Assembly (NCBI GenBank): GCA_036522515.1 | Contig: DATDFQ010000058.1 | Coordinates: forward strand, 1 to 64,000 | Length of the DNA stretch: 64,000 nucleotides | Source of the DNA: Bacteroidota bacterium | GTDB taxonomy: Bacteria > Bacteroidota > Ignavibacteria > UBA10030 > SZUA-254 | Direction: 5' to 3' | Shown: positions 1 through 64,000 of the stretch, piece by piece | How the letters are laid out: each line of letters starts with the position of its first letter | Position numbering within the stretch: the stretch's first letter is position 1 | Made by a program: the position numbers and the translations under genes | Notes under the pieces: generated by a model | Database searches by the model: none | What the model saw: the letters and a program-made list of their open reading frames with translations, nothing else | What the model was told of the DNA's origin: nothing

Positions 1-117
1 ACTACAAATATAATACACTAACGAGCTTTTGCGAGGGGCACAGATAGATTTTTTTCTCGCATGATCTCACGCTCGGAGCCCCTTCGACGGAGGAACATCC
101 GGAGGGGTTTTCACACA

Positions 118-183
118 GTCTGAGAGCGTGGGAACGAGAAACCTTCAGGTTCGGTAGCCGCAAGCTTTAGCTTGCGGGCTTTT
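118..183. repeat. REP relic and palindrome
   Basis: This space beyond the antiporter gene holds no gene. It contains a half copy of the GCGTGGGAAC hairpin arm (about 123-133), the same arm that is abundant around the transposase at 32.5-33.1 kb. It also holds a perfect palindrome, CCGCAAGCT-TT-AGCTTGCGG, at about 159-178. The palindrome lies just past the antiporter stop but has no T-run on that gene's strand, so it is better read as a dispersed palindromic repeat than as a normal intrinsic terminator. Bases 1-117 show nothing recognisable. Confidence 0.5.
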
Positions 184-1677
184 CTAGCGTATAAAGAACA
201 AAAACCAAACCAGCGCAAAGACCGGGAGCAGCACCGGCAGCGAATACCGGAGGATGTAGGTGGAGAAGGCGGGACATTCTGCCCCCATCTGTTCGGAGAT
301 CGACTTCACCATGAAGTTGGGCCCGTTGCCGATATAGGTCACCGCCCCGAAAAAGACCGACCCGATCGAGATGGCCTTGAGATAAAGGGCCTGGTTTGCG
401 ATCAGAAACGAGACCTTGATCAACTCCGGTGAAACGGTCCCCGCCGCCACAAGATCGGCGTGGTAACGCTCGAGCACCCCAAAGGTCATTCGCGCCTGAT
501 CCGCGGTCGCTCCCCCAAGGGCCGCCGCGTCCCCCCCGTGCCTCGCCACCAGGAGCTGCACTTGCGCAACCATATTCTGGTCGACGAAAAGGCCGATCGC
601 AGCACTCAGGAAACTCCGGTACGCCGGCGCGTTGTCGAGCACGCCCGAAAGGATTCCGGACCCCCAGTAGAACTGGCCGGGGCTCGCGATCCCGACGTGA
701 GCCGCGTTCATTTCGAGCCAGTCAAGAGCCGGCACCATGGTCGCGAAGATTCCGAAGAAGAGAATCGCCACCTCCTTCATCGGCCTGAAATTGAACTCGT
801 TCGCCCTGTGTACTTCCTTCTTCGTCGTAACGTACGAAGCCGCCGCAGCCGTGATCATCAGCCCCTCCCGCAGGAGCCTCGGGTGCTCGACGAATACCGA
901 CAGGACAATCACGCAGACGAACAGGAAATTGTGCGTCCCCGCGGTCCCGGCCTCCTCATGGCGTCCATCCCTTTCCGCCGCAGGCCCGATCCTCCGGAAG
1001 TTGACCGTATCCACGGCGTAAAACACGAGCGCAAGAAGCGCGACAGCGACCGCCCAGATCGGCCAGGTGTTTTCCAGCACCCAGAAAAATGGAACGCCGC
1101 TCAAGTATCCGAGGAAGAGGGGCGGATCACCGATCGGCGAAAGCGCTCCGCCGATGTTGGCGACGAGAAAGATGAAGAACACGATGTGATACCCCCGGAG
1201 GCGGCGCCTGTTCGATCGAATGAAGGGCCTGATCAGGATCATCGAAGCGCCTGTCGTCCCCAGAACGCTCGATGCCAGCGCGCCGGCGGAGAGCAAGAGG
1301 GTGTTCGAAAGGGGTGTCGAATCCCCCCGGATCCGGAGATGGATCCCTCCCGCCGCCACGAAGAGCGAGCCGATCAGCACGATGAAACTGAAGTAGTCCA
1401 TGCCGGTCGCGGCCATGCGATCCGGGTTTCGAAGGACGACCAGATAGTAGAGAATGGTGACGCATCCCAGGCCTGCCGATACCAAAGGATATCTCTTTTC
1501 CCACCAGATCCGGCGCAGAAAGGGCATGACCGCGATCAAGAGGAGAAGGAGCAGAAACGGAATGAGCATGAAGGGAGAGACGGACGCCGCTCCGTTTTCC
1601 GCGCAGGCAGGTGCGGGGGCGCCAAAGAGCAGGGCAGCTACCGCCGGGAGTGAGCTCCTGCGGAGCCTGAGTTTCAT
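184..1677 (-). CDS. NhaD/citrate-type sodium:proton antiporter
   Basis: A 497-residue integral membrane protein of the ion-transporter (CitMHS/NhaD) superfamily, expected to exchange Na+ and H+ across the inner membrane. The N-terminus (residues 1-28) resembles a cleavable signal sequence (LPAVAALLFGAPAPACAEN), followed by about 11-12 hydrophobic segments. Family-typical pieces are NIGGALSPIGDPP in the first half and TYIGNGPNFMVKS near the C-terminus, the two pseudo-symmetric re-entrant motifs. The ATG at 1677 overlaps the nuoM stop by 4 bases (ATGA), so translation is coupled to complex I. It occupies the slot where nuoN usually follows nuoM but is not a NuoN homologue by eye. The open frame continues upstream inside nuoM, but that part is not membrane-like and overlaps nuoM. 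Confidence 0.85.
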   Translation of the reverse strand: MKLRLRRSSLPAVAALLFGAPAPACAENGAASVSPFMLIPFLLLLLLIAVMPFLRRIWWEKRYPLVSAGLGCVTILYYLVVLRNPDRMAATGMDYFSFIVLIGSLFVAAGGIHLRIRGDSTPLSNTLLLSAGALASSVLGTTGASMILIRPFIRSNRRRLRGYHIVFFIFLVANIGGALSPIGDPPLFLGYLSGVPFFWVLENTWPIWAVAVALLALVFYAVDTVNFRRIGPAAERDGRHEEAGTAGTHNFLFVCVIVLSVFVEHPRLLREGLMITAAAASYVTTKKEVHRANEFNFRPMKEVAILFFGIFATMVPALDWLEMNAAHVGIASPGQFYWGSGILSGVLDNAPAYRSFLSAAIGLFVDQNMVAQVQLLVARHGGDAAALGGATADQARMTFGVLERYHADLVAAGTVSPELIKVSFLIANQALYLKAISIGSVFFGAVTYIGNGPNFMVKSISEQMGAECPAFSTYILRYSLPVLLPVFALVWFLFFIR

Positions 1678-3236
1678 TTGGGCGCCGGCACCGACTCGCC
1701 CGGCCGGCCGGCGGCCACCGTGCTGCGGTCGTGCGGTTGCACCGTCGAGATGATCTGCCTCGAAGAGGCGGCAGTCTTTGCCAGAAACGGGGCGGGATAG
1801 ACTCCGATCCAGACGATCAACGCGAGGACCGGAAGGAGGAGCGCGATTTCGCGTTTCGAGAGGTCGCGGAGGCCGCGGTTCGCCGGATTTGTAACGGCGC
1901 CGAACATGACCCGCTGGTACATGGTGAGGAGATAGACCGCCGCCAGGATGACGCCTGTGGCGGCGACGATCGTATACCAGGGGGAAAGGTAGGCGGAGCG
2001 GAACGATCCGAGCAGGATGAGGAACTCGCCCACAAACCCGTTCAGGCCCGGAAGCCCGATCGAGGAAAGCATCACGATCATGAACGCGGTGGCGAAGAGC
2101 GGCATCACCTTCGCGAGGCCTCCGAACTCGGAGATGGTCCGTGTATGCCGCCTTTCGTAGATCATCCCGACGATGAGGAAGAGCGCTCCGGTCGAGAGCC
2201 CGTGGTTCACCATCTGGAGAATGCTCCCCTGGACCCCCTCCTCCGTGAAGGAAAAGATTCCCAGCGCGACGAAACCCAGATGGCTGACCGAAGAGTAGGC
2301 GACGAGTTTCTTCATGTCCGTCTGAACCACCGAGAGCAGCGCCCCATAGACGATCCCGATGACGGCGAGAGTCGCGACGACAGGCGTGAACGCGACCGCC
2401 GCCTGTGGAAAGAGCGGAAGGCAAAACCGCAGGAAACCGTACGCCCCCATCTTGAGGAGCACGCCAGCAAGCAATACGCTCCCCGCCGTGGGGGCCTCCA
2501 CGTGGGCGTCGGGAAGCCAGGTATGGAACGGGAAGAGCGGAATCTTGATCGCAAAACTGAGCGCGAACGCGAGGAACATCCATGATTGGATGTGGAACGG
2601 TATCCCGGGCCCGACCGTATAGAGGACGGAGAGATCGGTGGTGAATTTCCCTCCCGGCGCCAGGGACGCCTCAACCCCGAGCACCACGATCGCGACGAGC
2701 ATCAGCATGCTTCCCGCCATCGTGTAGAGGAAGAATTTGAACGCAGCGTAAACCTTTCTCTCTCCCCCCCAGATGCCGATGAGGAAATACATCGGGACGA
2801 GCATCGCTTCCCAGAATATATAAAAGAGGAAGAGATCGAGCGCGCAGAAGACTCCGATCATTCCCGTCTCGAGGAGAAGCAGCATGAACGTGTACTCTTT
2901 GACCCGGGCCTGCCCGGTGCGGCTTGAAATGGATTCCCAGGAGGAGAGCATCGCGACAGGGACGAGAAACGCCGTGAGGAGAACGAGCATGAGCGAGAGT
3001 CCGTCGATCCCGATGGAGAATGAAACGTTCAGACCGGGGATCCAGAGGACCCGGCTCGCATATTGCATCCCGGAGGCCGCCGTATCGAATTTGACGTAGA
3101 GGACCAGGGCGAGGACCAGGGTGGCCGCACTCACCGCGAATCCCAGGGCTTTGATCAGCCCCTCGCGTTGCCGCGGCACGAAGAGCAGGAGCAGGCCTCC
3201 GATGAGCGGGAGAAGTATGACGGTCGTGAGCGCCAT
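1674..3236 (-). CDS. nuoM: NADH-quinone oxidoreductase subunit M
   Basis: A 520-residue proton-pumping membrane subunit of respiratory complex I, of normal family length. About 14 hydrophobic segments are visible. Conserved antiporter-like features include FLFYIFWEAMLVPMYFLIG (the TM5 glutamate), the lysine-bearing FAIKIPLFPFHTWLPDAHVE segment, and a histidine-containing helix (MVNHGLSTGALFLIVG). The ATG at 3236 is 20 bases past the nuoL stop. The stop overlaps the antiporter start. It belongs to the nuoJKLM run. The genes for the peripheral arm (nuoA-I) are not next to it, because an ABC exporter sits upstream of nuoJ. Confidence 0.95.
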   Translation of the reverse strand: MALTTVILLPLIGGLLLLFVPRQREGLIKALGFAVSAATLVLALVLYVKFDTAASGMQYASRVLWIPGLNVSFSIGIDGLSLMLVLLTAFLVPVAMLSSWESISSRTGQARVKEYTFMLLLLETGMIGVFCALDLFLFYIFWEAMLVPMYFLIGIWGGERKVYAAFKFFLYTMAGSMLMLVAIVVLGVEASLAPGGKFTTDLSVLYTVGPGIPFHIQSWMFLAFALSFAIKIPLFPFHTWLPDAHVEAPTAGSVLLAGVLLKMGAYGFLRFCLPLFPQAAVAFTPVVATLAVIGIVYGALLSVVQTDMKKLVAYSSVSHLGFVALGIFSFTEEGVQGSILQMVNHGLSTGALFLIVGMIYERRHTRTISEFGGLAKVMPLFATAFMIVMLSSIGLPGLNGFVGEFLILLGSFRSAYLSPWYTIVAATGVILAAVYLLTMYQRVMFGAVTNPANRGLRDLSKREIALLLPVLALIVWIGVYPAPFLAKTAASSRQIISTVQPHDRSTVAAGRPGESVPAPK

Positions 3237-3256
3237 TCAGGATTCCAGGATCTGTC

Positions 3257-5209
3257 TCATCGCAGGGCCAGGAGTGCGAGGATCAGAATGATCCCCATCA
3301 CGAAGGCGAGGGCATAGCTTTGCGCGACTCCCGTCTGGAGTCGGCGCGCTCCGTTGGCGCATGCGGCGACCAGGCGCCCGGCGCCGTTCACAACCCCGTC
3401 GATCAATCCGGTATCGACTCCTTTGGAGAGAATGGAGCGTGACGCCCGCTCGACCGGGATCACCACACCCCCCTCGTAAAGCTCGTCGACGTAATACTTA
3501 TGGAGCGTGAGCGTATAGAGGGGGCCGAACAAGGCCGCCGCCCTCGCTGCAAGTCCGGTCCCTCTCCTGTAGAAAAGATACGCGCAATAAATTCCCCCGG
3601 CGGCAATTCCGACCGAAGCGACCATGAGGAGGTATTCGGTGGAAAGGCCGGCCTCACCCGCGGAGGCGATCCGCGCATTCGCCTTCTCAAAGACGGGCTC
3701 AAGCCATCGTTCCAGCCACTCTCCCCCGCCGAGGCTCGCGGGGATTCCGGCAACTCCGCCGATGGCGGAAAGGAGCGCGAGGACCCCGAGGGGAACGGTC
3801 ATCACTCCGGGCATTTCGTGCGGGTGCTTGCCGGGCGACCAGCGCGACGATCCTTCGAAGGTCAGATTAAAGAGCCGGAAGATGTAGAAGGCGGTTAATC
3901 CGGCGGTCAGCCATCCGACCAGCCAGAAGACCGCCCCGCCGCCCGAGAAGGCGTGCAGAAGAATGGCGTCCTTGCTGAAAAAGCCCGAGAGAGGCGGAAT
4001 TCCCGCGATCGCCAGCGCCCCGATCAGGAATGTACGGCGGGTGACAGGCATCGCCTCTTTCAGCCCCCCCATCTTCTGTATGTCCTGTTCTCCCTTCATG
4101 GCGTGTATCACGGCACCGGCCCCGAGGAAGAGAAGCGCCTTAAAGAACGCATGAGTCATCAGGTGGAAAATGCCGGAACTGAATGCCCCCACGCCGAGCG
4201 CAAGGAACATATACCCGAGCTGGCTTATGGTGGAGTAGGCGAGGACCTTCTTGATGTCGTTCTGCACAAGCCCGATGGTGGCCGCGAAGATCGCAGTCAG
4301 GAGGCCGACGGCAGCGACGATGTGCATCGTCGCGGGGGAAAGAGCGTAGAGAATCGAGCAGCGGGCGATCATGTAGACGCCCGCCGTGACCATCGTGGCG
4401 GCATGAATCAGGGCGCTCACCGGAGTCGGTCCCGCCATCGCATCGGGGAGCCAGACATAGAGCGGTATCTGGGCGGACTTTCCGGTCGCCCCGACAAACA
4501 ACAAGAGCGTGATCCAGAATATGGTCGATTCGCCGGCGGGTGTCACGGCCGCCGCCCGCGGAAAGACCTCGCCGAAGGAAATGCTCCCGAACGATTTGAA
4601 GATCAATAAGATCGCCAGAAGGAACCCGAAGTCGCCGATCCGGTTGACGATGAACGCCTTTCTCGCGGCGTCGCTCGTGGTGGAGGTCCCGGGGGGGTAC
4701 CCTCCCGTCTCGAAGGGCCGGTCGTGCCAGAAACCGATCAGCAAATAGGAGCAGAGCCCCACGCCTTCCCACCCGAGAAACATCAGGAGGAAATTATCCG
4801 CGAGGACCAGGTTGAGCATCATGAAAATGAAGAGGTTCAGGTACGCGAAAAACCTCCAGAAGCCCGGGTCGCCGTGCATGTATCCGATCGAATAAAGATG
4901 GATCAGGAATCCGACGCCGGTGATAATCAGGCAGAGGATGATCGAGAGCTGGTCGATCCGGTACGCCGCGGAGACGGACAGGTTCCCCGCCGCGATCCAT
5001 TGAAACAGGGTGACCGAAAGCGGGCGGGTCTCCGCGGGCGAACCGAGCATCCCGGCGAAGATGGAAGCCGAAAGGAGGAACGAGAGCCCGACCGCGCCGC
5101 TCCCGATGAGCCCGCTCAGGCGCTCGGAATTGATTTTCTTTCCGAGGACGCCGTTGAGCAGAAAACCGGCGAGCGGAACAAGGACGATATAGCCGATGAG
5201 GTTCACCAT
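3257..5209 (-). CDS. nuoL: NADH-quinone oxidoreductase subunit L
   Basis: A 650-residue distal proton-pumping subunit of complex I, of normal length, with about 16 hydrophobic segments and the long C-terminal lateral-helix region. Diagnostic segments are [19 protein letters not shown] (TM5 glutamate), [20 protein letters not shown] (TM7 lysine and broken helix) and [17 protein letters not shown]. The ATG at 5209 overlaps the 3' end of nuoK by 7 bases. The C-terminus (YKYYVDEL-like [15 protein letters not shown]) matches the family. Confidence 0.96.
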
Positions 5210-5517
5210 TTCATGATGTTGATCTCGTCGATATTCACCGTCTGCTTGTTGCGGAAGAGCGCGATGACGATCGCGAGTCCCACGGCCGCTTCGGCCGCGG
5301 CGACGGCCATCACGAAGAAGACGAACACCTGGCCGCGGGGATCGCCGAGGAAGCTGGAGAACGCCACCAGCGTCAGGTTTACCGAGTTGAGCATCAACTC
5401 GATGCTGATGAACACGATGATCGCGTTCCGCCGGATGAGAACTCCCAGCATTCCGATCGTGAACAGGATGGCGCTCAGGACCAGGTAGTGGGAGAGCGGG
5501 ATATGGAGTTCACCCAT
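5203..5517 (-). CDS. nuoK: NADH-quinone oxidoreductase subunit K
   Basis: A 104-residue small membrane subunit of complex I with three transmembrane helices. The two conserved membrane glutamates lie in [13 protein letters not shown] and in [19 protein letters not shown], residues essential for proton transfer in this family. Length is typical (about 100 residues). The ATG at 5517 is 2 bases from the nuoJ stop, and the 3' end overlaps the nuoL start, so J, K and L are translationally coupled. Confidence 0.96.
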
Positions 5518-5519
5518 GG

Positions 5520-6032
5520 TCAGCCCGGTTTTTTCTTGGCCAGCACAATCACCCCCACCATCGCCGCGAGGAGCAGGATCGAGGTGATTTCAAACGGCAG
5601 CAGGTAACCGGTGTACAGAACGGCGCCCACCGATTCGACGGTCCCCATGCCCGCGGCCCGGTCCGACTGAGCCGGGGCGCTCTGCAGATGGAGGACCCCC
5701 GCCCCGATCAGGATCTCCGCCAGGACCGCCGCCGCGAGGGCGATGGCGCCCAGTTTCGCGACCCCCGGCTTCACCGCCGTTCGCGTTTCATCCCCCAGGT
5801 TGAGCAGCATGATGACGAACAGGAAGAGCACCATGATCGCGCCCGCATAGACGATGATCTGTATGACCGCGATAAACTGGGCCTGGAGAGTCAGGTAGAG
5901 GACCGCGAGGCAGAAAAAATTGACGATCAGGAACAGGACGCTTTTGATGGGATTCGCCCGCGTGACGACGAGCAGGCCGGAGACCACGGCGAGACCTGCC
6001 ACGAGGAAGAAAAAGAGAGTTTCGGTGTTCAT
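5520..6032 (-). CDS. nuoJ: NADH-quinone oxidoreductase subunit J
   Basis: A 170-residue membrane subunit of complex I with five hydrophobic helices, including the conserved [20 protein letters not shown] segment around the pi-bulge helix that links the quinone site to the pumps. It is first in the nuoJKLM-antiporter unit. A promoter-like TTGATA-N17-TATCTT lies at 6066-6094, giving a leader of about 27 bases. Subunits A to I must be encoded elsewhere, as the upstream neighbour is an ABC permease. Confidence 0.94.
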
Positions 6033-6065
6033 GCCGGAGCAATTCGCGTTCGCAAAATGTGACCC

Positions 6066-6094
6066 AAGATAGAAAAAACCGGGATAAGTATCAA
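6066..6094 (-). promoter_or_regulatory. promoter of nuoJKLM-antiporter
   Basis: Read on the minus strand: -35 TTGATA (6094-6089), 17-base spacer, -10 TATCTT (6071-6066). The predicted start point is near 6059, 27 bases before the nuoJ ATG. The -35 box overlaps the last codon of the ABC permease gene. Called by eye on consensus match and spacing only. Confidence 0.55.
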
Positions 6095-7341
6095 CGGGAG
6101 CGCATCAACTTCAGGAGTTCTCCCACTGACGGGCGCTTCCCGTAGAGGAGCATCGTCGTACGGAAAATCTTCCCCGCCAGCCACATCGCCCCCGCCGCGG
6201 AGGCCGCCAGGAGGATCATCGTCGACGCCAGTTCCGCGGGAGGCGGCATCTCGATCGGTATCCTCAGCGCCATCATCGAGGGGGTAAGAAGGGGAATGAA
6301 CGACAGGACCCTGATCATCGTGGAATGGGGATTCTGAACGACCATGAAGGCCACCGCGATCGGGATGACGAGGATCAAGACGAGATAGCTCGTGATCTGC
6401 TGCGCCTCCTGTTCCGTCGAGACCGGCGCTCCGGCGGCGACGAAGATCGACGCGTAGAGCAGATAGCCGAGAGCGAAGTAGCAGGCGAGAATCAGGGCGC
6501 TTCCCAGCGGGATCAGGGTGATCGCATACCTGGCGCTGACGGAGAGGCCGATGACGACCCAGAACGACATCTGCGTTAGCCCGAGCGCGCTCAGCCCCAG
6601 GATTTTGCCGGTCATCAGGTCCCGGGAGGAACACGACGAGAGGAGAAGCTCCACGACCCGGTTTGATTTCTCCTCCAGGATGCTGCGAACAAGAAGCTGC
6701 CCGGAGGTCATGACAAGGAAAAACAACATCATCATGAAGACGTAGGCACGGAAGAACACCTGTGTAAACCCCGATTCCTCGGCCTCCCCCGTTTTCGAGA
6801 GCTTGATGGTCTTCAGTTCGATCGGGGCGGTCAATTCCTTGACCACCGACGGGTCGAGGCCGCGCGAGCGGAGCTTGCGCTCGGTGACGATCTCCCTGAC
6901 CGCCCCCGTCAGGCGTTCGGTGGTCTTGAAGTTCCCGATGTTTCCGGAGCGGTATTCGAGGACCGTGTCGTTCATGACCGTGGCGGGGATGATCACATAC
7001 CCTTCGATCTCTTCGCCGGTCGCAAGCGAGTCCGCCCCATGAATCGTCGCGGGGAGGCCGCCCGGACCGTCGACCGGAATATCGCGGATGAGGTAATTGG
7101 GCTGGCCGTCCGGAAGCTTGTACCGGTCGACGAGCGCACGGGAGAGGGCGCCGGTGAAACTGCCCGATTGATCCACCACCCCGATGGTACGGGTCTCCGT
7201 ATCGCCCCGGGTTGCGAGCACGCTCGGAAGGAACGCGACCGTGAACATGATCACCGGCATGAGAAAGAGCGAAAGAATGAACGCCTTGGACTTGATCCGT
7301 TCGAGATACTCCCATCGTGCGACCGAAAGGGCCTTGGTCAT
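6091..7341 (-). CDS. ABC-2 type exporter permease (NatB-like)
   Basis: A 416-residue membrane protein. It has one N-terminal TM helix (about residues 20-45, KAFILSLFLMPVIMFTVAFL), a long extracytoplasmic domain (about 45-205), and five to six C-terminal TM helices. This is the layout of the NatB/ABC-2 permease family that extrudes Na+ or other small substrates. The ATG at 7341 overlaps the stop of the ATPase gene by 4 bases, so the two form one transporter. The open frame extends upstream but that part lies inside the ATPase gene in another frame. The substrate cannot be told from sequence. Confidence 0.85.
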   Translation of the reverse strand: MTKALSVARWEYLERIKSKAFILSLFLMPVIMFTVAFLPSVLATRGDTETRTIGVVDQSGSFTGALSRALVDRYKLPDGQPNYLIRDIPVDGPGGLPATIHGADSLATGEEIEGYVIIPATVMNDTVLEYRSGNIGNFKTTERLTGAVREIVTERKLRSRGLDPSVVKELTAPIELKTIKLSKTGEAEESGFTQVFFRAYVFMMMLFFLVMTSGQLLVRSILEEKSNRVVELLLSSCSSRDLMTGKILGLSALGLTQMSFWVVIGLSVSARYAITLIPLGSALILACYFALGYLLYASIFVAAGAPVSTEQEAQQITSYLVLILVIPIAVAFMVVQNPHSTMIRVLSFIPLLTPSMMALRIPIEMPPPAELASTMILLAASAAGAMWLAGKIFRTTMLLYGKRPSVGELLKLMRSR

Positions 7342-8261
7342 GGGAGCGGGTTCCTTCCCACCGGTTGCTCGTTGCCCGATCCCACCGCGCCGAGGAAGAT
7401 GGCGTTCAGCGAGGGCGATGTGACCTCGAATTTCGAGAGATCGAGCCGCTCCGCCAATTCCCGGACGATCGCGGGGAGGCGTTCGTGGTCCCGCAACTCG
7501 ATCTCGGCGAAATTCTCGTAGAGGTGGACCGATTTGACCCACTCGAGCGACGGGATGAACGACCCGTCTCCGGTGAATTCGATCAGCAGGGTGTTTTTCC
7601 CGTACCGGTTCTTCACGTCGCCGAGCGCCCCCTCGAGCACCACCTTTCCCTTGTTGATGAGGCAGATCCGGTCGCATAGTTTCTCCGCCTGATCCATCTG
7701 GTGGGTCGAAAAAATGATCGCCTTCCCCTGCTGCTTCAACTCCATCAGGATGTCCTTGAGGACGATCTGATTCACGGGGTCGAGCCCGGAAAACGGCTCG
7801 TCGAGGATGACCAGCTGCGGCTGGTGGATGATCGAGATGATAAACTGCACCTTCTGCTGGTTTCCTTTCGACAGCTCCTCCACCCTCCTGTCGAAGGCGG
7901 TGAGGAGATCGAATCGCTTCAGCCAATCATAGGCCCTTCGCTTCGCCTCGGCGGGCTCGACGCGCTTCAAACGGGCGAAGTAGAGAATGGTGTTCAGCAC
8001 CTTGCTCTTGCGGTAGAGGCCGCGTTCTTCGGGCAGGTATCCGACTCCGTCGCGCGTGGCTTCGGTGAATTCCCTGCCGTCGAACGTGATTCGTCCGGCA
8101 TCGGGGGGGTTGATGTTCAGGATCATCCTGATCGTGGTGGTCTTGCCCGCGCCGTTTGGCCCGAGCAGACCGAGGATCTGGCCCCGCTCCACCGCCAGAG
8201 AAACATTATCGACCGCCAGGACGGTCGAGTATGCTTTTCTGACCCCGACAACGCTCAGCAT
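7338..8261 (-). CDS. ABC transporter ATP-binding protein (NatA-like)
   Basis: A 307-residue cytoplasmic ATPase driving the permease encoded directly downstream. Walker A is GPNGAGKTT (about residues 34-42), the signature is ELSKGNQQKVQFI (about 133-145; SKGNQ replaces the usual SGGQ, as in NatA/CcmA-type ATPases), and Walker B is LVILDEPFSGLDP (about 155-167). The switch histidine follows in FSTHQMDQAE. A C-terminal extension of about 90 residues (DUF4162-like) is typical of ABC-2 exporter ATPases. The ATG at 8261 is 10 bases beyond the asnS stop, so it may be cotranscribed with asnS. Confidence 0.92.
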   Translation of the reverse strand: MLSVVGVRKAYSTVLAVDNVSLAVERGQILGLLGPNGAGKTTTIRMILNINPPDAGRITFDGREFTEATRDGVGYLPEERGLYRKSKVLNTILYFARLKRVEPAEAKRRAYDWLKRFDLLTAFDRRVEELSKGNQQKVQFIISIIHQPQLVILDEPFSGLDPVNQIVLKDILMELKQQGKAIIFSTHQMDQAEKLCDRICLINKGKVVLEGALGDVKNRYGKNTLLIEFTGDGSFIPSLEWVKSVHLYENFAEIELRDHERLPAIVRELAERLDLSKFEVTSPSLNAIFLGAVGSGNEQPVGRNPLP

Positions 8262-8271
8262 CGGCCGGTCC

Positions 8272-9567
8272 TCAGGGGGTGAGCCGGTAGATCATCCGGG
8301 GAAAGGGAATCGTCTCCCGCACGTGGTCGAGCCCGCAAATCCAGGAGAGGGTCCTCTCGACCCCGAGGCCGAAACCGGAGTGCGGCACCGAACCGTATCT
8401 GCGGAGATCGAGATACCACTCGAAGGCCGATTGGGGAAGGTTATGTTCCTTGATTCTCCCGAGGAGGGTTTCGTAGTCGTCCTCCCTCTGGCTTCCGCCC
8501 ACGATCTCGCCGTACCCCTCGGGGGCCAGCACGTCCATGGCAAGCGCGAGCTCAGAATTGAGCGGATCACGCTTCATGTAAAACGATTTTATCCTGGCCG
8601 GGTAGCGGTGGACGATGACCGGACGGTCAAATTGTTCCGAGATCACGGTTTCATCCGTTCCCCCGAAATCGGTACCCCACTCCACCTGCACGCCTTTCTT
8701 GTGGAGGATGTCGATGGCCTCGTCGTAGGTGATCCGGGGGAGCGGTTTCTTCACGCGTTCCAGATAGGACGTATTCCGCTCCAGCACCTTCAGCTCCTGG
8801 GAGCACTTTCCCAGCACCGCGGAAACGACATGTTCGAGGAACTCCTCCACCAGCGCCATGTTGTCGTTCAGGTCGTTGAACGCCACCTCCGGCTCGACCA
8901 TCCAGAACTCCGTCAGATGCCGCCGGGTCTTCGATTTCTCCGCCCGGAACGTCGGACCGAACACGTACACCTTTCCAAGCGCCGCCGCCCCCGCCTCGCC
9001 GTAGAGCTGACCCGACTGCGTCAGGTAGGCCTTGCCGAGGTCAAAGTAATCGGTTTCGAACAGGGTGGTCGTTCCCTCGCAAGCGGCCGGAGTAAATATC
9101 GGGGCGTCGAGCAAAATAAACCCGCGCCCGTCGAAGAAGTCACGGATCGCCCGTATGAGGTGGTGCCGGACCCGGAGGATCGCGGTCTGGCGCTGCGAGC
9201 GAAGCCACAGGTGGCGGTGATCCATCAGGAAATCCACGCCGTGCTCCTTGGGCGTGATCGGGTACTCCTGGGCGATGTGAACCGGCTCCACCATGGAAAG
9301 GTCCATTTCGCATCCCCCGGGGGCCCTCGCGTCCATCTTGATCAAGCCCGTCACGATGACGGAGGACTCCTGCGTCAATTTGTCGAACACCCCGAACACT
9401 TCGTCGGTGACGGCGTTCTTCGCCATGACGCACTGAAGGATCCCGGTCCCGTCGCGAACGACCAAAAATCGAATTTTTCCGCTGGACCTCTTATGGTACA
9501 GCCAGCCGCGGATGGAAACGGTTTCTCCGGCGTGCCGGGGAAGATCCTCAATGGAAATGCGTGACAT
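8272..9567 (-). CDS. asnS: asparaginyl-tRNA synthetase
   Basis: A 431-residue class II aminoacyl-tRNA synthetase that charges tRNA-Asn. The N-terminal OB-fold anticodon-binding domain spans about residues 1-105 ([19 protein letters not shown]). The catalytic core has motif 2 at [18 protein letters not shown] and motif 3 at [16 protein letters not shown] near the C-terminus. WMVEPEVAF is a typical AsnRS/AspRS stretch. Length matches the short bacterial AsnRS type. It is AsnRS rather than AspRS because it lacks the bacterial AspRS GAD insertion. The ATG at 9567 follows an 88-base spacer with a palindromic repeat. Confidence 0.92.
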
Positions 9568-9636
9568 ATGGGGTGCTCTCAGGATAAAATGATATTTAAA
9601 TGGGTGGCCGCAACATTCAGGCTGCGGGCCGGTTCA

Positions 9637-9654
9637 CGCGGGCTGAAGCCCGCG
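9637..9654. repeat. palindromic repeat, family 2
   Basis: Perfect inverted repeat GCGGGCT-GA-AGCCCGC followed by CGCCTACCGAT, located between asnS and the nitrilase gene. A second copy with a different stem (GCGACCT-GA-AGGTCGC) but the same trailing CGCCTACCGAT lies at 46059-46084. Conservation of the tail with compensating stem changes marks it as a dispersed palindromic element. Confidence 0.6.
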
Positions 9655-9655
9655 C

Positions 9656-10525
9656 CTACCGATCCCTCGCGGAGACGATCCTCTCCAGCTCCGACACCAC
9701 CAGCCGGGGATTGTCGTCGAGGAAGTGTCTCGAGAATCGCCGCGCGCGGCGCACCTCGTTCTCATCGATGGTTGCGAAGACCAGATCTTCTTCGAACAAT
9801 TTCGCCTGGACGGAAATCTCGCCGTTGGGGGCGACCACCTCTGACCCGCCCCAGAAGTTCACCCCGTCCTCAATCCCGACGCGGTTGCAGAAGACCACGT
9901 AGGAGCTCAGCAACCTCGCGTACGCCTTGTGCTGTTCGGTGTTGACCCGCGCGTTCGCGATCCGCTCCCCTTCTCCCGCGAGCCGGGTGGGACTCGCGGC
10001 AATGCCGATGATGACCTGCGCGCCTGCCTGGGCCAGCAGATACGGCAGCGGCAGGTGCCAGAGGTCCTCGCAGATCAGGACTCCGAGCCTGCCCAGGATG
10101 GAATCGAACGCCCGCACCGAATCCCCCGGACTGAAGTACCTGAGCTCCTCGAACATGCCGTAGGCCGGCGGGTAGACTTTCCGGTGAACCGATCGCACCG
10201 TCTGCCGCTCGAAGAACAGCGCGGAATTGTGGATCCCGAATCCGGCCGTCTCCTCGACGCATCCCAGAAGAATGGAAATATCCGAGCTCGCCCTGATGAT
10301 ATCGCGGAGCGGGTGGGCGTCCTGGCTGCCGGCTCCGGGGGCTGCGATCGCGACGTCCCAGTTGCTGTCCTTCAGGGAGTACCCTGTCAGGCTCAGCTCC
10401 GGAAACACCACGAGGTCGGCGCCGCCCTCGCGCGCCCTCGCGATAAACTCGAGGTGGTGCTGCACGTTCTTTTTGAGATCGGCAAGGACGTTGTCCACCT
10501 GCGCGAGCGCCAGCGTAAACTTCAT
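9656..10525 (-). CDS. carbon-nitrogen hydrolase, nitrilase superfamily
   Basis: A 289-residue cytoplasmic C-N hydrolase. The Glu-Lys-Cys catalytic triad is visible: Glu in VVFPELSLTGY (about residue 43), Lys in VHRKVYPPAYG (about 118) and Cys in GVLICEDLWH (about 152). Length is normal for the superfamily. The context (between asnS and a response regulator) does not give the substrate. Members of this branch include amidases and the glutaminase domain of NAD synthetase; the ICEDLW motif is shared with the latter, but no NAD-synthetase domain is attached. Start ATG at 10525. Confidence 0.85.
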   Translation of the reverse strand: MKFTLALAQVDNVLADLKKNVQHHLEFIARAREGGADLVVFPELSLTGYSLKDSNWDVAIAAPGAGSQDAHPLRDIIRASSDISILLGCVEETAGFGIHNSALFFERQTVRSVHRKVYPPAYGMFEELRYFSPGDSVRAFDSILGRLGVLICEDLWHLPLPYLLAQAGAQVIIGIAASPTRLAGEGERIANARVNTEQHKAYARLLSSYVVFCNRVGIEDGVNFWGGSEVVAPNGEISVQAKLFEEDLVFATIDENEVRRARRFSRHFLDDNPRLVVSELERIVSARDR

Positions 10526-10565
10526 CGGATTCCCCCGGCCGGGGTCGTCTGGAGGCCTCCGCGCA

Positions 10566-11240
10566 TCAGGAGAGATCGATCATCCGGATGTCCTTGATGT
10601 ACTTGATCGTCCTGTCGACCTTGAGGGAGCGGAGCTTTTCCAGCTTGTCGGCGATCCTCGCGACGTTCTCCTCGATGATTTTCACGAAGTTTTTCTGGAT
10701 TTCCGGCGGAAGCACCGCCCTGAGGCTGCCGGAAGTCCGCTTCATCTCAACGAGCGGGGTCTCGAAATCCTTGATGACGCGGGCGAGGGTCTCGTGAATC
10801 GCCTGGAGCCTCTGCCGGCTGATCTCGATTCCCATCAGCTGGTCCTTCAGGCGGCGTTTTTCAATCACGCTCAGGACCGTTTTGGGCAGCACCGGCGAGC
10901 TGATCTCCTCCTTGACGAGGTAATCGTCGATTCCAACCTTCATGACGTCGACGGCGAGATCAAAGTCCTTGTTGACGGTCAGGAACACGACCGGCGTCGT
11001 GATGTTCTTCTTCCGCATCTCTTTGGTGATCTCGAGGCCGTTTTTGCCCGGAAGAAAGTAATCCATCAGGACGATATCGATCTCCTGGTTGGTCTCGAGC
11101 TCCGCGATCGCCTCGGCGTGATTTTCCTTCCATACGACCGAAAATGCGTCCTTGTCAAACCGGCGAAGGTAGACCTGCACCAGCTTGGCGAAATCCTTAT
11201 TGTCTTCGACAAGGAGTATGTTGATTTTCTTTTCGTCCAA
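10566..11240 (-). CDS. response regulator, REC domain with helical C-terminus
   Basis: A 224-residue protein. Residues 5-125 form a receiver domain with acidic pocket E12/D13, predicted phospho-acceptor D60 (VLMDYFLPG) and the lysine in DDYLVKEE. The remaining about 95 residues (KRRLKDQLMGIEISRQR...) look helical or coiled-coil with no DNA-binding motif, so the output is probably protein-protein. The start is TTG at 11240, chosen because GGAGAGAA stands 4-11 bases before it and no in-frame ATG gives a full receiver domain. It lies just downstream of the giant kinase gene on the same strand and is a likely partner. Confidence 0.88.
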   Translation of the reverse strand: MDEKKINILLVEDNKDFAKLVQVYLRRFDKDAFSVVWKENHAEAIAELETNQEIDIVLMDYFLPGKNGLEITKEMRKKNITTPVVFLTVNKDFDLAVDVMKVGIDDYLVKEEISSPVLPKTVLSVIEKRRLKDQLMGIEISRQRLQAIHETLARVIKDFETPLVEMKRTSGSLRAVLPPEIQKNFVKIIEENVARIADKLEKLRSLKVDRTIKYIKDIRMIDLS

Positions 11241-11280
11241 GGTTCTCTCCTAGCAAATGATGGAACAACCCTAGCCATCT

Positions 11281-11408
11281 GTCATCCTGAGGGAGCGCAG
11301 CGCCTTCTTGTCATCCTGAGGGAGCGGAGCGACCGAAGGATCTGCGGCGTCTCCCGGCAAGATCCTTCGCTGCGCTCAGGATGACAACTTTGAGCTCAGG
11401 ATGACAGG
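11281..11408. repeat. composite TCATCCTGAG inverted repeat
   Basis: Two direct arms beginning GTCATCCTGAGGGAGCG (from 11281 and 11309) face two inverted arms ending CGCTCAGGATGACA (about 11359-11386) and GAGCTCAGGATGACA (about 11393-11407). The arms could fold into one large hairpin with GATCCTTCG/CGAAGGATC at its core. Related copies are at 17171-17237 and 45925-46001. The whole spacer between the response regulator and the giant kinase is made of this element. Confidence 0.75.
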
Positions 11409-11412
11409 CGCG

Positions 11413-14400
11413 CTATGTCCCGGTGATGCCGGACGCGGGGAATGACAAATAAAACGTCGAGCCCTTCCCCAGTTCAGATTCGACCCAGACCCTTCCGCCG
11501 TGCCTCTCCATGATCTTCTTGACGATCGCGAGGCCGGCGCCGCTCCCCTCGTACAGCTCGCGGGGATGCAGACGTTGAAAGATGACGAAAATCTTTTCGA
11601 AGAACTCCGGCTCGATCCCGATCCCGTTGTCCCTGACGCTGAAAAGATATGAATTATTTTCGCCATTGTGAAATCCGATTTCGACGACCGGATCGGGCCG
11701 GTCGGTGAACTTGACCGCGTTGCCGATCAGGTTCCGGAACAGGACTTTGAGCTGCGTCTCGTTTCCGTACACGCTCGGGAGGTCCGCCGGGACGATCATC
11801 CGGACCTTCTTCTGACGGATCGTGAACTCCATGTCCGCCGTGATCTCGTCGATCAGGGACTTCACCTGGACCATCTTGAACGCCTCCATCGGCCGGCTCA
11901 TCCGGGAGAGCATCAGCAGGTCGTCGATCAGGCCTTTCATTCTGGTCGAAGCCGCGACGATGGAATCGAGATATTCCCTTCCCTCCGCTTGTATGACGCC
12001 GCCGTAATCCGACTGGAGGATCCGGCTGAACCCTTCGACGCTGATCAGCGGCTCCTTCAGATCGTGCGATACAACGTAGGTGAAATCATCCAGCTCCTTG
12101 TTCCGCTGTTGAATCTCGTGGGAGATCCTGATCGTTTCCTCGTAAAGCTTTCCCTTTTCGAGCGCGATCGCGGTGAGGCTCGCTACGCTCTCAAGCACCC
12201 GGGCCTGCGCGTCGGTGATCTGGCCTCCCGCAGCGGAGGTGATCGACATGATCCCCATGATGGCCTCCTTGGAGAGCATCGGGACGTTGATCGACCTGCC
12301 CGAGTGATCGCGGTAGGAGCTCTTCGTGGAAAGGACCGACCATTTCGCGCTGTCGAGCCGGACCGGAGCGGGTGGGGCGATCTCGGTCATGACGATCCGT
12401 TCGCCCTCCGCGACCCTGACGCGAAACGCGGGGCGGCTTGTCTCGGTGGAAGGGTCGTAGAAATCGATCCGGAACTCCTCGTAGGGAACGATCCGCTCGC
12501 TGCTCTCGCACACGGCAAGAAAGATCTGGTCGATGTCCAGAGTCGAGGTAAGCTCCTGGCTCAGCTCGTAGAGAGCCGTCAGGCGGTCGATCTGCTCGCG
12601 CAACTGGGCGTAGAGCCGTGCGTTCTCGATGGCCGCTCCGAGCTGATTTCCCACGAGGGAGAGGAGGCGGCGCTCCTGTTCGGGAAATCCGTGCGGTTGC
12701 CGGTACAGGAGATTGAGGGCCCCCTGCGCGACCTCCTTCGAGGCCAGCGGAATAATCGCCATCGCATCCAGGCCCGTGGCTCGAAGCAACTCCCTGTTCT
12801 TCGGAATGACCCGCTGATCCTGATACGCCTTCTCGGAGATGTACGTGGGCGTGTTGCGCTCGACGGCCTTGCCGGTGACCGAGTCGGAGGGGGTAAGCCG
12901 CGAGATCGACGGGACAACCGACTCGTCGAAGCCCGACTGCTTCACCAGCAGGAGATCGGTCCCTTCGGTCTCCCTGAGATAGACGAGCGCGACATCCGCC
13001 TCCATCGCCTTCTTGAGGAGGGGAACCGCGCCTTCCAGTATGTCCTCGATCCGGAGCGAGGTGCTGGCGAGCGCAGAAATCTCATTCAGAGCCAGGAGCT
13101 GCTCGTTGTTCCGCTTGAGCACCTCCTCGGCGTGCTTGACCTCCGTGATGTCCACGTGCGCGAACACAAGCCCGGTGATGCGCTGGCCGATCAGCATCGG
13201 GTTGATCGTAAGCTGGTAGACCCGATCCCGCGCCGGAAACCGGACGGTGTGCTCCTCGGAGAAAAACCGGATCGATCCTGCCAGCAATTGATCCACCACC
13301 GCCTGAATCTTGAGTTTCAGCGCGGGGTCGGGGAGGAAATCGAACAGGTTGGGGTTGACCCCGTCGGCCGGCGAATCCATTCCGCATTCACGGAGGTATT
13401 CATGCCATGCCTTGTTCCCTTCCCGTATCCTGCACTGTGGATCGACGGTGTAAACGATGCTGTCGATCGAATTGAGAAGCGTATGGACGTACGCGGCGTC
13501 GTCGCTCACCTGCCGGAACAGGTTCACCCGGTCGATGACACTGCCGAGCTCCTGGGCGAGGGGCTCGAGGATTCCCACGTGCTCCTCGGAGAAGGCGTAC
13601 GGCTCCGAGCTCCCGATATTGAGGGCGCCGATCAGCTGTCCCTTCAGCCTGATGGGAATGGCGATCTGGGAGCGCAGCCCCTTCGCCAGCGACGCCATCT
13701 CCCGGAGCTTCGGATCGGCTGCAAGGTCATTCACCACGACGGGACGGTTTTCCCGGAGCGCGAACTGCGTGATGGTCTTCCCCAGGGGGATTGACGAACC
13801 CTTGAGCGAGGAGCGCGTGCCGGCGGCTGCGAACACCACCAGCGTGTCCGCGCGGTCCCCGACCAGGCCGATGTCGATCATGTCTGAGGCGAGTACGTCG
13901 TTGATCTCCTTCACCACCGCCGCGAAGACGACCTCAAAATTCATGGTTTGGTTCGCGGTTCCGATGACCCTGTTGATCATCTCGATCTGCTTGTTCCGGT
14001 GCTCAAGGTCCTTCGTGAGCCTGGCCCGCTCGGTGATGTCTCTCGCGATGTTCAGCATGGCGACCGGCTCGCCCATAGAATTTCTGAGAAGCGTCGTGCT
14101 CAGGCTTACCGAGATGGAGTGGCCGGCCTTCCCTTTCCATGTCATGTCGAAATCATGAAGCCAGTTCCGGTCCCTCAGGTTGGAGATCCACGTGACGTAC
14201 CGCCCCATCTCCTCCTCGACCAGCCACGGGTACGGGAACGAGAGACCGAGGGCCTCCGCGCGGGGATAGCCGAGCAGCTCGACGAACGGCTTGTTCACCT
14301 GGAGAAGTTTCCCTTCGAGGTCGGTGATGATAAGGATGTCGGCCATCGTATCGATGATGTTCCGGAGGACCTGCTCCGATTCGCGCAGATCGGTCTCGAG

Positions 14401-17100
14401 TTTCTTCCGGAAGGTGACGTCGGTGACAATACCCATCAATCCCGTGACCGAGCCCGAGGCATCGCGGAGCGGCGAGAACGAGCCGCGGAGAATTCCCTTT
14501 TTCCCGGTCCGCGGAATTTCATACGATATCCCGTCCGACCTCACCGTCTGGCCTTCGAGCACCTGGGAGAGCAGAGAAGAGAGATCGCGGTCGTCGTATC
14601 CCGGGAGAGTCTCGGCGGCAGGCCTGCCCGCCACCTCCTCCGGGCTCAATCCGGTGATTTCCTCCATTCCCCGGTTCCATTGCAGGCACCGAAGCTGCCG
14701 GTCGTACGCGAACACCCCCTCTTCGATTTTGGAGACGATTTCATCCCTCCGGCGGGCATCCGCGCCGGCGCTCTCCTCGCGGAGCCGCTCATCCGTGATG
14801 TCGGTGATGATGCCCGAAGGACGAGCGTCCCCTTGTTCGCCCTCCTTCCCCTGTTTCATCGTGTCCCGCACCCACCGGTAGGAGGCCTTCCCCTTGGGAC
14901 GGACCCGGTATTCCCTGACCGCGCTTGTGCCGTCGGAATGCCCGCGAATCGTGGCCTCCAAAAGCAGCTTCTTGTCGTCCGGATGGATGAGTGAGAGCCA
15001 GAGAGTCTTGTTCCGGTAAAACTCCCGTTGTGCATATCCCACAAGGCGTTCGACCCCGGGACTTATGAATTCAATCGAGCCTCCCGGAGATCCGATATAA
15101 AGGACGTCCGGGATGCCCGCAATGAGGGCTGCATACTCTTCCTCCCGGGCCTTGATCTCGTTGTAGATCATCGAGGTTTCAATCGAGGAGCCGAGCTGGT
15201 GCCCGATCGCCGAGAGGAGATCCGGAGAGTATCTCTCCTCCCGCTCTTCGCGCTTGGAGCAGAGGAGCAGGATCCCCACTAATCGTTCGCGGCTTACCAG
15301 AGGGATGAGGCAGATCGCTCCCACTCCGGCCTCTTTCCAGAGGGCCCGGAACGGGAGGTGGCTCGGATATTTTCTGATCTGGAAGAGATGAGGCGCCAGC
15401 GTCTTCGTGACAAATCCGCCCAGCCCGGTGTCGCGTTCGAGGGTATCGAGTGTCTTGAGAATCGTTGCGGGGAGGCCGCGGTGCGCGCTGATTTTTAATA
15501 CCCCTGTCGCAGGGGGCGAGGCCGAGTAGAGGGCCCCCATTTGCCAGCCGAGAACATCCATGATATTGGCGAGGCTCGACCGGAGCATCTTCGGGATGTC
15601 CGCGGTGACCGCGCCCGAAGGAACAACCTCGCGCAGCAGCTTTTGTTCCTCAAGCCTTCGGCGCACCTCTTCCCCGGCCAGCGTTTCGCGCGTGATATCG
15701 CGCAAATAGACGAGGGTTCTCCCTTTGACATGCTTGAACGGAACGATCGCCGCTTCGATTTCGACCTTCCCCCCGTCCTTCCGGAGTCCTCGAAACCGGA
15801 CGACTTTCAACGGCTCCCCTCCCAGGTCCTTCCGCGTGCCCCCCTCCTTCAGCCATGAGAGCTCCGGGTCTTCCTGAAACCGGGTGTATTCCTTCCCGAC
15901 GATCTCCTCAACGGCTTCGTATCCGAATAGGTCTAGAAACGCACGGTTCACGTAGAAGTACTTTCCGTCCTCGATCATCGCGAGGGCCGCGGAGGTCCGT
16001 TCGACGAGCTCGCGGTTCTGCGCCTCGGAAGCCGCCAGCTTCCGAAGCTGATCATGCTCCCTTTCCATCTGCAACCGGGGGCCTGCGTCCCGGATAATGC
16101 CCAGATAGATACCGTGGTCGAGTTTCCCAGCGCTAAGCTCAACCTGAAGCGTCTTTCCATTTTTTCGGATCAGGTCGACGTCGACCCGCCCTTTCTTCTT
16201 CTTGCGGAACTCTGCCAGGAATCTCAGGAAACGGATGCGATGAGCGGGTGAGATCAGGGTTAACGGATTCAGAATGCGCAGTTCGTCTTCGGAATACCCC
16301 ACCGCCCTCTCCAATTCCGCGTTCGCTTCGCGGTACCCCCCGTCGAGCGCGAAGAGGAACATCGCCTCCTGTGCCCTTCGGAAAACTTCCTGATACGCGC
16401 TTGTGGCGGGGAAGACGGATCCCTCCAGCGCCCTCATGCGGTTCCCCTGGGCTTCGTTCGGGATCGCCTCAACCGGCTCATCCGTGCGGGAGGGGGGCCT
16501 CGACAGATCCTTCGGCTCAAACCGGAACGGGATCGAGCCGCCGGGAAGATATTTACCCCTGAGCGCGATGAGAGAACAGAAGAGATCCTGCTTGTAGGTG
16601 TTGAAATCGAGGCATGCCGTGGCTGAGTCTTTGAGAAGACCGAGAGTATCCAGCCCCAACCCCGGCTTCAACGCGCTGGCGATGAGGACCGACCTCTGCT
16701 CCGATGCAATCTTCGAAAGAAGCCTGAATAATTCCACTACCCGACGCTCGCTCCGGAGAAGAGCCTTCCATGCCGAGAGGTCCTCGAGGACGATGTATCG
16801 TCCTTTCCCCCATTTTTTCACCGCGCGGCCGATCGCCCCGGGTGAAGATTGGGATTTCGGACCCGCAAAGGTGAGGGACTTCAAGCGGTAGGCGTTGCGC
16901 AATTCCTCGCAAGGAGAGTCGTCCGCAGCCAGGTAGAGGACAGGGATCTGCATGGAGGAGGAGTATTCGGAGAGGGGTTGAATCAGATCCCGCCGCTCTC
17001 CTTCCGAGGAGATCAGCGAGAGAAGCACATCCCCGGGTGTCACATTTCCGATGGCCTGATCGAGCCTAGGGAGCCCGGTGGAGAAAAACTTACGCGGCAT
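11413..17100 (-). CDS. giant multi-PAS/GAF sensor histidine kinase
   Basis: A 1895-residue soluble sensor kinase. Residues 1-200 resemble a KaiC/RecA-like domain (STGLPRLDQAIG...PGDVLL) but lack a Walker A lysine motif, so this domain is degenerate. Then come about six PAS domains (near 235, 365, 680, 810, 935 and 1240) and about four GAF domains (near 510, 1070, 1370 and 1540). The kinase core follows: H-box with H1679 in VVSHDLKEPL, N-box FRNLIGNAVKF, G1 DNGIGIEP, and G2 GSGAGLAIVKK. No transmembrane segment is visible, so it should sense cytoplasmic signals. A promoter lies at 17136-17164. Probable partner: the response regulator at 10566-11240. Domain borders are by eye. Confidence 0.88.
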   Translation of the reverse strand: MPRKFFSTGLPRLDQAIGNVTPGDVLLSLISSEGERRDLIQPLSEYSSSMQIPVLYLAADDSPCEELRNAYRLKSLTFAGPKSQSSPGAIGRAVKKWGKGRYIVLEDLSAWKALLRSERRVVELFRLLSKIASEQRSVLIASALKPGLGLDTLGLLKDSATACLDFNTYKQDLFCSLIALRGKYLPGGSIPFRFEPKDLSRPPSRTDEPVEAIPNEAQGNRMRALEGSVFPATSAYQEVFRRAQEAMFLFALDGGYREANAELERAVGYSEDELRILNPLTLISPAHRIRFLRFLAEFRKKKKGRVDVDLIRKNGKTLQVELSAGKLDHGIYLGIIRDAGPRLQMEREHDQLRKLAASEAQNRELVERTSAALAMIEDGKYFYVNRAFLDLFGYEAVEEIVGKEYTRFQEDPELSWLKEGGTRKDLGGEPLKVVRFRGLRKDGGKVEIEAAIVPFKHVKGRTLVYLRDITRETLAGEEVRRRLEEQKLLREVVPSGAVTADIPKMLRSSLANIMDVLGWQMGALYSASPPATGVLKISAHRGLPATILKTLDTLERDTGLGGFVTKTLAPHLFQIRKYPSHLPFRALWKEAGVGAICLIPLVSRERLVGILLLCSKREEREERYSPDLLSAIGHQLGSSIETSMIYNEIKAREEEYAALIAGIPDVLYIGSPGGSIEFISPGVERLVGYAQREFYRNKTLWLSLIHPDDKKLLLEATIRGHSDGTSAVREYRVRPKGKASYRWVRDTMKQGKEGEQGDARPSGIITDITDERLREESAGADARRRDEIVSKIEEGVFAYDRQLRCLQWNRGMEEITGLSPEEVAGRPAAETLPGYDDRDLSSLLSQVLEGQTVRSDGISYEIPRTGKKGILRGSFSPLRDASGSVTGLMGIVTDVTFRKKLETDLRESEQVLRNIIDTMADILIITDLEGKLLQVNKPFVELLGYPRAEALGLSFPYPWLVEEEMGRYVTWISNLRDRNWLHDFDMTWKGKAGHSISVSLSTTLLRNSMGEPVAMLNIARDITERARLTKDLEHRNKQIEMINRVIGTANQTMNFEVVFAAVVKEINDVLASDMIDIGLVGDRADTLVVFAAAGTRSSLKGSSIPLGKTITQFALRENRPVVVNDLAADPKLREMASLAKGLRSQIAIPIRLKGQLIGALNIGSSEPYAFSEEHVGILEPLAQELGSVIDRVNLFRQVSDDAAYVHTLLNSIDSIVYTVDPQCRIREGNKAWHEYLRECGMDSPADGVNPNLFDFLPDPALKLKIQAVVDQLLAGSIRFFSEEHTVRFPARDRVYQLTINPMLIGQRITGLVFAHVDITEVKHAEEVLKRNNEQLLALNEISALASTSLRIEDILEGAVPLLKKAMEADVALVYLRETEGTDLLLVKQSGFDESVVPSISRLTPSDSVTGKAVERNTPTYISEKAYQDQRVIPKNRELLRATGLDAMAIIPLASKEVAQGALNLLYRQPHGFPEQERRLLSLVGNQLGAAIENARLYAQLREQIDRLTALYELSQELTSTLDIDQIFLAVCESSERIVPYEEFRIDFYDPSTETSRPAFRVRVAEGERIVMTEIAPPAPVRLDSAKWSVLSTKSSYRDHSGRSINVPMLSKEAIMGIMSITSAAGGQITDAQARVLESVASLTAIALEKGKLYEETIRISHEIQQRNKELDDFTYVVSHDLKEPLISVEGFSRILQSDYGGVIQAEGREYLDSIVAASTRMKGLIDDLLMLSRMSRPMEAFKMVQVKSLIDEITADMEFTIRQKKVRMIVPADLPSVYGNETQLKVLFRNLIGNAVKFTDRPDPVVEIGFHNGENNSYLFSVRDNGIGIEPEFFEKIFVIFQRLHPRELYEGSGAGLAIVKKIMERHGGRVWVESELGKGSTFYLSFPASGITGT

Positions 17101-17135
17101 GTCGGAAGAATCGAGCGCTGGTCATCTCTGCGTTA

Positions 17136-17164
17136 AATGTACCAAACTTTGAAGAGGGGGTCAA
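17136..17164 (-). promoter_or_regulatory. promoter of giant histidine kinase
   Basis: On the minus strand: -35 TTGACC (17164-17159), 17-base spacer, -10 TACATT (17141-17136). The predicted start is near 17129, about 29 bases before the ATG at 17100. Consensus match by eye. Confidence 0.55.
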
Positions 17165-17170
17165 CTCTGC

Positions 17171-17237
17171 TGTCATCCTGAACGAAGTGAAGGATCTCCC
17201 CGGCATCGAGACCCTTCGCTGGCGCTCAGGGTGACAA
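17171..17237. repeat. TCATCCTGA inverted repeat, divergent copy
   Basis: Arms TGTCATCCTGAACGAAGTGAAGG and ACCCTTCGCTGGCGCTCAGGGTGACA face each other around a short loop. The outer and inner stem segments correspond to those in the copies at 11281-11408 and 45925-46001, with base changes on both sides of the stem. Confidence 0.7.
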
Positions 17238-17254
17238 CGCGCGGTCCATCCAAG

Positions 17255-17290
17255 AAAAAGGGCGATCCGTTTGCGGCAGATCGCCCTTCG
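17255..17290 (-). terminator. intrinsic terminator after the 463-residue OMP gene
   Basis: On the minus strand a GGGCGATC stem (17287-17280 pairing with 17268-17261) encloses a short loop and is followed by TTTTTCTT (down to 17253). It stands about 24 bases past the stop of the outer-membrane protein gene, which ends at 17314. Confidence 0.8.
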
Positions 17291-17313
17291 AACCAACAAC
17301 CGCTACCGTTCGA

Positions 17314-18705
17314 TTAGTCGCCGAAAGCGAAGCTGGCGGTCAGGTAGCCAAACGAATTGATATTGTCCGAGGCGCCGATCAAACCGAGGCCGCGGCGGAG
17401 CGCTTCTTCGCTCACCGTTGCATCGATACACGCACCGCCGAACTTGAATCCGAGACCCATCGTCACCATACCGTCATAGTTCCCCGGGTTGATCCCACCG
17501 ATCGACACAAAGCTGTTCGGGGCGGAGAAGTTCGACTCGCTCGTTCCCCCGGTCGATTCCGATTTGGTATTAATCTTGCCGATCGAGCGGAAATACCCGG
17601 CCCGTCCTGCAAGCCAATCGGTAAACCACCACTCACCGCCGAGGTTTAGCACGGGTATGGCGGTATAGGTGATTGTGTTTGTGATGGATCCAGTTGGCAA
17701 AGGCGCATTGTATTCGCCCTTCAGACGCAAGGACTGCCAGCTCACACCGCCCGCGAAATAGAATGAAGATGTGCGGTACTCACCGCCGGCGCCGAGTGCG
17801 TAGGCGAGAACCGTCGCTTTTTCGCTAATCTGAGTACCCGATACGGTACTGGGCGGAACATCTTCCTTCGGTTCCGCGGAGATCGAAACGAGGGTTCCGT
17901 ACGGCACGAAGTTGAATTTGCTGCTGACGTTTAGCTTGAAACGCAGGTTTGCCTGAAACTCGGACGCTGAAGAGGAATAATTCCCCGAGTTCGCTGCAAC
18001 CACCGGTGAGCTCGTCCGGTTGTCAGTTGCTTTGTCGTTCCTATATGCGACGCTCGCATCCAGCGATGAACCGCCGCCAAGATTCGCATTCACGCCGCCA
18101 CGAACCCCCCACATACTTGAAGAAGCTTCCCTGGTTCCGGAAGTGGGTGTGGAGGTATTGAAATTATTGTCTGAATTGGACCAACCATACATAAATCCAA
18201 CACCGAAATCAATCGAGCTGGCACGATAGGCGGCGCTGGCTTCCCAGACATTCGCAATCGCTGGAATGCTTTGCGCTGTGCGGGGGGCCTGCGTGAAGGC
18301 GGGAAATAGTCCGCCGCCGGCGATCAGGGTGTTGTTCAGGTTTGCCGCTGACGGGTCGTAGCTCAGAATGGCACCCACCGACCATTGGTCGTTAAGCCCG
18401 AATGCCACACCGGCAAACTGATGGCCGTACCCGTCGTCTCCGATCGGGCCGCCGCCACTCGAGAGTCCCGTCAAGGCGCCTCCTGCTACATTGGCCCAAG
18501 CATAATCGCGATAAGAGGCCTGATATGCAGGATTCACCAGCATCAGAGACGGATCATCCATAATGAATGGATTGAGAACAAGCATCGTTCCGGCGTTGGA
18601 GCCGCCCATCGCTAATTCGCGGGCGATTCCACCGGGCTTGGCCTGCCCGAACAGGCTGACGATGCCTGCGACCAGGAGGAACGCTACCAGAGTAAATCTT
18701 TTCAT
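17314..18705 (-). CDS. outer-membrane beta-barrel protein (OMPP1/FadL or PorV-like)
   Basis: A 463-residue exported protein with a clear Sec signal peptide (MKRFTLVAFLLVAGIVSLFGQ, cleavage near residue 20-21). After this come alternating amphipathic strands rich in Gly, Ser, Asn and aromatics, ending in LTASFAFGD, a barrel-like C-terminus. The early RELAMGGSNAG and NPFIMDDPSLMLVNPA segments resemble OMPP1/FadL- and PorV-type barrels (AMGGA...DASAMFWNPA). It could be a general transporter or a T9SS accessory barrel. Strong promoter at 18835-18863, leader about 120 bases, own terminator at 17255-17290, so a single-gene unit. Exact function not assigned. Confidence 0.75.
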   Translation of the reverse strand: MKRFTLVAFLLVAGIVSLFGQAKPGGIARELAMGGSNAGTMLVLNPFIMDDPSLMLVNPAYQASYRDYAWANVAGGALTGLSSGGGPIGDDGYGHQFAGVAFGLNDQWSVGAILSYDPSAANLNNTLIAGGGLFPAFTQAPRTAQSIPAIANVWEASAAYRASSIDFGVGFMYGWSNSDNNFNTSTPTSGTREASSSMWGVRGGVNANLGGGSSLDASVAYRNDKATDNRTSSPVVAANSGNYSSSASEFQANLRFKLNVSSKFNFVPYGTLVSISAEPKEDVPPSTVSGTQISEKATVLAYALGAGGEYRTSSFYFAGGVSWQSLRLKGEYNAPLPTGSITNTITYTAIPVLNLGGEWWFTDWLAGRAGYFRSIGKINTKSESTGGTSESNFSAPNSFVSIGGINPGNYDGMVTMGLGFKFGGACIDATVSEEALRRGLGLIGASDNINSFGYLTASFAFGD

Positions 18706-18834
18706 ATTACCCCTCTATGAATGTGAAGAATAGTGTGATTAAAGGTACATAATGAGTTCAAATAAGACGCACACAAAGCGCGCAACCGATATGGAATTAA
18801 ACTTATCATTATGTACGATACAGCGAACGGAAAG

Positions 18835-18863
18835 AGTATAGCAAATTATTAAATGTTTGTCAA
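18835..18863 (-). promoter_or_regulatory. consensus sigma-70 promoter
   Basis: On the minus strand: -35 TTGACA (18863-18858), exactly 17 bases, -10 TATACT (18840-18835). This is a near-perfect primary-sigma promoter for the 463-residue barrel gene, with start point near 18828 and a leader of about 120 bases. Confidence 0.85.
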
Positions 18864-18937
18864 GTCTTTTCTGCTTTATCCTTTAACTAATGCCCATAAC
18901 TCCTTATATTCGAGTAATTTAATCGACCCGGACCGCC

Positions 18938-18973
18938 CGAAAACAAGAAAGGAAGCCCTTGGGGCTTCCTTTC
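18938..18973 (-). terminator. intrinsic terminator after the 194-residue OMP gene
   Basis: A 12-base-pair stem GAAAGGAAGCCC (18947-18958) pairs with GGGCTTCCTTTC (18962-18973) around a tiny loop. On the minus strand it is followed by TTGTTTTC. It sits 24 bases past the stop of the gene ending at 18997. Confidence 0.85.
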
Positions 18974-18996
18974 GAGTCTGGAACTGAAGAAATGAC

Positions 18997-19581
18997 CTAC
19001 TGGAGCATGAATTCCAAACCGATTCCAAAATCGATCCAGGCTGTGCTGGAAACGTCTGTGAAAACATCGGTATAGGCGCCATGCACGTCGACATTCATCT
19101 TATCCCCTGCCTTGAACTGGACTCCAAGCGTCGGGTTGATACCGAACTTTGATTCATTCGTGCTTGCGCTGACGGTAACGCCATTGACGGTCGCATCGGC
19201 TGACGCGTTCAGCAGATAGAGACCCGCTTCTGCCGCACCATAGACGCGAGTATCCCCGGGCATGAAGTAGTAGCGCAACCCGGCCGTTATCGGAACGACG
19301 CCATAATTTGTCTTGACTGTCACGCCCTGGATGATATAATCCTTGCCGGAGAACCGTGTGTATCCCGATCTGAGCGTGACGGCACAACTCGGGTCAAACA
19401 TATAACCAGCCCAAACTGTCCCTCCAAAGCCAAAATCAGTCGCATTCTTAAAATCGCCGGTCGGGACGCCGCCTTCTGCCTTAACGCCGAGAACCCACTG
19501 GCTGGCTGCTGCGCCCTGCCCGAATGCAGCGCATGAAGTCAGAACAACTAGTGCAAACATCAATAGTGCCAACTGTTTCAT
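18997..19581 (-). CDS. small outer-membrane beta-barrel protein
   Basis: A 194-residue exported protein. Signal peptide MKQLALLMFALVVLTSCAAFGQ; LTSC could be a lipobox, but cleavage after AFG-Q is equally possible. The mature part (GVKAEGGVPTGDFKNATDFGFG...AGYMFDP...RSGYTRF...) is of the OmpW/OprF N-terminal or opacity-type 8-stranded barrel kind and ends in a hydrophobic strand, GIGLEFMLQ. The ATG at 19581 was chosen because AAAGGGG stands at SD distance. A TTG 18 bases upstream would place the SD inside the gene. Promoter 19645-19673, terminator 18938-18973, so a single-gene unit. Confidence 0.75.
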   Translation of the reverse strand: MKQLALLMFALVVLTSCAAFGQGAAASQWVLGVKAEGGVPTGDFKNATDFGFGGTVWAGYMFDPSCAVTLRSGYTRFSGKDYIIQGVTVKTNYGVVPITAGLRYYFMPGDTRVYGAAEAGLYLLNASADATVNGVTVSASTNESKFGINPTLGVQFKAGDKMNVDVHGAYTDVFTDVSSTAWIDFGIGLEFMLQ

Positions 19582-19644
19582 CAGAGATACCCCTTTCAAG
19601 TGTTTTTGTAAAAGTACCTATTTATTAGTAAAAACTTCGACCTG

Positions 19645-19673
19645 AAAATAGTAAGAAAAAACCACGTTGTCAA
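19645..19673 (-). promoter_or_regulatory. promoter of the 194-residue OMP gene
   Basis: On the minus strand: -35 TTGACA (19673-19668), 17-base spacer, -10 TATTTT (19650-19645). The start point would be near 19638, 57 bases before the ATG at 19581. Confidence 0.65.
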
Positions 19674-19799
19674 GTAATATCTTGGCCCCCGTGATAAGGC
19701 CCCGGACATCCCTCTTTAGCGCCCCATTTTGGCCAAAACGGTGTCCGAGGACACAGCATCTGGCGGCCGGATCATCTTGCCCTGTAAAGAGATACGAGA

Positions 19800-20291
19800 T
19801 TATGGGAGCGTATACCGGATCCCTGAGGTAAGCGCCAGATAAAACGTTGTGGAACCGGTGGTGAAGACCGGTCCCAGCTGTATATCCGCCGGTACTTCGA
19901 GGTCGGGGGCGATCCTAAACAAGACCCCTCCTCCCGCCCTGATTCCGAAGTAAGGACCGCCGGTAAGGAACCACAAACCGAAACCCCCGTCGAGATAGGG
20001 CTGGTACGTAGCTCCTTCAGGCACCTGGAGAAAGTATTTGACCGAATTAGCCCATTCCGTCGGCGTACCCCCCTGCGTGTTCACGTTGAGATCCGACTCG
20101 AAATACATCCCGTGCTGAAATTCATAATCGAACGTGGGGCCGATCTGTATTCCCGCCGAGGACCCGTTTCCATAGCTGAAGAAGGAAAGCCCGCCCCTGG
20201 CTCCCACGGTGATCTTCTGGGCCCGGGCCGAGATCGGGTAAAGTGAGAGTATCCAGAGGAGGATCGAAACACGCAAAACGGTTCTGTTCAT
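19800..20291 (-). CDS. predicted outer-membrane protein, 163 residues
   Basis: A small exported protein of unknown function. Signal peptide MNRTVLRVSILLWILSLYPISARA with AXA-type cleavage before QKITVG. The mature chain has alternating strands (ARGGLSFFSYG, IQIGPTFDYEF, YFESDLNV) and ends LALTSGIRYTLP, compatible with an 8-stranded PorT/OmpW-like barrel. It lies 25 bases past the acyl-CoA dehydrogenase stop on the same strand and may be last in that operon, although the products seem unrelated. Confidence 0.65.
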   Translation of the reverse strand: MNRTVLRVSILLWILSLYPISARAQKITVGARGGLSFFSYGNGSSAGIQIGPTFDYEFQHGMYFESDLNVNTQGGTPTEWANSVKYFLQVPEGATYQPYLDGGFGLWFLTGGPYFGIRAGGGVLFRIAPDLEVPADIQLGPVFTTGSTTFYLALTSGIRYTLP

Positions 20292-20316
20292 GTCGCACTC
20301 CGCGTTGATGTTGGGG

Positions 20317-21459
20317 TTAGTTCTTGAGCAATCCGCGTGAAATCACGATCCGCTGAACCTCCGACGTTCCTTCATAAATCTCCGTAATCTTCGCATCGCG
20401 CAGGTATCGTTCGACCGAATAGTCTTTGATATATCCATACCCGCCGTGGATCTGGATGGCCTCCAGGGCGCATTCCACCGCGATCTTCGATGAATAAAGT
20501 TTTGCCATCGCCGCGTTCTGGGCGAACGGCTTGTCTGCGTCCTTGAGCGCCGCCGCCTTCAGGGTGAGCATTTGAGCGGCATCTATTTTTGTGGCCATTT
20601 CGGCGATCTTGAACTGGATGGCCTGAAGATCGGAGAGGTAATGGCTGAAAGCTCTCCTCTGCTTGGAGTACCGGATCGATGCGTCTCTCGATGCCATCGC
20701 GATTCCCAGAGCCTGGGCCGCGATCCCGATTCGGCCGCCATCGAGTGTTTTCATCGCGAACTTGAATCCGAATCCTTCCTCCCCGATCCGGTTCTCCGCC
20801 GGTACGCGACAGTCCTGGAACGCCAGCGAGACGGTGTCCGAGCTTCTGATCCCGAGTTTGCGCTCCTTTTTGGCGACAGAAAAACCCTTCGTCCCCTTCT
20901 CCACGATGAAGGTGCTGATTCCGTTGGCGCCCTTCGACTTGTCCGTCGTCGCCATGACCAGGACGACATCCGCATTCGCGCCGTTTGTGATGAAGTTCTT
21001 GGTCCCCGTAAGCAGATATCCGTCTCCGGACCCCACCGCCACCGTGCGCTGGTTCGTGGCGTCGCTGCCTGCCTCGGGTTCGGAGAGGGCGAAAGCTCCG
21101 AGCTTTCTCCCCGATGCGAGGTCGCGGAGGTACTTCTCCTTCTGGACGCCGGAGCCCCAGCGTTCGAGCCCGTAGCAAACCAGTGAGTTGTTCACGGACA
21201 TGATCACCCCGCAGGAGGCATCCACTTTCGAGATTTCCTCCATGGCGAGCACGTAGCTGACCATGTCGAGTCCGGCGCCCCCATACTCGGGAGAAACCAT
21301 CATTCCCAGGAAACCGAGCTCTCCGAGCTTCTTTACCGCTTCGTGGGGAAACTCCTCCTTCTCATCCCGTTCGGAGGCCGAGGGAGCAAGCTCCTCCTCC
21401 GCAAACTTGCTCGCAGTCTCGCGAATCATCAACTGGGTTTCGGTAAAATCGAATGTCAT
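20317..21459 (-). CDS. short-chain acyl-CoA dehydrogenase
   Basis: A 380-residue FAD enzyme oxidising acyl-CoA to trans-2-enoyl-CoA (or acting in the reverse direction with an electron-transfer flavoprotein). Family signatures: GAFALSEPEAGSDA (about 120-135), NGANADV..., and IQIHGGYGYIKDYSVERYLRDAKI near the C-terminus. The catalytic base is E363 in IYEGTSEVQ, the position used by butyryl-/short-chain enzymes. Length is normal. It is third in the thl-hbd-acd run, separated from hbd by 19 bases. The exact chain length is inferred from motifs and neighbours. Confidence 0.92.
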   Translation of the reverse strand: MTFDFTETQLMIRETASKFAEEELAPSASERDEKEEFPHEAVKKLGELGFLGMMVSPEYGGAGLDMVSYVLAMEEISKVDASCGVIMSVNNSLVCYGLERWGSGVQKEKYLRDLASGRKLGAFALSEPEAGSDATNQRTVAVGSGDGYLLTGTKNFITNGANADVVLVMATTDKSKGANGISTFIVEKGTKGFSVAKKERKLGIRSSDTVSLAFQDCRVPAENRIGEEGFGFKFAMKTLDGGRIGIAAQALGIAMASRDASIRYSKQRRAFSHYLSDLQAIQFKIAEMATKIDAAQMLTLKAAALKDADKPFAQNAAMAKLYSSKIAVECALEAIQIHGGYGYIKDYSVERYLRDAKITEIYEGTSEVQRIVISRGLLKN

Positions 21460-21478
21460 CTCAGTTCCGCCCTTTCAC

Positions 21479-22342
21479 TCATGCCTGGGGAGCATACGTA
21501 TAGAATCCCCGGCCGGTCTTTCGTCCGAGGTGTCCCGCCGCCACCATCTTTCTTAACAGAGGGCACGCCCGGTACTTCGGGTCTCCGAGACCCTCCTGGA
21601 GAACGTCCATGATGGCAAGGCAGACGTCGAGGCCGATGAAGTCGGCGAGAGCCAAGGGCCCCATCGGATGATTCATTCCCAGCTTCATCACCGTGTCGAT
21701 GGCTTCGGCGGAAGCGACCCCCTCCATCACGCAATAGACCGCCTCGTTGATCATCGGGAGGAGAATCCGGTTCGAGACGAAACCGGGGTAGTCGCGGACT
21801 TCCACCGGGACTTTCTGAAGCTTGGCGGCGAGCGACGAGACGACGGCAAACGTTTCATCCGAGGTGTCAAGCCCGCGGATGATCTCGACGAGCTTCATGA
21901 GGGGGACGGGGTTCATGAAATGCATGCCGATGACCCGGGCCGGCCGTTTGGTGGCCGCGCCGAGCTCCGTGATGGAAATGGAAGATGTGTTCGAAGCGAG
22001 GAAGGCGCCGGCCGGCGCGGCGGAGTCGAGCGCCCGAAACAGTTGCTTCTTGACCGCCTTGTCCTCCGTCGCCGCCTCGATGACCAGATCCGCGAATCCG
22101 ACCGAACTTCCGAGATCGGCGCTCGTCGTGATCCGGGAGAGAACTTCTTTCCTGGAATCGTCGGTGAGGGTCCCTTTCTTCACCTGGCGGTCGAGGCTGG
22201 AGCGTATCGCGCCGAGTCCGCGCTCGAGAAGGCCTGCGGAAAGGTCGTGCATCGTCACGGCGAATTCGTACTGGGCGAACACCTGGGCGATCCCGTTGCC
22301 CATCGTTCCCGCGCCGATAACGGTGACGTTCTTAACTTCCAT
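21479..22342 (-). CDS. hbd: 3-hydroxybutyryl-CoA dehydrogenase
   Basis: A 287-residue NAD-dependent dehydrogenase interconverting acetoacetyl-CoA and 3-hydroxybutyryl-CoA. The N-terminal Rossmann motif is [15 protein letters not shown] (residues 8-22). The catalytic histidine is H141 in [16 protein letters not shown], paired with a glutamate downstream. [12 protein letters not shown] is also family-typical. Start ATG at 22342, directly adjoining the thiolase stop. Together with thiolase and acyl-CoA dehydrogenase it makes a short-chain beta-oxidation or butyrate-type module. An enoyl-CoA hydratase gene is not present here. Confidence 0.93.
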
Positions 22343-23533
22343 TCAGGCTCGCACCGGGCGTTCCACGAGCATCCCTGCGGCTTCCCCCCCGCCGATGCAG
22401 ATCGCCGCCAACCCCCTGCGGACATTGCGCCGTTCCATCGCATGGAGAAGGGTGACGAGAATTCTTGCCCCGCTCGCGCCGATGGGATGCCCCAGGGCAA
22501 CAGCGCCCCCGTGCACGTTGACTTTGTCCACGTCAAGGCCGAGAATACCATTCACCGCCAGGTTGACCACCGCGAACGCTTCATTGATCTCGAAGAGATC
22601 GACGTCGTCCTTCGCAACGCCCGCCTTCGCCAGCACTTTTGGGATGACATCGGCTGGGGCCGTGGTGAACCATTCGGGCTTCTTCGCAGCGGAGTCGTAG
22701 GAGACGATTCGCGCCATCGGGCGGATCCCGAGGGCCGCCGCCTTTTCCGCCGGCATCAGCACGACTGCCGCAGCGCCGTCGTTAATCTTCGAGGCATTTG
22801 CCGCGGTCACAGTCCCCTCCTTCTGAAATGCGGGCTTCAGCGACCGGATCTTCTCGAACTTCACCTTCTTCGGCTCCTCATCCTCGCTGATTACGACAAT
22901 GCTGGAATCCTTCTGCGGGATGGTAACACCGGTGATCTCTTCGCGGAAATACGAGTGCTCCTGGGCATCGAGGGCGCGCTTGTAGCTCAGAATGGCATAC
23001 TCATCCTGCGCCTCGCGGCTCACCCTGCATTCCCTCGCGCAGAGCTCGGCCGCAGAACCCATGTGAAAATCGTTATACACGTCCCAGAGCCCGTCCTTGA
23101 TGATGGAATCGACGATTTGCCGGTTGCCCATTTTATACCCGTTTCGGACCATTTCGAGCAGGTAGGGGGCGTTCGACATGCTTTCCATTCCCCCGGCGAC
23201 GACAATTTCGGAATCACCCAGCAGGATCGCCTGCGCAGCGAGCATGATGGACTTCAAACCGGAACCGCAGACCTTGTTGACGGTCGTCGCGCCCACGGAA
23301 GGGGGCAGCCCCGCGAATATCGCCGCCTGCCGGGCGGGCGCCTGCCCAACCCCGGCGGTGAGAACGCAACCCATGATGACTTCGTCGACCTGATCCTTCG
23401 AAAGTCTCGCCCGTTTGACCGCCTCTTCGATGACGATGGCCCCGAGGCGCGGGGCGCTCAGTGAACTCAAAGATCCGCAAAACGAGCCGATCGGGGTTCT
23501 GCAGGCACTCGCAATGACAACTTCTTTCGGCAT
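22343..23533 (-). CDS. acetyl-CoA acetyltransferase (thiolase)
   Basis: A 396-residue thiolase catalysing condensation of two acetyl-CoA, or thiolytic cleavage of acetoacetyl-CoA. The nucleophile is C89 in NKVCGSGLKSIM. The C-terminal active-site motifs are GGAVALGHPIGASGARI (His) and AAICIGGGEAAGML (second Cys). Length is typical of bacterial biosynthetic-type thiolases. First gene of the thl-hbd-acd unit, with a promoter-like element at 23568-23596, 28 bases of leader. Confidence 0.94.
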   Translation of the reverse strand: MPKEVVIASACRTPIGSFCGSLSSLSAPRLGAIVIEEAVKRARLSKDQVDEVIMGCVLTAGVGQAPARQAAIFAGLPPSVGATTVNKVCGSGLKSIMLAAQAILLGDSEIVVAGGMESMSNAPYLLEMVRNGYKMGNRQIVDSIIKDGLWDVYNDFHMGSAAELCARECRVSREAQDEYAILSYKRALDAQEHSYFREEITGVTIPQKDSSIVVISEDEEPKKVKFEKIRSLKPAFQKEGTVTAANASKINDGAAAVVLMPAEKAAALGIRPMARIVSYDSAAKKPEWFTTAPADVIPKVLAKAGVAKDDVDLFEINEAFAVVNLAVNGILGLDVDKVNVHGGAVALGHPIGASGARILVTLLHAMERRNVRRGLAAICIGGGEAAGMLVERPVRA

Positions 23534-23567
23534 GCTCGCTCAGCACTCCATCAAGTATGAATAGCCC

Positions 23568-23596
23568 ATAGTAAGATAAATCCGTAAAAAATGCAA
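23568..23596 (-). promoter_or_regulatory. promoter of thiolase operon
   Basis: On the minus strand: -35 TTGCAT (23596-23591), 17-base spacer, -10 TACTAT (23573-23568). The start would be near 23561. The -35 box abuts the T-run of the preceding terminator, a compact arrangement. Confidence 0.5.
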
Positions 23597-23634
23597 AAAA
23601 AATCCCGGTCCCGCGCGGGCGGGATCGGGATCGG
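23590..23634 (-). terminator. intrinsic terminator after the OmpA-family gene
   Basis: On the minus strand ATCCCG-CCCGCGCGGG-ACCGGGAT forms a GC-rich hairpin (about 23600-23627), followed by eight T residues (to about 23593). It stands about 24 bases past the stop at 23651. Confidence 0.75.
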
Positions 23635-23650
23635 GACCTCGTTCAGTCCC

Positions 23651-25171
23651 TTATTTAATTCTGGCAAACTCGATGCGCCGGTTCTTTGCGCGTCCCTCTG
23701 CGGTGGCGTTGTCTGCGACGGGCTTGGTGTAGCCGTAGCCCTTCGTGGAGATCCGTGCGGCCGCCACCCCCTTGCTCACGAGATACGCCTTGACGGAATT
23801 CGCCCGGCCGAGGGACAAATTCATGTTGTATTTGGCGCCGCCCACGTTATCGGTATGACCGTAAATGGCGACTTCAGCCGAGGGATAGGCCTGGAGAGCG
23901 GACGCCACCTGGTCCAGAATCTTTTTGGCGCCGGGCAGGAGCGTCGTTTTTGCCGTCTCGAAATTCACCCCTTCGAGCACAATCTTTTCGCCGACATCCA
24001 CAATCACCACGTCATCTTTCGGGTCGAGGGGGTTGAGGCCGAGCTGGACTTCCTTCCCGTCGGGCATGCCGCCGTGATCGGTGTCCTTTTCAAGAGGATT
24101 TGTATGGTATTTCAGCACTTCGTCGCCATCCGTGAGCGTATCCCCGTCCGTGTCGCGATTGAGCGGGTCGGTGTGATACTTGAGAACCTCGTCGCCGTCG
24201 GTGAGCCCGTCGCCGTCGGTATCCTTCTTCAGGGGATCGGTATGGTACTTGAGGACTTCATCCCCGTCGGTCAGGCCGTCGCCGTCGGTATCCTTGTTCA
24301 ACGGGTCGGTGCCGTACTTCAGGACCTCTTCTCCGTCGGTCAGGCCGTCGCCGTCGGTATCCTTGTTCAGCGGGTCGGTATGATATTTCAGAACTTCCTC
24401 GCCGTCGGTAAGCCCGTCTCCGTCGGTATCCTTCTTGAGCGGATCGGTCTTGTAGACATGGACCTCTTCTCCGTCCCGCAATCCGTCGCCGTCGGTGTCG
24501 GGATTGCGCGGGTCGGTGCCGAGCACCTTCTCCTCCGAATTCGTGAGCCCGTCGCCGTCCAGGTCGTTATTCGGGGCCTCCAGGAAGGCGAAAATGGTCA
24601 TGGTGACGCTCCAGTACGAGTCGTTCCCCCCCACCTTGATGTCGTCCAGATTATCGGTGAGCGTGTAATTGTAGGTTCCGCGAAGGCCGACCGAGGTGAC
24701 GTCCGAAACGAGATACTCGGCCCCGGCCCCCAGGGGGACGAAGGGGGTCACGCGGCGGTACTCGTCGCGCGAATTTCTGAGAAGGGGGGCGTCGGCTTTG
24801 TCGACGGGATTGAAATAAACGATTCCGACCCCTGCGAACGCATAGGGTTGCAGTTTTCCCTGTCTGAGGGGCTGGAGCAGGAGGCGCGCGTCGATCGGGT
24901 AGATTGCCGTGGAGAAGAAGTTGCCGTCCGCCTCGGCCTCGAGGGCGCCGAGCCCGAGTCCGGCTTCCATCGCGAAATGCTGTTCGGGATAAAACCTCAG
25001 GAAGGCGCGTCCAAACGGGTACCTTCCATGGTCATTGATGTCGGTGACCGGAACCCCGACCCCGAAATCCATTCCCACGCCGAGCGCGTTCTTGAACTCC
25101 TGCGCATCGGTGCGCACCACTGCGAGGCCGCAGAGGAGCGTCAGGGAAAGCCACAATCCACGGTTATTCAT
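23651..25171 (-). CDS. OmpA-family protein with thrombospondin type-3-like repeats
   Basis: A 506-residue outer-membrane protein. Signal peptide about 1-24 (ending RTDAQ), then an N-terminal beta-barrel-like region to about 200. Residues 202-385 hold eight acidic calcium-type repeats with core [16 protein letters not shown] and an exact period of 23 residues in the middle copies ([11 protein letters not shown] at 247, 270, 293, 316; a variant at 339). The C-terminal OmpA peptidoglycan-binding domain (about 393-506) carries YGHTDNVGG and [13 protein letters not shown] with the conserved Asp and Arg. It probably links the outer membrane to the cell wall with a Ca2+-stiffened linker. It follows rho by 30 bases. 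Confidence 0.9.
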
Positions 25172-25201
25172 ATGAGAAGGATGAGTCTCAGCAGGAAGAA
25201 C

Positions 25202-26455
25202 TTAACTATTCATCGAACGGAGAAATTCTTTGTTCGTTTTTGTCCCCCGCATCTTTTCGGTAAGGAATTCCATGGCGTCCACCGTCGAAAAATCGCTCAG
25301 GAATTTCCGCAGAATCCACACCTTGTTCAGCTCATCCGCCGGGAAGAGCAGCTCTTCCTTACGCGTGCCGGACCGGTTGACGTCGATCGACGGGAAGATT
25401 CGCTTGTCGCTCAACTTCCGGTCGAGAATGATTTCCATGTTACCGGTACCCTTGAATTCCTCGAAGATCACCTCGTCCATCCTGCTGCCGGTCTCCACCA
25501 GTGCGGTCGCTATGATCGTGAGGCTCCCCCCCTCCTCGACGTTTCTGGCGGCGCCGAAAAACCTCTTCGGGCGATGAAGCGCGTTCGCATCCACACCGCC
25601 GGAAAGGATCTTCCCGCTATGCGGGACGACGGTGTTATGGGCGCGGGCGAGCCTCGTGATGCTGTCGAGCAGGATCACGACGTCCTTTTTCGCCTCGACC
25701 AGCCGCTTCGCCTTCTCCTGAACCATGTCCGATACCTGAACGTGCCGTTCCGGCGGTTCATCGAAGGTCGAACTGACGACCTCGGCGTTCACCGAGCGTT
25801 CCATGTCGGTGACCTCTTCGGGCCGCTCGTCGATCAGCATCACAATGAGGAAGATCTCGGGGTGATTGCGCAGGATGCTGTTTGCGATTTTCTGAAGGAG
25901 GACGGTCTTGCCGGCCTTGGGGGGCGATACGATCATGCCGCGCTGGCCCTTCCCGAGGGGGGTCAACAGATCCATGATGCGCATTGAATATTCGCCGGGG
26001 GAGGTTTCGAGGTTGATCCGGTTGTTCGGGTAGAGGGGAGTAAGATTATCGAATAAGACCCTATCGCGTATCGCATCGGGGTTCTCGTCATTGACCGCCT
26101 CGACCCTCAGCAGGGCAAAAAAGCGCTCCCCTTCTTTCGGGGGGCGAACCTGGCCGCTGACGGTATCCCCGGTCCGGAGATTAAATTTCTTTATTTGGGA
26201 TGGGGAAACGTAGATGTCGTCAGGCGAGGGGAGATAGTTGTAATCGACAGAGCGAAGGAATCCGTATCCGTCAGGCAACACTTCGAGCACCCCCTTGCTG
26301 AACGTGAGCCCATCCTTCTCGGTCTGCGCCTCGAGGATTTTGAAAATCATATCCTGCTTCCGCAGATCGGTATAACCGACAATATTGAGTTCTTTGGCGA
26401 TTTGGGTCAGCTCGGAAATCTTTTTGGATTTGAGCTCCGCAATGTCCATTGGCAT
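25202..26455 (-). CDS. rho: transcription termination factor Rho
   Basis: A 417-residue hexameric RNA helicase ending transcription at Rho sites. N-terminal Rho domain ([17 protein letters not shown]), RNA-binding OB fold with DGYGFLR (residues 62-68), nucleotide site GKGQRG (168-173) and Walker A SPPKAGKT (177-184), Walker [13 protein letters not shown], then the Q- and R-loop region ([21 protein letters not shown]). Length equals the common 419-residue type. ATG at 26455; an in-frame ATG six bases later is equally usable. A promoter at 26643-26671 gives a leader of about 180 bases, consistent with leader-based autoregulation known for rho in other bacteria. Confidence 0.96.
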
Positions 26456-26642
26456 GGCTGTGCTGCTTCCTTATGAGTGAATAACTAGGGGGATATCCTG
26501 CGCGACAGACTTAATCTTTGTAGGCCAACGATTAAGTGATACGGAAAATGAGGATGAAAAGAAATTGATGTGCGAAGCGGTGGTTTGATTTCCTGCTACC
26601 CTGATAGGAGAACAGGGTTCCTCTCGTCCTGCTCCTGAAACC

Positions 26643-26671
26643 AATATATATGCTTTCCTTTTGAAAGTCAA
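26643..26671 (-). promoter_or_regulatory. rho promoter
   Basis: On the minus strand: -35 TTGACT (26671-26666), 17-base spacer, -10 TATATT (26648-26643). The start near 26636 gives a leader of about 180 bases containing a short CCCTG...CAGGG hairpin (about 26609-26627). The promoter ends 4 bases before the folC stop. Confidence 0.7.
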
Positions 26672-26674
26672 GTC

Positions 26675-27970
26675 CTAAACTGCAAAATTAAGCGATTTTA
26701 ACAGCTCTCCGACCACATAATGCGATCCGGTGACAAGAATCGGCTCTCCCTCTCTTCTCTCGCGCAGGGCAAGGTCAAGACCGGATTTGACCGTCCCGCC
26801 GTTCAGCGCGCGGCACCCCGCCGATTGAAAACCTTCCACGATGGTCTCCGTCTCAAGGGCCCGCCCTCCGTGCGGCCGGACTCCGATTGCAAGCCGGGAA
26901 TGCGGCGCGAGGGCCTCCATCATGGCGCGGTAGTTCTTGTCCCGCATGACGCCAAAGAGAGTCACATACTCCCCCGCACCGAGCGCCTTGAGGGCGCGGG
27001 TGAGCGTCGCCGTTCCGTCCGGATTGTGCGCCACGTCTGCGATCAACATGGGATCAGTTCGAATCAGGTCGAGACGTCCGTGAAGACCGGTATTCTTCCG
27101 AATTGACTCGAGACCCCCGACAATGCTGTCTCTCGATATCTGTCGAAAGCTCTCCTTCCTGCCCAACTCTTCTGCTGCAAGAACCGCGAGCTGCGCATTG
27201 CGGGCCTGGTGATCGCCCGCCAAACCGACCGCCAGACCGTCGTAACGCCCCCCCGGCGTGCGGAGATTCAGACGGGTCAGGGTAAGGGAACGCCCCGCGA
27301 CCGAGACGGATGAATTTCCGCCGGCGGTTATCAATTCAGCTCCCCGAATCCGCGCGAGCCTCCGGAGAACACCGAGCGGGCCGCGCTGGTCCACCCCGGT
27401 AACAAACGGTACCCCCGGTTTGATGATCCCCCCCTTTTCGAATGCGATGCGGGAGAGAGTGCGCCCGAGATATTCCGTATGGTCGAGCCCGATGTTGGTG
27501 ATCACACTCAGCTCCGGCCGGATCACGTTTGTCGCATCCCATCTCCCTCCCAGGCCTGTTTCAACAACGGCGATATCGACCTTGCTCTCCGCGAAGTACT
27601 GGAAGGCCATCGCGGTCGTTGCCTCGAAAAACGTGGCCCGGTTCTTCCGGATCTCCGGTTTCATCCGGTCGGTGTATTGAATCACCTCTTCCCGGGGTAT
27701 TTTTTTTCCGTCGATCCGAATCCTCTCCTCGAAATCGACGAGGTGGGGGGATGTGTAGAGGCCTGTCCGGTAGCCGGAGGCGGTGAGGATCGAGGCGATC
27801 ATTGCGGATGTGGATCCCTTGCCGTTCGTCCCTGCGAGGTGGATTGAAGGAAAGCGGCGTTCGGGGTTTCCAAGGGAGAAGAGAAGCGCGCGGATATTGT
27901 CCAGTCCGGCCTTGATGCCGAAGAACTGGAGATCAAGAAGGAACTTGAGTGTGGTATCAGCCCGGGTCAA
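26675..27970 (-). CDS. folC: folylpolyglutamate/dihydrofolate synthase
   Basis: A 431-residue Mur-ligase-family enzyme adding glutamate to (dihydro)folates. The P-loop is HLAGTNGKGSTSAMIASIL (about 45-63). FEATTAMAFQYF and VVETGLGGRWDATNVI are FolC signatures, and the C-terminal domain has DVAHNPDG. Length is normal. The start is TTG at 27970, with GGGGAG about 8 bases upstream; no in-frame ATG fits before the conserved N-terminus LLDLQFFGIKAGL. It is last in a TPR-pyrK-pyrD-folC run, 24 bases after pyrD. Confidence 0.93.
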   Translation of the reverse strand: MTRADTTLKFLLDLQFFGIKAGLDNIRALLFSLGNPERRFPSIHLAGTNGKGSTSAMIASILTASGYRTGLYTSPHLVDFEERIRIDGKKIPREEVIQYTDRMKPEIRKNRATFFEATTAMAFQYFAESKVDIAVVETGLGGRWDATNVIRPELSVITNIGLDHTEYLGRTLSRIAFEKGGIIKPGVPFVTGVDQRGPLGVLRRLARIRGAELITAGGNSSVSVAGRSLTLTRLNLRTPGGRYDGLAVGLAGDHQARNAQLAVLAAEELGRKESFRQISRDSIVGGLESIRKNTGLHGRLDLIRTDPMLIADVAHNPDGTATLTRALKALGAGEYVTLFGVMRDKNYRAMMEALAPHSRLAIGVRPHGGRALETETIVEGFQSAGCRALNGGTVKSGLDLALRERREGEPILVTGSHYVVGELLKSLNFAV

Positions 27971-27994
27971 GAGCGAAACTCCCCGCGCGAAAGA

Positions 27995-28939
27995 TCACAA
28001 CCAGCTTTGCAGGACCGAGAGTCCCTCGGGCGCGACGAGTCCCCCGGTCAATTCGCGCACGCTTCCGATCCGGTGCCGGAGGCAGTATTCGTTCAGGCCT
28101 TCGACGATTGTGACGCCCGCGGCTGGATCGACGAAATTCGCAGTCCCGACCTGGACGGCCGAAGCGCCTGCGAGCAGAAACTCAATGGCATCCCGCGCGT
28201 TCATGATTCCCCCCACGCCGATCACAGGGATCCGGACGGATTGCGAGGCCTCGTAGACTTTTGCAAGAGCCACCGGCTTGATCGCGGGACCGGAGAGCCC
28301 GCCCGTCACCGTGGAAAGTGATGGCTTCCGGGTTTCGGTGTCGATCGCCATCCCGATCAGCGTGTTGATGACCGAAAGGGCGTCCGCCCCGGCATCGGCG
28401 GCTGCGCGGGCAAAGTCCGCGATGCGTGTGACGTTCGGAGTCAGCTTGATGATGAGCGTTTTTGCCGTCAGCGCCCGGAGCCTCCGGGTAACCTCCGCCG
28501 TCATCTCACAGCTTGTCCCAAAACTGAGTCCGCCGTCCTTGACATTGGGGCACGAGACGTTGATTTCATATCCGTGGATCCCCTCCTCGAGTTCGAGCGC
28601 GGACAGAACGGCGCAGTACTCGTCGACGCTGCTTGCCGCGATGTTTGCGATCACCCTGGTCCGGAGGGTCCGGAGAAACGGGAGTTTCTCCGCGATGAAC
28701 CTGCGTACGCCGATATTCGCCAGTCCGATCGAGTTGAGCATCCCCGAGGGAGTCTCGACGATGCGGCCGGGTGGGTTCCCGGCGCGGGGCTCGAGCGAGA
28801 GGGACTTTGTGATTACTCCTCCGAGGAGGTTTGCATCGACGAGGTCCCGGCATTCGTCTCCGTACCCGAACGTCCCGGATGCCGCCAGGACCGGGTTGGC
28901 GAACGAGCACGTTCCGATGTCGACCCGCAAGTCCGTCAT
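27995..28939 (-). CDS. pyrD: dihydroorotate dehydrogenase, catalytic subunit (class 1B)
   Basis: A 314-residue FMN-containing TIM barrel that oxidises dihydroorotate to orotate in pyrimidine synthesis. The catalytic cysteine lies in EINVSCPNVKDGGLSFG, the class 1 feature. NSIGLANIG and the phosphate-binding GVGGIMNARDAIEFLLAGAS are conserved. Adjacent pyrK marks it as the NAD-linked 1B type, PyrD2-PyrK2 in other bacteria. ATG at 28939, one base past the pyrK stop, so the subunits are coupled. Confidence 0.95.
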   Translation of the reverse strand: MTDLRVDIGTCSFANPVLAASGTFGYGDECRDLVDANLLGGVITKSLSLEPRAGNPPGRIVETPSGMLNSIGLANIGVRRFIAEKLPFLRTLRTRVIANIAASSVDEYCAVLSALELEEGIHGYEINVSCPNVKDGGLSFGTSCEMTAEVTRRLRALTAKTLIIKLTPNVTRIADFARAAADAGADALSVINTLIGMAIDTETRKPSLSTVTGGLSGPAIKPVALAKVYEASQSVRIPVIGVGGIMNARDAIEFLLAGASAVQVGTANFVDPAAGVTIVEGLNEYCLRHRIGSVRELTGGLVAPEGLSVLQSWL

Positions 28940-28940
28940 A

Positions 28941-29708
28941 TTAGCAGATCCTCACTTTCTTGGAGTCGAAGACCGGCCCTTCCCTGCAGATCAGAGCATA
29001 CCGCTTCTCATCCCCCGCCAGCGCTACGGGGCACCCCTGGCAGAGCCCGACGCCGCAGGCCATGGGACTTTCCAGCGAGACTTGGCACGGAATCCCGAAT
29101 TCCTCCGCGAGTGTTGACAGCGCCTTGAGCATGGCGTTCGGACCGCAACCGAATATCATCGGCGTATCATAGTTGTCGCGTTGAAGATGCATTTTGAGGA
29201 GGTCGACGACTGTGCCCCGAAACTCCGAGGTTCCGTCGTCGGTCGCAAGGTGGGCCCCATCCAGGAAGGAGGAAACAATCCGGCCCCGGGTGCCAGCCCC
29301 CAGGAAGGTTACGATCCGCTTTCCGCTCCGGGCGAGGTGTTTCGCCGCAAGGGGGAATGGCGCGACGCCAAGGCCGCCGCCCACGAGGAGAGCAGTTCTG
29401 AAGCCCCCCTCGCAACTGTAAGACGCGCCCAGCGGACCGATGAGATCGACGAGCTCTCCCACCTGCTTCGAAGCGAGGATTTCCGTGCCGGTCCCGCGCA
29501 CGTCGAAGATGATGCTGATCTCGTTCCCGTCGGCGTGATAGACGCTGAACGGCCTCCTCAGGAGTGGAAAGTCGGATCCGCTGACTTTGATATTGACAAA
29601 TTGCCCGGGTCGTACGGAGGAGGCAATTTCGGGGGAATGATAACGCTCAACGAAGATGTTGGAGACGGGATTCTCACGAGCGGTAAGGCGAGAATGAGAG
29701 TGAATCAT
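28941..29708 (-). CDS. pyrK: dihydroorotate dehydrogenase, electron transfer subunit
   Basis: A 255-residue iron-sulfur flavoprotein passing electrons from PyrD to NAD+. The FAD-binding segment is LLRRPFSVYH (about 52-61), and the NAD-binding part starts at ALLVGGGLGVAPF. The [2Fe-2S] ligands are in ACGVGLCQGCPVAL and the later ICREGPVF. Start ATG at 29708; the first residues (MIHSHSRLTAREN) fit the family. Follows the TPR lipoprotein by 29 bases. Confidence 0.94.
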   Translation of the reverse strand: MIHSHSRLTARENPVSNIFVERYHSPEIASSVRPGQFVNIKVSGSDFPLLRRPFSVYHADGNEISIIFDVRGTGTEILASKQVGELVDLIGPLGASYSCEGGFRTALLVGGGLGVAPFPLAAKHLARSGKRIVTFLGAGTRGRIVSSFLDGAHLATDDGTSEFRGTVVDLLKMHLQRDNYDTPMIFGCGPNAMLKALSTLAEEFGIPCQVSLESPMACGVGLCQGCPVALAGDEKRYALICREGPVFDSKKVRIC

Positions 29709-29737
29709 GCGCTCCCGGTCGACATCGGTCTGATCAC

Positions 29738-32119
29738 TCAGTTATCGTCGTCCGGGTCGGGGGCGTCGTCGTCCTCGTCGGGCGGTGTCGGCTCATCCAC
29801 GTCGGTGCTGTCGATGCCGCTTCCCTGGTTGATCTCCTCTTCCAATTGCCGCGCCTTGATACGGTCGACCGCGCTCTGCTTCGGAGGCTCGAGCTCCTGC
29901 TTTTTTTGCGAGAGAGAGTCGGCAGGCTTGCCACCCGGCTCGATTTTTTTCACTTTGATGAACTGCGGCAGGTTTGCGGGATTATTCCGAACCGCCAGCT
30001 TGGGCCCCACTTCCGACGCGTAGATCGAGTTGGGAAACTCGCTTGAAAGGTGGCGATACCAGGTCGCCGCGCTGTCGTTATTCAGCAACATGGTCTCATA
30101 GAGAAATCCCACCGCGTATGTCGCCTTGGGCTTTAACGGCGACCGGTGCGCCGTCGCGGCGATCCGTTTGAAAATCTTCAGCGCTTCGCGGGGCTTGCCC
30201 GATTCGACAAATTTCTCCGCCCGCTGATACTGCGCTTCCGTCGAATCGATGCGGACCTTCCCCGCCTCGAGGCCGAGAACCTTGCGCACCTGAGCGGCGT
30301 ATTCCGTTTCGCCGTAGCGTTTCAGGATGACTTTGTAAAGAGAATCGACTCCGGACGTGTCATGCTTCGTGGCGCGTATCTCCGCCATCGCGTAGAGGGC
30401 GCGGGGGACGTAGGTAGACCTCGGAAACTCGCGGACAATCTTCTCGTAGAAGACCATCGCGGAATCGGGCCTGTTCAATTCAAGGAAATAGATCCCTCCG
30501 AGCTCAAAGTATCCTCCTGCGATAAGCGCCGCGGCGGAGTCCGCGGGGAGCGCGACCGCCGCTGCCGGGGCCGCCTGCGTGAGCAACGAATCCCTTTTTC
30601 CCGGAAGACCTGCGCCGCCGGCGACCGTTTTTACGTCCGGCCGGACCGATTTCACCGGGCCGGGGGCATCCTCGCCCGGATCCCGGAACAGGTCGCGGTC
30701 CGAAAGCCGCCTCCGGAGCGTTTCGCTCGCTCCTTGCGGTATATCCTCCACCGGCGTCTGCAATTGTTCTTTGATCACGTCGGGGGCCGGGAAGGTCTTT
30801 TTAGAATTATCCACGGACGCCGGAGTCTTCACCGCAAAGATCGAGTCGGCCTTCGCCGGGGTCTCGGGTGCGAGCGAAGGTAAGGGATGAAGAGATGAAG
30901 AGGCGGCCATCACCGAATCGCGGATAAGCGCCTGGACGTACAAGTCGCGGTTCTTCTTCAGCGCGTCGACCGAATTGAAAAAGTGATCGAAGCTCTCCGC
31001 TTTTCGCGCGGCGAGCGGAGTGATCTCCGAGCCGGGAAATTCAATCTTCGCCTTGTTGTAGTAGTCGCGTGCGGTCTTATAGTCGTATCGTTGATGCTCA
31101 AACATCAGGCCCCGGCGATAGTATCCCTTGGCCGACGCATCGGTATGCTTATAGGTCGAGTCGATCATCCCGTAAAGGGCGTTTCCCTGCGCGGTATCCC
31201 CCATCGCCAGATATGTGCTCCCGATCTCCAGGTCCACCAGCGCGTGCTGGTCCACCGAAAGCTGATCCTGGTTCATGTCGTCGAACACCCGAAGCGCGCG
31301 GCTGTGCTCACCCGTCGCCGACAACATGGTCCCGTACCGGAGCCGTGCCTGAAAATCGAGCGCTGGAGGAGGGCTGAATTTTCGGACCTTGTTGTAGGCT
31401 TCGGCGGCTTTTTCCCTGTCATTCAGTTTTTCGTAACTCTGGCCCAGCAAATATTGCGCGGTCGCCCGTAACGCGTCGTCTCCCGGTACCTCCGCGGCAA
31501 GCGCGTAGGATGCCGCCGCCTGATCGAATTCGAGGCGCTCGGTGAAAATGCGCGCCTGAAGCATCAGCGCTTCCAGCAGGATATCGTCCTTGCCGTTCGC
31601 CCTCGCTTCGGGGAACAGGTCTTTGATGACGGCAAGCGACTGGTCGTGCTGGTTCTGCGCGTATTTCGCTTTCGCATCCCAGAGTTTTGCCTCGAACCTC
31701 AGGTCGCTCTCCGGAAAATGATCCAGAAGTTCCTTGAATTTCCGCCCCGCCGATTCATATTCGCCCAGGTATACGTACGATTCCGCGATCATCAACAGGG
31801 CGTCATCCACCCACTTGCTCTTCGGGTAGAACTGGATCAGCTTCGAGCTTTTCTCGATGACCTTGTCGAACTTGTCCTGCGTATTCTGGGGAACCGTGTA
31901 GCGGGCGAAGTAATTTGTGTCCCGATCGCGCTGAGATTGGAGACGGGCGTCTGCGGACGCCTCTTCGAAAAGATGCCGCGCGTTATAGTACGTGTTGAAA
32001 TAGCCGGTGACATTCTGGTAGGTCGAACAGCCTGACAGGTGGAAAAGGAACAACAGGGCGGCAACGGGGAGAGGAATCGCGAATCGATTGAACAATCGGG
32101 GTCTCGTTTGCAACATCAT
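29738..32119 (-). CDS. TPR-repeat outer-membrane lipoprotein (PorW/SprE-like)
   Basis: A 793-residue lipoprotein. Signal peptide MMLQTRPRLFNRFAIPLP... ends in the lipobox FHLSGCSTY, with the acylated Cys near residue 30. Right after it come FNTYYNARHLFEEA and then many TPR-type helices to about 430 and again at about 580-740, with a Ser/Pro-rich linker between. The C-terminus is a very acidic DDDDAPDPDDDN tail. A CST...YFNTYYNA start followed by a TPR array of about 800 residues resembles PorW/SprE of the type IX secretion system, which fits the two T9SS-tailed proteins in this window; this assignment is inference. The start at 32119 was preferred because the frame upstream translates REP repeats. 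Confidence 0.7.
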   Translation of the reverse strand: MMLQTRPRLFNRFAIPLPVAALLFLFHLSGCSTYQNVTGYFNTYYNARHLFEEASADARLQSQRDRDTNYFARYTVPQNTQDKFDKVIEKSSKLIQFYPKSKWVDDALLMIAESYVYLGEYESAGRKFKELLDHFPESDLRFEAKLWDAKAKYAQNQHDQSLAVIKDLFPEARANGKDDILLEALMLQARIFTERLEFDQAAASYALAAEVPGDDALRATAQYLLGQSYEKLNDREKAAEAYNKVRKFSPPPALDFQARLRYGTMLSATGEHSRALRVFDDMNQDQLSVDQHALVDLEIGSTYLAMGDTAQGNALYGMIDSTYKHTDASAKGYYRRGLMFEHQRYDYKTARDYYNKAKIEFPGSEITPLAARKAESFDHFFNSVDALKKNRDLYVQALIRDSVMAASSSLHPLPSLAPETPAKADSIFAVKTPASVDNSKKTFPAPDVIKEQLQTPVEDIPQGASETLRRRLSDRDLFRDPGEDAPGPVKSVRPDVKTVAGGAGLPGKRDSLLTQAAPAAAVALPADSAAALIAGGYFELGGIYFLELNRPDSAMVFYEKIVREFPRSTYVPRALYAMAEIRATKHDTSGVDSLYKVILKRYGETEYAAQVRKVLGLEAGKVRIDSTEAQYQRAEKFVESGKPREALKIFKRIAATAHRSPLKPKATYAVGFLYETMLLNNDSAATWYRHLSSEFPNSIYASEVGPKLAVRNNPANLPQFIKVKKIEPGGKPADSLSQKKQELEPPKQSAVDRIKARQLEEEINQGSGIDSTDVDEPTPPDEDDDAPDPDDDN

Positions 32120-32224
32120 CGGGGTCTTTGCATAGGTAACAGGTGTATAATACGCAAAAGTTCCCCTATATGCAACAGAATCGGTAATCTGGGCAGCGGA
32201 TAGCCGCAAATTGTCCTCTCTCGT

Positions 32225-32521
32225 ATCGTTCCCACGCTCCTCCTCCGGCCTCTCGTTCCCACGCTCCTCAGAATCTCGTTCCCACGCTCTGCGTGGGAAC
32301 GCATACCGCGGCGCTCCGCGCCGCCACCTTCGTCTTACTCCCACGCTCCTCCCCACCGCCTTCTCGTTCCCACGCTCCGCGTGGCGCTCTGCGCCACCCC
32401 ATTCATCTCAACCCCCCGCTCCGCGTCCGCCTCACCCCGAACTTCTTTGCATCATGGTTCGGATTCTTCTCGTTCCCACGCTCCGCGTGGGAACGCATAC
32501 CGCGGCGCTCCGCGCCGCAAC
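32225..32521. repeat. REP-like repeat cluster, side A of the RAYT gene
   Basis: This fills most of the 418-base gap between the TPR lipoprotein and the transposase. Two near-identical 50-base units (32277-32325 and 32470-32520) each hold two hairpins: TTCCCACGC-TCT/TCC-GCGTGGGAA and GCGGCGC-TCC-GCGCCGC. At least three partial copies of CGTTCCCACGCTC (near 32227, 32253 and 32363) and a degraded one near 32335 lie between them. The 32363 copy has switched its second arm to GTGGCGC-TCT-GCGCCAC. No gene is seen. Confidence 0.85.
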
Positions 32522-32537
32522 CCTATTGAATCCCCAT

Positions 32538-33074
32538 TCAGCTCCATTCAGTCATGACTTTCAAAATCCCCGGCCGCCCCGCGTAAATGCGCGCGCTCGA
32601 ATACCGCCAATCTTCCGCTTCGTCCACATACCCTCTGCGGACCGGGTTCATGTGGATGTACACCGTTTTCTGCCGCATCATATCGACCCCCTGGATCAGC
32701 TCGGGATGCGACCCTTCTTGCCACACTTGATGGATCCGGTCGGCTTTGTGACGCCGCCGATAAAAGTGAAGTTGCCTGAGGATTCCGCTTGATTTGCTCA
32801 GGTTGAGATGGTCGATGATCTCGCGGGCGGTGTATGACTTAAAACTCGCGAGCTCTCTGGAGAGATTCTCCGACGATGCGATGAGATGCAGGTGGTTTTC
32901 CATAATTACATATGCGTACAGTCGCAATCGTCCACTCGTTTGCAGGTGCTGGAGGGAATTAAGGACCAACTCGACTATCGCGGGTTTTGAGAAGAGGGGG
33001 AACCAGTTGATCACCGTGCACGTGAGGAAGTACGGCGCCTGATCATCCGTGATTATGTAGCGCGATCTACCCAT
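32538..33074 (-). mobile_element. REP-associated tyrosine transposase (RAYT)
   Basis: A 178-residue Y1/HUH single-strand transposase of the IS200-related RAYT family, which recognises and moves REP hairpins. Family hallmarks are visible: HUH-type pair H61/H63 in YVIMENHLHLIAS, probable nucleophile Y81 in SFKSYTAREI, and C-terminal YIHMNPVRRGYV followed by DWRYSSAR. Length is normal and the frame is intact, so it could be active. It is bounded on both sides by double-hairpin REP clusters (32225-32521 and 33086-33211) and has no IS-like terminal inverted repeats, as expected for a domesticated RAYT. Start ATG at 33074. Confidence 0.9.
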
Positions 33075-33085
33075 TGTAAGGTTCT

Positions 33086-33211
33086 ATGCCGAAAGCGGGG
33101 ACGCGGAGCGTCCCGGTATGGGTTCCCACGCAGAGCGTGGGAACCAGTAATGCCGAAAGCGGGGACGCAGAGCGTCCCCGTATGGGTTCCCACGCAGAGC
33201 GTGGGAACCAG
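33086..33211. repeat. REP-like repeat cluster, side B of the RAYT gene
   Basis: Two direct copies of a 62-base unit (33086-33147 and 33150-33211), differing at a few positions. Each begins ATGCCGAAAGC and holds two hairpins: GGGACGC-(G/A)(G/A)A-GCGTCCC and GGTTCCCACGC-AGA-GCGTGGGAACC. The second hairpin is shared with side A, in reverse orientation. The first differs from side A's GCGGCGC hairpin. Confidence 0.88.
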
Positions 33212-33257
33212 ACGTGCGCTACGGCATGCCGCCAGCTATCGGACCAAGAGAGGTGGT

Positions 33258-34799
33258 TCATGTCCTCCAAAGGCTCCGATCCAAACTCCGGTATTGAATC
33301 GCCTCGCTCAGGTGTTCGGCCCGGATATTTTGCGACTGTGCCAGGTCCGCGATCGTCCGCGCCACTTTGAGAATCCTGTCGTACGCCCGCGCAGAAAGCC
33401 CGAGCTTGGTGATAGCCGTCTTGAGAAGCTCCGTGCCCGGAGAGTCCAGGCGACAATAGGTGCGAAGATCCGCGGGCTGCATGGCCGCGTTCGAATACGT
33501 CCCCGTCCCCGAGCTGAAACGCTTCATCTGGACCTCGCGGGCTCTGGTTACCCGATCCCGAATAGACTGAGAAGATTCGGCGAGCTCCGCGCTCGAGAGG
33601 TCGCGGTATTTAAGAGCGGGCACCTCGATGTGGAGGTCGATCCGATCCAGGAGCGGGCCGGAGATTTTCGCCATGTACTTCAGAATCTGCATCGGGTTGC
33701 AGGTGCACTCTTTTGCGGGGTCGGTGAAGTAGCCGCAGGGACAAGGATTCATCGCGCACACGAGCATGAAGTTCGCGGGGAATTCCACTGTCATTCTCGT
33801 GCGGCTGATCGTCACCCGGCATTCTTCAAGCGGTTGGCGCAACACCTCGAGGACGTGCCGGCTGAATTCCGGGAGCTCGTCCAGGAAGAGCACGCCGTGG
33901 TGGGCAAGCGAAATTTCCCCGGGCCGGGGGAGAATCCCGCCTCCGACGAGGGCACCGTCGGAGATCGTATGATGAGGCGCGCGAAAGGGGCGGCCATTGA
34001 GCATCGCCGTATCCCGGGGAAGGATTCCGGCGACGGAATGAATCTGGGTGGTTTCGATCGACTCATCGAATGTGAGAGGCGGCAGTATGGAGGGGATTCT
34101 CGATGCGAGCATCGTCTTCCCGGAGCCCGGGGGTCCGATCATCACGATATTGTGCGAGCCCGCTGCCGCCACCTCCAGGGCTCTCTTCACATTTTCCTGC
34201 CCTTTAACATCCCGGAAATCCAGCGGGTAGCCCTGGTCTTGCGAACATTGCTGTTCGGCAGCCCCTTGGATTGGAGTTCTTGAACCGGTTCGATCATTTA
34301 GAAACTCGACTGTTTGACTTAGGGAGTCCATCGGATATACTTCGATCCCCGACACCATCGCGGCTTCCTTCGCGTTCGGCGCGGGTACGAGCATGCCTTT
34401 GAGCCGTCGCAACTTCACCTCAACGGCGATCGAAAGCGCCCCGTGAATCGGACGCAATGTTCCGTCGAGCGCGAGCTCGCCGAGAATCACATAGCGATCC
34501 AATAGATCGGGGGAAACCTGTGCTGATGCCGCAAGCAAGCCGATCGCGATCGGAAGATCGAAAGCCGACCCTTCTTTCTTCAGATCGGCTGGGGCAAGAT
34601 TGACGGTAAGCCGTTGAGGGGGAAAGCGAAATCCGGATGTCTTGATCGCTGCATAGACCCTGTCGCGGCTCTCCTTGACCGCGCTATCGGGGAGACCGAC
34701 GACGTTGAACGCGGGGAGAGACGGAGAGATGTGCGCTTCGACTTGAACGAGATGGGCCTTGATACCACAGATCGTGGCACTGATCGCGTGTGAAAACAT
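33258..34799 (-). CDS. comM: ComM/YifB-family Mg-chelatase-like AAA+ ATPase
   Basis: A 513-residue helicase-type AAA+ protein that promotes branch migration during natural transformation in other bacteria. The N-terminal Lon-protease-like domain (about 20-180) begins GIKAHLVQVEAHISPSLPAFNVVGLPD. Walker A is MIGPPGSGKTMLASR (about 219-233), Walker B LFLDELPEF, with a zinc-finger-like NPCPCGYF...CTC segment and the Mg-chelatase C-terminal domain (RAYDRILKVARTIADL). Full family length. ATG at 34799. Presence suggests, but does not prove, natural competence. Confidence 0.93.
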   Translation of the reverse strand: MFSHAISATICGIKAHLVQVEAHISPSLPAFNVVGLPDSAVKESRDRVYAAIKTSGFRFPPQRLTVNLAPADLKKEGSAFDLPIAIGLLAASAQVSPDLLDRYVILGELALDGTLRPIHGALSIAVEVKLRRLKGMLVPAPNAKEAAMVSGIEVYPMDSLSQTVEFLNDRTGSRTPIQGAAEQQCSQDQGYPLDFRDVKGQENVKRALEVAAAGSHNIVMIGPPGSGKTMLASRIPSILPPLTFDESIETTQIHSVAGILPRDTAMLNGRPFRAPHHTISDGALVGGGILPRPGEISLAHHGVLFLDELPEFSRHVLEVLRQPLEECRVTISRTRMTVEFPANFMLVCAMNPCPCGYFTDPAKECTCNPMQILKYMAKISGPLLDRIDLHIEVPALKYRDLSSAELAESSQSIRDRVTRAREVQMKRFSSGTGTYSNAAMQPADLRTYCRLDSPGTELLKTAITKLGLSARAYDRILKVARTIADLAQSQNIRAEHLSEAIQYRSLDRSLWRT

Positions 34800-34883
34800 G
34801 GAGTCCTCCCCGGGGCGGGGAGAAAGTTAGTAAATACATGCGAGGATTGCAAGCGGGAAGCGCAGAGGTCAACCGGGAGATAC

Positions 34884-35008
34884 CGGGCGAGGCATGCCTC
34901 GCCCCTACAAGAAACAGGCTAGACAGTGAAGACTCATGGATGGCGCGAGGAATGAGCAACGGCGCGGACCGCCTACATATGCGTGCCCACGCGGGGCGTG
35001 GAAACGAG
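34884..35008. repeat. palindrome and REP relic in 239-base spacer
   Basis: The spacer between comM and the HAF-repeat gene holds the palindrome GGGCGAGGCATGCCTCGCCC (about 34888-34907), followed by CTACA, and a degenerate REP arm pair CCCACGC-GGG-GCGTGG (about 34987-35001). Nothing gene-like is seen in the rest of 34800-35038. Confidence 0.6.
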
Positions 35009-35038
35009 CCAAAAAATGCCGACGCGAGCGCATCGTCA

Positions 35039-38000
35039 TCATTTCATCAGAACGAGTTTCCTTGTTAAGGTAACGTCGCCGGCTTGCAACCGACAGAAAT
35101 AAACGCCGCTCGCCACGCCAACCGCATTCCACTCCACGGACTTATACCCGGCATCTTCGCTTCCATCGACGAGAACGGCGACCTCACGCCCAAAGAGATC
35201 GTAAATCGCCACTCGCACATGCGAGCGCGCCGGCAGGTCATACTCGATCGTCGTCCGGGGGTTGAAAGGATTGGGGTAGTTCTGCGCAAGGCGATACTCG
35301 CCAGGCACCGGGAAAGAGCCACGGCCTTTCACGCCAGTGACCTGATTACTTACGAGCAGCGAATCATCGATCGTGCCATCATTTCCGTGATCGACCAGGA
35401 TTTTGAGATCGCCGTTACCTAGTGTTGACCAGTTTGGCTGAATAATATGTGAGGAGTTTCCCGCCAATTGTACTAAGTCGTGTGCAAAACGCCGCCTCCC
35501 CGTGAAATAGTTATCCAGCTCCAATTCCAGTTTATATGTCCTTGCTGACGAGCCGAAAGAGCTGAACTTTATTCCGTCATTTGCGGTATTTTCCATTCTC
35601 ACCGAATCATTGGCCGATAATGTCAACGACCGAAGCGAGAATACCTTTTCTTGACCCTGGTGAACAAACTGGTTGAGTATGTTGACAAAGCGCAAGGTCT
35701 TCGCATCGGTGTCCGGATTCGCGACAGAAACACCTCCATTGAAATAGATCTTGTCGGTCTGACCCTGGGTAGCTCCGGTTCGTTCGACACCGAACGTTTT
35801 ATCCTCGACAAAGAAGAATATCCGTGAGATTTCCGAAGAAAAATTACTCATCGAAACGGAATACGCGGAGTCGGGCAAGGTGTATCCATAGGGCGGTGTC
35901 GTGCTTCCGTTCAGGATGATATCCGGCCGCGATCCCGGAATCCCGGCAAGAATCACGCTGTCGGAGTATCCTGTTTCGTATCCATGGATATCCCGGATAT
36001 GTATCGAAGCTGAGCGGACCGGATTGATCTCGAGCAGGTTCGGCGGTACTACGAACGGTGATGCACGCCATGCAGGGTTGTTTTTCGGCAACGTCGGATG
36101 CGAAAGGTAGTCTATCGCCGGGTCTGCAAGGTATATCCCTCTGTTCCCTCCCCAATGGAGCCACAGTGGATACTCCCAACTCCCATGACCGGAGTTCTGC
36201 GCGGTATCAATGGTGATCTGTGCGTCCAGAACGTCGGGATAGGAATTATCGTACACGCTGAGGTAGTAGAGATTCCGTTGGACGGCATCCTGTTTGAGCT
36301 TGTACGGCAAGATCGAGTGCCCTCCGCCATCGGGACCGTTGTTATAGATATTCAACGTTCGTACCGGTGCGTCGTCGCTCAGGAGCATCGACTTCAATTC
36401 ATTCACGGTTAGTGTGGGAGTCATCGATTCCCAGCGAGAGTCATTGTATGCTTGGTGGGGATTGCCGAACTGATGTGTAAACAGTTCATTGATCACCGGA
36501 AGCGTATTCGTATCCGAACCCACCTCATTGGCGGAGACGTAAAAAGGAAAATCGGCGTACTTATTTCTAAAATTCGTCTGATTGCGAAATGCGATCGCGT
36601 TTGATGTGGAGATGCCGAAACAGGACCCGCCCCAATTGCCTTTGATGCCCTCCCACCGCGCTACTGCCGTCGGTGAGTAGAGAGAGGCGGACGCTTTGAC
36701 ATACGACGCATCCACGCCGAACGTGTTGACGAAAGAAGGCCAGTCGGGGTGGTCCGCCGGATGAGCATTGAGAAAGACCTCGGCCGCGAAGTTCTCACCC
36801 AACAGGTAGCTCCCGCCCGTGAATGGGTCTACGCCCGTGTAGTCGAACCGGTGATACCAATACTGTGGCCAACAATCCAGCGGAGTATTTCCAAACCCCC
36901 ACCGGTCGGATTGGATGCTATACGGGATATAGTCGTCGGTCGGTGACATTTTCGTGAGAACGTATCCCTTGATCTTAAAGATCTCGCTCGTATCATTTTT
37001 CGAGAAGTCGGAGGCCGACGTAACAAGAATTCGTACTTTCGTCGAGATCGTGTCCGGTACGCTCCAGAGGTACTTCCCCTCATCCGCCGGATAATTGGTC
37101 TCGATGAGCCTCCATGTCTGGCCGCCGTTGAGACTGTACCAGAGGATGACTTTCTCCCCCGGATCGAGGCCGGACCTCCATCGAATGGTATCGATGTCCC
37201 CGCTGATCCACTTCACGCCTGACGCCGGATCTTTCAGGAAGATGTCCCCCCTTTTCAGGAGCACCGATTGTACGAAGTTCGGATAAGCCCTCTGAACGGC
37301 CTGACAGAGAATATCTCCCTGATTGTTGATGCCGGTCCCCCCGACGAGTTCCCACCCTCCCGTCGTGTCGGTCACAGTATTCAGGTCGGTCATGACGCCG
37401 TTGCGCCAGACAAAGGCGTGAGTGTTAACCTGGTAGGTGGGGGAAGCCCAAGTTGATTGGCCGACCACGACTCCTGCGTCGTTGATATCATTTGCAACAG
37501 ACCAACCCGAAGCATTTCCGGGGATTCCAATGTATCCCAGATCCGTGAGCCCTCCATCCCAGAGGATCGCGTCGGTACCGCTGGGCCCGTCGAGGCTCGA
37601 GCTCCCAACGATTTGACCGATATTATTAATCGCCCTTGCTTCGGAGTAAGTACCACCACCAAAAGTTCCGAGATCCGTCACGCCCCCATTTTGCCAAACG
37701 TAGGCGTGGACGGTAGTATCATTGAGTCGTGAGCTACCGACTACTTGTCCCATATTGTTGATTCCCGCGGCACCGGAACCCTGGTTGCCGGGTGTTGCCA
37801 TATCAATTGCCACTCCATTTTTCCAAAAGAACGGGTGAGCCCCCGTGGTATCGAACGCGTTTCCCGCTATTTCGCCGGAGTCGTTGATACAGGTGGCTTC
37901 GCTGTAAAGGTTGCTCACAATTCCGAGGTCAGTCATGACAAAATTCTGCCAGAGGAAAGCATGGACGTTCTGGTTTAGGCCTGGCGGGGCGTAACCCACC

Positions 38001-38293
38001 ACCTGCTTGGAATTATTTAACCCATGCGCGAGCGATGCACCTCCGGGATAGAGCCCACCTATGCCGATACTGGCCTCGTTTTCCCAGAGGTAGGCATGCG
38101 TGCCGTCGGAGCCTATGATCGCTCCCGAGTCGTTGATTCCGTAAGGAAACTGAAAAGGGAGAGATTTGAGTTCATACACCTGAGCGGAGCCGATTGACGA
38201 GAGTAGCCCGCTCATTGCGCAGAGCAAAAGCAAAGAAAAATACGGTGTCTTCGTGGCTTTTTCCCTTTCCATCGCAGAGATGAGAGCTTTCAT
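35039..38293 (-). CDS. secreted HAF-repeat protein with peptidase-like core and T9SS tail
   Basis: A 1084-residue exported protein. Signal peptide to about residue 37. Residues 45-345 carry about six HAF repeats (DLGTFGGGTYSEARAIN, GQIVGSS, AYVWQNG), predicted to form a propeller. Residues 355-445 resemble an Ig-like sheet domain (WISGDIDTIRW...VILWYSLNGGQTW). Residues 450-745 form an unassigned domain with conserved C558 (NWGGSCFG), H659 (GGGHSILPY) and D682/N683 (VYDNS), like a papain-type triad. Residues 1002-1084 are a T9SS type A sorting tail (QNYPNPFNPRTTIEYDL...GVYFCRLQAG). Paralogue of the protein at 56195-59422. An alternative ATG at 38272 is possible. Confidence 0.85.
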   Translation of the reverse strand: MKALISAMEREKATKTPYFSLLLLCAMSGLLSSIGSAQVYELKSLPFQFPYGINDSGAIIGSDGTHAYLWENEASIGIGGLYPGGASLAHGLNNSKQVVGYAPPGLNQNVHAFLWQNFVMTDLGIVSNLYSEATCINDSGEIAGNAFDTTGAHPFFWKNGVAIDMATPGNQGSGAAGINNMGQVVGSSRLNDTTVHAYVWQNGGVTDLGTFGGGTYSEARAINNIGQIVGSSSLDGPSGTDAILWDGGLTDLGYIGIPGNASGWSVANDINDAGVVVGQSTWASPTYQVNTHAFVWRNGVMTDLNTVTDTTGGWELVGGTGINNQGDILCQAVQRAYPNFVQSVLLKRGDIFLKDPASGVKWISGDIDTIRWRSGLDPGEKVILWYSLNGGQTWRLIETNYPADEGKYLWSVPDTISTKVRILVTSASDFSKNDTSEIFKIKGYVLTKMSPTDDYIPYSIQSDRWGFGNTPLDCWPQYWYHRFDYTGVDPFTGGSYLLGENFAAEVFLNAHPADHPDWPSFVNTFGVDASYVKASASLYSPTAVARWEGIKGNWGGSCFGISTSNAIAFRNQTNFRNKYADFPFYVSANEVGSDTNTLPVINELFTHQFGNPHQAYNDSRWESMTPTLTVNELKSMLLSDDAPVRTLNIYNNGPDGGGHSILPYKLKQDAVQRNLYYLSVYDNSYPDVLDAQITIDTAQNSGHGSWEYPLWLHWGGNRGIYLADPAIDYLSHPTLPKNNPAWRASPFVVPPNLLEINPVRSASIHIRDIHGYETGYSDSVILAGIPGSRPDIILNGSTTPPYGYTLPDSAYSVSMSNFSSEISRIFFFVEDKTFGVERTGATQGQTDKIYFNGGVSVANPDTDAKTLRFVNILNQFVHQGQEKVFSLRSLTLSANDSVRMENTANDGIKFSSFGSSARTYKLELELDNYFTGRRRFAHDLVQLAGNSSHIIQPNWSTLGNGDLKILVDHGNDGTIDDSLLVSNQVTGVKGRGSFPVPGEYRLAQNYPNPFNPRTTIEYDLPARSHVRVAIYDLFGREVAVLVDGSEDAGYKSVEWNAVGVASGVYFCRLQAGDVTLTRKLVLMK

Positions 38294-38363
38294 TCAAGGG
38301 TTAAAAAACGTTGGACAGGAACCGTTGGCAAACCTGAGGCACTCCCATCGGAAACTTGCCTCC

Positions 38364-40688
38364 TCACAACGGCAACTTCATTTTTTTCATGAAAACGGCG
38401 TAGCGCGGGTCTTTTTCGATGTTGCGCAGGAGCGGATCACCCTTCATTCCGCATAGACCGCCATCACGCTGCTTGTATGCGCGCTCAAGCCATTCGAATG
38501 ACTTATCCGCCTCGCCCCGATACGCGTAGATTTCTGCAATCTGGTATGCGCCAATATCGCCAAATTCCTTTATATCGGAATCCAGCGCATTATTGGCTTC
38601 CTTCTTCTTACCTAATGCGTGATACACCAGTGCAAACCCATGTCGCTGCCAGGACGGTTCGGTTTCCATTTTCATTTCCAGGAGTGCGGAATCGGGTTTT
38701 CCTTTTTCCAAATACACGAGACCGAGGTTAAAGTGCACTAATGAATACTTCGGGTTCCACTCAATAGATTTTTTATATGCAGCCTCCGATTCGTCGAGTT
38801 GCCCGGCGTAGAAAGCATAAATACCGAGATTCGAGTAAAAGACCGCTCTGACCGGGTCGAGTTCAATCGCGCGACGAGTTAATCTCATTGCCTCATCGAA
38901 CCGCCCAAGTGTGGATGCTAAGTTGCTATAATTAACGATAGCACTAAGATTGCCAGGCTCCAGTTCGAGCGCTCTTTTGAAGGATGCGTCTGCCGCGCTC
39001 CAATCCCAATCGTAATTCGTTTGAATCAACCCCATCCTGGAATGTGCCGTGGCAAGGTTGGGATCGAGTTGGAGCGCCTTTTCTGCTTCCTGCCTCGCTT
39101 TGCGATAGCCCTCATCTGTAAGAATGTAGCCAATATCAGCCTGGGAAGCGTGGACCATTGCCAAATCGGCCCACGCCGGAGCGTAACCGGGATCGATCGA
39201 GAGCGCTTGCTCGAAGTAGTGGATCGCCTTCTCAAGATTTTCTTTACCGCGCATGTTAAAGAAACTCTTCCCGAGCAAGAAGGCATTGTACGCTTCAGGT
39301 TTAGTTGTTGCGGGATTGGCAATCCGCGCCTGTTCCGCCGTGGTCAGCTTTGCCTGAAGCGACGAAGCAATCTTCTGTGCAATCTCGCTCTGGATCGTAA
39401 AGACCTCTTTAAATTCTCTGTCATAGTTGTCCGCCCAAAGATGTTCGTCTGTGTTGGCGTCGATTAACTGAGCGGTGATCCGTACCTGATTGCCGGCTCG
39501 CCGCACACTGCCTTCTAGAACAACTCCCGCATTGAGTTCCTTGCCGATTTCACGTATCGTCTTTTTTGTTCCTTTATACTGAATAACGGAAGTGCGGGAT
39601 ATGACCTTAAGGTCGGCAATTTTTGCGAGCTGCGTCAGGATGTCCTCGGTGATCCCGTCGCTGAAGTATTCATCCTCTTTCTGATCGCTGCTCATATTAG
39701 CAAATGGCAGCACGGCGATTGTTTTACTGTTCGCACCGGTGGGATGGGCTCCCGGCATAAACAGATAGAGACCCGCGGCAATAACGAGAACTGCCGCGGC
39801 GGCAAGAATCCACGGGAGCTTTGAACGCTCTTTCACGATGACGGTTTTTACCGTGCCCGTTGTTTCGCTCTGAAGTGCGCGCAAGTCGGCAACAATCTCG
39901 TCGGCTTTCTGGTAGCGCTGTGTTCTGTCTTTATGGAGACATTTTGCGATGACCTGCTCCAGTGCCGGAGGAATATTCTGCCGGAGAGATTTTACCGGCG
40001 CGGGTTCTTCATTCGCGATCGAATAGGTCAAAGCAGCTTCATGCTCGCCACGGAAAGGAAGCCGCAATGTTGTCATTTCATACAGGACGACGCCGAGCGA
40101 AAACAAATCGGCACGGTGGTCAATATCTTCTCCCCGCAACTGCTCCGGCGCCATGTAGGCAAGCGTACCGATGGTACTGCCGGTTTTCGTCAACTGTGTG
40201 GTGCCGCGAAGCTTCGCAAGGCCAAAGTCGGTGATTTTCACTTTCCCTTCACCGGTCAGCATCACGTTATCGCTCTTGATGTCACGGTGAACGATCTGTT
40301 GCCGGTGGGCGTGAGCCAGGCCATCGGCAATCTGGATACCATCGTCGATCACTTCGGCAATTGTAAACTCTTTGTCTTCCGACTTCAGCTTCTTGAGTTT
40401 TGATTTCAGTGTGCCGCCGGCAATGTACTCCAGCACGAGGAACTTCTTCCCATCGGCTTCATCGATATCAAAGATTGTGGCGATGTTGGGATGGTTGAGT
40501 GCGGAGATCGCTCTGGCTTCCTGTTCGAACCGCGCCACATCCTCCGGCGATGAAACGACGCTTGCCGGAAGAAATTTTAATGCGACATCGCGATCGAGCT
40601 TGGTGTCGTGGGCTTTATAGACAATGCCCATGCCGCCCTCGCCGAGCTTCTCAAGGATCTTGTAGTGAGACATTGTTTGGTTGATCAT
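38364..40688 (-). CDS. Ser/Thr protein kinase with TolB-like and TPR domains
   Basis: A 774-residue transmembrane signalling protein. Kinase domain residues 9-270: glycine loop LGEGGMG, K38 in VALKF, HRD at 134-136, DFG at 154-156, and YMAPEQLRG. A single TM helix follows (about 303-325, ILAAAAVLVIAAGLYLF). Next comes a TolB/FlgO-like domain (IAVLPFANMSSDQKEDEYFSDGITED; about 335-470), then TPR helices to the end (about 490-770). The start ATG at 40688 was chosen by match to the paralogue's MIGQTISHYRILEKLGEGG; a TTG 24 bases upstream is unlikely. Shared-type promoter at 40725-40753. Target unknown. Confidence 0.9.
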   Translation of the reverse strand: MINQTMSHYKILEKLGEGGMGIVYKAHDTKLDRDVALKFLPASVVSSPEDVARFEQEARAISALNHPNIATIFDIDEADGKKFLVLEYIAGGTLKSKLKKLKSEDKEFTIAEVIDDGIQIADGLAHAHRQQIVHRDIKSDNVMLTGEGKVKITDFGLAKLRGTTQLTKTGSTIGTLAYMAPEQLRGEDIDHRADLFSLGVVLYEMTTLRLPFRGEHEAALTYSIANEEPAPVKSLRQNIPPALEQVIAKCLHKDRTQRYQKADEIVADLRALQSETTGTVKTVIVKERSKLPWILAAAAVLVIAAGLYLFMPGAHPTGANSKTIAVLPFANMSSDQKEDEYFSDGITEDILTQLAKIADLKVISRTSVIQYKGTKKTIREIGKELNAGVVLEGSVRRAGNQVRITAQLIDANTDEHLWADNYDREFKEVFTIQSEIAQKIASSLQAKLTTAEQARIANPATTKPEAYNAFLLGKSFFNMRGKENLEKAIHYFEQALSIDPGYAPAWADLAMVHASQADIGYILTDEGYRKARQEAEKALQLDPNLATAHSRMGLIQTNYDWDWSAADASFKRALELEPGNLSAIVNYSNLASTLGRFDEAMRLTRRAIELDPVRAVFYSNLGIYAFYAGQLDESEAAYKKSIEWNPKYSLVHFNLGLVYLEKGKPDSALLEMKMETEPSWQRHGFALVYHALGKKKEANNALDSDIKEFGDIGAYQIAEIYAYRGEADKSFEWLERAYKQRDGGLCGMKGDPLLRNIEKDPRYAVFMKKMKLPL

Positions 40689-40724
40689 TCGCGCACAAGC
40701 AACGCAATTCAAAGAATTGAGGCT

Positions 40725-40753
40725 AAACTAACCAATCCGTCAACCATTATCAA
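40725..40753 (-). promoter_or_regulatory. TTGATA-N17-TAGTTT promoter, copy 1
   Basis: On the minus strand: TTGATA (40753-40748), 17 bases, TAGTTT (40730-40725), then AGCC. Upstream flank TTTGATAATGGT matches copy 2 (44396-44424), and TTGGTTAGTTT matches copies 3 and 4. The start near 40718 precedes the kinase ATG by about 30 bases. Confidence 0.6.
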
Positions 40754-40783
40754 ATGCGGCGCGGCCTGCGGCGGGATCGAACC

Positions 40784-43366
<2,583 letters not shown>

Positions 43367-43393
43367 TATTGTCGCCCAACCGGAAAGGTCATA

Positions 43394-44278
43394 TCACGCA
43401 AGCGGTATCGTTACCACAACCGTATTGCCATTTCCTTTGTATTCGATGTCCAGGGCGAATGCCGTCATCGCAATTCCCCGTCCGTGATTGTCGAACACAC
43501 GGGCCTCGTCGAAATCGAGATACTTCGCGTAATCAAATCCTTTTCCCTGATCCTCGATCGTGATTCTCAGCTTCGAAACTTGTTTCTCAACGTGCAGGCG
43601 TACGTACTTGTTTTCGTACTCGGGCATTGCCAGTCGACGCTCGACTTCATCGCGCAATCTTCCTCCCGCCAGGCAAGCCGTCTTTTCGTCATACGTGATG
43701 CCGAGATTTCCATGCTCGATGGCGTTCGTGATGAGCTCGGAGATGACCAGAGCCTTCTCCGATTCGGGCGACGCATGCGCGATCCGGACGGCAAGGAATT
43801 CGCCCTCACCCAGAGTCCGAAAATGAAATGTGCCATCGATCAGAAGTCCGAACGGGTTTTCATTCTCCCTGACGTTCTGAAGCAGGGTCTCCCGCGAACG
43901 GACATCCGTCACCGCCGCCCGGACGATCGAGACGAGCACACCCTTGTCAACAGGTTTCGTAAGATAATAGTAAGCGCCGGCATTGATGCCCTCCCTGATG
44001 TGTTCGGCGCTGTCCCTGGCGGTTTGCATGATCACCGGCGTGTGCTCGAATTCGGATTGATCTTTCAGCCATCGCAGCAACTCGATCCCGCTCATCTTCG
44101 GCATCTCCCAATCAAGAAGGATCGCCGTGATCGATTTGCCCTGCTGTTGAATAAGCGACTGAGCCTCGGCTCCGTCCTTCGCGGTGAGAAGACGATACTG
44201 CTCTTTTCCCAGAATCGCCGTGATCAGAAGCAGAGTGGTCGGATCGTCGTCAACGATGAGGATCGTATCGTCTGGCAT
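43394..44278 (-). CDS. response regulator fused to RsbW-like ATPase domain
   Basis: A 294-residue protein. Receiver domain residues 1-125 with D10-D12 acidic patch, phospho-acceptor D56 in ILLDWEMP, and K109 in YLTKPVDK. Residues 150-294 form a GHKL/HATPase_c domain of the anti-sigma (RsbW) kind: N-box ELITNAIEHGNLG, DQGKGFD and HGRGIAMTAF, with no dimerisation histidine box. It may be a phosphorylation-controlled Ser kinase or anti-sigma switch, or take phosphate from the hybrid kinase encoded 27 bases downstream. Promoter-like element at 44396-44424, leader about 110 bases. Confidence 0.85.
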   Translation of the reverse strand: MPDDTILIVDDDPTTLLLITAILGKEQYRLLTAKDGAEAQSLIQQQGKSITAILLDWEMPKMSGIELLRWLKDQSEFEHTPVIMQTARDSAEHIREGINAGAYYYLTKPVDKGVLVSIVRAAVTDVRSRETLLQNVRENENPFGLLIDGTFHFRTLGEGEFLAVRIAHASPESEKALVISELITNAIEHGNLGITYDEKTACLAGGRLRDEVERRLAMPEYENKYVRLHVEKQVSKLRITIEDQGKGFDYAKYLDFDEARVFDNHGRGIAMTAFALDIEYKGNGNTVVVTIPLA

Positions 44279-44395
44279 ATGCGGACTCAGTTCAAGAGAA
44301 GTGGTGCCCGGGGCATGTTCTCAGAAACGCTCGCTGTGCACTGTACGCTGTCCCGTCTCGGATGGGTTTGGCGGGGTGTTTCAGGCTTTGGCTAA

Positions 44396-44424
44396 AAAGT
44401 AGGAAGAAGATCCACCATTATCAA
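44396..44424 (-). promoter_or_regulatory. TTGATA-N17-TACTTT promoter, copy 2
   Basis: On the minus strand: TTGATA (44424-44419), 17 bases, TACTTT (44401-44396), then TTAGCC. Shares TTTGATAATGG with copy 1 and lies upstream of the REC-HATPase/hybrid kinase pair, start point near 44389. Confidence 0.5.
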
Positions 44425-44445
44425 ATACCGAACTGTTTTACTCCC

Positions 44446-45774
44446 TCAGTGGTTCCCGTCGCTTACGCAAGGATCGTACCCCACGTTGCCAAAATTTCTG
44501 AGCGAGAGTTGGTACCCGAGGTTTCTGACTATATTCCACCAGAGGCCCGTTCGTGATTTCCACATGCGCTGAACGATCGAGCGTGAGGAATAGAACTTGC
44601 GCGCCATCCATTCCATGCCCATTAACAGTTCCTCCGGCGACATGCGGGCCGGCTGAAAGACAACGTGTTTCTTGCCGTCGTATTTGGACCAATCCCGGGT
44701 CAGAATCCTCCCTTCGGCTTCAAGACGCAGAAAGAGCGGTGTGTTGGGAAATGGGATAAGCACGCTGATCGTTGCGGAGTCGATTGCGATGTCGCGGAAA
44801 TAATCCAACGTGTCGCGAAAAATCGATTTTTCGTCATGATCAAACCCGAACACCGTTCCTGCCTGGATCGCGATTCGGTGTTCGTGAAGCCGCGACACCA
44901 CCTCCCGGTAGGCAGACACCTTGTTATGCTTCTTGTTCGCCGCATTCAGACTCTGTTGAGACACAGATTCCAAACCTATGAAGAACGCCTTGCACCCGCT
45001 TCGGGCTGCGAGTTGCAAGAACTCGTCGTCGAACGCGGCGTCATGAGTCACCTGGCTGGTCCACCACCGCCGAAAAGGAGCGATTGCCCGAAAGAGTTCC
45101 TTCGCGTACTCCCGATTCGCGCCGATATTATCGTCCCAAAAAATGAGAGCTCGACCCGGCATGCGGCGGATTTCATCAACCACCTCACCGATGGGCCGGT
45201 ATCGCATCCGGCGGCTGTACATGGCCGGAATCGTGCAGTAATCGCACGCAAAGGGACAACCCCTGGTTGCAATGGAAACCCCTTTTCCGTGCACACGCCC
45301 TTTGATCAAATCCCAACGGGGTGCAGGCATCTTTTTGAGATCGGGCAGGTGGTCGTCGCGATAGAACTTCGCCAGTCGGCCATTCTCAACATCTTCCAGA
45401 ATGCGAGGCCAAACTAGTTCGCCTTCGCCGATCACAACCGCGTCCGCGTGCTGTGCCACCTCCCCGGGCATGAGAGTCGCATGAGGTCCGCCGATGACAA
45501 CCGGTATTCCCCGGTCATGATATCGCTTTGCGAGGCCGTATGCGTGAGGCGCGGCAGCCGTATTTGCCGTAATTCCAACAAGCGAAAACGGTTTGTCAAA
45601 GCGGACTTTCTGGACGATTTCGTCGGTGTGTGTGACCCGCCAGTGAGGCGGCGTGTGCGCAGCCAGCAACGGCATCGTGAGTTGCGGGAAGCGAATGATT
45701 CTCCGGTGACGAACGAATCGGGAGGCGTCGGATTCAGCCGTGATCAATTCGACCCAGTATCTATGTTTCGTCAT
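44446..45774 (-). CDS. B12-binding-domain radical SAM protein
   Basis: A 442-residue radical SAM enzyme. The N-terminal about 140 residues are a cobalamin-binding-like fold (VGITANTAAAPHAYGLAKRY, VIGGPHATLMPGEVAQHADAVVIGEGE) but without the DxHxxG cobalamin motif. The radical SAM core starts with the cluster motif TRGCPFACDYCTIP, a CxxxCxxC. C-terminal part: FGFDHDEKSIFRDTLDY. This layout is common in BchE/PilB-like and hopanoid- or carotenoid-modifying enzymes. The substrate cannot be told. Shared-type promoter at 45855-45883. Start ATG at 45774. Confidence 0.85.
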   Translation of the reverse strand: MTKHRYWVELITAESDASRFVRHRRIIRFPQLTMPLLAAHTPPHWRVTHTDEIVQKVRFDKPFSLVGITANTAAAPHAYGLAKRYHDRGIPVVIGGPHATLMPGEVAQHADAVVIGEGELVWPRILEDVENGRLAKFYRDDHLPDLKKMPAPRWDLIKGRVHGKGVSIATRGCPFACDYCTIPAMYSRRMRYRPIGEVVDEIRRMPGRALIFWDDNIGANREYAKELFRAIAPFRRWWTSQVTHDAAFDDEFLQLAARSGCKAFFIGLESVSQQSLNAANKKHNKVSAYREVVSRLHEHRIAIQAGTVFGFDHDEKSIFRDTLDYFRDIAIDSATISVLIPFPNTPLFLRLEAEGRILTRDWSKYDGKKHVVFQPARMSPEELLMGMEWMARKFYSSRSIVQRMWKSRTGLWWNIVRNLGYQLSLRNFGNVGYDPCVSDGNH

Positions 45775-45854
45775 CCCCTTCCCTCCTTGGCAAAGCGCGC
45801 GATCTTGCTTCCGCCCGGCATTCGAATGTTCTTAACACAAGAGTGAGCGACACC

Positions 45855-45883
45855 AAACTAGCCAATATCTCAACTACTATCAA
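45855..45883 (-). promoter_or_regulatory. TTGATA-N17-TAGTTT promoter, copy 3
   Basis: On the minus strand: GGGAG-TTGATA (45883-45878), 17 bases, TAGTTT (45860-45855), GGTGTC. The flanking GGGAG/GTTGATAGT and GGYTAGTTTGGTGTC are almost the same as in copy 4 (63685-63713). Start near 45848, about 74 bases before the radical SAM ATG. Confidence 0.6.
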
Positions 45884-45924
45884 CTCCCTTCATCGTCAGG
45901 CAGTGTCTCAATTTCACCGAGCAT

Positions 45925-46001
45925 GTCATCCTGAGGGAGCGTAGCGACCGAAGGATCTCGTCTATCCGATCTGCGAGATCCTTCGCTTCGCTCAGGATGA
46001 C
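45925..46001. repeat. TCATCCTGAG inverted repeat
   Basis: A well-preserved copy: arm TGTCATCCTGAGGGAGCGTAGCG-ACCGAAGGATCTCG and opposed arm CGAGATCCTTCGCTTCGCTCAGGATGACA, giving a long imperfect stem. It occupies part of the 414-base gap (45775-46188) between the divergent radical SAM and exonuclease genes; the rest holds promoter copy 3 and the family 2 palindrome at 46059-46084. Confidence 0.8.
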
Positions 46002-46058
46002 AAAATAAGACGCCACCCATCGTCAGGTACTGCCTGAACTTCGGTGTGATCCCGTTAC

Positions 46059-46084
46059 GCGACCTGAAGGTCGCGCCTACCGAT
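46059..46084. repeat. palindromic repeat, family 2, second copy
   Basis: GCGACCT-GA-AGGTCGC followed by GCCTACCGAT. Same loop and same trailing sequence as 9637-9654 plus flank, but with a different, still fully paired stem, so pairing rather than sequence is conserved. Confidence 0.6.
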
Positions 46085-46188
46085 GCCTCGGACCTGGCAG
46101 GCGCAGCCTTTTGGTATATTCGCAGGAACCCGTACCTTGAGGGGTCCGGGTGGACCCCGGGAAATCAGAATGGAATGAGGAATGTCAA

Positions 46189-47061
46189 ATGAAAATACAT
46201 CTCATCGACGGCACGTACGAGCTCTTCCGCAACTACTTCGGCGCTCCGAAGAGGCAAGCGCCGGATGGAAGCGAGGTCGGGGCGACCGTTGGCCTCGTCC
46301 GGAGCCTCATTTCGCTTCTTCATACGCACGGGACAACGCACCTTGCATGCGCGTTCGATCACGTGATCAAATCTTTCCGCAATAAGCTCTATGCCGGCTA
46401 CAAAACCGAAGAAGGGGTTGACAAGGAACTTCTTGCGCAGTTCTCCCTGGCGGAGAAGGCGGTCTCCGCTCTGGGTATTGTCGTGTGGCCGATGGTCGAG
46501 TTCGAAGCGGACGATGCTCTCTCAACGGCTGCATCGCGCTTCAGGGACGCAAAGGGGGTCGATCAGGTCGTCATATGCTCGCCGGACAAGGATCTTGCCC
46601 AGTCGGTGCGGGGCAAAAAGGTGGTTTGCTGGGACAGGCGCCGTGAGATCGTGCTCGATGAAAAAGGCGTTCTCCAGAAGTTCGGAGTGCGACCGGAATC
46701 GATCCCGGACTGGCTTGCGCTGGTGGGAGACTCTGCCGATGGTTACCCCGGAATTCCCGGGTGGGGGGAAAAATCGACCTCCGCGGTACTTGCCCGGTTC
46801 AGGCATCTGGAACAAATCCCGGCTGACTTCAAGAAATGGAGAGTGCCGGTGAGCCGCGCACAATATCTCTCGGAGAATCTTGAAGGCCATCGCATCGACG
46901 CCTTGTTATTTCGCCGGTTGGCCACCCTCCGCGAGGACGTTCCGCTCCGGGAGAAGCTTCCTGATTTGAAATGGCGCGGTGCGAAAAGAAGTTTCAAGTC
47001 TCTTTGCGCGGACCTGGGAGTGAACACCCTCCCGGAGCGCATTTCAGCGTGGCGTTCCTAA
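46189..47061 (+). CDS. 5'-3' exonuclease / flap endonuclease (PolI N-terminal domain type)
   Basis: A 290-residue stand-alone structure-specific nuclease. The acidic metal-binding residues are visible: D7 in IHLIDGTYELFR, EADDAL (about 103-108) and SPDKDL. The helix-hairpin-helix region is GDSADGYPGIPGWGEKSTS, the usual H3TH motif for DNA binding. Start ATG at 46189, preceded by GAGGAA at SD spacing; a GTG at 46150 in the same frame has no SD. An extended -10-like TGGTATATT lies at 46112-46120. It could process Okazaki fragments or flaps, or act in repair. No polymerase domain is attached. Confidence 0.87.
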   Translation: MKIHLIDGTYELFRNYFGAPKRQAPDGSEVGATVGLVRSLISLLHTHGTTHLACAFDHVIKSFRNKLYAGYKTEEGVDKELLAQFSLAEKAVSALGIVVWPMVEFEADDALSTAASRFRDAKGVDQVVICSPDKDLAQSVRGKKVVCWDRRREIVLDEKGVLQKFGVRPESIPDWLALVGDSADGYPGIPGWGEKSTSAVLARFRHLEQIPADFKKWRVPVSRAQYLSENLEGHRIDALLFRRLATLREDVPLREKLPDLKWRGAKRSFKSLCADLGVNTLPERISAWRS

Positions 47062-47117
47062 TGTGGCGGGTGGGATCAACCGTCTTCTGACGAGCGAATC
47101 ATTCCCGAATCTTTTCT

Positions 47118-48116
47118 TCACCCGCCGCCCACTCCGTCCGCTGGAGGGGAGCCCGGGTTCGTCATCGGTTCAAGCATCGCCACCACGACCTCACGCGGTC
47201 CCTCGAAGGGCTCCCGACCGTGCGCGGTGCGAATATTGTCCACGAGCAGCAGATCGCCATCCTGCCATCGCTCGCGTGCGGCGTTCGCATCGTACACTTC
47301 GTTGATCGCCCGGACGACGTCCGCTCCGAACGCTTCGCCGTCGCCAAAGCGGGTGTTGAACGGCAGCCCCTGCTCGCCGTAGAGGTCTATCAGGTATTCG
47401 CGCACTTCCGGATCGAGCGTCCATTCGTTCAGGAAAGCGATCTGGTTGAACCAGCACCGCCGGCCGTTAAGGGGGTGTTGTCGGATTGCGTTCCGCCGCT
47501 GCCAGGTTCGCAGCCCGCCGCCGGGCTGCCACTCGAACCTGATGGCGTTGGCCCGGCAATAACTCTCGACGGCGGCACGGTCGTTTGTGCCGAATGCCTC
47601 GGCGAACGACGCCCCGATCTCTTCATTATAATTGCGGATCAAGAGCCAACCCAGCCGCTCAAAGCGGCGGACCAACTCTGCGGGAAGCGCCTCAAGCACT
47701 GCGGCCGAATCGGCCACCGGGGTGGCTCCCCCGGAAGTTGCCGCCCTCAGGCATGCGAAGAGGATGAGGCCGGGGGGCGCGTGCAGATAACTGAGTTCGT
47801 GGTGCATGCACATCGCCTGGCCGGGCGGCCACTTGGACGCGGAGTAGACCCCCTGAGCATAGACGTGCCGGGGTGCGAATGCCTCTTTCTCTTCGATGAG
47901 GTTCCCCAATTGCCGGAAGACGGCACCGGCGCCTGCTGCGTCCCGGAGCCCCAGGCCGCGCACCATGAGCGAGCCGTGCTCATTTACAAGGTCACGCAAC
48001 ATGGCACAGTGCCCGGCAGCCCAGCGCACCGCGTCGCCGTTCGGTTCTGCAGTGAGCATCGGCGGCTTCCCGGGGCGCAAATCCACGTTGACGATGGAGA
48101 TCGAGGGCGAGCTCAT
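47118..48116 (-). CDS. TauD/SyrP/AsnO-like Fe(II)/2-oxoglutarate oxygenase
   Basis: A 332-residue non-heme iron oxygenase. The facial triad is H105-x-E107 (MCMHHELSYLH) plus distal H299 (DNIRTAHGREPF), and R308 is the likely 2-oxoglutarate clamp. HxE instead of HxD is the form seen in amino-acid beta-hydroxylases such as AsnO and VioC and in SyrP-type NRPS tailoring enzymes. Its ATG overlaps the NRPS stop by 4 bases (ATGA), so it is last in the six-gene operon and probably hydroxylates the free or carrier-bound amino acid. The hydroxylation target is inference. It converges with the exonuclease gene, 56 bases apart. Confidence 0.88.
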   Translation of the reverse strand: MSSPSISIVNVDLRPGKPPMLTAEPNGDAVRWAAGHCAMLRDLVNEHGSLMVRGLGLRDAAGAGAVFRQLGNLIEEKEAFAPRHVYAQGVYSASKWPPGQAMCMHHELSYLHAPPGLILFACLRAATSGGATPVADSAAVLEALPAELVRRFERLGWLLIRNYNEEIGASFAEAFGTNDRAAVESYCRANAIRFEWQPGGGLRTWQRRNAIRQHPLNGRRCWFNQIAFLNEWTLDPEVREYLIDLYGEQGLPFNTRFGDGEAFGADVVRAINEVYDANAARERWQDGDLLLVDNIRTAHGREPFEGPREVVVAMLEPMTNPGSPPADGVGGG

Positions 48117-49942
48117 TTCAGCACACCCCCTTCGCCTTTTCTATCGATCAACTCCGCCTGATCGGCGAGGATCGGGTGCGCCGTCACGTCCTTCGTGGAG
48201 ACCTCACGATCGAGAACAATCGCCAGCCTCACGGCGGAGAGCGATGTGCCCCCGAGGTCGAAAAAGTGATCCCGCCTGCCTATCTGTTCTTTGGCAATGC
48301 CAAGTACCTCCGCCCACGCGGCCGCCAACCGTTGCTCGGTCTTCGTGCCCGGCCCCTCGTGGCGTTGGTCGGCGTGATCGAGCTCTCCGGCGAGCGCCGT
48401 CAGCGCCTTCCGGTCGATCTTGCCGTTCCCCGTCAGCGGCAGCACGCGCCGCCAGGAGAAAGCGGACGGAACCATATACCTGGGCAGCAACTCGCCGAGC
48501 CGCTCCCGCATCATGGCGGGATCCACCTGGTCGCCTGAGTAGAAAGCCACCAATTGCCGGCTCTGGTCGGGGCGTTCCGTGATTACAACGGCGGCTTCGC
48601 TCACACCGGGGACACGGAGAAGTTTGTTCTCAATCTCTCCGATCTCTATCCGGAATCCGCTGATCTTCACCTGACTATCCTTGCGGCCGAGGTACTCCAG
48701 CTTCCCGTCAGGCAACCAACGGCCAAAGTCCCCGCTCCGATACATCCGTTGGCCCGGGCGGCACGGATCAGCGAGGAACGCCTGTTCCGTCCGCTCGGGA
48801 TCGTTGATGTATCCCCTGCCGACACAAACCCCGGAAAAGCAGATCTCGCCGGCAGCGCCCGCGGACACCGGCGATAGCTGTTCGTCCATGAGGTAGATGT
48901 TCACGTTACTGATGGGCCGGCCGAGGGGAACTCGCTCCCCGGACGGGGCCCGATCCATGATCTCGTGGTTGGTATCGTCCGAGGTTTCGGTGAGCCCGTA
49001 CGCGTTCACAAGTCTGATCCGGGGTTGAACCGCGAACCAACGCTCGACCAACTCCTTCTTCAAAGCCTCGCCCGTGGCCACCACATATTGGAGATCGGGC
49101 AACGAGCGCGGGGTCCGCGATAGATCGGAAATGAGTACTTCGAGGTAGGAGGGCACAACCTGAACGATATTGACTCCGGTTTCGACGATCCTCTGGAGGA
49201 ACCGCCCTGCGTCGAGAATGATCTCCTGCTCGACCAGGTGCGTGCGACCGCCTGCCAGCACCGCTGAAATCAGCTGCCAGAGAGAGATGTCGAAGCACTG
49301 TGGCGCCGTCTGGGCCACCACCGTTCCCTCGCCGATTTCGAGATCGTCGATCTTCGCGATGAGGTGGTTGAGCATCCCTTCATGCTCGCACATCGCCCCT
49401 TTGGGTTCGCCGGTTGAGCCGGATGTGAAGTAAATATATGCGAGCTGGTTGGGCGCCACGGGAATTCTAAGATCGCCGTCGGGATGATTTTCTCTGAATG
49501 CCTCCTCGATGAAAAACCTCCCGACTCCCGGCACCGAGTCGAGCGCCCGTTCGAGCATCACAATGCTGCCCCGTTCTGTCAGGACGAGCCGGCAACCCGC
49601 CCGCGAGAGCATTTTGGCGATTCGATCAGGGGGAAAATGCGGCTCGACGGGTAAGTACGCCCCGCCGGCCTTGAAGATTGCGATCACCGCGGTCAACCAG
49701 TCCAGATTGCGTTCGGTCACCACCCCCACGACACCTTCGCGTGAGAGCCCCCGTTTCACCAGAGCCCTGGCCAGTTGATTGGCGCGAGAATTGAGCTCCC
49801 GGTACGTCATCTGTCCGTTGCCGTTCGTGGCTGCGATGGCGGTCGGGCGCGCCCGGGCCTGGTCCTCGAAGAGTTCGTGGACCCGGCTATCGGGAAGGGT
49901 CCGGCTGGGTCCAACACCCTGCACACTGCCGGGGTCGATCAT
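48113..49942 (-). CDS. NRPS adenylation-carrier (A-PCP) protein
   Basis: A 609-residue single-module activator. A domain about 20-520: A3 TSGSTGEPKG (172-181), A5 NAYGLTET (313-320), A7 YRSGDFGRW, A8 GRKDSQVKISGFRIE, A10 NGKID with catalytic K508. The carrier domain has S567 in FFDLGGTSLS as phosphopantetheine site. Substrate-pocket positions by eye: D218-I219-W222 at the start and D322-D323 at the GrsA 330/331 positions, acidic residues that could bind a side-chain amino group as in diaminopropionate (inference). There is no C, TE or E domain. Both ends overlap neighbours by 4 bases (ATGA). Needs a 4'-phosphopantetheinyl transferase from elsewhere. Confidence 0.93.
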   Translation of the reverse strand: MIDPGSVQGVGPSRTLPDSRVHELFEDQARARPTAIAATNGNGQMTYRELNSRANQLARALVKRGLSREGVVGVVTERNLDWLTAVIAIFKAGGAYLPVEPHFPPDRIAKMLSRAGCRLVLTERGSIVMLERALDSVPGVGRFFIEEAFRENHPDGDLRIPVAPNQLAYIYFTSGSTGEPKGAMCEHEGMLNHLIAKIDDLEIGEGTVVAQTAPQCFDISLWQLISAVLAGGRTHLVEQEIILDAGRFLQRIVETGVNIVQVVPSYLEVLISDLSRTPRSLPDLQYVVATGEALKKELVERWFAVQPRIRLVNAYGLTETSDDTNHEIMDRAPSGERVPLGRPISNVNIYLMDEQLSPVSAGAAGEICFSGVCVGRGYINDPERTEQAFLADPCRPGQRMYRSGDFGRWLPDGKLEYLGRKDSQVKISGFRIEIGEIENKLLRVPGVSEAAVVITERPDQSRQLVAFYSGDQVDPAMMRERLGELLPRYMVPSAFSWRRVLPLTGNGKIDRKALTALAGELDHADQRHEGPGTKTEQRLAAAWAEVLGIAKEQIGRRDHFFDLGGTSLSAVRLAIVLDREVSTKDVTAHPILADQAELIDRKGEGGVLK

Positions 49943-51309
49943 CTTACGCCTCCCCCACCCGGCGCCACTTTCGTGAGCGATCGGTTTTCATTGAGTGACG
50001 GATCATACGGATTACGCGCAGCCGACCGGACGGCATCGCGCCGAAATGGCTGGTGTTCACCGTATGTCAGCGTCCGCCAGAGCCACTCGAGCGGTCCGAA
50101 CCGAAAATGGCGAAGCCAGATTGGGGCCATCACGAGTTGGGAGGAATAAATCGCGAAGACGATGAGGATCTGGCCGGTGCGGGGCACGCTCCCAAAATAA
50201 CCGAAACCGGTTCCATAAAAGATCATCGTGCAGATGAGGGTTTGCAGGATGTAATTCGAAAATGCCATGCGGCCAACGGCTGCCATCCGCTCCCTTAGGG
50301 CCAAAGCCCGCGAGCTCTGGCACCAGAGCATGACAAGGCCGGTCCATCCCAGCGCGACGAGATAGCTTCCCCAGTAGTTGTATTGCCCTCCCAGATAGGC
50401 CGAATATCCGGCGTCCCAGTTTCTCGAGAAGTTCTGAACGACCCCGAACAGGATCACGGGAATTCCAACGAGCAGCCCCGTCCCCATGAGCGCCCGGTAC
50501 CGCCCGCGGCTCCACCGCGCATGGAAAGCGCCGAGCTTGAACAGGGCCATCCCGAGGAGCATCAGGCTCGAGACCTTCCAGGCGTAAAATGTGAGAAACT
50601 CCGAGGTCTCTATGTCGAGCGCGCTCTCTACGCGGTCCGGCATCTGCTCGATCCAGGAGCCCCGATACGCCGCCAGCTCCTCGTTGATCGATTGCGGACC
50701 CGGCCGCCAGTCGTCGATGAAATCGGCTCTGCTCCCGGGAGAGAGGTGCGGTACCCAGAACAAAGCGAGTCCGATTGCGATCAGCGAGCCGATCGCCGCC
50801 AGAACCAGAGCATAGGATACGAGCGTCCCCGGGCTTTTGCGCCGAACAAGGTAGGCGAAAAGCCCGCACATTCCGAACGTATAAAGAATGTCGCCATACC
50901 AGAGCAGATACGCGTGCAGAAGCCCGAACAGGATCAGCCAGCCCATCCGCCGATAATGGAGGCGCGTCGCCCGGGCTCCCGACCGTTCCGCATTCTGCCA
51001 CATGAGAACGATGCCCGCCCCGAACAGCATCGAGAATATCGAAATGAATTTCTGATCCGCCAGCAGGTGCGAGAAGAGCCACACGAGGAAATTTGTCCCG
51101 GTCAGATCGCCGTACGCCGCCGGATTCTGGTACACCGCCTCCACCATCGCGAACAATTGGATATTCATCACGAGGATTCCGAGCAGCGCAAAGCCGCGCA
51201 GCACATCCATCGGGACGATCCGTTCCGTTTCGCCCACAGGCCCCGCAAACGCCCTGCCGCCCGCGGCAGAGGTCAATCCGTCGTGGTCTCGCAAGCTCAC
51301 GGCAGTCAT
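49939..51309 (-). CDS. DUF418 family membrane protein (YeiB-like)
   Basis: A 456-residue integral membrane protein with about 10 hydrophobic helices and the family N-terminus ERIVPMDVLRGFALLGILVMNI. The C-terminal DUF418 region ends in LEWLWRTLTYGEHQPFRR. The family is distantly related to membrane acyltransferases (HGSNAT/DUF1624), but its biochemical role is not established. ATG at 51309 was preferred to an upstream GTG (51336) because GAGGGAG stands at SD distance and it avoids a 26-base overlap. It sits between the two NRPS pieces and is coupled at both ends, so it may acylate or move the product (inference). Confidence 0.85.
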   Translation of the reverse strand: MTAVSLRDHDGLTSAAGGRAFAGPVGETERIVPMDVLRGFALLGILVMNIQLFAMVEAVYQNPAAYGDLTGTNFLVWLFSHLLADQKFISIFSMLFGAGIVLMWQNAERSGARATRLHYRRMGWLILFGLLHAYLLWYGDILYTFGMCGLFAYLVRRKSPGTLVSYALVLAAIGSLIAIGLALFWVPHLSPGSRADFIDDWRPGPQSINEELAAYRGSWIEQMPDRVESALDIETSEFLTFYAWKVSSLMLLGMALFKLGAFHARWSRGRYRALMGTGLLVGIPVILFGVVQNFSRNWDAGYSAYLGGQYNYWGSYLVALGWTGLVMLWCQSSRALALRERMAAVGRMAFSNYILQTLICTMIFYGTGFGYFGSVPRTGQILIVFAIYSSQLVMAPIWLRHFRFGPLEWLWRTLTYGEHQPFRRDAVRSAARNPYDPSLNENRSLTKVAPGGGGVR

Positions 51310-51310
51310 C

Positions 51311-53791
51311 CTATATCTCCCTCGCCGGGTTGCCACCCCACCGCGCTCCCGGCGGAATAGTCTCCCCCTTCATCAGAAAGGAGTCCGCCGCGAGCACCGC
51401 GCCATCCCCCATCGTCACGCCGTAGTGCACGAACGCGCCCACCCCGATGGTGCAGCCGGAGCCAATCGCGATGGGGCCCGATTTATAGGTGCCGTCCTCC
51501 TGCGAATCACACTGGACAATGGTTTGCTGATTGAGCACGCACTCGTCCCCGATGACGGTGAGCGTCGGCTCGGAGATGAAGACGCCGTCGTCGAACACCC
51601 TCCTGCCGAACTTCACACCTATCAGACGCCAGAGAATGCTCTTGAACGGCGTGCCATCGAAGAGGTGAAGGAAGTTGATCGGGTGCAGCTTCCAGACGCG
51701 CTCAACCCACCAAAAACCCCGGTCATAGATCGAACAGATGGCCGGCGGTGGCGGGCCGAGCGCCTCGAACCACCGTTCCACGAGCGCGTAGTAGGTCGCG
51801 GCGACCACAGCGCTGAGGGCGAACATCGCCGCCATGACCGCATGGCCGAATGCGTCGGCGAATAACTCGAGGGCCGCAAGGTCGATGAGCGCTATGAGGA
51901 AAACACCGAGCCACCGCGTGGAGAGAAAGATGCCGATCGTCCAGAGGTTGAAGCGGTTCTTCGCGGCCAGGCCCCGGCGCAGCGCTTCGCCCGTGCGCAG
52001 ATGGTCGAAGCGGCTGTCGCGCTCGACGGACCGCGGAATCTCAAAAGGCGGCGACCCGAGCAGGCCCACCCCTTCCCGAATCTTGCCGTCGATCGGGACC
52101 ATGACCTTCGTCCCGAGCAGGACGTTATCGCCCGTCCTCCCGCCGGCGGGGTAGGTGACGTAATTGCCCAGGAAGTTGCGGGGGCCTATCGCCGCCTGCG
52201 ACAGTCGGAACGACGAGCTCGAGATCTCATCGGTGATCACGTTCAGGCCGTCGGCGACCATGGTGCCGGTACCGACGGACGTCAGGAAAGGGTACGAGGT
52301 GGTCACTTCGCTGCCAAAATTCGATCCGGTTTGCACGAAGGGCGTGAGGCGATAGCCGGCCCACCTCAAAAAGTGGACGATGTAGGAGCTGTCACCGAAG
52401 AGCATCGGATAGAACCGCAGCCTGCTGAGAGCCGCGGTGAACCGGTAGAGGGTGTAGCGGAACCCATAAAGCGGATAGACCGTATCCGGCTTGATGAAGA
52501 TCCTCAACGCGCGGGGGACGGTGCCGATGGCGAGGAGACCGACGAGCATCTCGCCGAAGAAGAGAACGGACGAGAAGGCAAACGCCTCGATCAGGAGTCC
52601 GCTCGCCGTCAAAACACCGGCGCCGGCGTGCACGCCCGGGTCGAGCATCTCGACCAGTGAAGACACCTGGGCAAACAGAATCCCCAGGCCAAGCTCGAGG
52701 AGCGGGGCGGCGATTAACAGGATTCTGATCAGCGTGAGGGCGCCGGAAACGGCCCGTCGGACCGTGCCGTTCCCCCCGGGAGACGGCGGAATTCGCAAGT
52801 AGTTGGTTTCCGTGCGCAGCGCCGGGGATCCGTGCCATCGCTCTCCGGCCGGCACCGCCTGACCGCGCAGGAGCGCGGAGGAATGACCGAGCTGCGCTCC
52901 GTCGCCCATTGCGGTATCGATATCGAGGACGGACATCTCGCCCACGAAAACGTTCCGGCCGAGAGTCACAGGTCCGATCTCTATCCGGCCGGCCTGCGCC
53001 CGGTAGCAGAGGAGGCTCGCCTCCCTGCGGATGACCGTTCCCGCGCCGATCGTCAGCAGGTCGGTGCAGACGGGGATGCGCCGCGAGAGGATCACCGCCC
53101 CGGCGCCGACTTTGGCGCCCAGCGCCCGCAGATAGAGACCGTACAGCGGCGAGCCGACAAACAGGTAGGGGGCTGGATTCGAATGAATCAGTGTCTTGAC
53201 GATCCAGAAGCGGACGTACCCCAGGCTCCAGAGGCGAATCTTTCGCGCCTCCCAGCGGCCGACCAGCAGCCATTTCGCCGCAATGGGCACCGTACATACG
53301 ACCAGGAAAACCACGCCGCCGAAGAGCACGAGGCGTACTATCCGCTCGGCGCCCGCAGCTCCGGCGACGAGCGATTGATAGCCCCCCAGGGCAGCGAGGA
53401 CGCCGAGATACGAAAACCCGAAGTAGAAGAGGGCCTGCAGGGCACCGGCTACCACGTACTCGCGCGAGACGATAGGTGTAGGTGGATCCGGCGCCTCCGC
53501 TGTCGGGGTGCCGGCGGGATGGGCGGGAGTGGCTTCTGCGACCGCCGCCGCGAGGCCGCTGATCGTCGGATGCGCGTAGACGTCTTTCATCGAGATCGAC
53601 GGCAGGCCGCCGCGCTTTCTCACCCGCGCGCAGAAATGCGCCATGACCAGCGAGTCCGCCCCGAGGTCACAAAAGAAATTGCTATCCACAGAGACGCGAT
53701 CGAGCTTCAGCACTTCAGCGAGCAGCTCGGCGAAGCCAGTCTCGACGTCCGTCGCCTCGTCCGGGAGATGCTCCTCAACGGCCGTTCTCAT
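51311..53791 (-). CDS. carrier domain plus Pls-type membrane/LbH terminal domain
   Basis: An 826-residue protein. Residues 15-85 are a carrier domain with S47 in FFCDLGADSLVM. From about 108 on, pairs of TM helices (about 110-175, 350-425, 620-690) alternate with three left-handed beta-helix (hexapeptide, acetyltransferase-like) blocks, for example VGAGAVILSRRIPVCTDLLTIGAGTV, TGDNVLLGTKVMVP and IGSGCTIGVGAFVHYGVTMGDGA. This is the terminal domain (TIGR02353-type) that follows A-T in epsilon-poly-lysine-synthetase-like NRPSs and forms the amide bonds there. Here it is detached from the A domain and has its own carrier. ATG at 53791 overlaps the SbnB-like stop; the upstream open frame inside that gene is a shadow. 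Confidence 0.88.
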   Translation of the reverse strand: MRTAVEEHLPDEATDVETGFAELLAEVLKLDRVSVDSNFFCDLGADSLVMAHFCARVRKRGGLPSISMKDVYAHPTISGLAAAVAEATPAHPAGTPTAEAPDPPTPIVSREYVVAGALQALFYFGFSYLGVLAALGGYQSLVAGAAGAERIVRLVLFGGVVFLVVCTVPIAAKWLLVGRWEARKIRLWSLGYVRFWIVKTLIHSNPAPYLFVGSPLYGLYLRALGAKVGAGAVILSRRIPVCTDLLTIGAGTVIRREASLLCYRAQAGRIEIGPVTLGRNVFVGEMSVLDIDTAMGDGAQLGHSSALLRGQAVPAGERWHGSPALRTETNYLRIPPSPGGNGTVRRAVSGALTLIRILLIAAPLLELGLGILFAQVSSLVEMLDPGVHAGAGVLTASGLLIEAFAFSSVLFFGEMLVGLLAIGTVPRALRIFIKPDTVYPLYGFRYTLYRFTAALSRLRFYPMLFGDSSYIVHFLRWAGYRLTPFVQTGSNFGSEVTTSYPFLTSVGTGTMVADGLNVITDEISSSSFRLSQAAIGPRNFLGNYVTYPAGGRTGDNVLLGTKVMVPIDGKIREGVGLLGSPPFEIPRSVERDSRFDHLRTGEALRRGLAAKNRFNLWTIGIFLSTRWLGVFLIALIDLAALELFADAFGHAVMAAMFALSAVVAATYYALVERWFEALGPPPPAICSIYDRGFWWVERVWKLHPINFLHLFDGTPFKSILWRLIGVKFGRRVFDDGVFISEPTLTVIGDECVLNQQTIVQCDSQEDGTYKSGPIAIGSGCTIGVGAFVHYGVTMGDGAVLAADSFLMKGETIPPGARWGGNPAREI

Positions 53792-54801
53792 CGGGCAGTC
53801 TCGTAAAAAAAGTCCGTTACCCGGAGGTCTTGCCCTGAGGCGACCGCCTGGTCGTACACCCACTTGCCGACCGCCACATCCAGGATCCCCATACCGAAGG
53901 GGGAAAAAATGATCGGCCGCTCCCGGTTCACCGACCGGTGACCCAGGATGATGTCGCTCAAAGTGCCCGTGACGAAGGCCCGGTTCCCGGTCTGCTGCTC
54001 GGTGAGATGCGGGGAAGTATTTGCCTTCATGACATGATCCACATCGTCGACCACGTTCTGGGATCTGAGGAGGATTCCGGGGGCCAGATCGCGAAGCGAG
54101 ATGTGCAGGACCAGCGGGTTGTGCCCGAACAGCGCCGGATCGGTGATGTGAGGAGCGGAGGCGACCGTCGTGAAGACGATCATGTCGGACTCCCTGAGAA
54201 GCTCCGTCACTTCGGAAACGGCCCTCACCGTGCGATGGAGCTCGGGGCGGCACGCCGTGTTTCGAAATTTCTCGCTCTCGGAAGGCAACGCGTCGCACAG
54301 GCGGACGTTATCGATCGCCCATCCCGTATCAACCAGGAAGTCGTAGACGTACCGGGCGATAAATCCCGTGCCCACGATCCCCAGCGTGCGAGCCCTGCGC
54401 TCCCGCCCATTCATCCAGTACGCGGCGAGAGCGGCCGATGCCGCCGTGCGCGCAGCCGAGATGATCGAGCTTTCGATGATGGCAAAAGGGTATCCGGTCT
54501 CGTAACTATTAAGCACGAGCACCGCCGAAGCGCGCGGAAAGCCGCGCCGGACGTTCTCAGGAAAACTGGCGATCCACTTCAGTCCTGCAACGCCCACCCC
54601 GTCTCCCAGGTAAGCCGGAAGCGCAATGATCCGGCAGTCCGGCTTGTCGGGGAACCGGAGGAAATGGCTGTCGGGATTGACGGTCTGATTGTTGGCGTGC
54701 GCGAGATAGGCATCCCGAACGACGTCGATGCACTCCGCGCGATGCGCGCGGATGACATCGGAGACTGTCTTGCCATTGATGATCGAGATCGGGAATTCCA
54801 T
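53788..54801 (-). CDS. SbnB-like dehydrogenase for 2,3-diaminopropionate synthesis
   Basis: A 337-residue member of the ornithine cyclodeaminase/mu-crystallin family. NAD-binding motif LGIVGTGFIARYVYDFL (about 140-156) and active-site lysine K75 in AGLKWIASFPEN, with DPALFGHNPLVLHISLRDL typical of SbnB. In known pathways SbnB oxidises N-(1-amino-1-carboxyethyl)-glutamate to L-2,3-diaminopropionate and 2-oxoglutarate. It follows the SbnA-like gene by 9 bases and is coupled (ATGA) to the carrier/LbH gene, so the amino acid is very probably the building block of the assembly line. It could otherwise be an ordinary OCD-family enzyme; the SbnA neighbour argues against that. Confidence 0.87.
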   Translation of the reverse strand: MEFPISIINGKTVSDVIRAHRAECIDVVRDAYLAHANNQTVNPDSHFLRFPDKPDCRIIALPAYLGDGVGVAGLKWIASFPENVRRGFPRASAVLVLNSYETGYPFAIIESSIISAARTAASAALAAYWMNGRERRARTLGIVGTGFIARYVYDFLVDTGWAIDNVRLCDALPSESEKFRNTACRPELHRTVRAVSEVTELLRESDMIVFTTVASAPHITDPALFGHNPLVLHISLRDLAPGILLRSQNVVDDVDHVMKANTSPHLTEQQTGNRAFVTGTLSDIILGHRSVNRERPIIFSPFGMGILDVAVGKWVYDQAVASGQDLRVTDFFYETAR

Positions 54802-54810
54802 GGTCGTCCG

Positions 54811-55878
54811 TCAAAGTTGGGCTGCCCACGACGGGTTGAATACCGTATCAAGGTATGCCGTTCCACGGTCAGCGCACAGGAACAGGACCGTCGGGAGCTT
54901 CCCGTTATGCATCCGCCATCTGTATCGTTTGATCGCAGCGTAGGCCGTCCCGCTCGACCCGCCCACCAGGAGTCCATGGGTCATGAGCAGCTCGCGGCAC
55001 GCTTCCACAGTTTCCCGCTCAGGCACCAGCACCACGTCGTCGATGACGGCATGAGATAACAACGGGGGGACGATGCTCGAGCCGACGCCGGGAATATGGC
55101 GCTTCGCGGGCGTGTCACCGAAAATGACAGATCCCGCCGCGTCAACGGCGATGATCCGGATGGAGGGATAGCGCAGTTTGAGCCGTCGGGACATACCCGC
55201 GATGGTTCCCGCAGTGCTCACGCCGATGAAGGCGTAGTCGAGCGAATCGAACTCAGCGCATATCTCCCCCGCGGTGAGCTCGTAATGCGCTTCCATAGCG
55301 TCCGGGTTCCCATACTGGTTGGTCCAAAAGGAATCCGGTATACTGGCGCACAGCCGCTTCACCATATCCAGCCGGGTCTTGAGAAACCCTCCGGTGTCGT
55401 CGCGCTCCTCAACCTTCACCACCCGCGGACAGAGACGGCGAAGGAACGCTTCATACGTTCCGGAAATGTTCGGATCGATTACCGGTATGAACTTGAGCCC
55501 CAGCAGGTGCGTGTAGGCGGCAAGGGCGCAGGCGAAATTCCCGGAGGAGGACTCTATCACCGTGGTCTCTTCGGAGATCTCTCCCCTCTCGGCAGCCCGC
55601 TTAAGAATCCAGTAGGCCGAACGGTCCTTGACACTTCCGACGGGATTGGTGTATTCAAGTTTCGCGAAGAGCCGCATCCCCTCCATGGTGAGCGGCACAT
55701 GAGGCGTGGGCCGCAGTATTTTGCGGAGCTGCTCTAGGCGGGTAACCAGATCGGGGGCCCTTTTGGGTACCGGGCGGATTTCCGGAAACGGACTCCGGAA
55801 GGCTCTGCCTACAGCCGGAGAGCGCATTTGGAACCCGAAGTCCGGGCTAATGTCGCTGTATCTTTTGATGTAGGTCAT
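54811..55878 (-). CDS. SbnA-like PLP enzyme for 2,3-diaminopropionate synthesis
   Basis: A 355-residue cysteine-synthase-fold enzyme. The PLP lysine is K84 in NPVGSVKDRSAYW, the phosphate-binding and substrate loop is ESSSGNFACALA, and GVSTAGTIAGM is the second PLP-phosphate loop. In known pathways SbnA joins O-phospho-L-serine and L-glutamate to make the SbnB substrate. ATG at 55878, preceded by GGAGGG at ideal SD spacing; the 29 extra codons upstream lack support. First gene of the six-gene operon, with nothing else coding in the 316 bases upstream. Confidence 0.88.
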   Translation of the reverse strand: MTYIKRYSDISPDFGFQMRSPAVGRAFRSPFPEIRPVPKRAPDLVTRLEQLRKILRPTPHVPLTMEGMRLFAKLEYTNPVGSVKDRSAYWILKRAAERGEISEETTVIESSSGNFACALAAYTHLLGLKFIPVIDPNISGTYEAFLRRLCPRVVKVEERDDTGGFLKTRLDMVKRLCASIPDSFWTNQYGNPDAMEAHYELTAGEICAEFDSLDYAFIGVSTAGTIAGMSRRLKLRYPSIRIIAVDAAGSVIFGDTPAKRHIPGVGSSIVPPLLSHAVIDDVVLVPERETVEACRELLMTHGLLVGGSSGTAYAAIKRYRWRMHNGKLPTVLFLCADRGTAYLDTVFNPSWAAQL

Positions 55879-56194
55879 TCGCCAACCCTCCATATTGAGG
55901 CGTTTTATCGCTGATTGGCGCACTTCAACGCAGGGAGCGCTGAAGCGGTTTCTTTTCAAAAGCAAGCGGGCGTCACGGATAGGGGCAAAGCTCGGATGAA
56001 GGTCCCCTCTTCACTGTTCAAGTTATGACCCGGGGGTGGCAAAAACAATGGGGTGAAACGGGTATTTTTTTCCTACGGGAATTAGCTGAGGAAACCCCAT
56101 CGCTGCCCGCGATATGAGCCTTCCCGACGAATTTTGGAGGGTTCCCGGGTGGCGCGATTCGATTGTAAAGAAGTTTGTGGACGGTCCTATTCGC
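55879..56194. other. gene-free spacer upstream of the Dap/NRPS operon
   Basis: A 316-base gap between the six-gene operon and the second HAF-repeat gene. The only clear signal is the GGAGGG ribosome-binding site (about 55887-55892) of the SbnA-like gene. A TTGAAG/GATAAA pair near 55902-55930 has wrong spacing for a promoter. None of the three palindrome families occurs here. The operon promoter must lie in this stretch but was not recognised. Confidence 0.6.
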
Positions 56195-59100
56195 CTACCG
56201 AACCAACACGAGCTTCCTTGTTTGTGTGAACCTTCCAGCCGATAACCGGTAAAAATAGACTCCGCTTGCCATACCGGTCGCATCCCACTGAACGGACTTG
56301 AACCCCGCATCCTGAACCCCATCCACAAGTGTTGCGACTTCACGCCCGAAGAGATCATATACTTTAAGCACGACCGGCGTTGGGGTCGGAATCTCATAGC
56401 TGATGATCGTTCGGGGGTTGAACGGGTTCGGGAAATTCTGGTAGAGCTTGAATTCCGACGGGATGCCGGCCGCCAGGCCCTCCCGGACCCCGGTAACTTC
56501 GTTCTGGACGAAGATCGAGTCGTCGATTGTCCCGTCATTCCCGAGATCGATCAGGATCTTCAAATTGGACCCGGGAGAAATGGCATTCCAATCCGGCTGA
56601 ATGATGTGGGACGAATTTCCGTCCAATGTCACCTGGTCATGCCTGAAGCGTTTGCTCCCGGTACTCGCGTCCAATTCGAGTCCCAGCCTGTACGTTCTCG
56701 AATCTGAACCGTACATGTTGAGTTTGAGCCCGTCGGCGGGAAGGTTCTCAATTCGTACGGAGTCGTCCATGGAGATCGGCAGCGATCCGATTGTCCAGAC
56801 ATATTCCCCGATTCCAAGGTTGTTCTTGTTGACAACATCCGTCAGGTTGATCGTCTTCGATCCGGTATCCGGATTTGAGACGGAGAGACTTCCGTCGAAG
56901 GTGAGATGGTCCGTCTGCGTGCTGCTCGATCCGGAGCGATCGAACAGGAATGTTCTGTTCCCGGTCGAGAGAAACACATGCGATTTGTCCCCCGGGAAAT
57001 CGCTCAGAGTAATCGCGTATCTATTCGTGGGAAGTCGATAGCCATACGGGGGCGACGCGCTTCCGTTGAGAAGCATCAGGGGATGGGCGCCGGGCAGGGT
57101 ATTATGAATGACACTGTCGGAGTACCCAATCTCCCCTCCCAACGTGTCGAGTACCCGTATCGCCGCTCCGGAGATGGGGTGGATCTCGAGAGTGTTTGGA
57201 GAAAGAAGAAACGGGGTTACGCTACGCTCCGGAGGATGCTTTGGTAATGTCGGATTGTTCAGGTAGAGCACAGACGGGTCTGCGAGGACTAACCCTGCAT
57301 CCCCTCCCCACCCTGGCCAGAGCGGGAATTCCCACGTTCCATTACCCCCGTTCCCTGCCGTATCAATTGTGATTTCCGCATTGAGGACGCCATTGTGAGC
57401 ATTATCATAAACCCCAATGCGGTAAATGCTCCCGAAGGAGGGGTCCTTCCAGACTTTATACGGAAGAACCGAGTGAGCGCCACTCCCATGATTGTTATAG
57501 ATGTTGAACGTGTGAACCGCGGCTTCGTCACTTAAGAGGCGTTCCTTCAATTCACGCAGAGTCACATTCGGAGTCTTGGAACTGACCGCGTCGAAGTTGC
57601 TCTGGTGCGGTTCGCCAAACTGGTGGGTGAAGACCTCATTGATGACGGGTATCGTGTTCGTATCGGAGTGGACGTCGTACGCAATGTCATAATCAGGAAA
57701 CCGCGTGTACTTGTTTCTGAAATCGAACTTGTAACGAAAAGCGATGGCGTTGGAAATCGCGAACCCAAAACACGACCCGCCCCACACTCCTTTGACGCTG
57801 GCCCATCTCAGGACTGCGGTGGGCGAGTAGGTAGAATTCGCGACATTCTGGTAACAATGGGTGACCCCGAAGGTTCGGACAAACGAAATCCAGTCGGGGT
57901 GATCCGCGGAGAGAGCGTTCAGGAATATCTCGGTCGTGACGGGCTGACCCGTCGCGTAACTTGCTCCGGTATAAGGGTCGATACCCGAATAATCGAATTT
58001 GTTCGTCCAGGAGAGGGGCCAGACTTCATACGGGGTATTCCCGAACCCCCATCGGTCGGACGCGGAGTTGTACTCGAGATATTCGTTCGTGGGTGAGAAT
58101 TTAGTGAGGACATATCCTTTTATCACGAAGGGGCCGCTCTCGTCGAACAGGGTATCGTTTGACGCAGACTCGATTTTGATGCGTGCATGAGCGGCCGTTG
58201 TATCGGGAATAGTCCAGACGTATCGCCCCAGGACCGCCGGATAGGCGTTCTCAATCAGTCGCCAGCTTTGCCCGTCGTTGATGCTATACCAAAGGATGAC
58301 ATTGGAACCGGGCGGGAGCCCGTTCAACCACCGAATAGTATCCTGATCTCCGCTGACCGACCGTTCGCCTCCCCGTGGACTGGTCAGGACGATACTCTGC
58401 GATTTCTTCAGGAGAACGGCTTGTTGCCGGCCGGAGCGGATTGCGGTTGCCAGGATGTCCCCGCGATTATTGACGGCTGTCGCGACGATAAGCTCCCATC
58501 CCCCGGCGGTGTCGGCGACATTGTTGAGGTCGGTCATGACACCATCTCTCCAAACAAAGGCGTGGTTGAGATTTCCCTGAAGGCTATGAACCCACGAAGA
58601 GGCGCCGACAACTTCGGTCGAGTCGTTAATCGAGAACGCCTCGGAGAAACCGGGAAAAGGATCGGGCGCAGCAAGGAACCCAAGGTCCGTCATCCCCCCA
58701 TTGCTCGCAATGAAGGCATAGGATTCCGACGCTGCAATTTTTGTGGAGCTTCCAACAACCTGTCCGAGGTTATTGATTCCGCGCGCGTCGGATAGATTTC
58801 CTCCCAACGTGCCCAGGTCAGACATGCTTCCGTTTTGCCAGCGGAAAGCGTGCCTGAGAGTGTCATTGACTTCAGATTGGCCGGCAATCTGCCCGATGTT
58901 GTTGATCGCTGCTCCGAAAGATCCAATTCCAAGCGTGCCCAGATCTGTCATCGAGCCGCCTTCCCATACAAAACCATGAAAGATACCGGTATCATTGCTT
59001 ATGATTGAGCGCCCCGCAACGTGTCCCGAATCGTTGATATCCCGCGCCTCAGAGTACGGTCCGCCGAGCGTACCAAGGTCGGTCATGATGCCGTTCTGCC

Positions 59101-59422
59101 ACCGGAAGGCATGACGGCTGCCCGCATTCCCGGGGCTCCAGGAAGAACCAACAACCTGCCCGGCTCTGTTGATACCGTACGCCTCGGTCGAGCCGCCCGG
59201 GTAGAGGGTCCCCAGACCCTGTTTGGAACCGTCCTTCCATACCGAAGAAACGAAAAGGTCGCCGCCGGGCCAATCGATCGTCACGACCTCGTCCGAGTCG
59301 TTGAGGTCGGTCGCCAGGTACGACTGCACGTCGATGAGCCTGTAGGCCTGAGAAGAGGCCGTTGACGAGAAAACTCCCAGCGTAACAACGAACACAAGGA
59401 GAATCGGGAAATAAGTTCTCAC
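56195..59422 (-). CDS. secreted HAF-repeat protein with peptidase-like core and T9SS tail, paralogue 2
   Basis: A 1075-residue exported protein with the same domain order as the one at 35039-38293. Signal peptide to about 25 (ending TASSQ), HAF repeats about 65-335 (DLGTLGGPYSEARDIN), Ig-like domain, then the unassigned domain with C551 (VWGGSCFGFA), H650 (GAHSVLPY) and D673/N674 (VYDNAH). The C-terminal T9SS tail is YQNFPNPFNPRTIISYEI...GVYFYRLSAG. GTG at 59422 was chosen because GAAAGGA is at SD distance; a TTG 15 bases earlier would contain the SD. Promoter at 59450-59477. Confidence 0.85.
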   Translation of the reverse strand: MRTYFPILLVFVVTLGVFSSTASSQAYRLIDVQSYLATDLNDSDEVVTIDWPGGDLFVSSVWKDGSKQGLGTLYPGGSTEAYGINRAGQVVGSSWSPGNAGSRHAFRWQNGIMTDLGTLGGPYSEARDINDSGHVAGRSIISNDTGIFHGFVWEGGSMTDLGTLGIGSFGAAINNIGQIAGQSEVNDTLRHAFRWQNGSMSDLGTLGGNLSDARGINNLGQVVGSSTKIAASESYAFIASNGGMTDLGFLAAPDPFPGFSEAFSINDSTEVVGASSWVHSLQGNLNHAFVWRDGVMTDLNNVADTAGGWELIVATAVNNRGDILATAIRSGRQQAVLLKKSQSIVLTSPRGGERSVSGDQDTIRWLNGLPPGSNVILWYSINDGQSWRLIENAYPAVLGRYVWTIPDTTAAHARIKIESASNDTLFDESGPFVIKGYVLTKFSPTNEYLEYNSASDRWGFGNTPYEVWPLSWTNKFDYSGIDPYTGASYATGQPVTTEIFLNALSADHPDWISFVRTFGVTHCYQNVANSTYSPTAVLRWASVKGVWGGSCFGFAISNAIAFRYKFDFRNKYTRFPDYDIAYDVHSDTNTIPVINEVFTHQFGEPHQSNFDAVSSKTPNVTLRELKERLLSDEAAVHTFNIYNNHGSGAHSVLPYKVWKDPSFGSIYRIGVYDNAHNGVLNAEITIDTAGNGGNGTWEFPLWPGWGGDAGLVLADPSVLYLNNPTLPKHPPERSVTPFLLSPNTLEIHPISGAAIRVLDTLGGEIGYSDSVIHNTLPGAHPLMLLNGSASPPYGYRLPTNRYAITLSDFPGDKSHVFLSTGNRTFLFDRSGSSSTQTDHLTFDGSLSVSNPDTGSKTINLTDVVNKNNLGIGEYVWTIGSLPISMDDSVRIENLPADGLKLNMYGSDSRTYRLGLELDASTGSKRFRHDQVTLDGNSSHIIQPDWNAISPGSNLKILIDLGNDGTIDDSIFVQNEVTGVREGLAAGIPSEFKLYQNFPNPFNPRTIISYEIPTPTPVVLKVYDLFGREVATLVDGVQDAGFKSVQWDATGMASGVYFYRLSAGRFTQTRKLVLVR

Positions 59423-59449
59423 TGCTTTTCCTTTCAAACAGATCGTTCA

Positions 59450-59477
59450 AATGTACGAACTCTCGTGCCAGAATCAA
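59450..59477 (-). promoter_or_regulatory. promoter of HAF paralogue 2
   Basis: On the minus strand: TTGATT (59477-59472), 16 bases, TACATT (59455-59450). Start near 59443, about 21 bases before the GTG. Confidence 0.4.
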
Positions 59478-59567
59478 GGCTTTTCTTGTTCAGAGGGAAG
59501 AAGAGCAAAATGGTCTTCCGTCACACCTGCTCGCAAAGGAACTTAACACTCTCCATTGTTGCATTTC

Positions 59568-59642
59568 TGGGACGAAATTCATAGTTTCGGACAGGCACTA
59601 GCGCATCCGAACAAGGGGTTCAAATCCATCCTGACTGTCCCA
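59568..59642 (+). promoter_or_regulatory. possible structured leader before modA
   Basis: TGGGAC (59568-59573) pairs with GTCCCA (59637-59642), closing a 75-base element. Inside, GTTTCGGA (59584-59591) pairs with TCCGAAC (59606-59612). It ends about 40 bases before the modA coding region. It does not obviously match the molybdenum-cofactor riboswitch, and pairing was judged by eye only. Confidence 0.25.
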
Positions 59643-59682
59643 TGAAATTAAGCGCCAGAAATAAATTGAAGGGCACGATCAC

Positions 59683-60495
59683 ATAAGACTTTCCCGTTTT
59701 CTGGCATGCGTAATCCTTCTCCTCAGGGTCAGTTCTCCAGTCGTGGCACAGCCTGAGCCGAATGCGGAATTAACCGTCTTCGCCGCCGCCTCCCTTACCG
59801 AAGCATTTCAAACGCTGGGAAAAACGTTCGGGGCCGGCCATCCTCCGGTGAAGATCGTGTTCAACTTCGGGGGTTCCCAACAGCTCGCGCAGCAAATCGT
59901 GCAAGGCGCGCGAGCCGATCTCTTCGCACCGGCAAGTATGAAGCAGATGGCCATCGCGATCAAAGCCGGCTTGATCGATACGACTCTCCTCAGAGTTTTT
60001 GCCCGCAACCGGCTCGTGGTCATCCTTCCGAGGAACAATCCGGCCCACCTCGCCGGCCTGAAAGACCTCGCGAAGCCGGGTCTCAAGGTAGTTCTGGCCG
60101 ATTCGAGCGTGCCGGCCGGGCAGTACGCTCTCCAGTTCCTCGATCGTTGCTCGCAATCCAGGGAGCCTGGCCCTTCGTTTAAGCGGGACGTTCTCAGGAA
60201 TGTCGTATCCTACGAAGAAAATGTGAGAGCGGTGCTGAGCAAAGTGAGGCTTGATGAATGCGATGCCGGAATCGTCTATTCCTCGGATATCGCCCGTGAT
60301 ACTTCGCGCGAGATACGCCGCATCGATATTCCTGATCAACTAAACATCATCGCAGAATACCCGATAGCGATCGTGCGCGAAACGCGGTCGCCCGAGGTTG
60401 CGAAAGAGTTTCTCGAGTACATTCTCTCCGATGAGGGGGGCCGGGTCCTCGCGAATTTCGGATTCATGGTAGCGAGCCGGGCCGGGAGGCGGTAA
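59683..60495 (+). CDS. modA: molybdate ABC transporter substrate-binding protein
   Basis: The mature part (about 247 residues) is a periplasmic binding protein for molybdate or tungstate: LTVFAAASLTEAFQTLGKTF, FNFGGSQQLAQQIVQGARADLFAPAS, and YSSDIARD near the second domain hinge. An in-frame signal peptide (RLSRFLACVILLLRVSSPVVAQ) is encoded upstream of the only ATG/GTG/TTG in frame, the GTG at 59743, which would remove it. GAAGGG at 59668-59673 is 9 bases before an ATA at 59683. ATA is therefore the best initiation site, either a rare start or a mutated or misread ATG. modB follows by 7 bases; modC is missing. Confidence 0.85.
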   Translation: MRLSRFLACVILLLRVSSPVVAQPEPNAELTVFAAASLTEAFQTLGKTFGAGHPPVKIVFNFGGSQQLAQQIVQGARADLFAPASMKQMAIAIKAGLIDTTLLRVFARNRLVVILPRNNPAHLAGLKDLAKPGLKVVLADSSVPAGQYALQFLDRCSQSREPGPSFKRDVLRNVVSYEENVRAVLSKVRLDECDAGIVYSSDIARDTSREIRRIDIPDQLNIIAEYPIAIVRETRSPEVAKEFLEYILSDEGGRVLANFGFMVASRAGRR

Positions 60496-60502
60496 TCTTT
60501 CT

Positions 60503-61321
60503 ATGCCGGCCAAATTGAATTACAGGTTTTCGAGCATGCGCGCCAGATCATGGCTGCTGGCCGGCCTTTCCCTCCCGATGGTTTCCTTCCTGCTGATTCC
60601 GTGCCTCAGCCTCCTGCTGCGACTCTCTCCCGCCGGCTTTCTGGATTCCATCCAGAGCGGTCAGGTCGCGGAGGCAATTACTCTCAGCGGGGTCACGACC
60701 GGGATTGCCACCATCATCACCGTGATCGCCGGGACGCCCGTCGCATACCTTTTGGCGCGACGAAGTTTTCGGGGCAAATCGGTCGTAGACACATTCATCG
60801 ACTTGCCGATCCTCATCCCGCCCTCCGTGGCCGGTATTGCTCTTTTGCTGGCGTTCGGCAGGCGCGGACTGGCGGGCGGGGTTCTTTCGGATATGGGCAT
60901 CGATATCCCATTCACACAAACAGCCGTCATCCTCGCCCAACTCTTCGTTGCGGCGCCGCTCTACATCAAATCCGCCCGCGCCGGGTTTTCCACCGTCGAG
61001 CGCGAACTTGAGCAAGCCGCTGAGATCGACGGGGCTTCCCCGTCGCAACGATTCCGATTGATCACTGTTCCGTTATCGATTCATGCGCTTGCCGGTGGGA
61101 CGATCATGACCTGGGCGCGCGCGCTCGGCGAATTCGGGGCGACAATCATTTTTGCCGGCAACTTTCCGGGGAAGACTCAAACGATGCCTCTTGCCATCTA
61201 CATGGGATTCGAAATCGATTTCAGAATCGCCGTCACCCTCGCGTTGATTCTGCTCTTCCTCTCCTTCCTCGTGCTTCTCACGGTCAGGAAACTCTTGAAG
61301 GAACGCCTCGCGATCCTCTGA
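60503..61321 (+). CDS. modB: molybdate ABC transporter permease
   Basis: A 272-residue inner-membrane permease with six hydrophobic helices. The EAA loop for contact with the ATPase is EQAAEIDGASPSQRFRLITVPLS, and ARALGEFGATIIFAGNFPGKTQTMPLAIY is a ModB/CysT hallmark. ATG at 60503, 7 bases past modA. No ATPase gene (modC) follows: the next gene is a convergent kinase whose stop directly adjoins, so the ATPase must be encoded elsewhere. Confidence 0.92.
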   Translation: MPAKLNYRFSSMRARSWLLAGLSLPMVSFLLIPCLSLLLRLSPAGFLDSIQSGQVAEAITLSGVTTGIATIITVIAGTPVAYLLARRSFRGKSVVDTFIDLPILIPPSVAGIALLLAFGRRGLAGGVLSDMGIDIPFTQTAVILAQLFVAAPLYIKSARAGFSTVERELEQAAEIDGASPSQRFRLITVPLSIHALAGGTIMTWARALGEFGATIIFAGNFPGKTQTMPLAIYMGFEIDFRIAVTLALILLFLSFLVLLTVRKLLKERLAIL

Positions 61322-63652
61322 TCAATTCTTCAGCCCCATTTTCTTCAGCAGGGCGGAGAATCGCGGATCGGTGCGGAGCGGGTTCCAGATCGGATCTACG
61401 CCGAGCCAGATCATCCAGCCGGCGCGTTCTTCATATCCTTTTTGCAGATACTCGAACGCGTGTTCGCGGTCGTTCAATGCGACATAAATGGACGCTACAA
61501 TATCGGACGCGACGTACATTCGCTTCGCCTGCTCTTTCAATGAATCGAGAACCCTCGCCGCCTCCTTCCGGTTTCCGGCCCTCGCGTGAGCGTACCCCAG
61601 GCGGGCAAGCGTCCAGGGGCAGGAGAACAGATCGTATGCCTTCCGGTACTCGCCGACCGCCTTTGGAAAATCGCCTTTCTGAACGTCGTAGTATCCCATA
61701 AAAAGATATCCGAAGGGATAATTGGGATCGAGATCGATCGCCTTTTGCTCTTGCGCGGCCGCCTCATCAAACCTTCCGGCGTAGTATAACATCAGGCCAT
61801 AAAAAGAAACCTCCTCGGGAGAGAGCGGTTGAAGTTCCGCGCACCGTTTCCCTTCCAGGACCGATTCGTCAAACTTTCCTTGTGCCGCCAGGTACAAGCT
61901 ATAAAACCAATGGGGCAAATACTCGTTCGGATTCAAATCTATGGCAGCGAGGAGTTGCTCCCGGGCGCCGTTCCAATTCCACACGTACCAGAGATCATAC
62001 CATCCCGACATCGCGCGCGCCTGGGCCAATTGGTCATCGGCCTCCAGAGCGCGATCGGTGGCTTTCTTCAGCTCAGGCATCGCTATGGCGGGAGCGAGGG
62101 TGAAATCAGTCGCGACCGCGTAGTAATATGCGATCCCCACATACGGCAGGGGAAACTTCGGATCGAGTCTCACGGCCTGGTTCATGAGTTCATATCCTTT
62201 TGCGAGCCCATCCGGCGTGGATTTCTGAATAAAAAAGTTTCCCTTAAGATAGAGTTGGTAGGCTTCATTGTTCGCCGTGTATTGCTTCAGGAGCTTCACC
62301 TTTTCGGTGCCGGAGAGCTTCAGCTGGAGTTTTTGGGAAATAGTTCCGGCGATCTCCTGCTGAACCGCAAGGAAATCACTCATCGGCCGGTTAAACTGTT
62401 CGCCCCAGAGCTGCGCCTCCTTTTGAACGTCGATCAGCTCGACCTGGATGTTCAGTTTGTCCGCCCGCGGAACGATTCTCCCGGTCAGCACCGCCTTCAC
62501 ACCGAGTTCCTTCCCGATCGCCTGCGCCCTGGCCTCCTGGCCCTTGAACTGGAACACCGTGCTTCGCGGAAGAACCCGGAGTGAGCCGACTTCGGAGAGG
62601 GAGTTGATGAGCGACTCCGTGATTCCGTCGCTCATATACTCGAGATCCTTGTTGTCGCCGGCGTTTGCAAAGGGAAGGACCGCGATCGAATCGATCGCCG
62701 TTCCGCCCCGATCCGTAAGGAACAGCGCGGCTACCGCCGCGACAAGGACAAGGAGCGACGGAACCCAAATTATCGGGCGAAGGAGTCTCGGTCCTGCGCG
62801 GACCGGTTTCCTGGCCGCCCCCCGCGCTGACGATGCGGGCAATGCAACACCCTGCCGGAGCAGCGAGAGGTCGCTCACAGCCTCCTGCATCGATTGATAC
62901 CGCGCATCCGGGTTTTTCTCGAGAGCGCGCTCCAGCACGCGGGAGAGCCCCGCCGGGACGTTCTTGTTGAACTGTTCGAGGGGTTGGGGCTCCTCGTTGA
63001 CGATCGAGTACATGATCGCGGCCTCATGCTCGCCCCGGAACGGGAGCCTCCCCGACAGCATTTCAAACAACAGAACGCCGAAGGAAAAGATATCGCTTCG
63101 CGGATCGGCTTCGCCTCCCTGAATTTGTTCCGGCGCCATATAGGCGAGCGTGCCGACCGTGCTTGAGGTCTTCGTCAACTTGAGCGACCCCTTGAGCTTG
63201 GCCAGACCGAAATCCATTACTTTCGCCTGACCCTTCGAGGTCAGCATGATATTGTCGGCCTTGATGTCCCGATGCACGATGCCTTTTGCGTGCGCTTCCT
63301 GCAGAGCTTCCCCGATCTGGATCGCGAGAGCGACGGCGTCCTGCGCGTCGGCAAACGGCAGTTTTTCCCGCATCGTTCCGCCGTCGACATACTCCATGGA
63401 CATGAACAGCCGTCCATCGTGTTCCTCGACTCCAAAAACCGTGCAGATATTGTTGTGGTTCAACCCGGCCGCGGCCTGCGCCTCCTGAAGGAACCGGGCT
63501 TTGTCCGTTTCGTTCTGGTTAACCCGGTCGGGCAGAAATTTGAGCGCGACGATGCGTTTGAGCGTGAGGTCTTCGGCCTTGTAGACCACGCCCATACCTC
63601 CCTCGCCAAGTTTCTCGAGAATTCTATAATGTGATATCGTTTGGCCGATCAT
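61322..63652 (-). CDS. Ser/Thr protein kinase with TolB-like and TPR domains, paralogue 2
   Basis: A 776-residue protein with the same order as the kinase at 38364-40688. Kinase domain about 8-265: LGEGGMG, K38 (VALKF), H127-R128-D129, DFG at D147, and YMAPEQIQG. TM helix about 297-317 (PSLLVLVAAVAALFLTD), TolB-like domain (IAVLPFANAGDNKDLEYMSDGITE), then TPR-type repeats (KFPLPYVGIAYYYAV, PEEVSFYGLMLYYAGRFDEA). ATG at 63652. Promoter copy 4 at 63685-63713. The stop adjoins the modB stop with no space. Substrate unknown. Confidence 0.9.
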   Translation of the reverse strand: MIGQTISHYRILEKLGEGGMGVVYKAEDLTLKRIVALKFLPDRVNQNETDKARFLQEAQAAAGLNHNNICTVFGVEEHDGRLFMSMEYVDGGTMREKLPFADAQDAVALAIQIGEALQEAHAKGIVHRDIKADNIMLTSKGQAKVMDFGLAKLKGSLKLTKTSSTVGTLAYMAPEQIQGGEADPRSDIFSFGVLLFEMLSGRLPFRGEHEAAIMYSIVNEEPQPLEQFNKNVPAGLSRVLERALEKNPDARYQSMQEAVSDLSLLRQGVALPASSARGAARKPVRAGPRLLRPIIWVPSLLVLVAAVAALFLTDRGGTAIDSIAVLPFANAGDNKDLEYMSDGITESLINSLSEVGSLRVLPRSTVFQFKGQEARAQAIGKELGVKAVLTGRIVPRADKLNIQVELIDVQKEAQLWGEQFNRPMSDFLAVQQEIAGTISQKLQLKLSGTEKVKLLKQYTANNEAYQLYLKGNFFIQKSTPDGLAKGYELMNQAVRLDPKFPLPYVGIAYYYAVATDFTLAPAIAMPELKKATDRALEADDQLAQARAMSGWYDLWYVWNWNGAREQLLAAIDLNPNEYLPHWFYSLYLAAQGKFDESVLEGKRCAELQPLSPEEVSFYGLMLYYAGRFDEAAAQEQKAIDLDPNYPFGYLFMGYYDVQKGDFPKAVGEYRKAYDLFSCPWTLARLGYAHARAGNRKEAARVLDSLKEQAKRMYVASDIVASIYVALNDREHAFEYLQKGYEERAGWMIWLGVDPIWNPLRTDPRFSALLKKMGLKN

Positions 63653-63684
63653 TGGTTTCCTGGCTGCACAAAAATATTGACACC

Positions 63685-64000
<316 letters not shown>

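Follow-up and report, generated by a model that had tools for sequence, protein, structure and literature searches.

Among the closest described systems are the cationic homopolymer (CHPA) synthetases. In Streptomyces albulus PD-1, diaminopropionate (Dap) is provided by a cysteine-synthase/ornithine-cyclodeaminase pair, NjxA and NjxB, and the synthetase PDAPs contains a carrier followed by a membrane-spanning terminal domain but neither a condensation nor a thioesterase domain (PMC4668381). The same paper reports different substrates for the Dap-making pairs of S. albulus and S. aureus (PMC4668381). PosA, the delta-poly-L-ornithine synthetase of Acinetobacter baumannii, likewise combines a carrier with a TIGR02353 terminal domain (PMC10522769). 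A predicted Dap-making pair, the carrier and the terminal domain recurred in the locus studied here. In the literature available to us, however, the known CHPA synthetases carry their own adenylation (A) domain.

Gene content of the locus

The locus occupies positions 47118-55878 on the minus strand of the window (the whole stretch of DNA analysed, 64,000 nucleotides). Six tightly packed genes follow one another in the order SbnA, SbnB, carrier-Pls (T-Pls), DUF418, A-carrier (A-T) and TauD oxygenase. The junctions in gene order are a 9-base gap, a 4-base overlap, a 1-base gap and two 4-base overlaps, which bears out an earlier note that had described six genes joined by short overlaps or gaps at the same place. 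The features are as follows.

54811..55878, minus strand: SbnA-like PLP enzyme, predicted to catalyse the first step of Dap synthesis; 355 aa; TIGR03945, 407 bits vs cut-off 350
53788..54801, minus strand: SbnB-like dehydrogenase, predicted to catalyse the second step of Dap synthesis; 337 aa; TIGR03944, 434 bits vs cut-off 327
51311..53791, minus strand: T-Pls, carrier then Pls/PosA terminal domain, without A domain; 826 aa; PF00550 and TIGR02353
53540..53731, minus strand: carrier domain of T-Pls, motif GADSL; PF00550, residues 21-84
51323..53452, minus strand: Pls/PosA terminal domain of T-Pls; TIGR02353 match coordinates
49939..51309, minus strand: DUF418 protein, predicted HGSNAT-like transmembrane acyltransferase; 456 aa; PF04235, 150 bits vs gathering score 23.6
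48113..49942, minus strand: A-T protein, stand-alone adenylation plus carrier, pocket code DIWQVTADDK; 609 aa; TIGR01733 and PF00550
48203..48334, minus strand: carrier domain of A-T, motif GGTSL; PF00550, residues 537-580
47118..48116, minus strand: TauD-family Fe/2OG oxygenase, ligands His105, Glu107, His299 and Arg308; 332 aa; PF02668, 150 bits vs 27

The 355 residues of the SbnA-like protein are counted from the ATG at 55878, and other in-frame starts lie up to the TTG at 55965. Both cut-offs passed by the SbnA-like and SbnB-like proteins are curated equivalog cut-offs, whereas the cysteine synthase and ornithine cyclodeaminase models scored far lower, below their own cut-offs. The grouping with ordinary cysteine synthases and ornithine cyclodeaminases that the earlier note had named as a refutation was therefore not seen. 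The ten SbnA and SbnB proteins from five other, distant loci all passed as well, although the SbnA of four of these loci shares only 37-42% identity with that of the window. These results support the Dap supply claimed earlier, and the family membership of SbnA and SbnB predicts that they make L-Dap.

The terminal domain of T-Pls matched TIGR02353 with 674 bits (cut-off 423), and was directly preceded by the carrier (PF00550, 37 bits vs 20.8), whose Ser47 in the GADSL motif was invariant across 51 aligned rows. Hydropathy peaks fell into three groups, at residues 117-172, 354-433 and 618-670. A scan with family models found no A domain within the 826 residues; the A domain is encoded by the separate gene at 48113-49942. 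The split Pls-type machine proposed in the earlier note is thus supported.

The A-T protein contains an A domain (TIGR01733, 390 bits vs 317) and a carrier (PF00550, 47 bits vs 20.8), and its A domain was the only one of six matches in the window's genome to score above the cut-off. Its pocket code, extracted by script, has Trp222 at the third position. A pocket Glu is reported to be conserved in all CHPA synthetases (PMC10522769), and it occupied the third position in all 18 fused Pls loci where this position was covered, out of 19 fused loci in total. The pocket of the window lacks this Glu, and the label "Pls-type" that had been given to the A domain does not hold. The DIWQ...DD code was found in all 48 split relatives of the window locus, so that a second Asp at pocket position 8 is common to the window and these relatives. 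The code DIWQVTADDK was not found in a literature search, nor did the literature available to us contain a characterised homopolymer synthetase with a pocket of this type.

The three best-ranked plasmid relatives of the A domain shared 55, 50 and 43% identity with it. Those at L083 and L086 adjoin genes for a PALP protein, a GHMP kinase and an ASL-type lyase, which we take to be a likely diamino-acid route. The relative at L135, with the code DIWELTADDK, lies directly before annotated sbnA-sbnB.

In the TauD oxygenase, the Fe ligands and the 2OG-binding Arg were mapped from DdaC of the dapdiamide system. His105, Glu107 and His299 were kept in 51 of 51 aligned rows, and Arg308 in 50, with one gap. 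The amine-binding Glu94 of DdaC corresponds to Lys in the window protein. TauD also adjoins fused Pls in three loci (L052, L090 and L091). The "beta-hydroxylated" Dap suggested earlier seems chemically awkward, because the beta-carbon of Dap already bears an amine.

The predicted fold of the DUF418 protein matched HGSNAT (PDB 8vli and others; best Foldseek E 7e-3) at a sequence identity of 14%, which suggests a HGSNAT-like transmembrane acyltransferase. The DUF418 protein thus lends no support to the membrane export that had been put forward. In a sequence alignment of 57 DUF418 proteins, two candidates for a catalytic histidine emerged: His132 was invariant and His81 was present in at least 90%.

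Distribution of the split locus

Among the 82 Pls loci that were classified, 49, including that of the window, had the split design. All five core genes (SbnA, SbnB, carrier-Pls, A-carrier and TauD, with DUF418 as the sixth gene) were present in 45 of the 49, a recurrence far beyond chance, and the fetched flanks of the 19 fused Pls loci contained neither SbnA nor SbnB. Tandem carriers on Pls were seen in nine split loci, one of them doubtful. The split design occurred in Actinomycetota, Pseudomonadota, Acidobacteriota and Gemmatimonadota as well as in the window's own lineage, so the five-gene core is not peculiar to this bacterial group, contrary to what the earlier note might suggest. Within the window's phylum, the only one of 395 sampled genomes with a split locus was that of the window, implying that the locus was probably imported into this lineage.

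The DUF418 gene showed a different distribution from the core. By tblastn it lay within the cluster in only four of the 49 split loci. DUF418 genes were common, being present in 38 of the 48 genomes searched, and in the genomes of three relatives the sole copy sits inside the split cluster.

Proposed product and alternative readings

The gene set, the family scores, the pocket residues and their conservation in relatives were observed directly, and the fold is a prediction. From the sequences, we place about half of our confidence in a product that would be a tailored beta-linked oligo- or polydiaminopropionate, likely oxidised by TauD and likely acylated by DUF418. SbnA and SbnB would supply L-Dap, as judged from their families. 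The A domain would then activate Dap and load both its own carrier and that of T-Pls, the latter in trans, since a single A domain accompanies the two carriers of the cluster. By analogy with DdaC, the Fe/2OG oxygenase may oxidise the carrier-bound Dap unit or the chain. The soluble stretches of T-Pls between the membrane helices might form isopeptide bonds repeatedly with no condensation domain, as expected of the Pls/PosA family. Finally, the HGSNAT-like DUF418 protein, if its predicted fold is right, could acylate an amine of this product, the acyl group being passed across the membrane.

One alternative, which seems unlikely but deserves some weight, is that the genes make a small compound derived from Dap and release it in the manner of dapdiamide. 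Pls would then form only one or a few amide bonds, and the oxygenase would create an active group on carrier-bound Dap. The Pantoea vagans pPag2 operon (annotated sbnA, sbnB and ddaG) has the same SbnA-SbnB-TauD-A-T kernel, although its A-T protein shares just 31% identity with that of the window and has a different code, and a scan of the six genes and of five flanking ones revealed neither an ATP-grasp gene nor DdaG. In 17 of the 49 A-T proteins the C-terminus is longer by about 255 residues, a thioesterase in the single case examined (L016), which would fit such a product as well as a polymer. However, no part of the locus is more constant than the Pls domain, and the tandem carriers of some relatives fit repeated use. 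The A domain might also activate Ser or another small acid, with Dap entering elsewhere, for example as a free acceptor, to give a mixed product. The codes DVWHFSLVDK (L135) and DVWHLSLIDK (L136), presumably for Ser, likewise have Trp third and Asp ninth, and TauD relatives in L085 and L134 adjoin an A domain with the Ser-like code DVWHVSYVDK, so that TauD is no proof of Dap. We nevertheless consider this reading improbable: the second Asp, at position 8, is what one would predict for an additional charge, all three top-ranked plasmid relatives sit in likely diamino-acid clusters, and CmnA-A1 is an example of a Dap-activating A domain able to reject Ser (PMC12400406).

D-alanylation uses a stand-alone A domain, a carrier and a membrane acyltransferase, and the layout of the cluster resembles this logic. 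T-Pls and DUF418 might accordingly transfer activated Dap to a surface lipid or polymer and make the envelope more positive. DltA models also matched the A domain, though at 281 bits they stayed below the cut-off, and the HGSNAT-type fold predicted for DUF418 belongs to enzymes that act across membranes. Yet the six genes and the five scanned neighbours include no gene for making an acceptor, most clusters are without DUF418, and free polymers are the products of PosA and PDAPs, which share the terminal domain of T-Pls (PMC10522769, PMC4668381). A Dlt-like role thus has little probability.

A wider proposal can be made, which we doubt somewhat more than we believe. The locus would represent a new, horizontally spread poly(amino acid) architecture in which a Pls has lost its loading domain and relies in trans on an A-carrier protein derived from an NRPS. 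The condensation domain of that protein would have decayed to half and then vanished in the window's lineage. The Dap chain would be oxidised on the carrier by TauD and N-acylated across the membrane by a HGSNAT-type enzyme, so that at least four named phyla would make tailored polydiaminopropionates. The split design predicts that modified cationic oligomers form a family occurring in many cultivated Streptomyces and Pseudonocardia, and also in the culturable Pseudogulbenkiania, and it would point to a role for one of the DUF418 branches. Such a natural split form would also make it possible to study directly how Pls forms isopeptide bonds when its carrier is loaded in trans.

Comparison with known systems

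PDAPs is one A-carrier-terminal protein (PMC4668381), whereas the A domain of the window is separate and of another type. The pocket of PDAPs homologues, with Phe second and Glu third, also differs. The Dap genes of S. albulus are introduced as lying away from the synthetase, unlike the adjacent genes here, and the available text of that paper describes neither an oxygenase nor a DUF418 gene beside PDAPs (PMC4668381). PosA has its own A domain, with the code DMEHNGTVSK, and forms a single-gene operon (PMC10522769).

The DdaA-DdaD kernel of dapdiamide encodes SbnA, SbnB, TauD and A-T together, as the window does, and DdaC acts on a carrier-bound Dap derivative (PMC12451424). The TauD of the window is 38% identical to the dapdiamide oxygenase over 257 residues, and A-T is 31% identical to DdaD, with the code DIWQVTADDK against DS-DIGVINK. 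ATP-grasp, DdaG and AsnB stand where the window has Pls and DUF418.

In streptothricin biosynthesis (ORF19/ORF18), an isopeptide oligomer grows through the action of a stand-alone A-domain protein on a diamino acid bound to a carrier, which is similar to our proposal. However, the diamino acid is beta-lysine, bond formation is the work of the A-domain protein itself, and the authors regard the mechanism as disparate from that of epsilon-polylysine (PMC9606270). Capreomycin synthesis differs in its ordinary condensation domains and mixed peptide, but it offers a precedent for the loading in trans suggested for the window, because the Dap A domain CmnA-A1 charges a carrier on a separate protein, CmnI (PMC12400406).

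The gene cluster and its genome

The six-gene set, its minus-strand order and its family matches proved to be as an earlier note had described them. The theme of that note, a putative diaminopropionate (Dap) product built on a split Pls-type system, was also right, but what it says about the A domain, the role of DUF418 and how rare the system is needs correction.

55878 down to 47118, minus strand: six-gene cluster (SbnA, SbnB, T-Pls, DUF418, A-T, TauD); junctions +9, -4, +1, -4, -4 bases

Pfam and NCBIfam assigned the products to SbnA, SbnB, a carrier with TIGR02353 (T-Pls), DUF418, an adenylation domain with a carrier (A-T) and TauD; SbnA, SbnB, TIGR02353 and the A domain passed the curated NCBIfam cut-offs. 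When the whole host genome (3.5 Mb, 99.89% complete) was searched for these families, matches over the cut-off to TIGR02353 (one of two matches) and to the TIGR01733 A domain (one of six) occurred only in the cluster, and its DUF418 was the sole one. Two PPTase-family genes (136 and 272 aa, by length AcpS- and Sfp-type, respectively) lay elsewhere in the genome, in which no MbtH was found. The five flanking genes (response regulator/HATPase, B12-radical SAM, 5'-3' exonuclease, secreted protein with a sorting tail, solute-binding protein) had no pathway link, so the unit was taken as six genes.

Upstream of the cluster, a 1080-aa open frame (56195-59437, minus strand) matched Por_Secre_tail at 26.1 bits, just below the cut-off of 27, a hint that the host has a type IX-like secretion system. 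On contig C43 of the same genome, near 224 kb, the Sfp-length PPTase gene adjoins a 274-aa open frame that resembles the initial portion of an A domain, a candidate second NRPS-like locus (L088).

Relatives and their distribution

T-Pls was used to scan GTDB species genomes, and the best 80 of 95 confirmed relatives, the window and a plasmid locus (L084) gave 82 loci for classification. Forty-nine were split, with a separate A-T protein at least 50% identical to the window's, 19 were fused A-T-Pls proteins, and 14 were of other kinds, many on short contigs. All five core genes (SbnA, SbnB, T-Pls, A-T and TauD) were present in 45 of the 49 split loci, so the system is not the rarity it had been taken for. 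Among the remaining four, L006 and L050 lacked SbnA, their contigs beginning inside SbnB or just ahead of it; the contig of L021 stopped within A-T; and TauD and SbnB were not found in L047. With the window's proteins as tblastn queries, SbnA and SbnB were found in none of the fetched flanks of the 19 fused loci, and TauD in one.

The split-locus hosts included Streptomyces, Pseudonocardia, Amycolatopsis and Geodermatophilaceae on the actinomycetotal side, as well as Pseudogulbenkiania, gamma- and alphaproteobacterial MAGs, Acidobacteria and Gemmatimonadetes. The SbnB-Pls junction was also seen on three Rokubacterial contigs (L004, L012, L013). Three Gemmatimonadete rows, one gammaproteobacterial MAG and the window's T-Pls made up a starred five-member set, which Pseudogulbenkiania joined one level further out. 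Only one of the window's 79 other near relatives gave a match, a same-genus genome (G001) in which SbnA and SbnB, both 78% identical, are followed as in the window by the beginning of Pls, where the contig ends. Across the phylum, one of 395 sampled genomes matched, the window's own. The window's lineage likely gained the cluster horizontally.

A Pls-type domain, whose best segment was 43% identical, was encoded on a contig assigned to a Nitrososphaerales archaeon (L082, 1-1799), reflecting either genuine transfer or misbinning. On two plasmids, a carrier-bearing Pls with no A-T gene annotated nearby lay beside metal-related genes, namely CDF transporters and CopC (L092, Streptomyces sp. CdTB01) or a P-type ATPase and ArsR (L093, S. 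mirabilis pI, with a DUF418 gene ~1.9 kb upstream); the Pls products could be linked to metals.

The A-T protein and its substrate

In 46 of the 49 split loci, A-T carried at least 200 extra N-terminal residues, a length that is a maximum wherever the reading frame continues. All 14 aligned stretches matched PF00668 with E values no higher than 0.1 (3.6e-10 at best; the single member shown scored under the curated cut-off). In solved condensation domains, their profile hit the C-terminal half (residues 205-454 of McyA, E 1.9e-19). The half expected to carry the condensation-domain motif HHxxxDG was absent. The stretch thus has the appearance of a decayed condensation domain. The window and L006 lacked even the C-terminal half, whose place is occupied in the window by DUF418; the third exception, L047, had an incomplete A-T match. 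About 255 extra C-terminal residues were present in 17 of the 49, and the one tested (L016) was a thioesterase.

Under the pocket position scheme applied here, the window's A-domain code was DIWQVTADDK, and all 48 other split loci read DIWQ-[S/V/A/L]-T-[A/V]-DD. Glu stood at the third position in all 18 fused loci (of 19) that covered it. The split-type DIWQ pocket without this Glu assigns the window's A domain to another, NRPS type, not the Pls type proposed before. In PMC10522769, the PosA code is quoted with the same motifs, the Glu is called conserved in all cationic homopolymer synthetases (CHPAs), and the acidic residue of non-polymer A domains is said to lie elsewhere in some cases.

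We infer Dap as the substrate from the neighbouring genes, because SbnA and SbnB accompany the 45 complete split clusters and likely diamino-acid genes lie beside the three best-ranked plasmid relatives. L083 (Kitasatospora) and L086 (Streptomyces) encode a PALP protein, a GHMP kinase and an ASL-type lyase, presumably a 2,3-diamino-acid route, alongside the A-T relative; in the third, L135, the A-domain relative (DIWELTADDK) directly precedes annotated sbnA-sbnB. No such genes were found within 5 kb in two of the regions next in rank, H5 (DAWQFGLIDK) and H6 (DIWELCADDK). In five distant loci, SbnA and SbnB passed both equivalog cut-offs (10 of 10 proteins), although at four of the five SbnA shared only 37-42% identity with that of the window, as would be expected after replacement of the pair with its function kept. 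The L083 and L086 clusters, with A-T relatives at 55 and 50%, also contained ATP-grasp domains, and likely make undescribed 2,3-diamino-acid peptides.

Carriers, oxygenase and comparison with known systems

The cluster has two carriers, one per synthetase protein. In some relatives the Pls carriers stood in tandem: Pls bore one carrier in 39 of the 49 split loci, two in 8 (L047 doubtful), four in 1 (L081) and none counted in 1. Among the 19 fused proteins, two had three carriers, and both of these came from Pseudonocardia. In 51 aligned Pls proteins, His303 in the first soluble stretch of T-Pls (51311-53791) and Asn543 in the second were invariant, and His789 in the third nearly so; a catalytic His is perhaps kept in only two of the three Pls units.

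Of 51 TauD family members, all kept the iron ligands and 50 the 2OG Arg. Besides the split system, TauD accompanied fused Pls of Pseudonocardia (L052 and plasmids L090 and L091, the latter two with TauD 29 bases behind the Pls gene), a DIWQ A-T protein with no Pls in the stretch seen (L083), and Ser-like A codes (L085, L134). These contexts fit a substrate that is a short amino acid, or an oligomer of it, bound to a carrier, and do not by themselves prove Dap. Hydroxylation of free Dap at the beta position would yield a hemiaminal, which should need acylation of the beta-nitrogen, as in an isopeptide chain, to be stable.

The dapdiamide oxygenase DdaC is 38% identical to the window's TauD over 257 residues. 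As described in PMC12451424, DdaC epoxidises carrier-bound acyl-Dap and its Glu94 contacts the substrate amine in simulation. The window has Lys at this position, and 44 of the 51 members have K, A or P, so the substrate is probably placed otherwise than in DdaC. Because the cluster has only one A domain, the simplest reading is that A-T would load the Pls carrier in trans, much as the capreomycin A domain CmnA-A1 loads Dap in trans onto the carrier protein CmnI (PMC12400406). T-Pls belongs to TIGR02353, and two defining CHPA features, the fused A domain and the A-domain Glu, are missing. The system, whose product is putative, is best described as a variant of the Pls kind that is both split and tailored.
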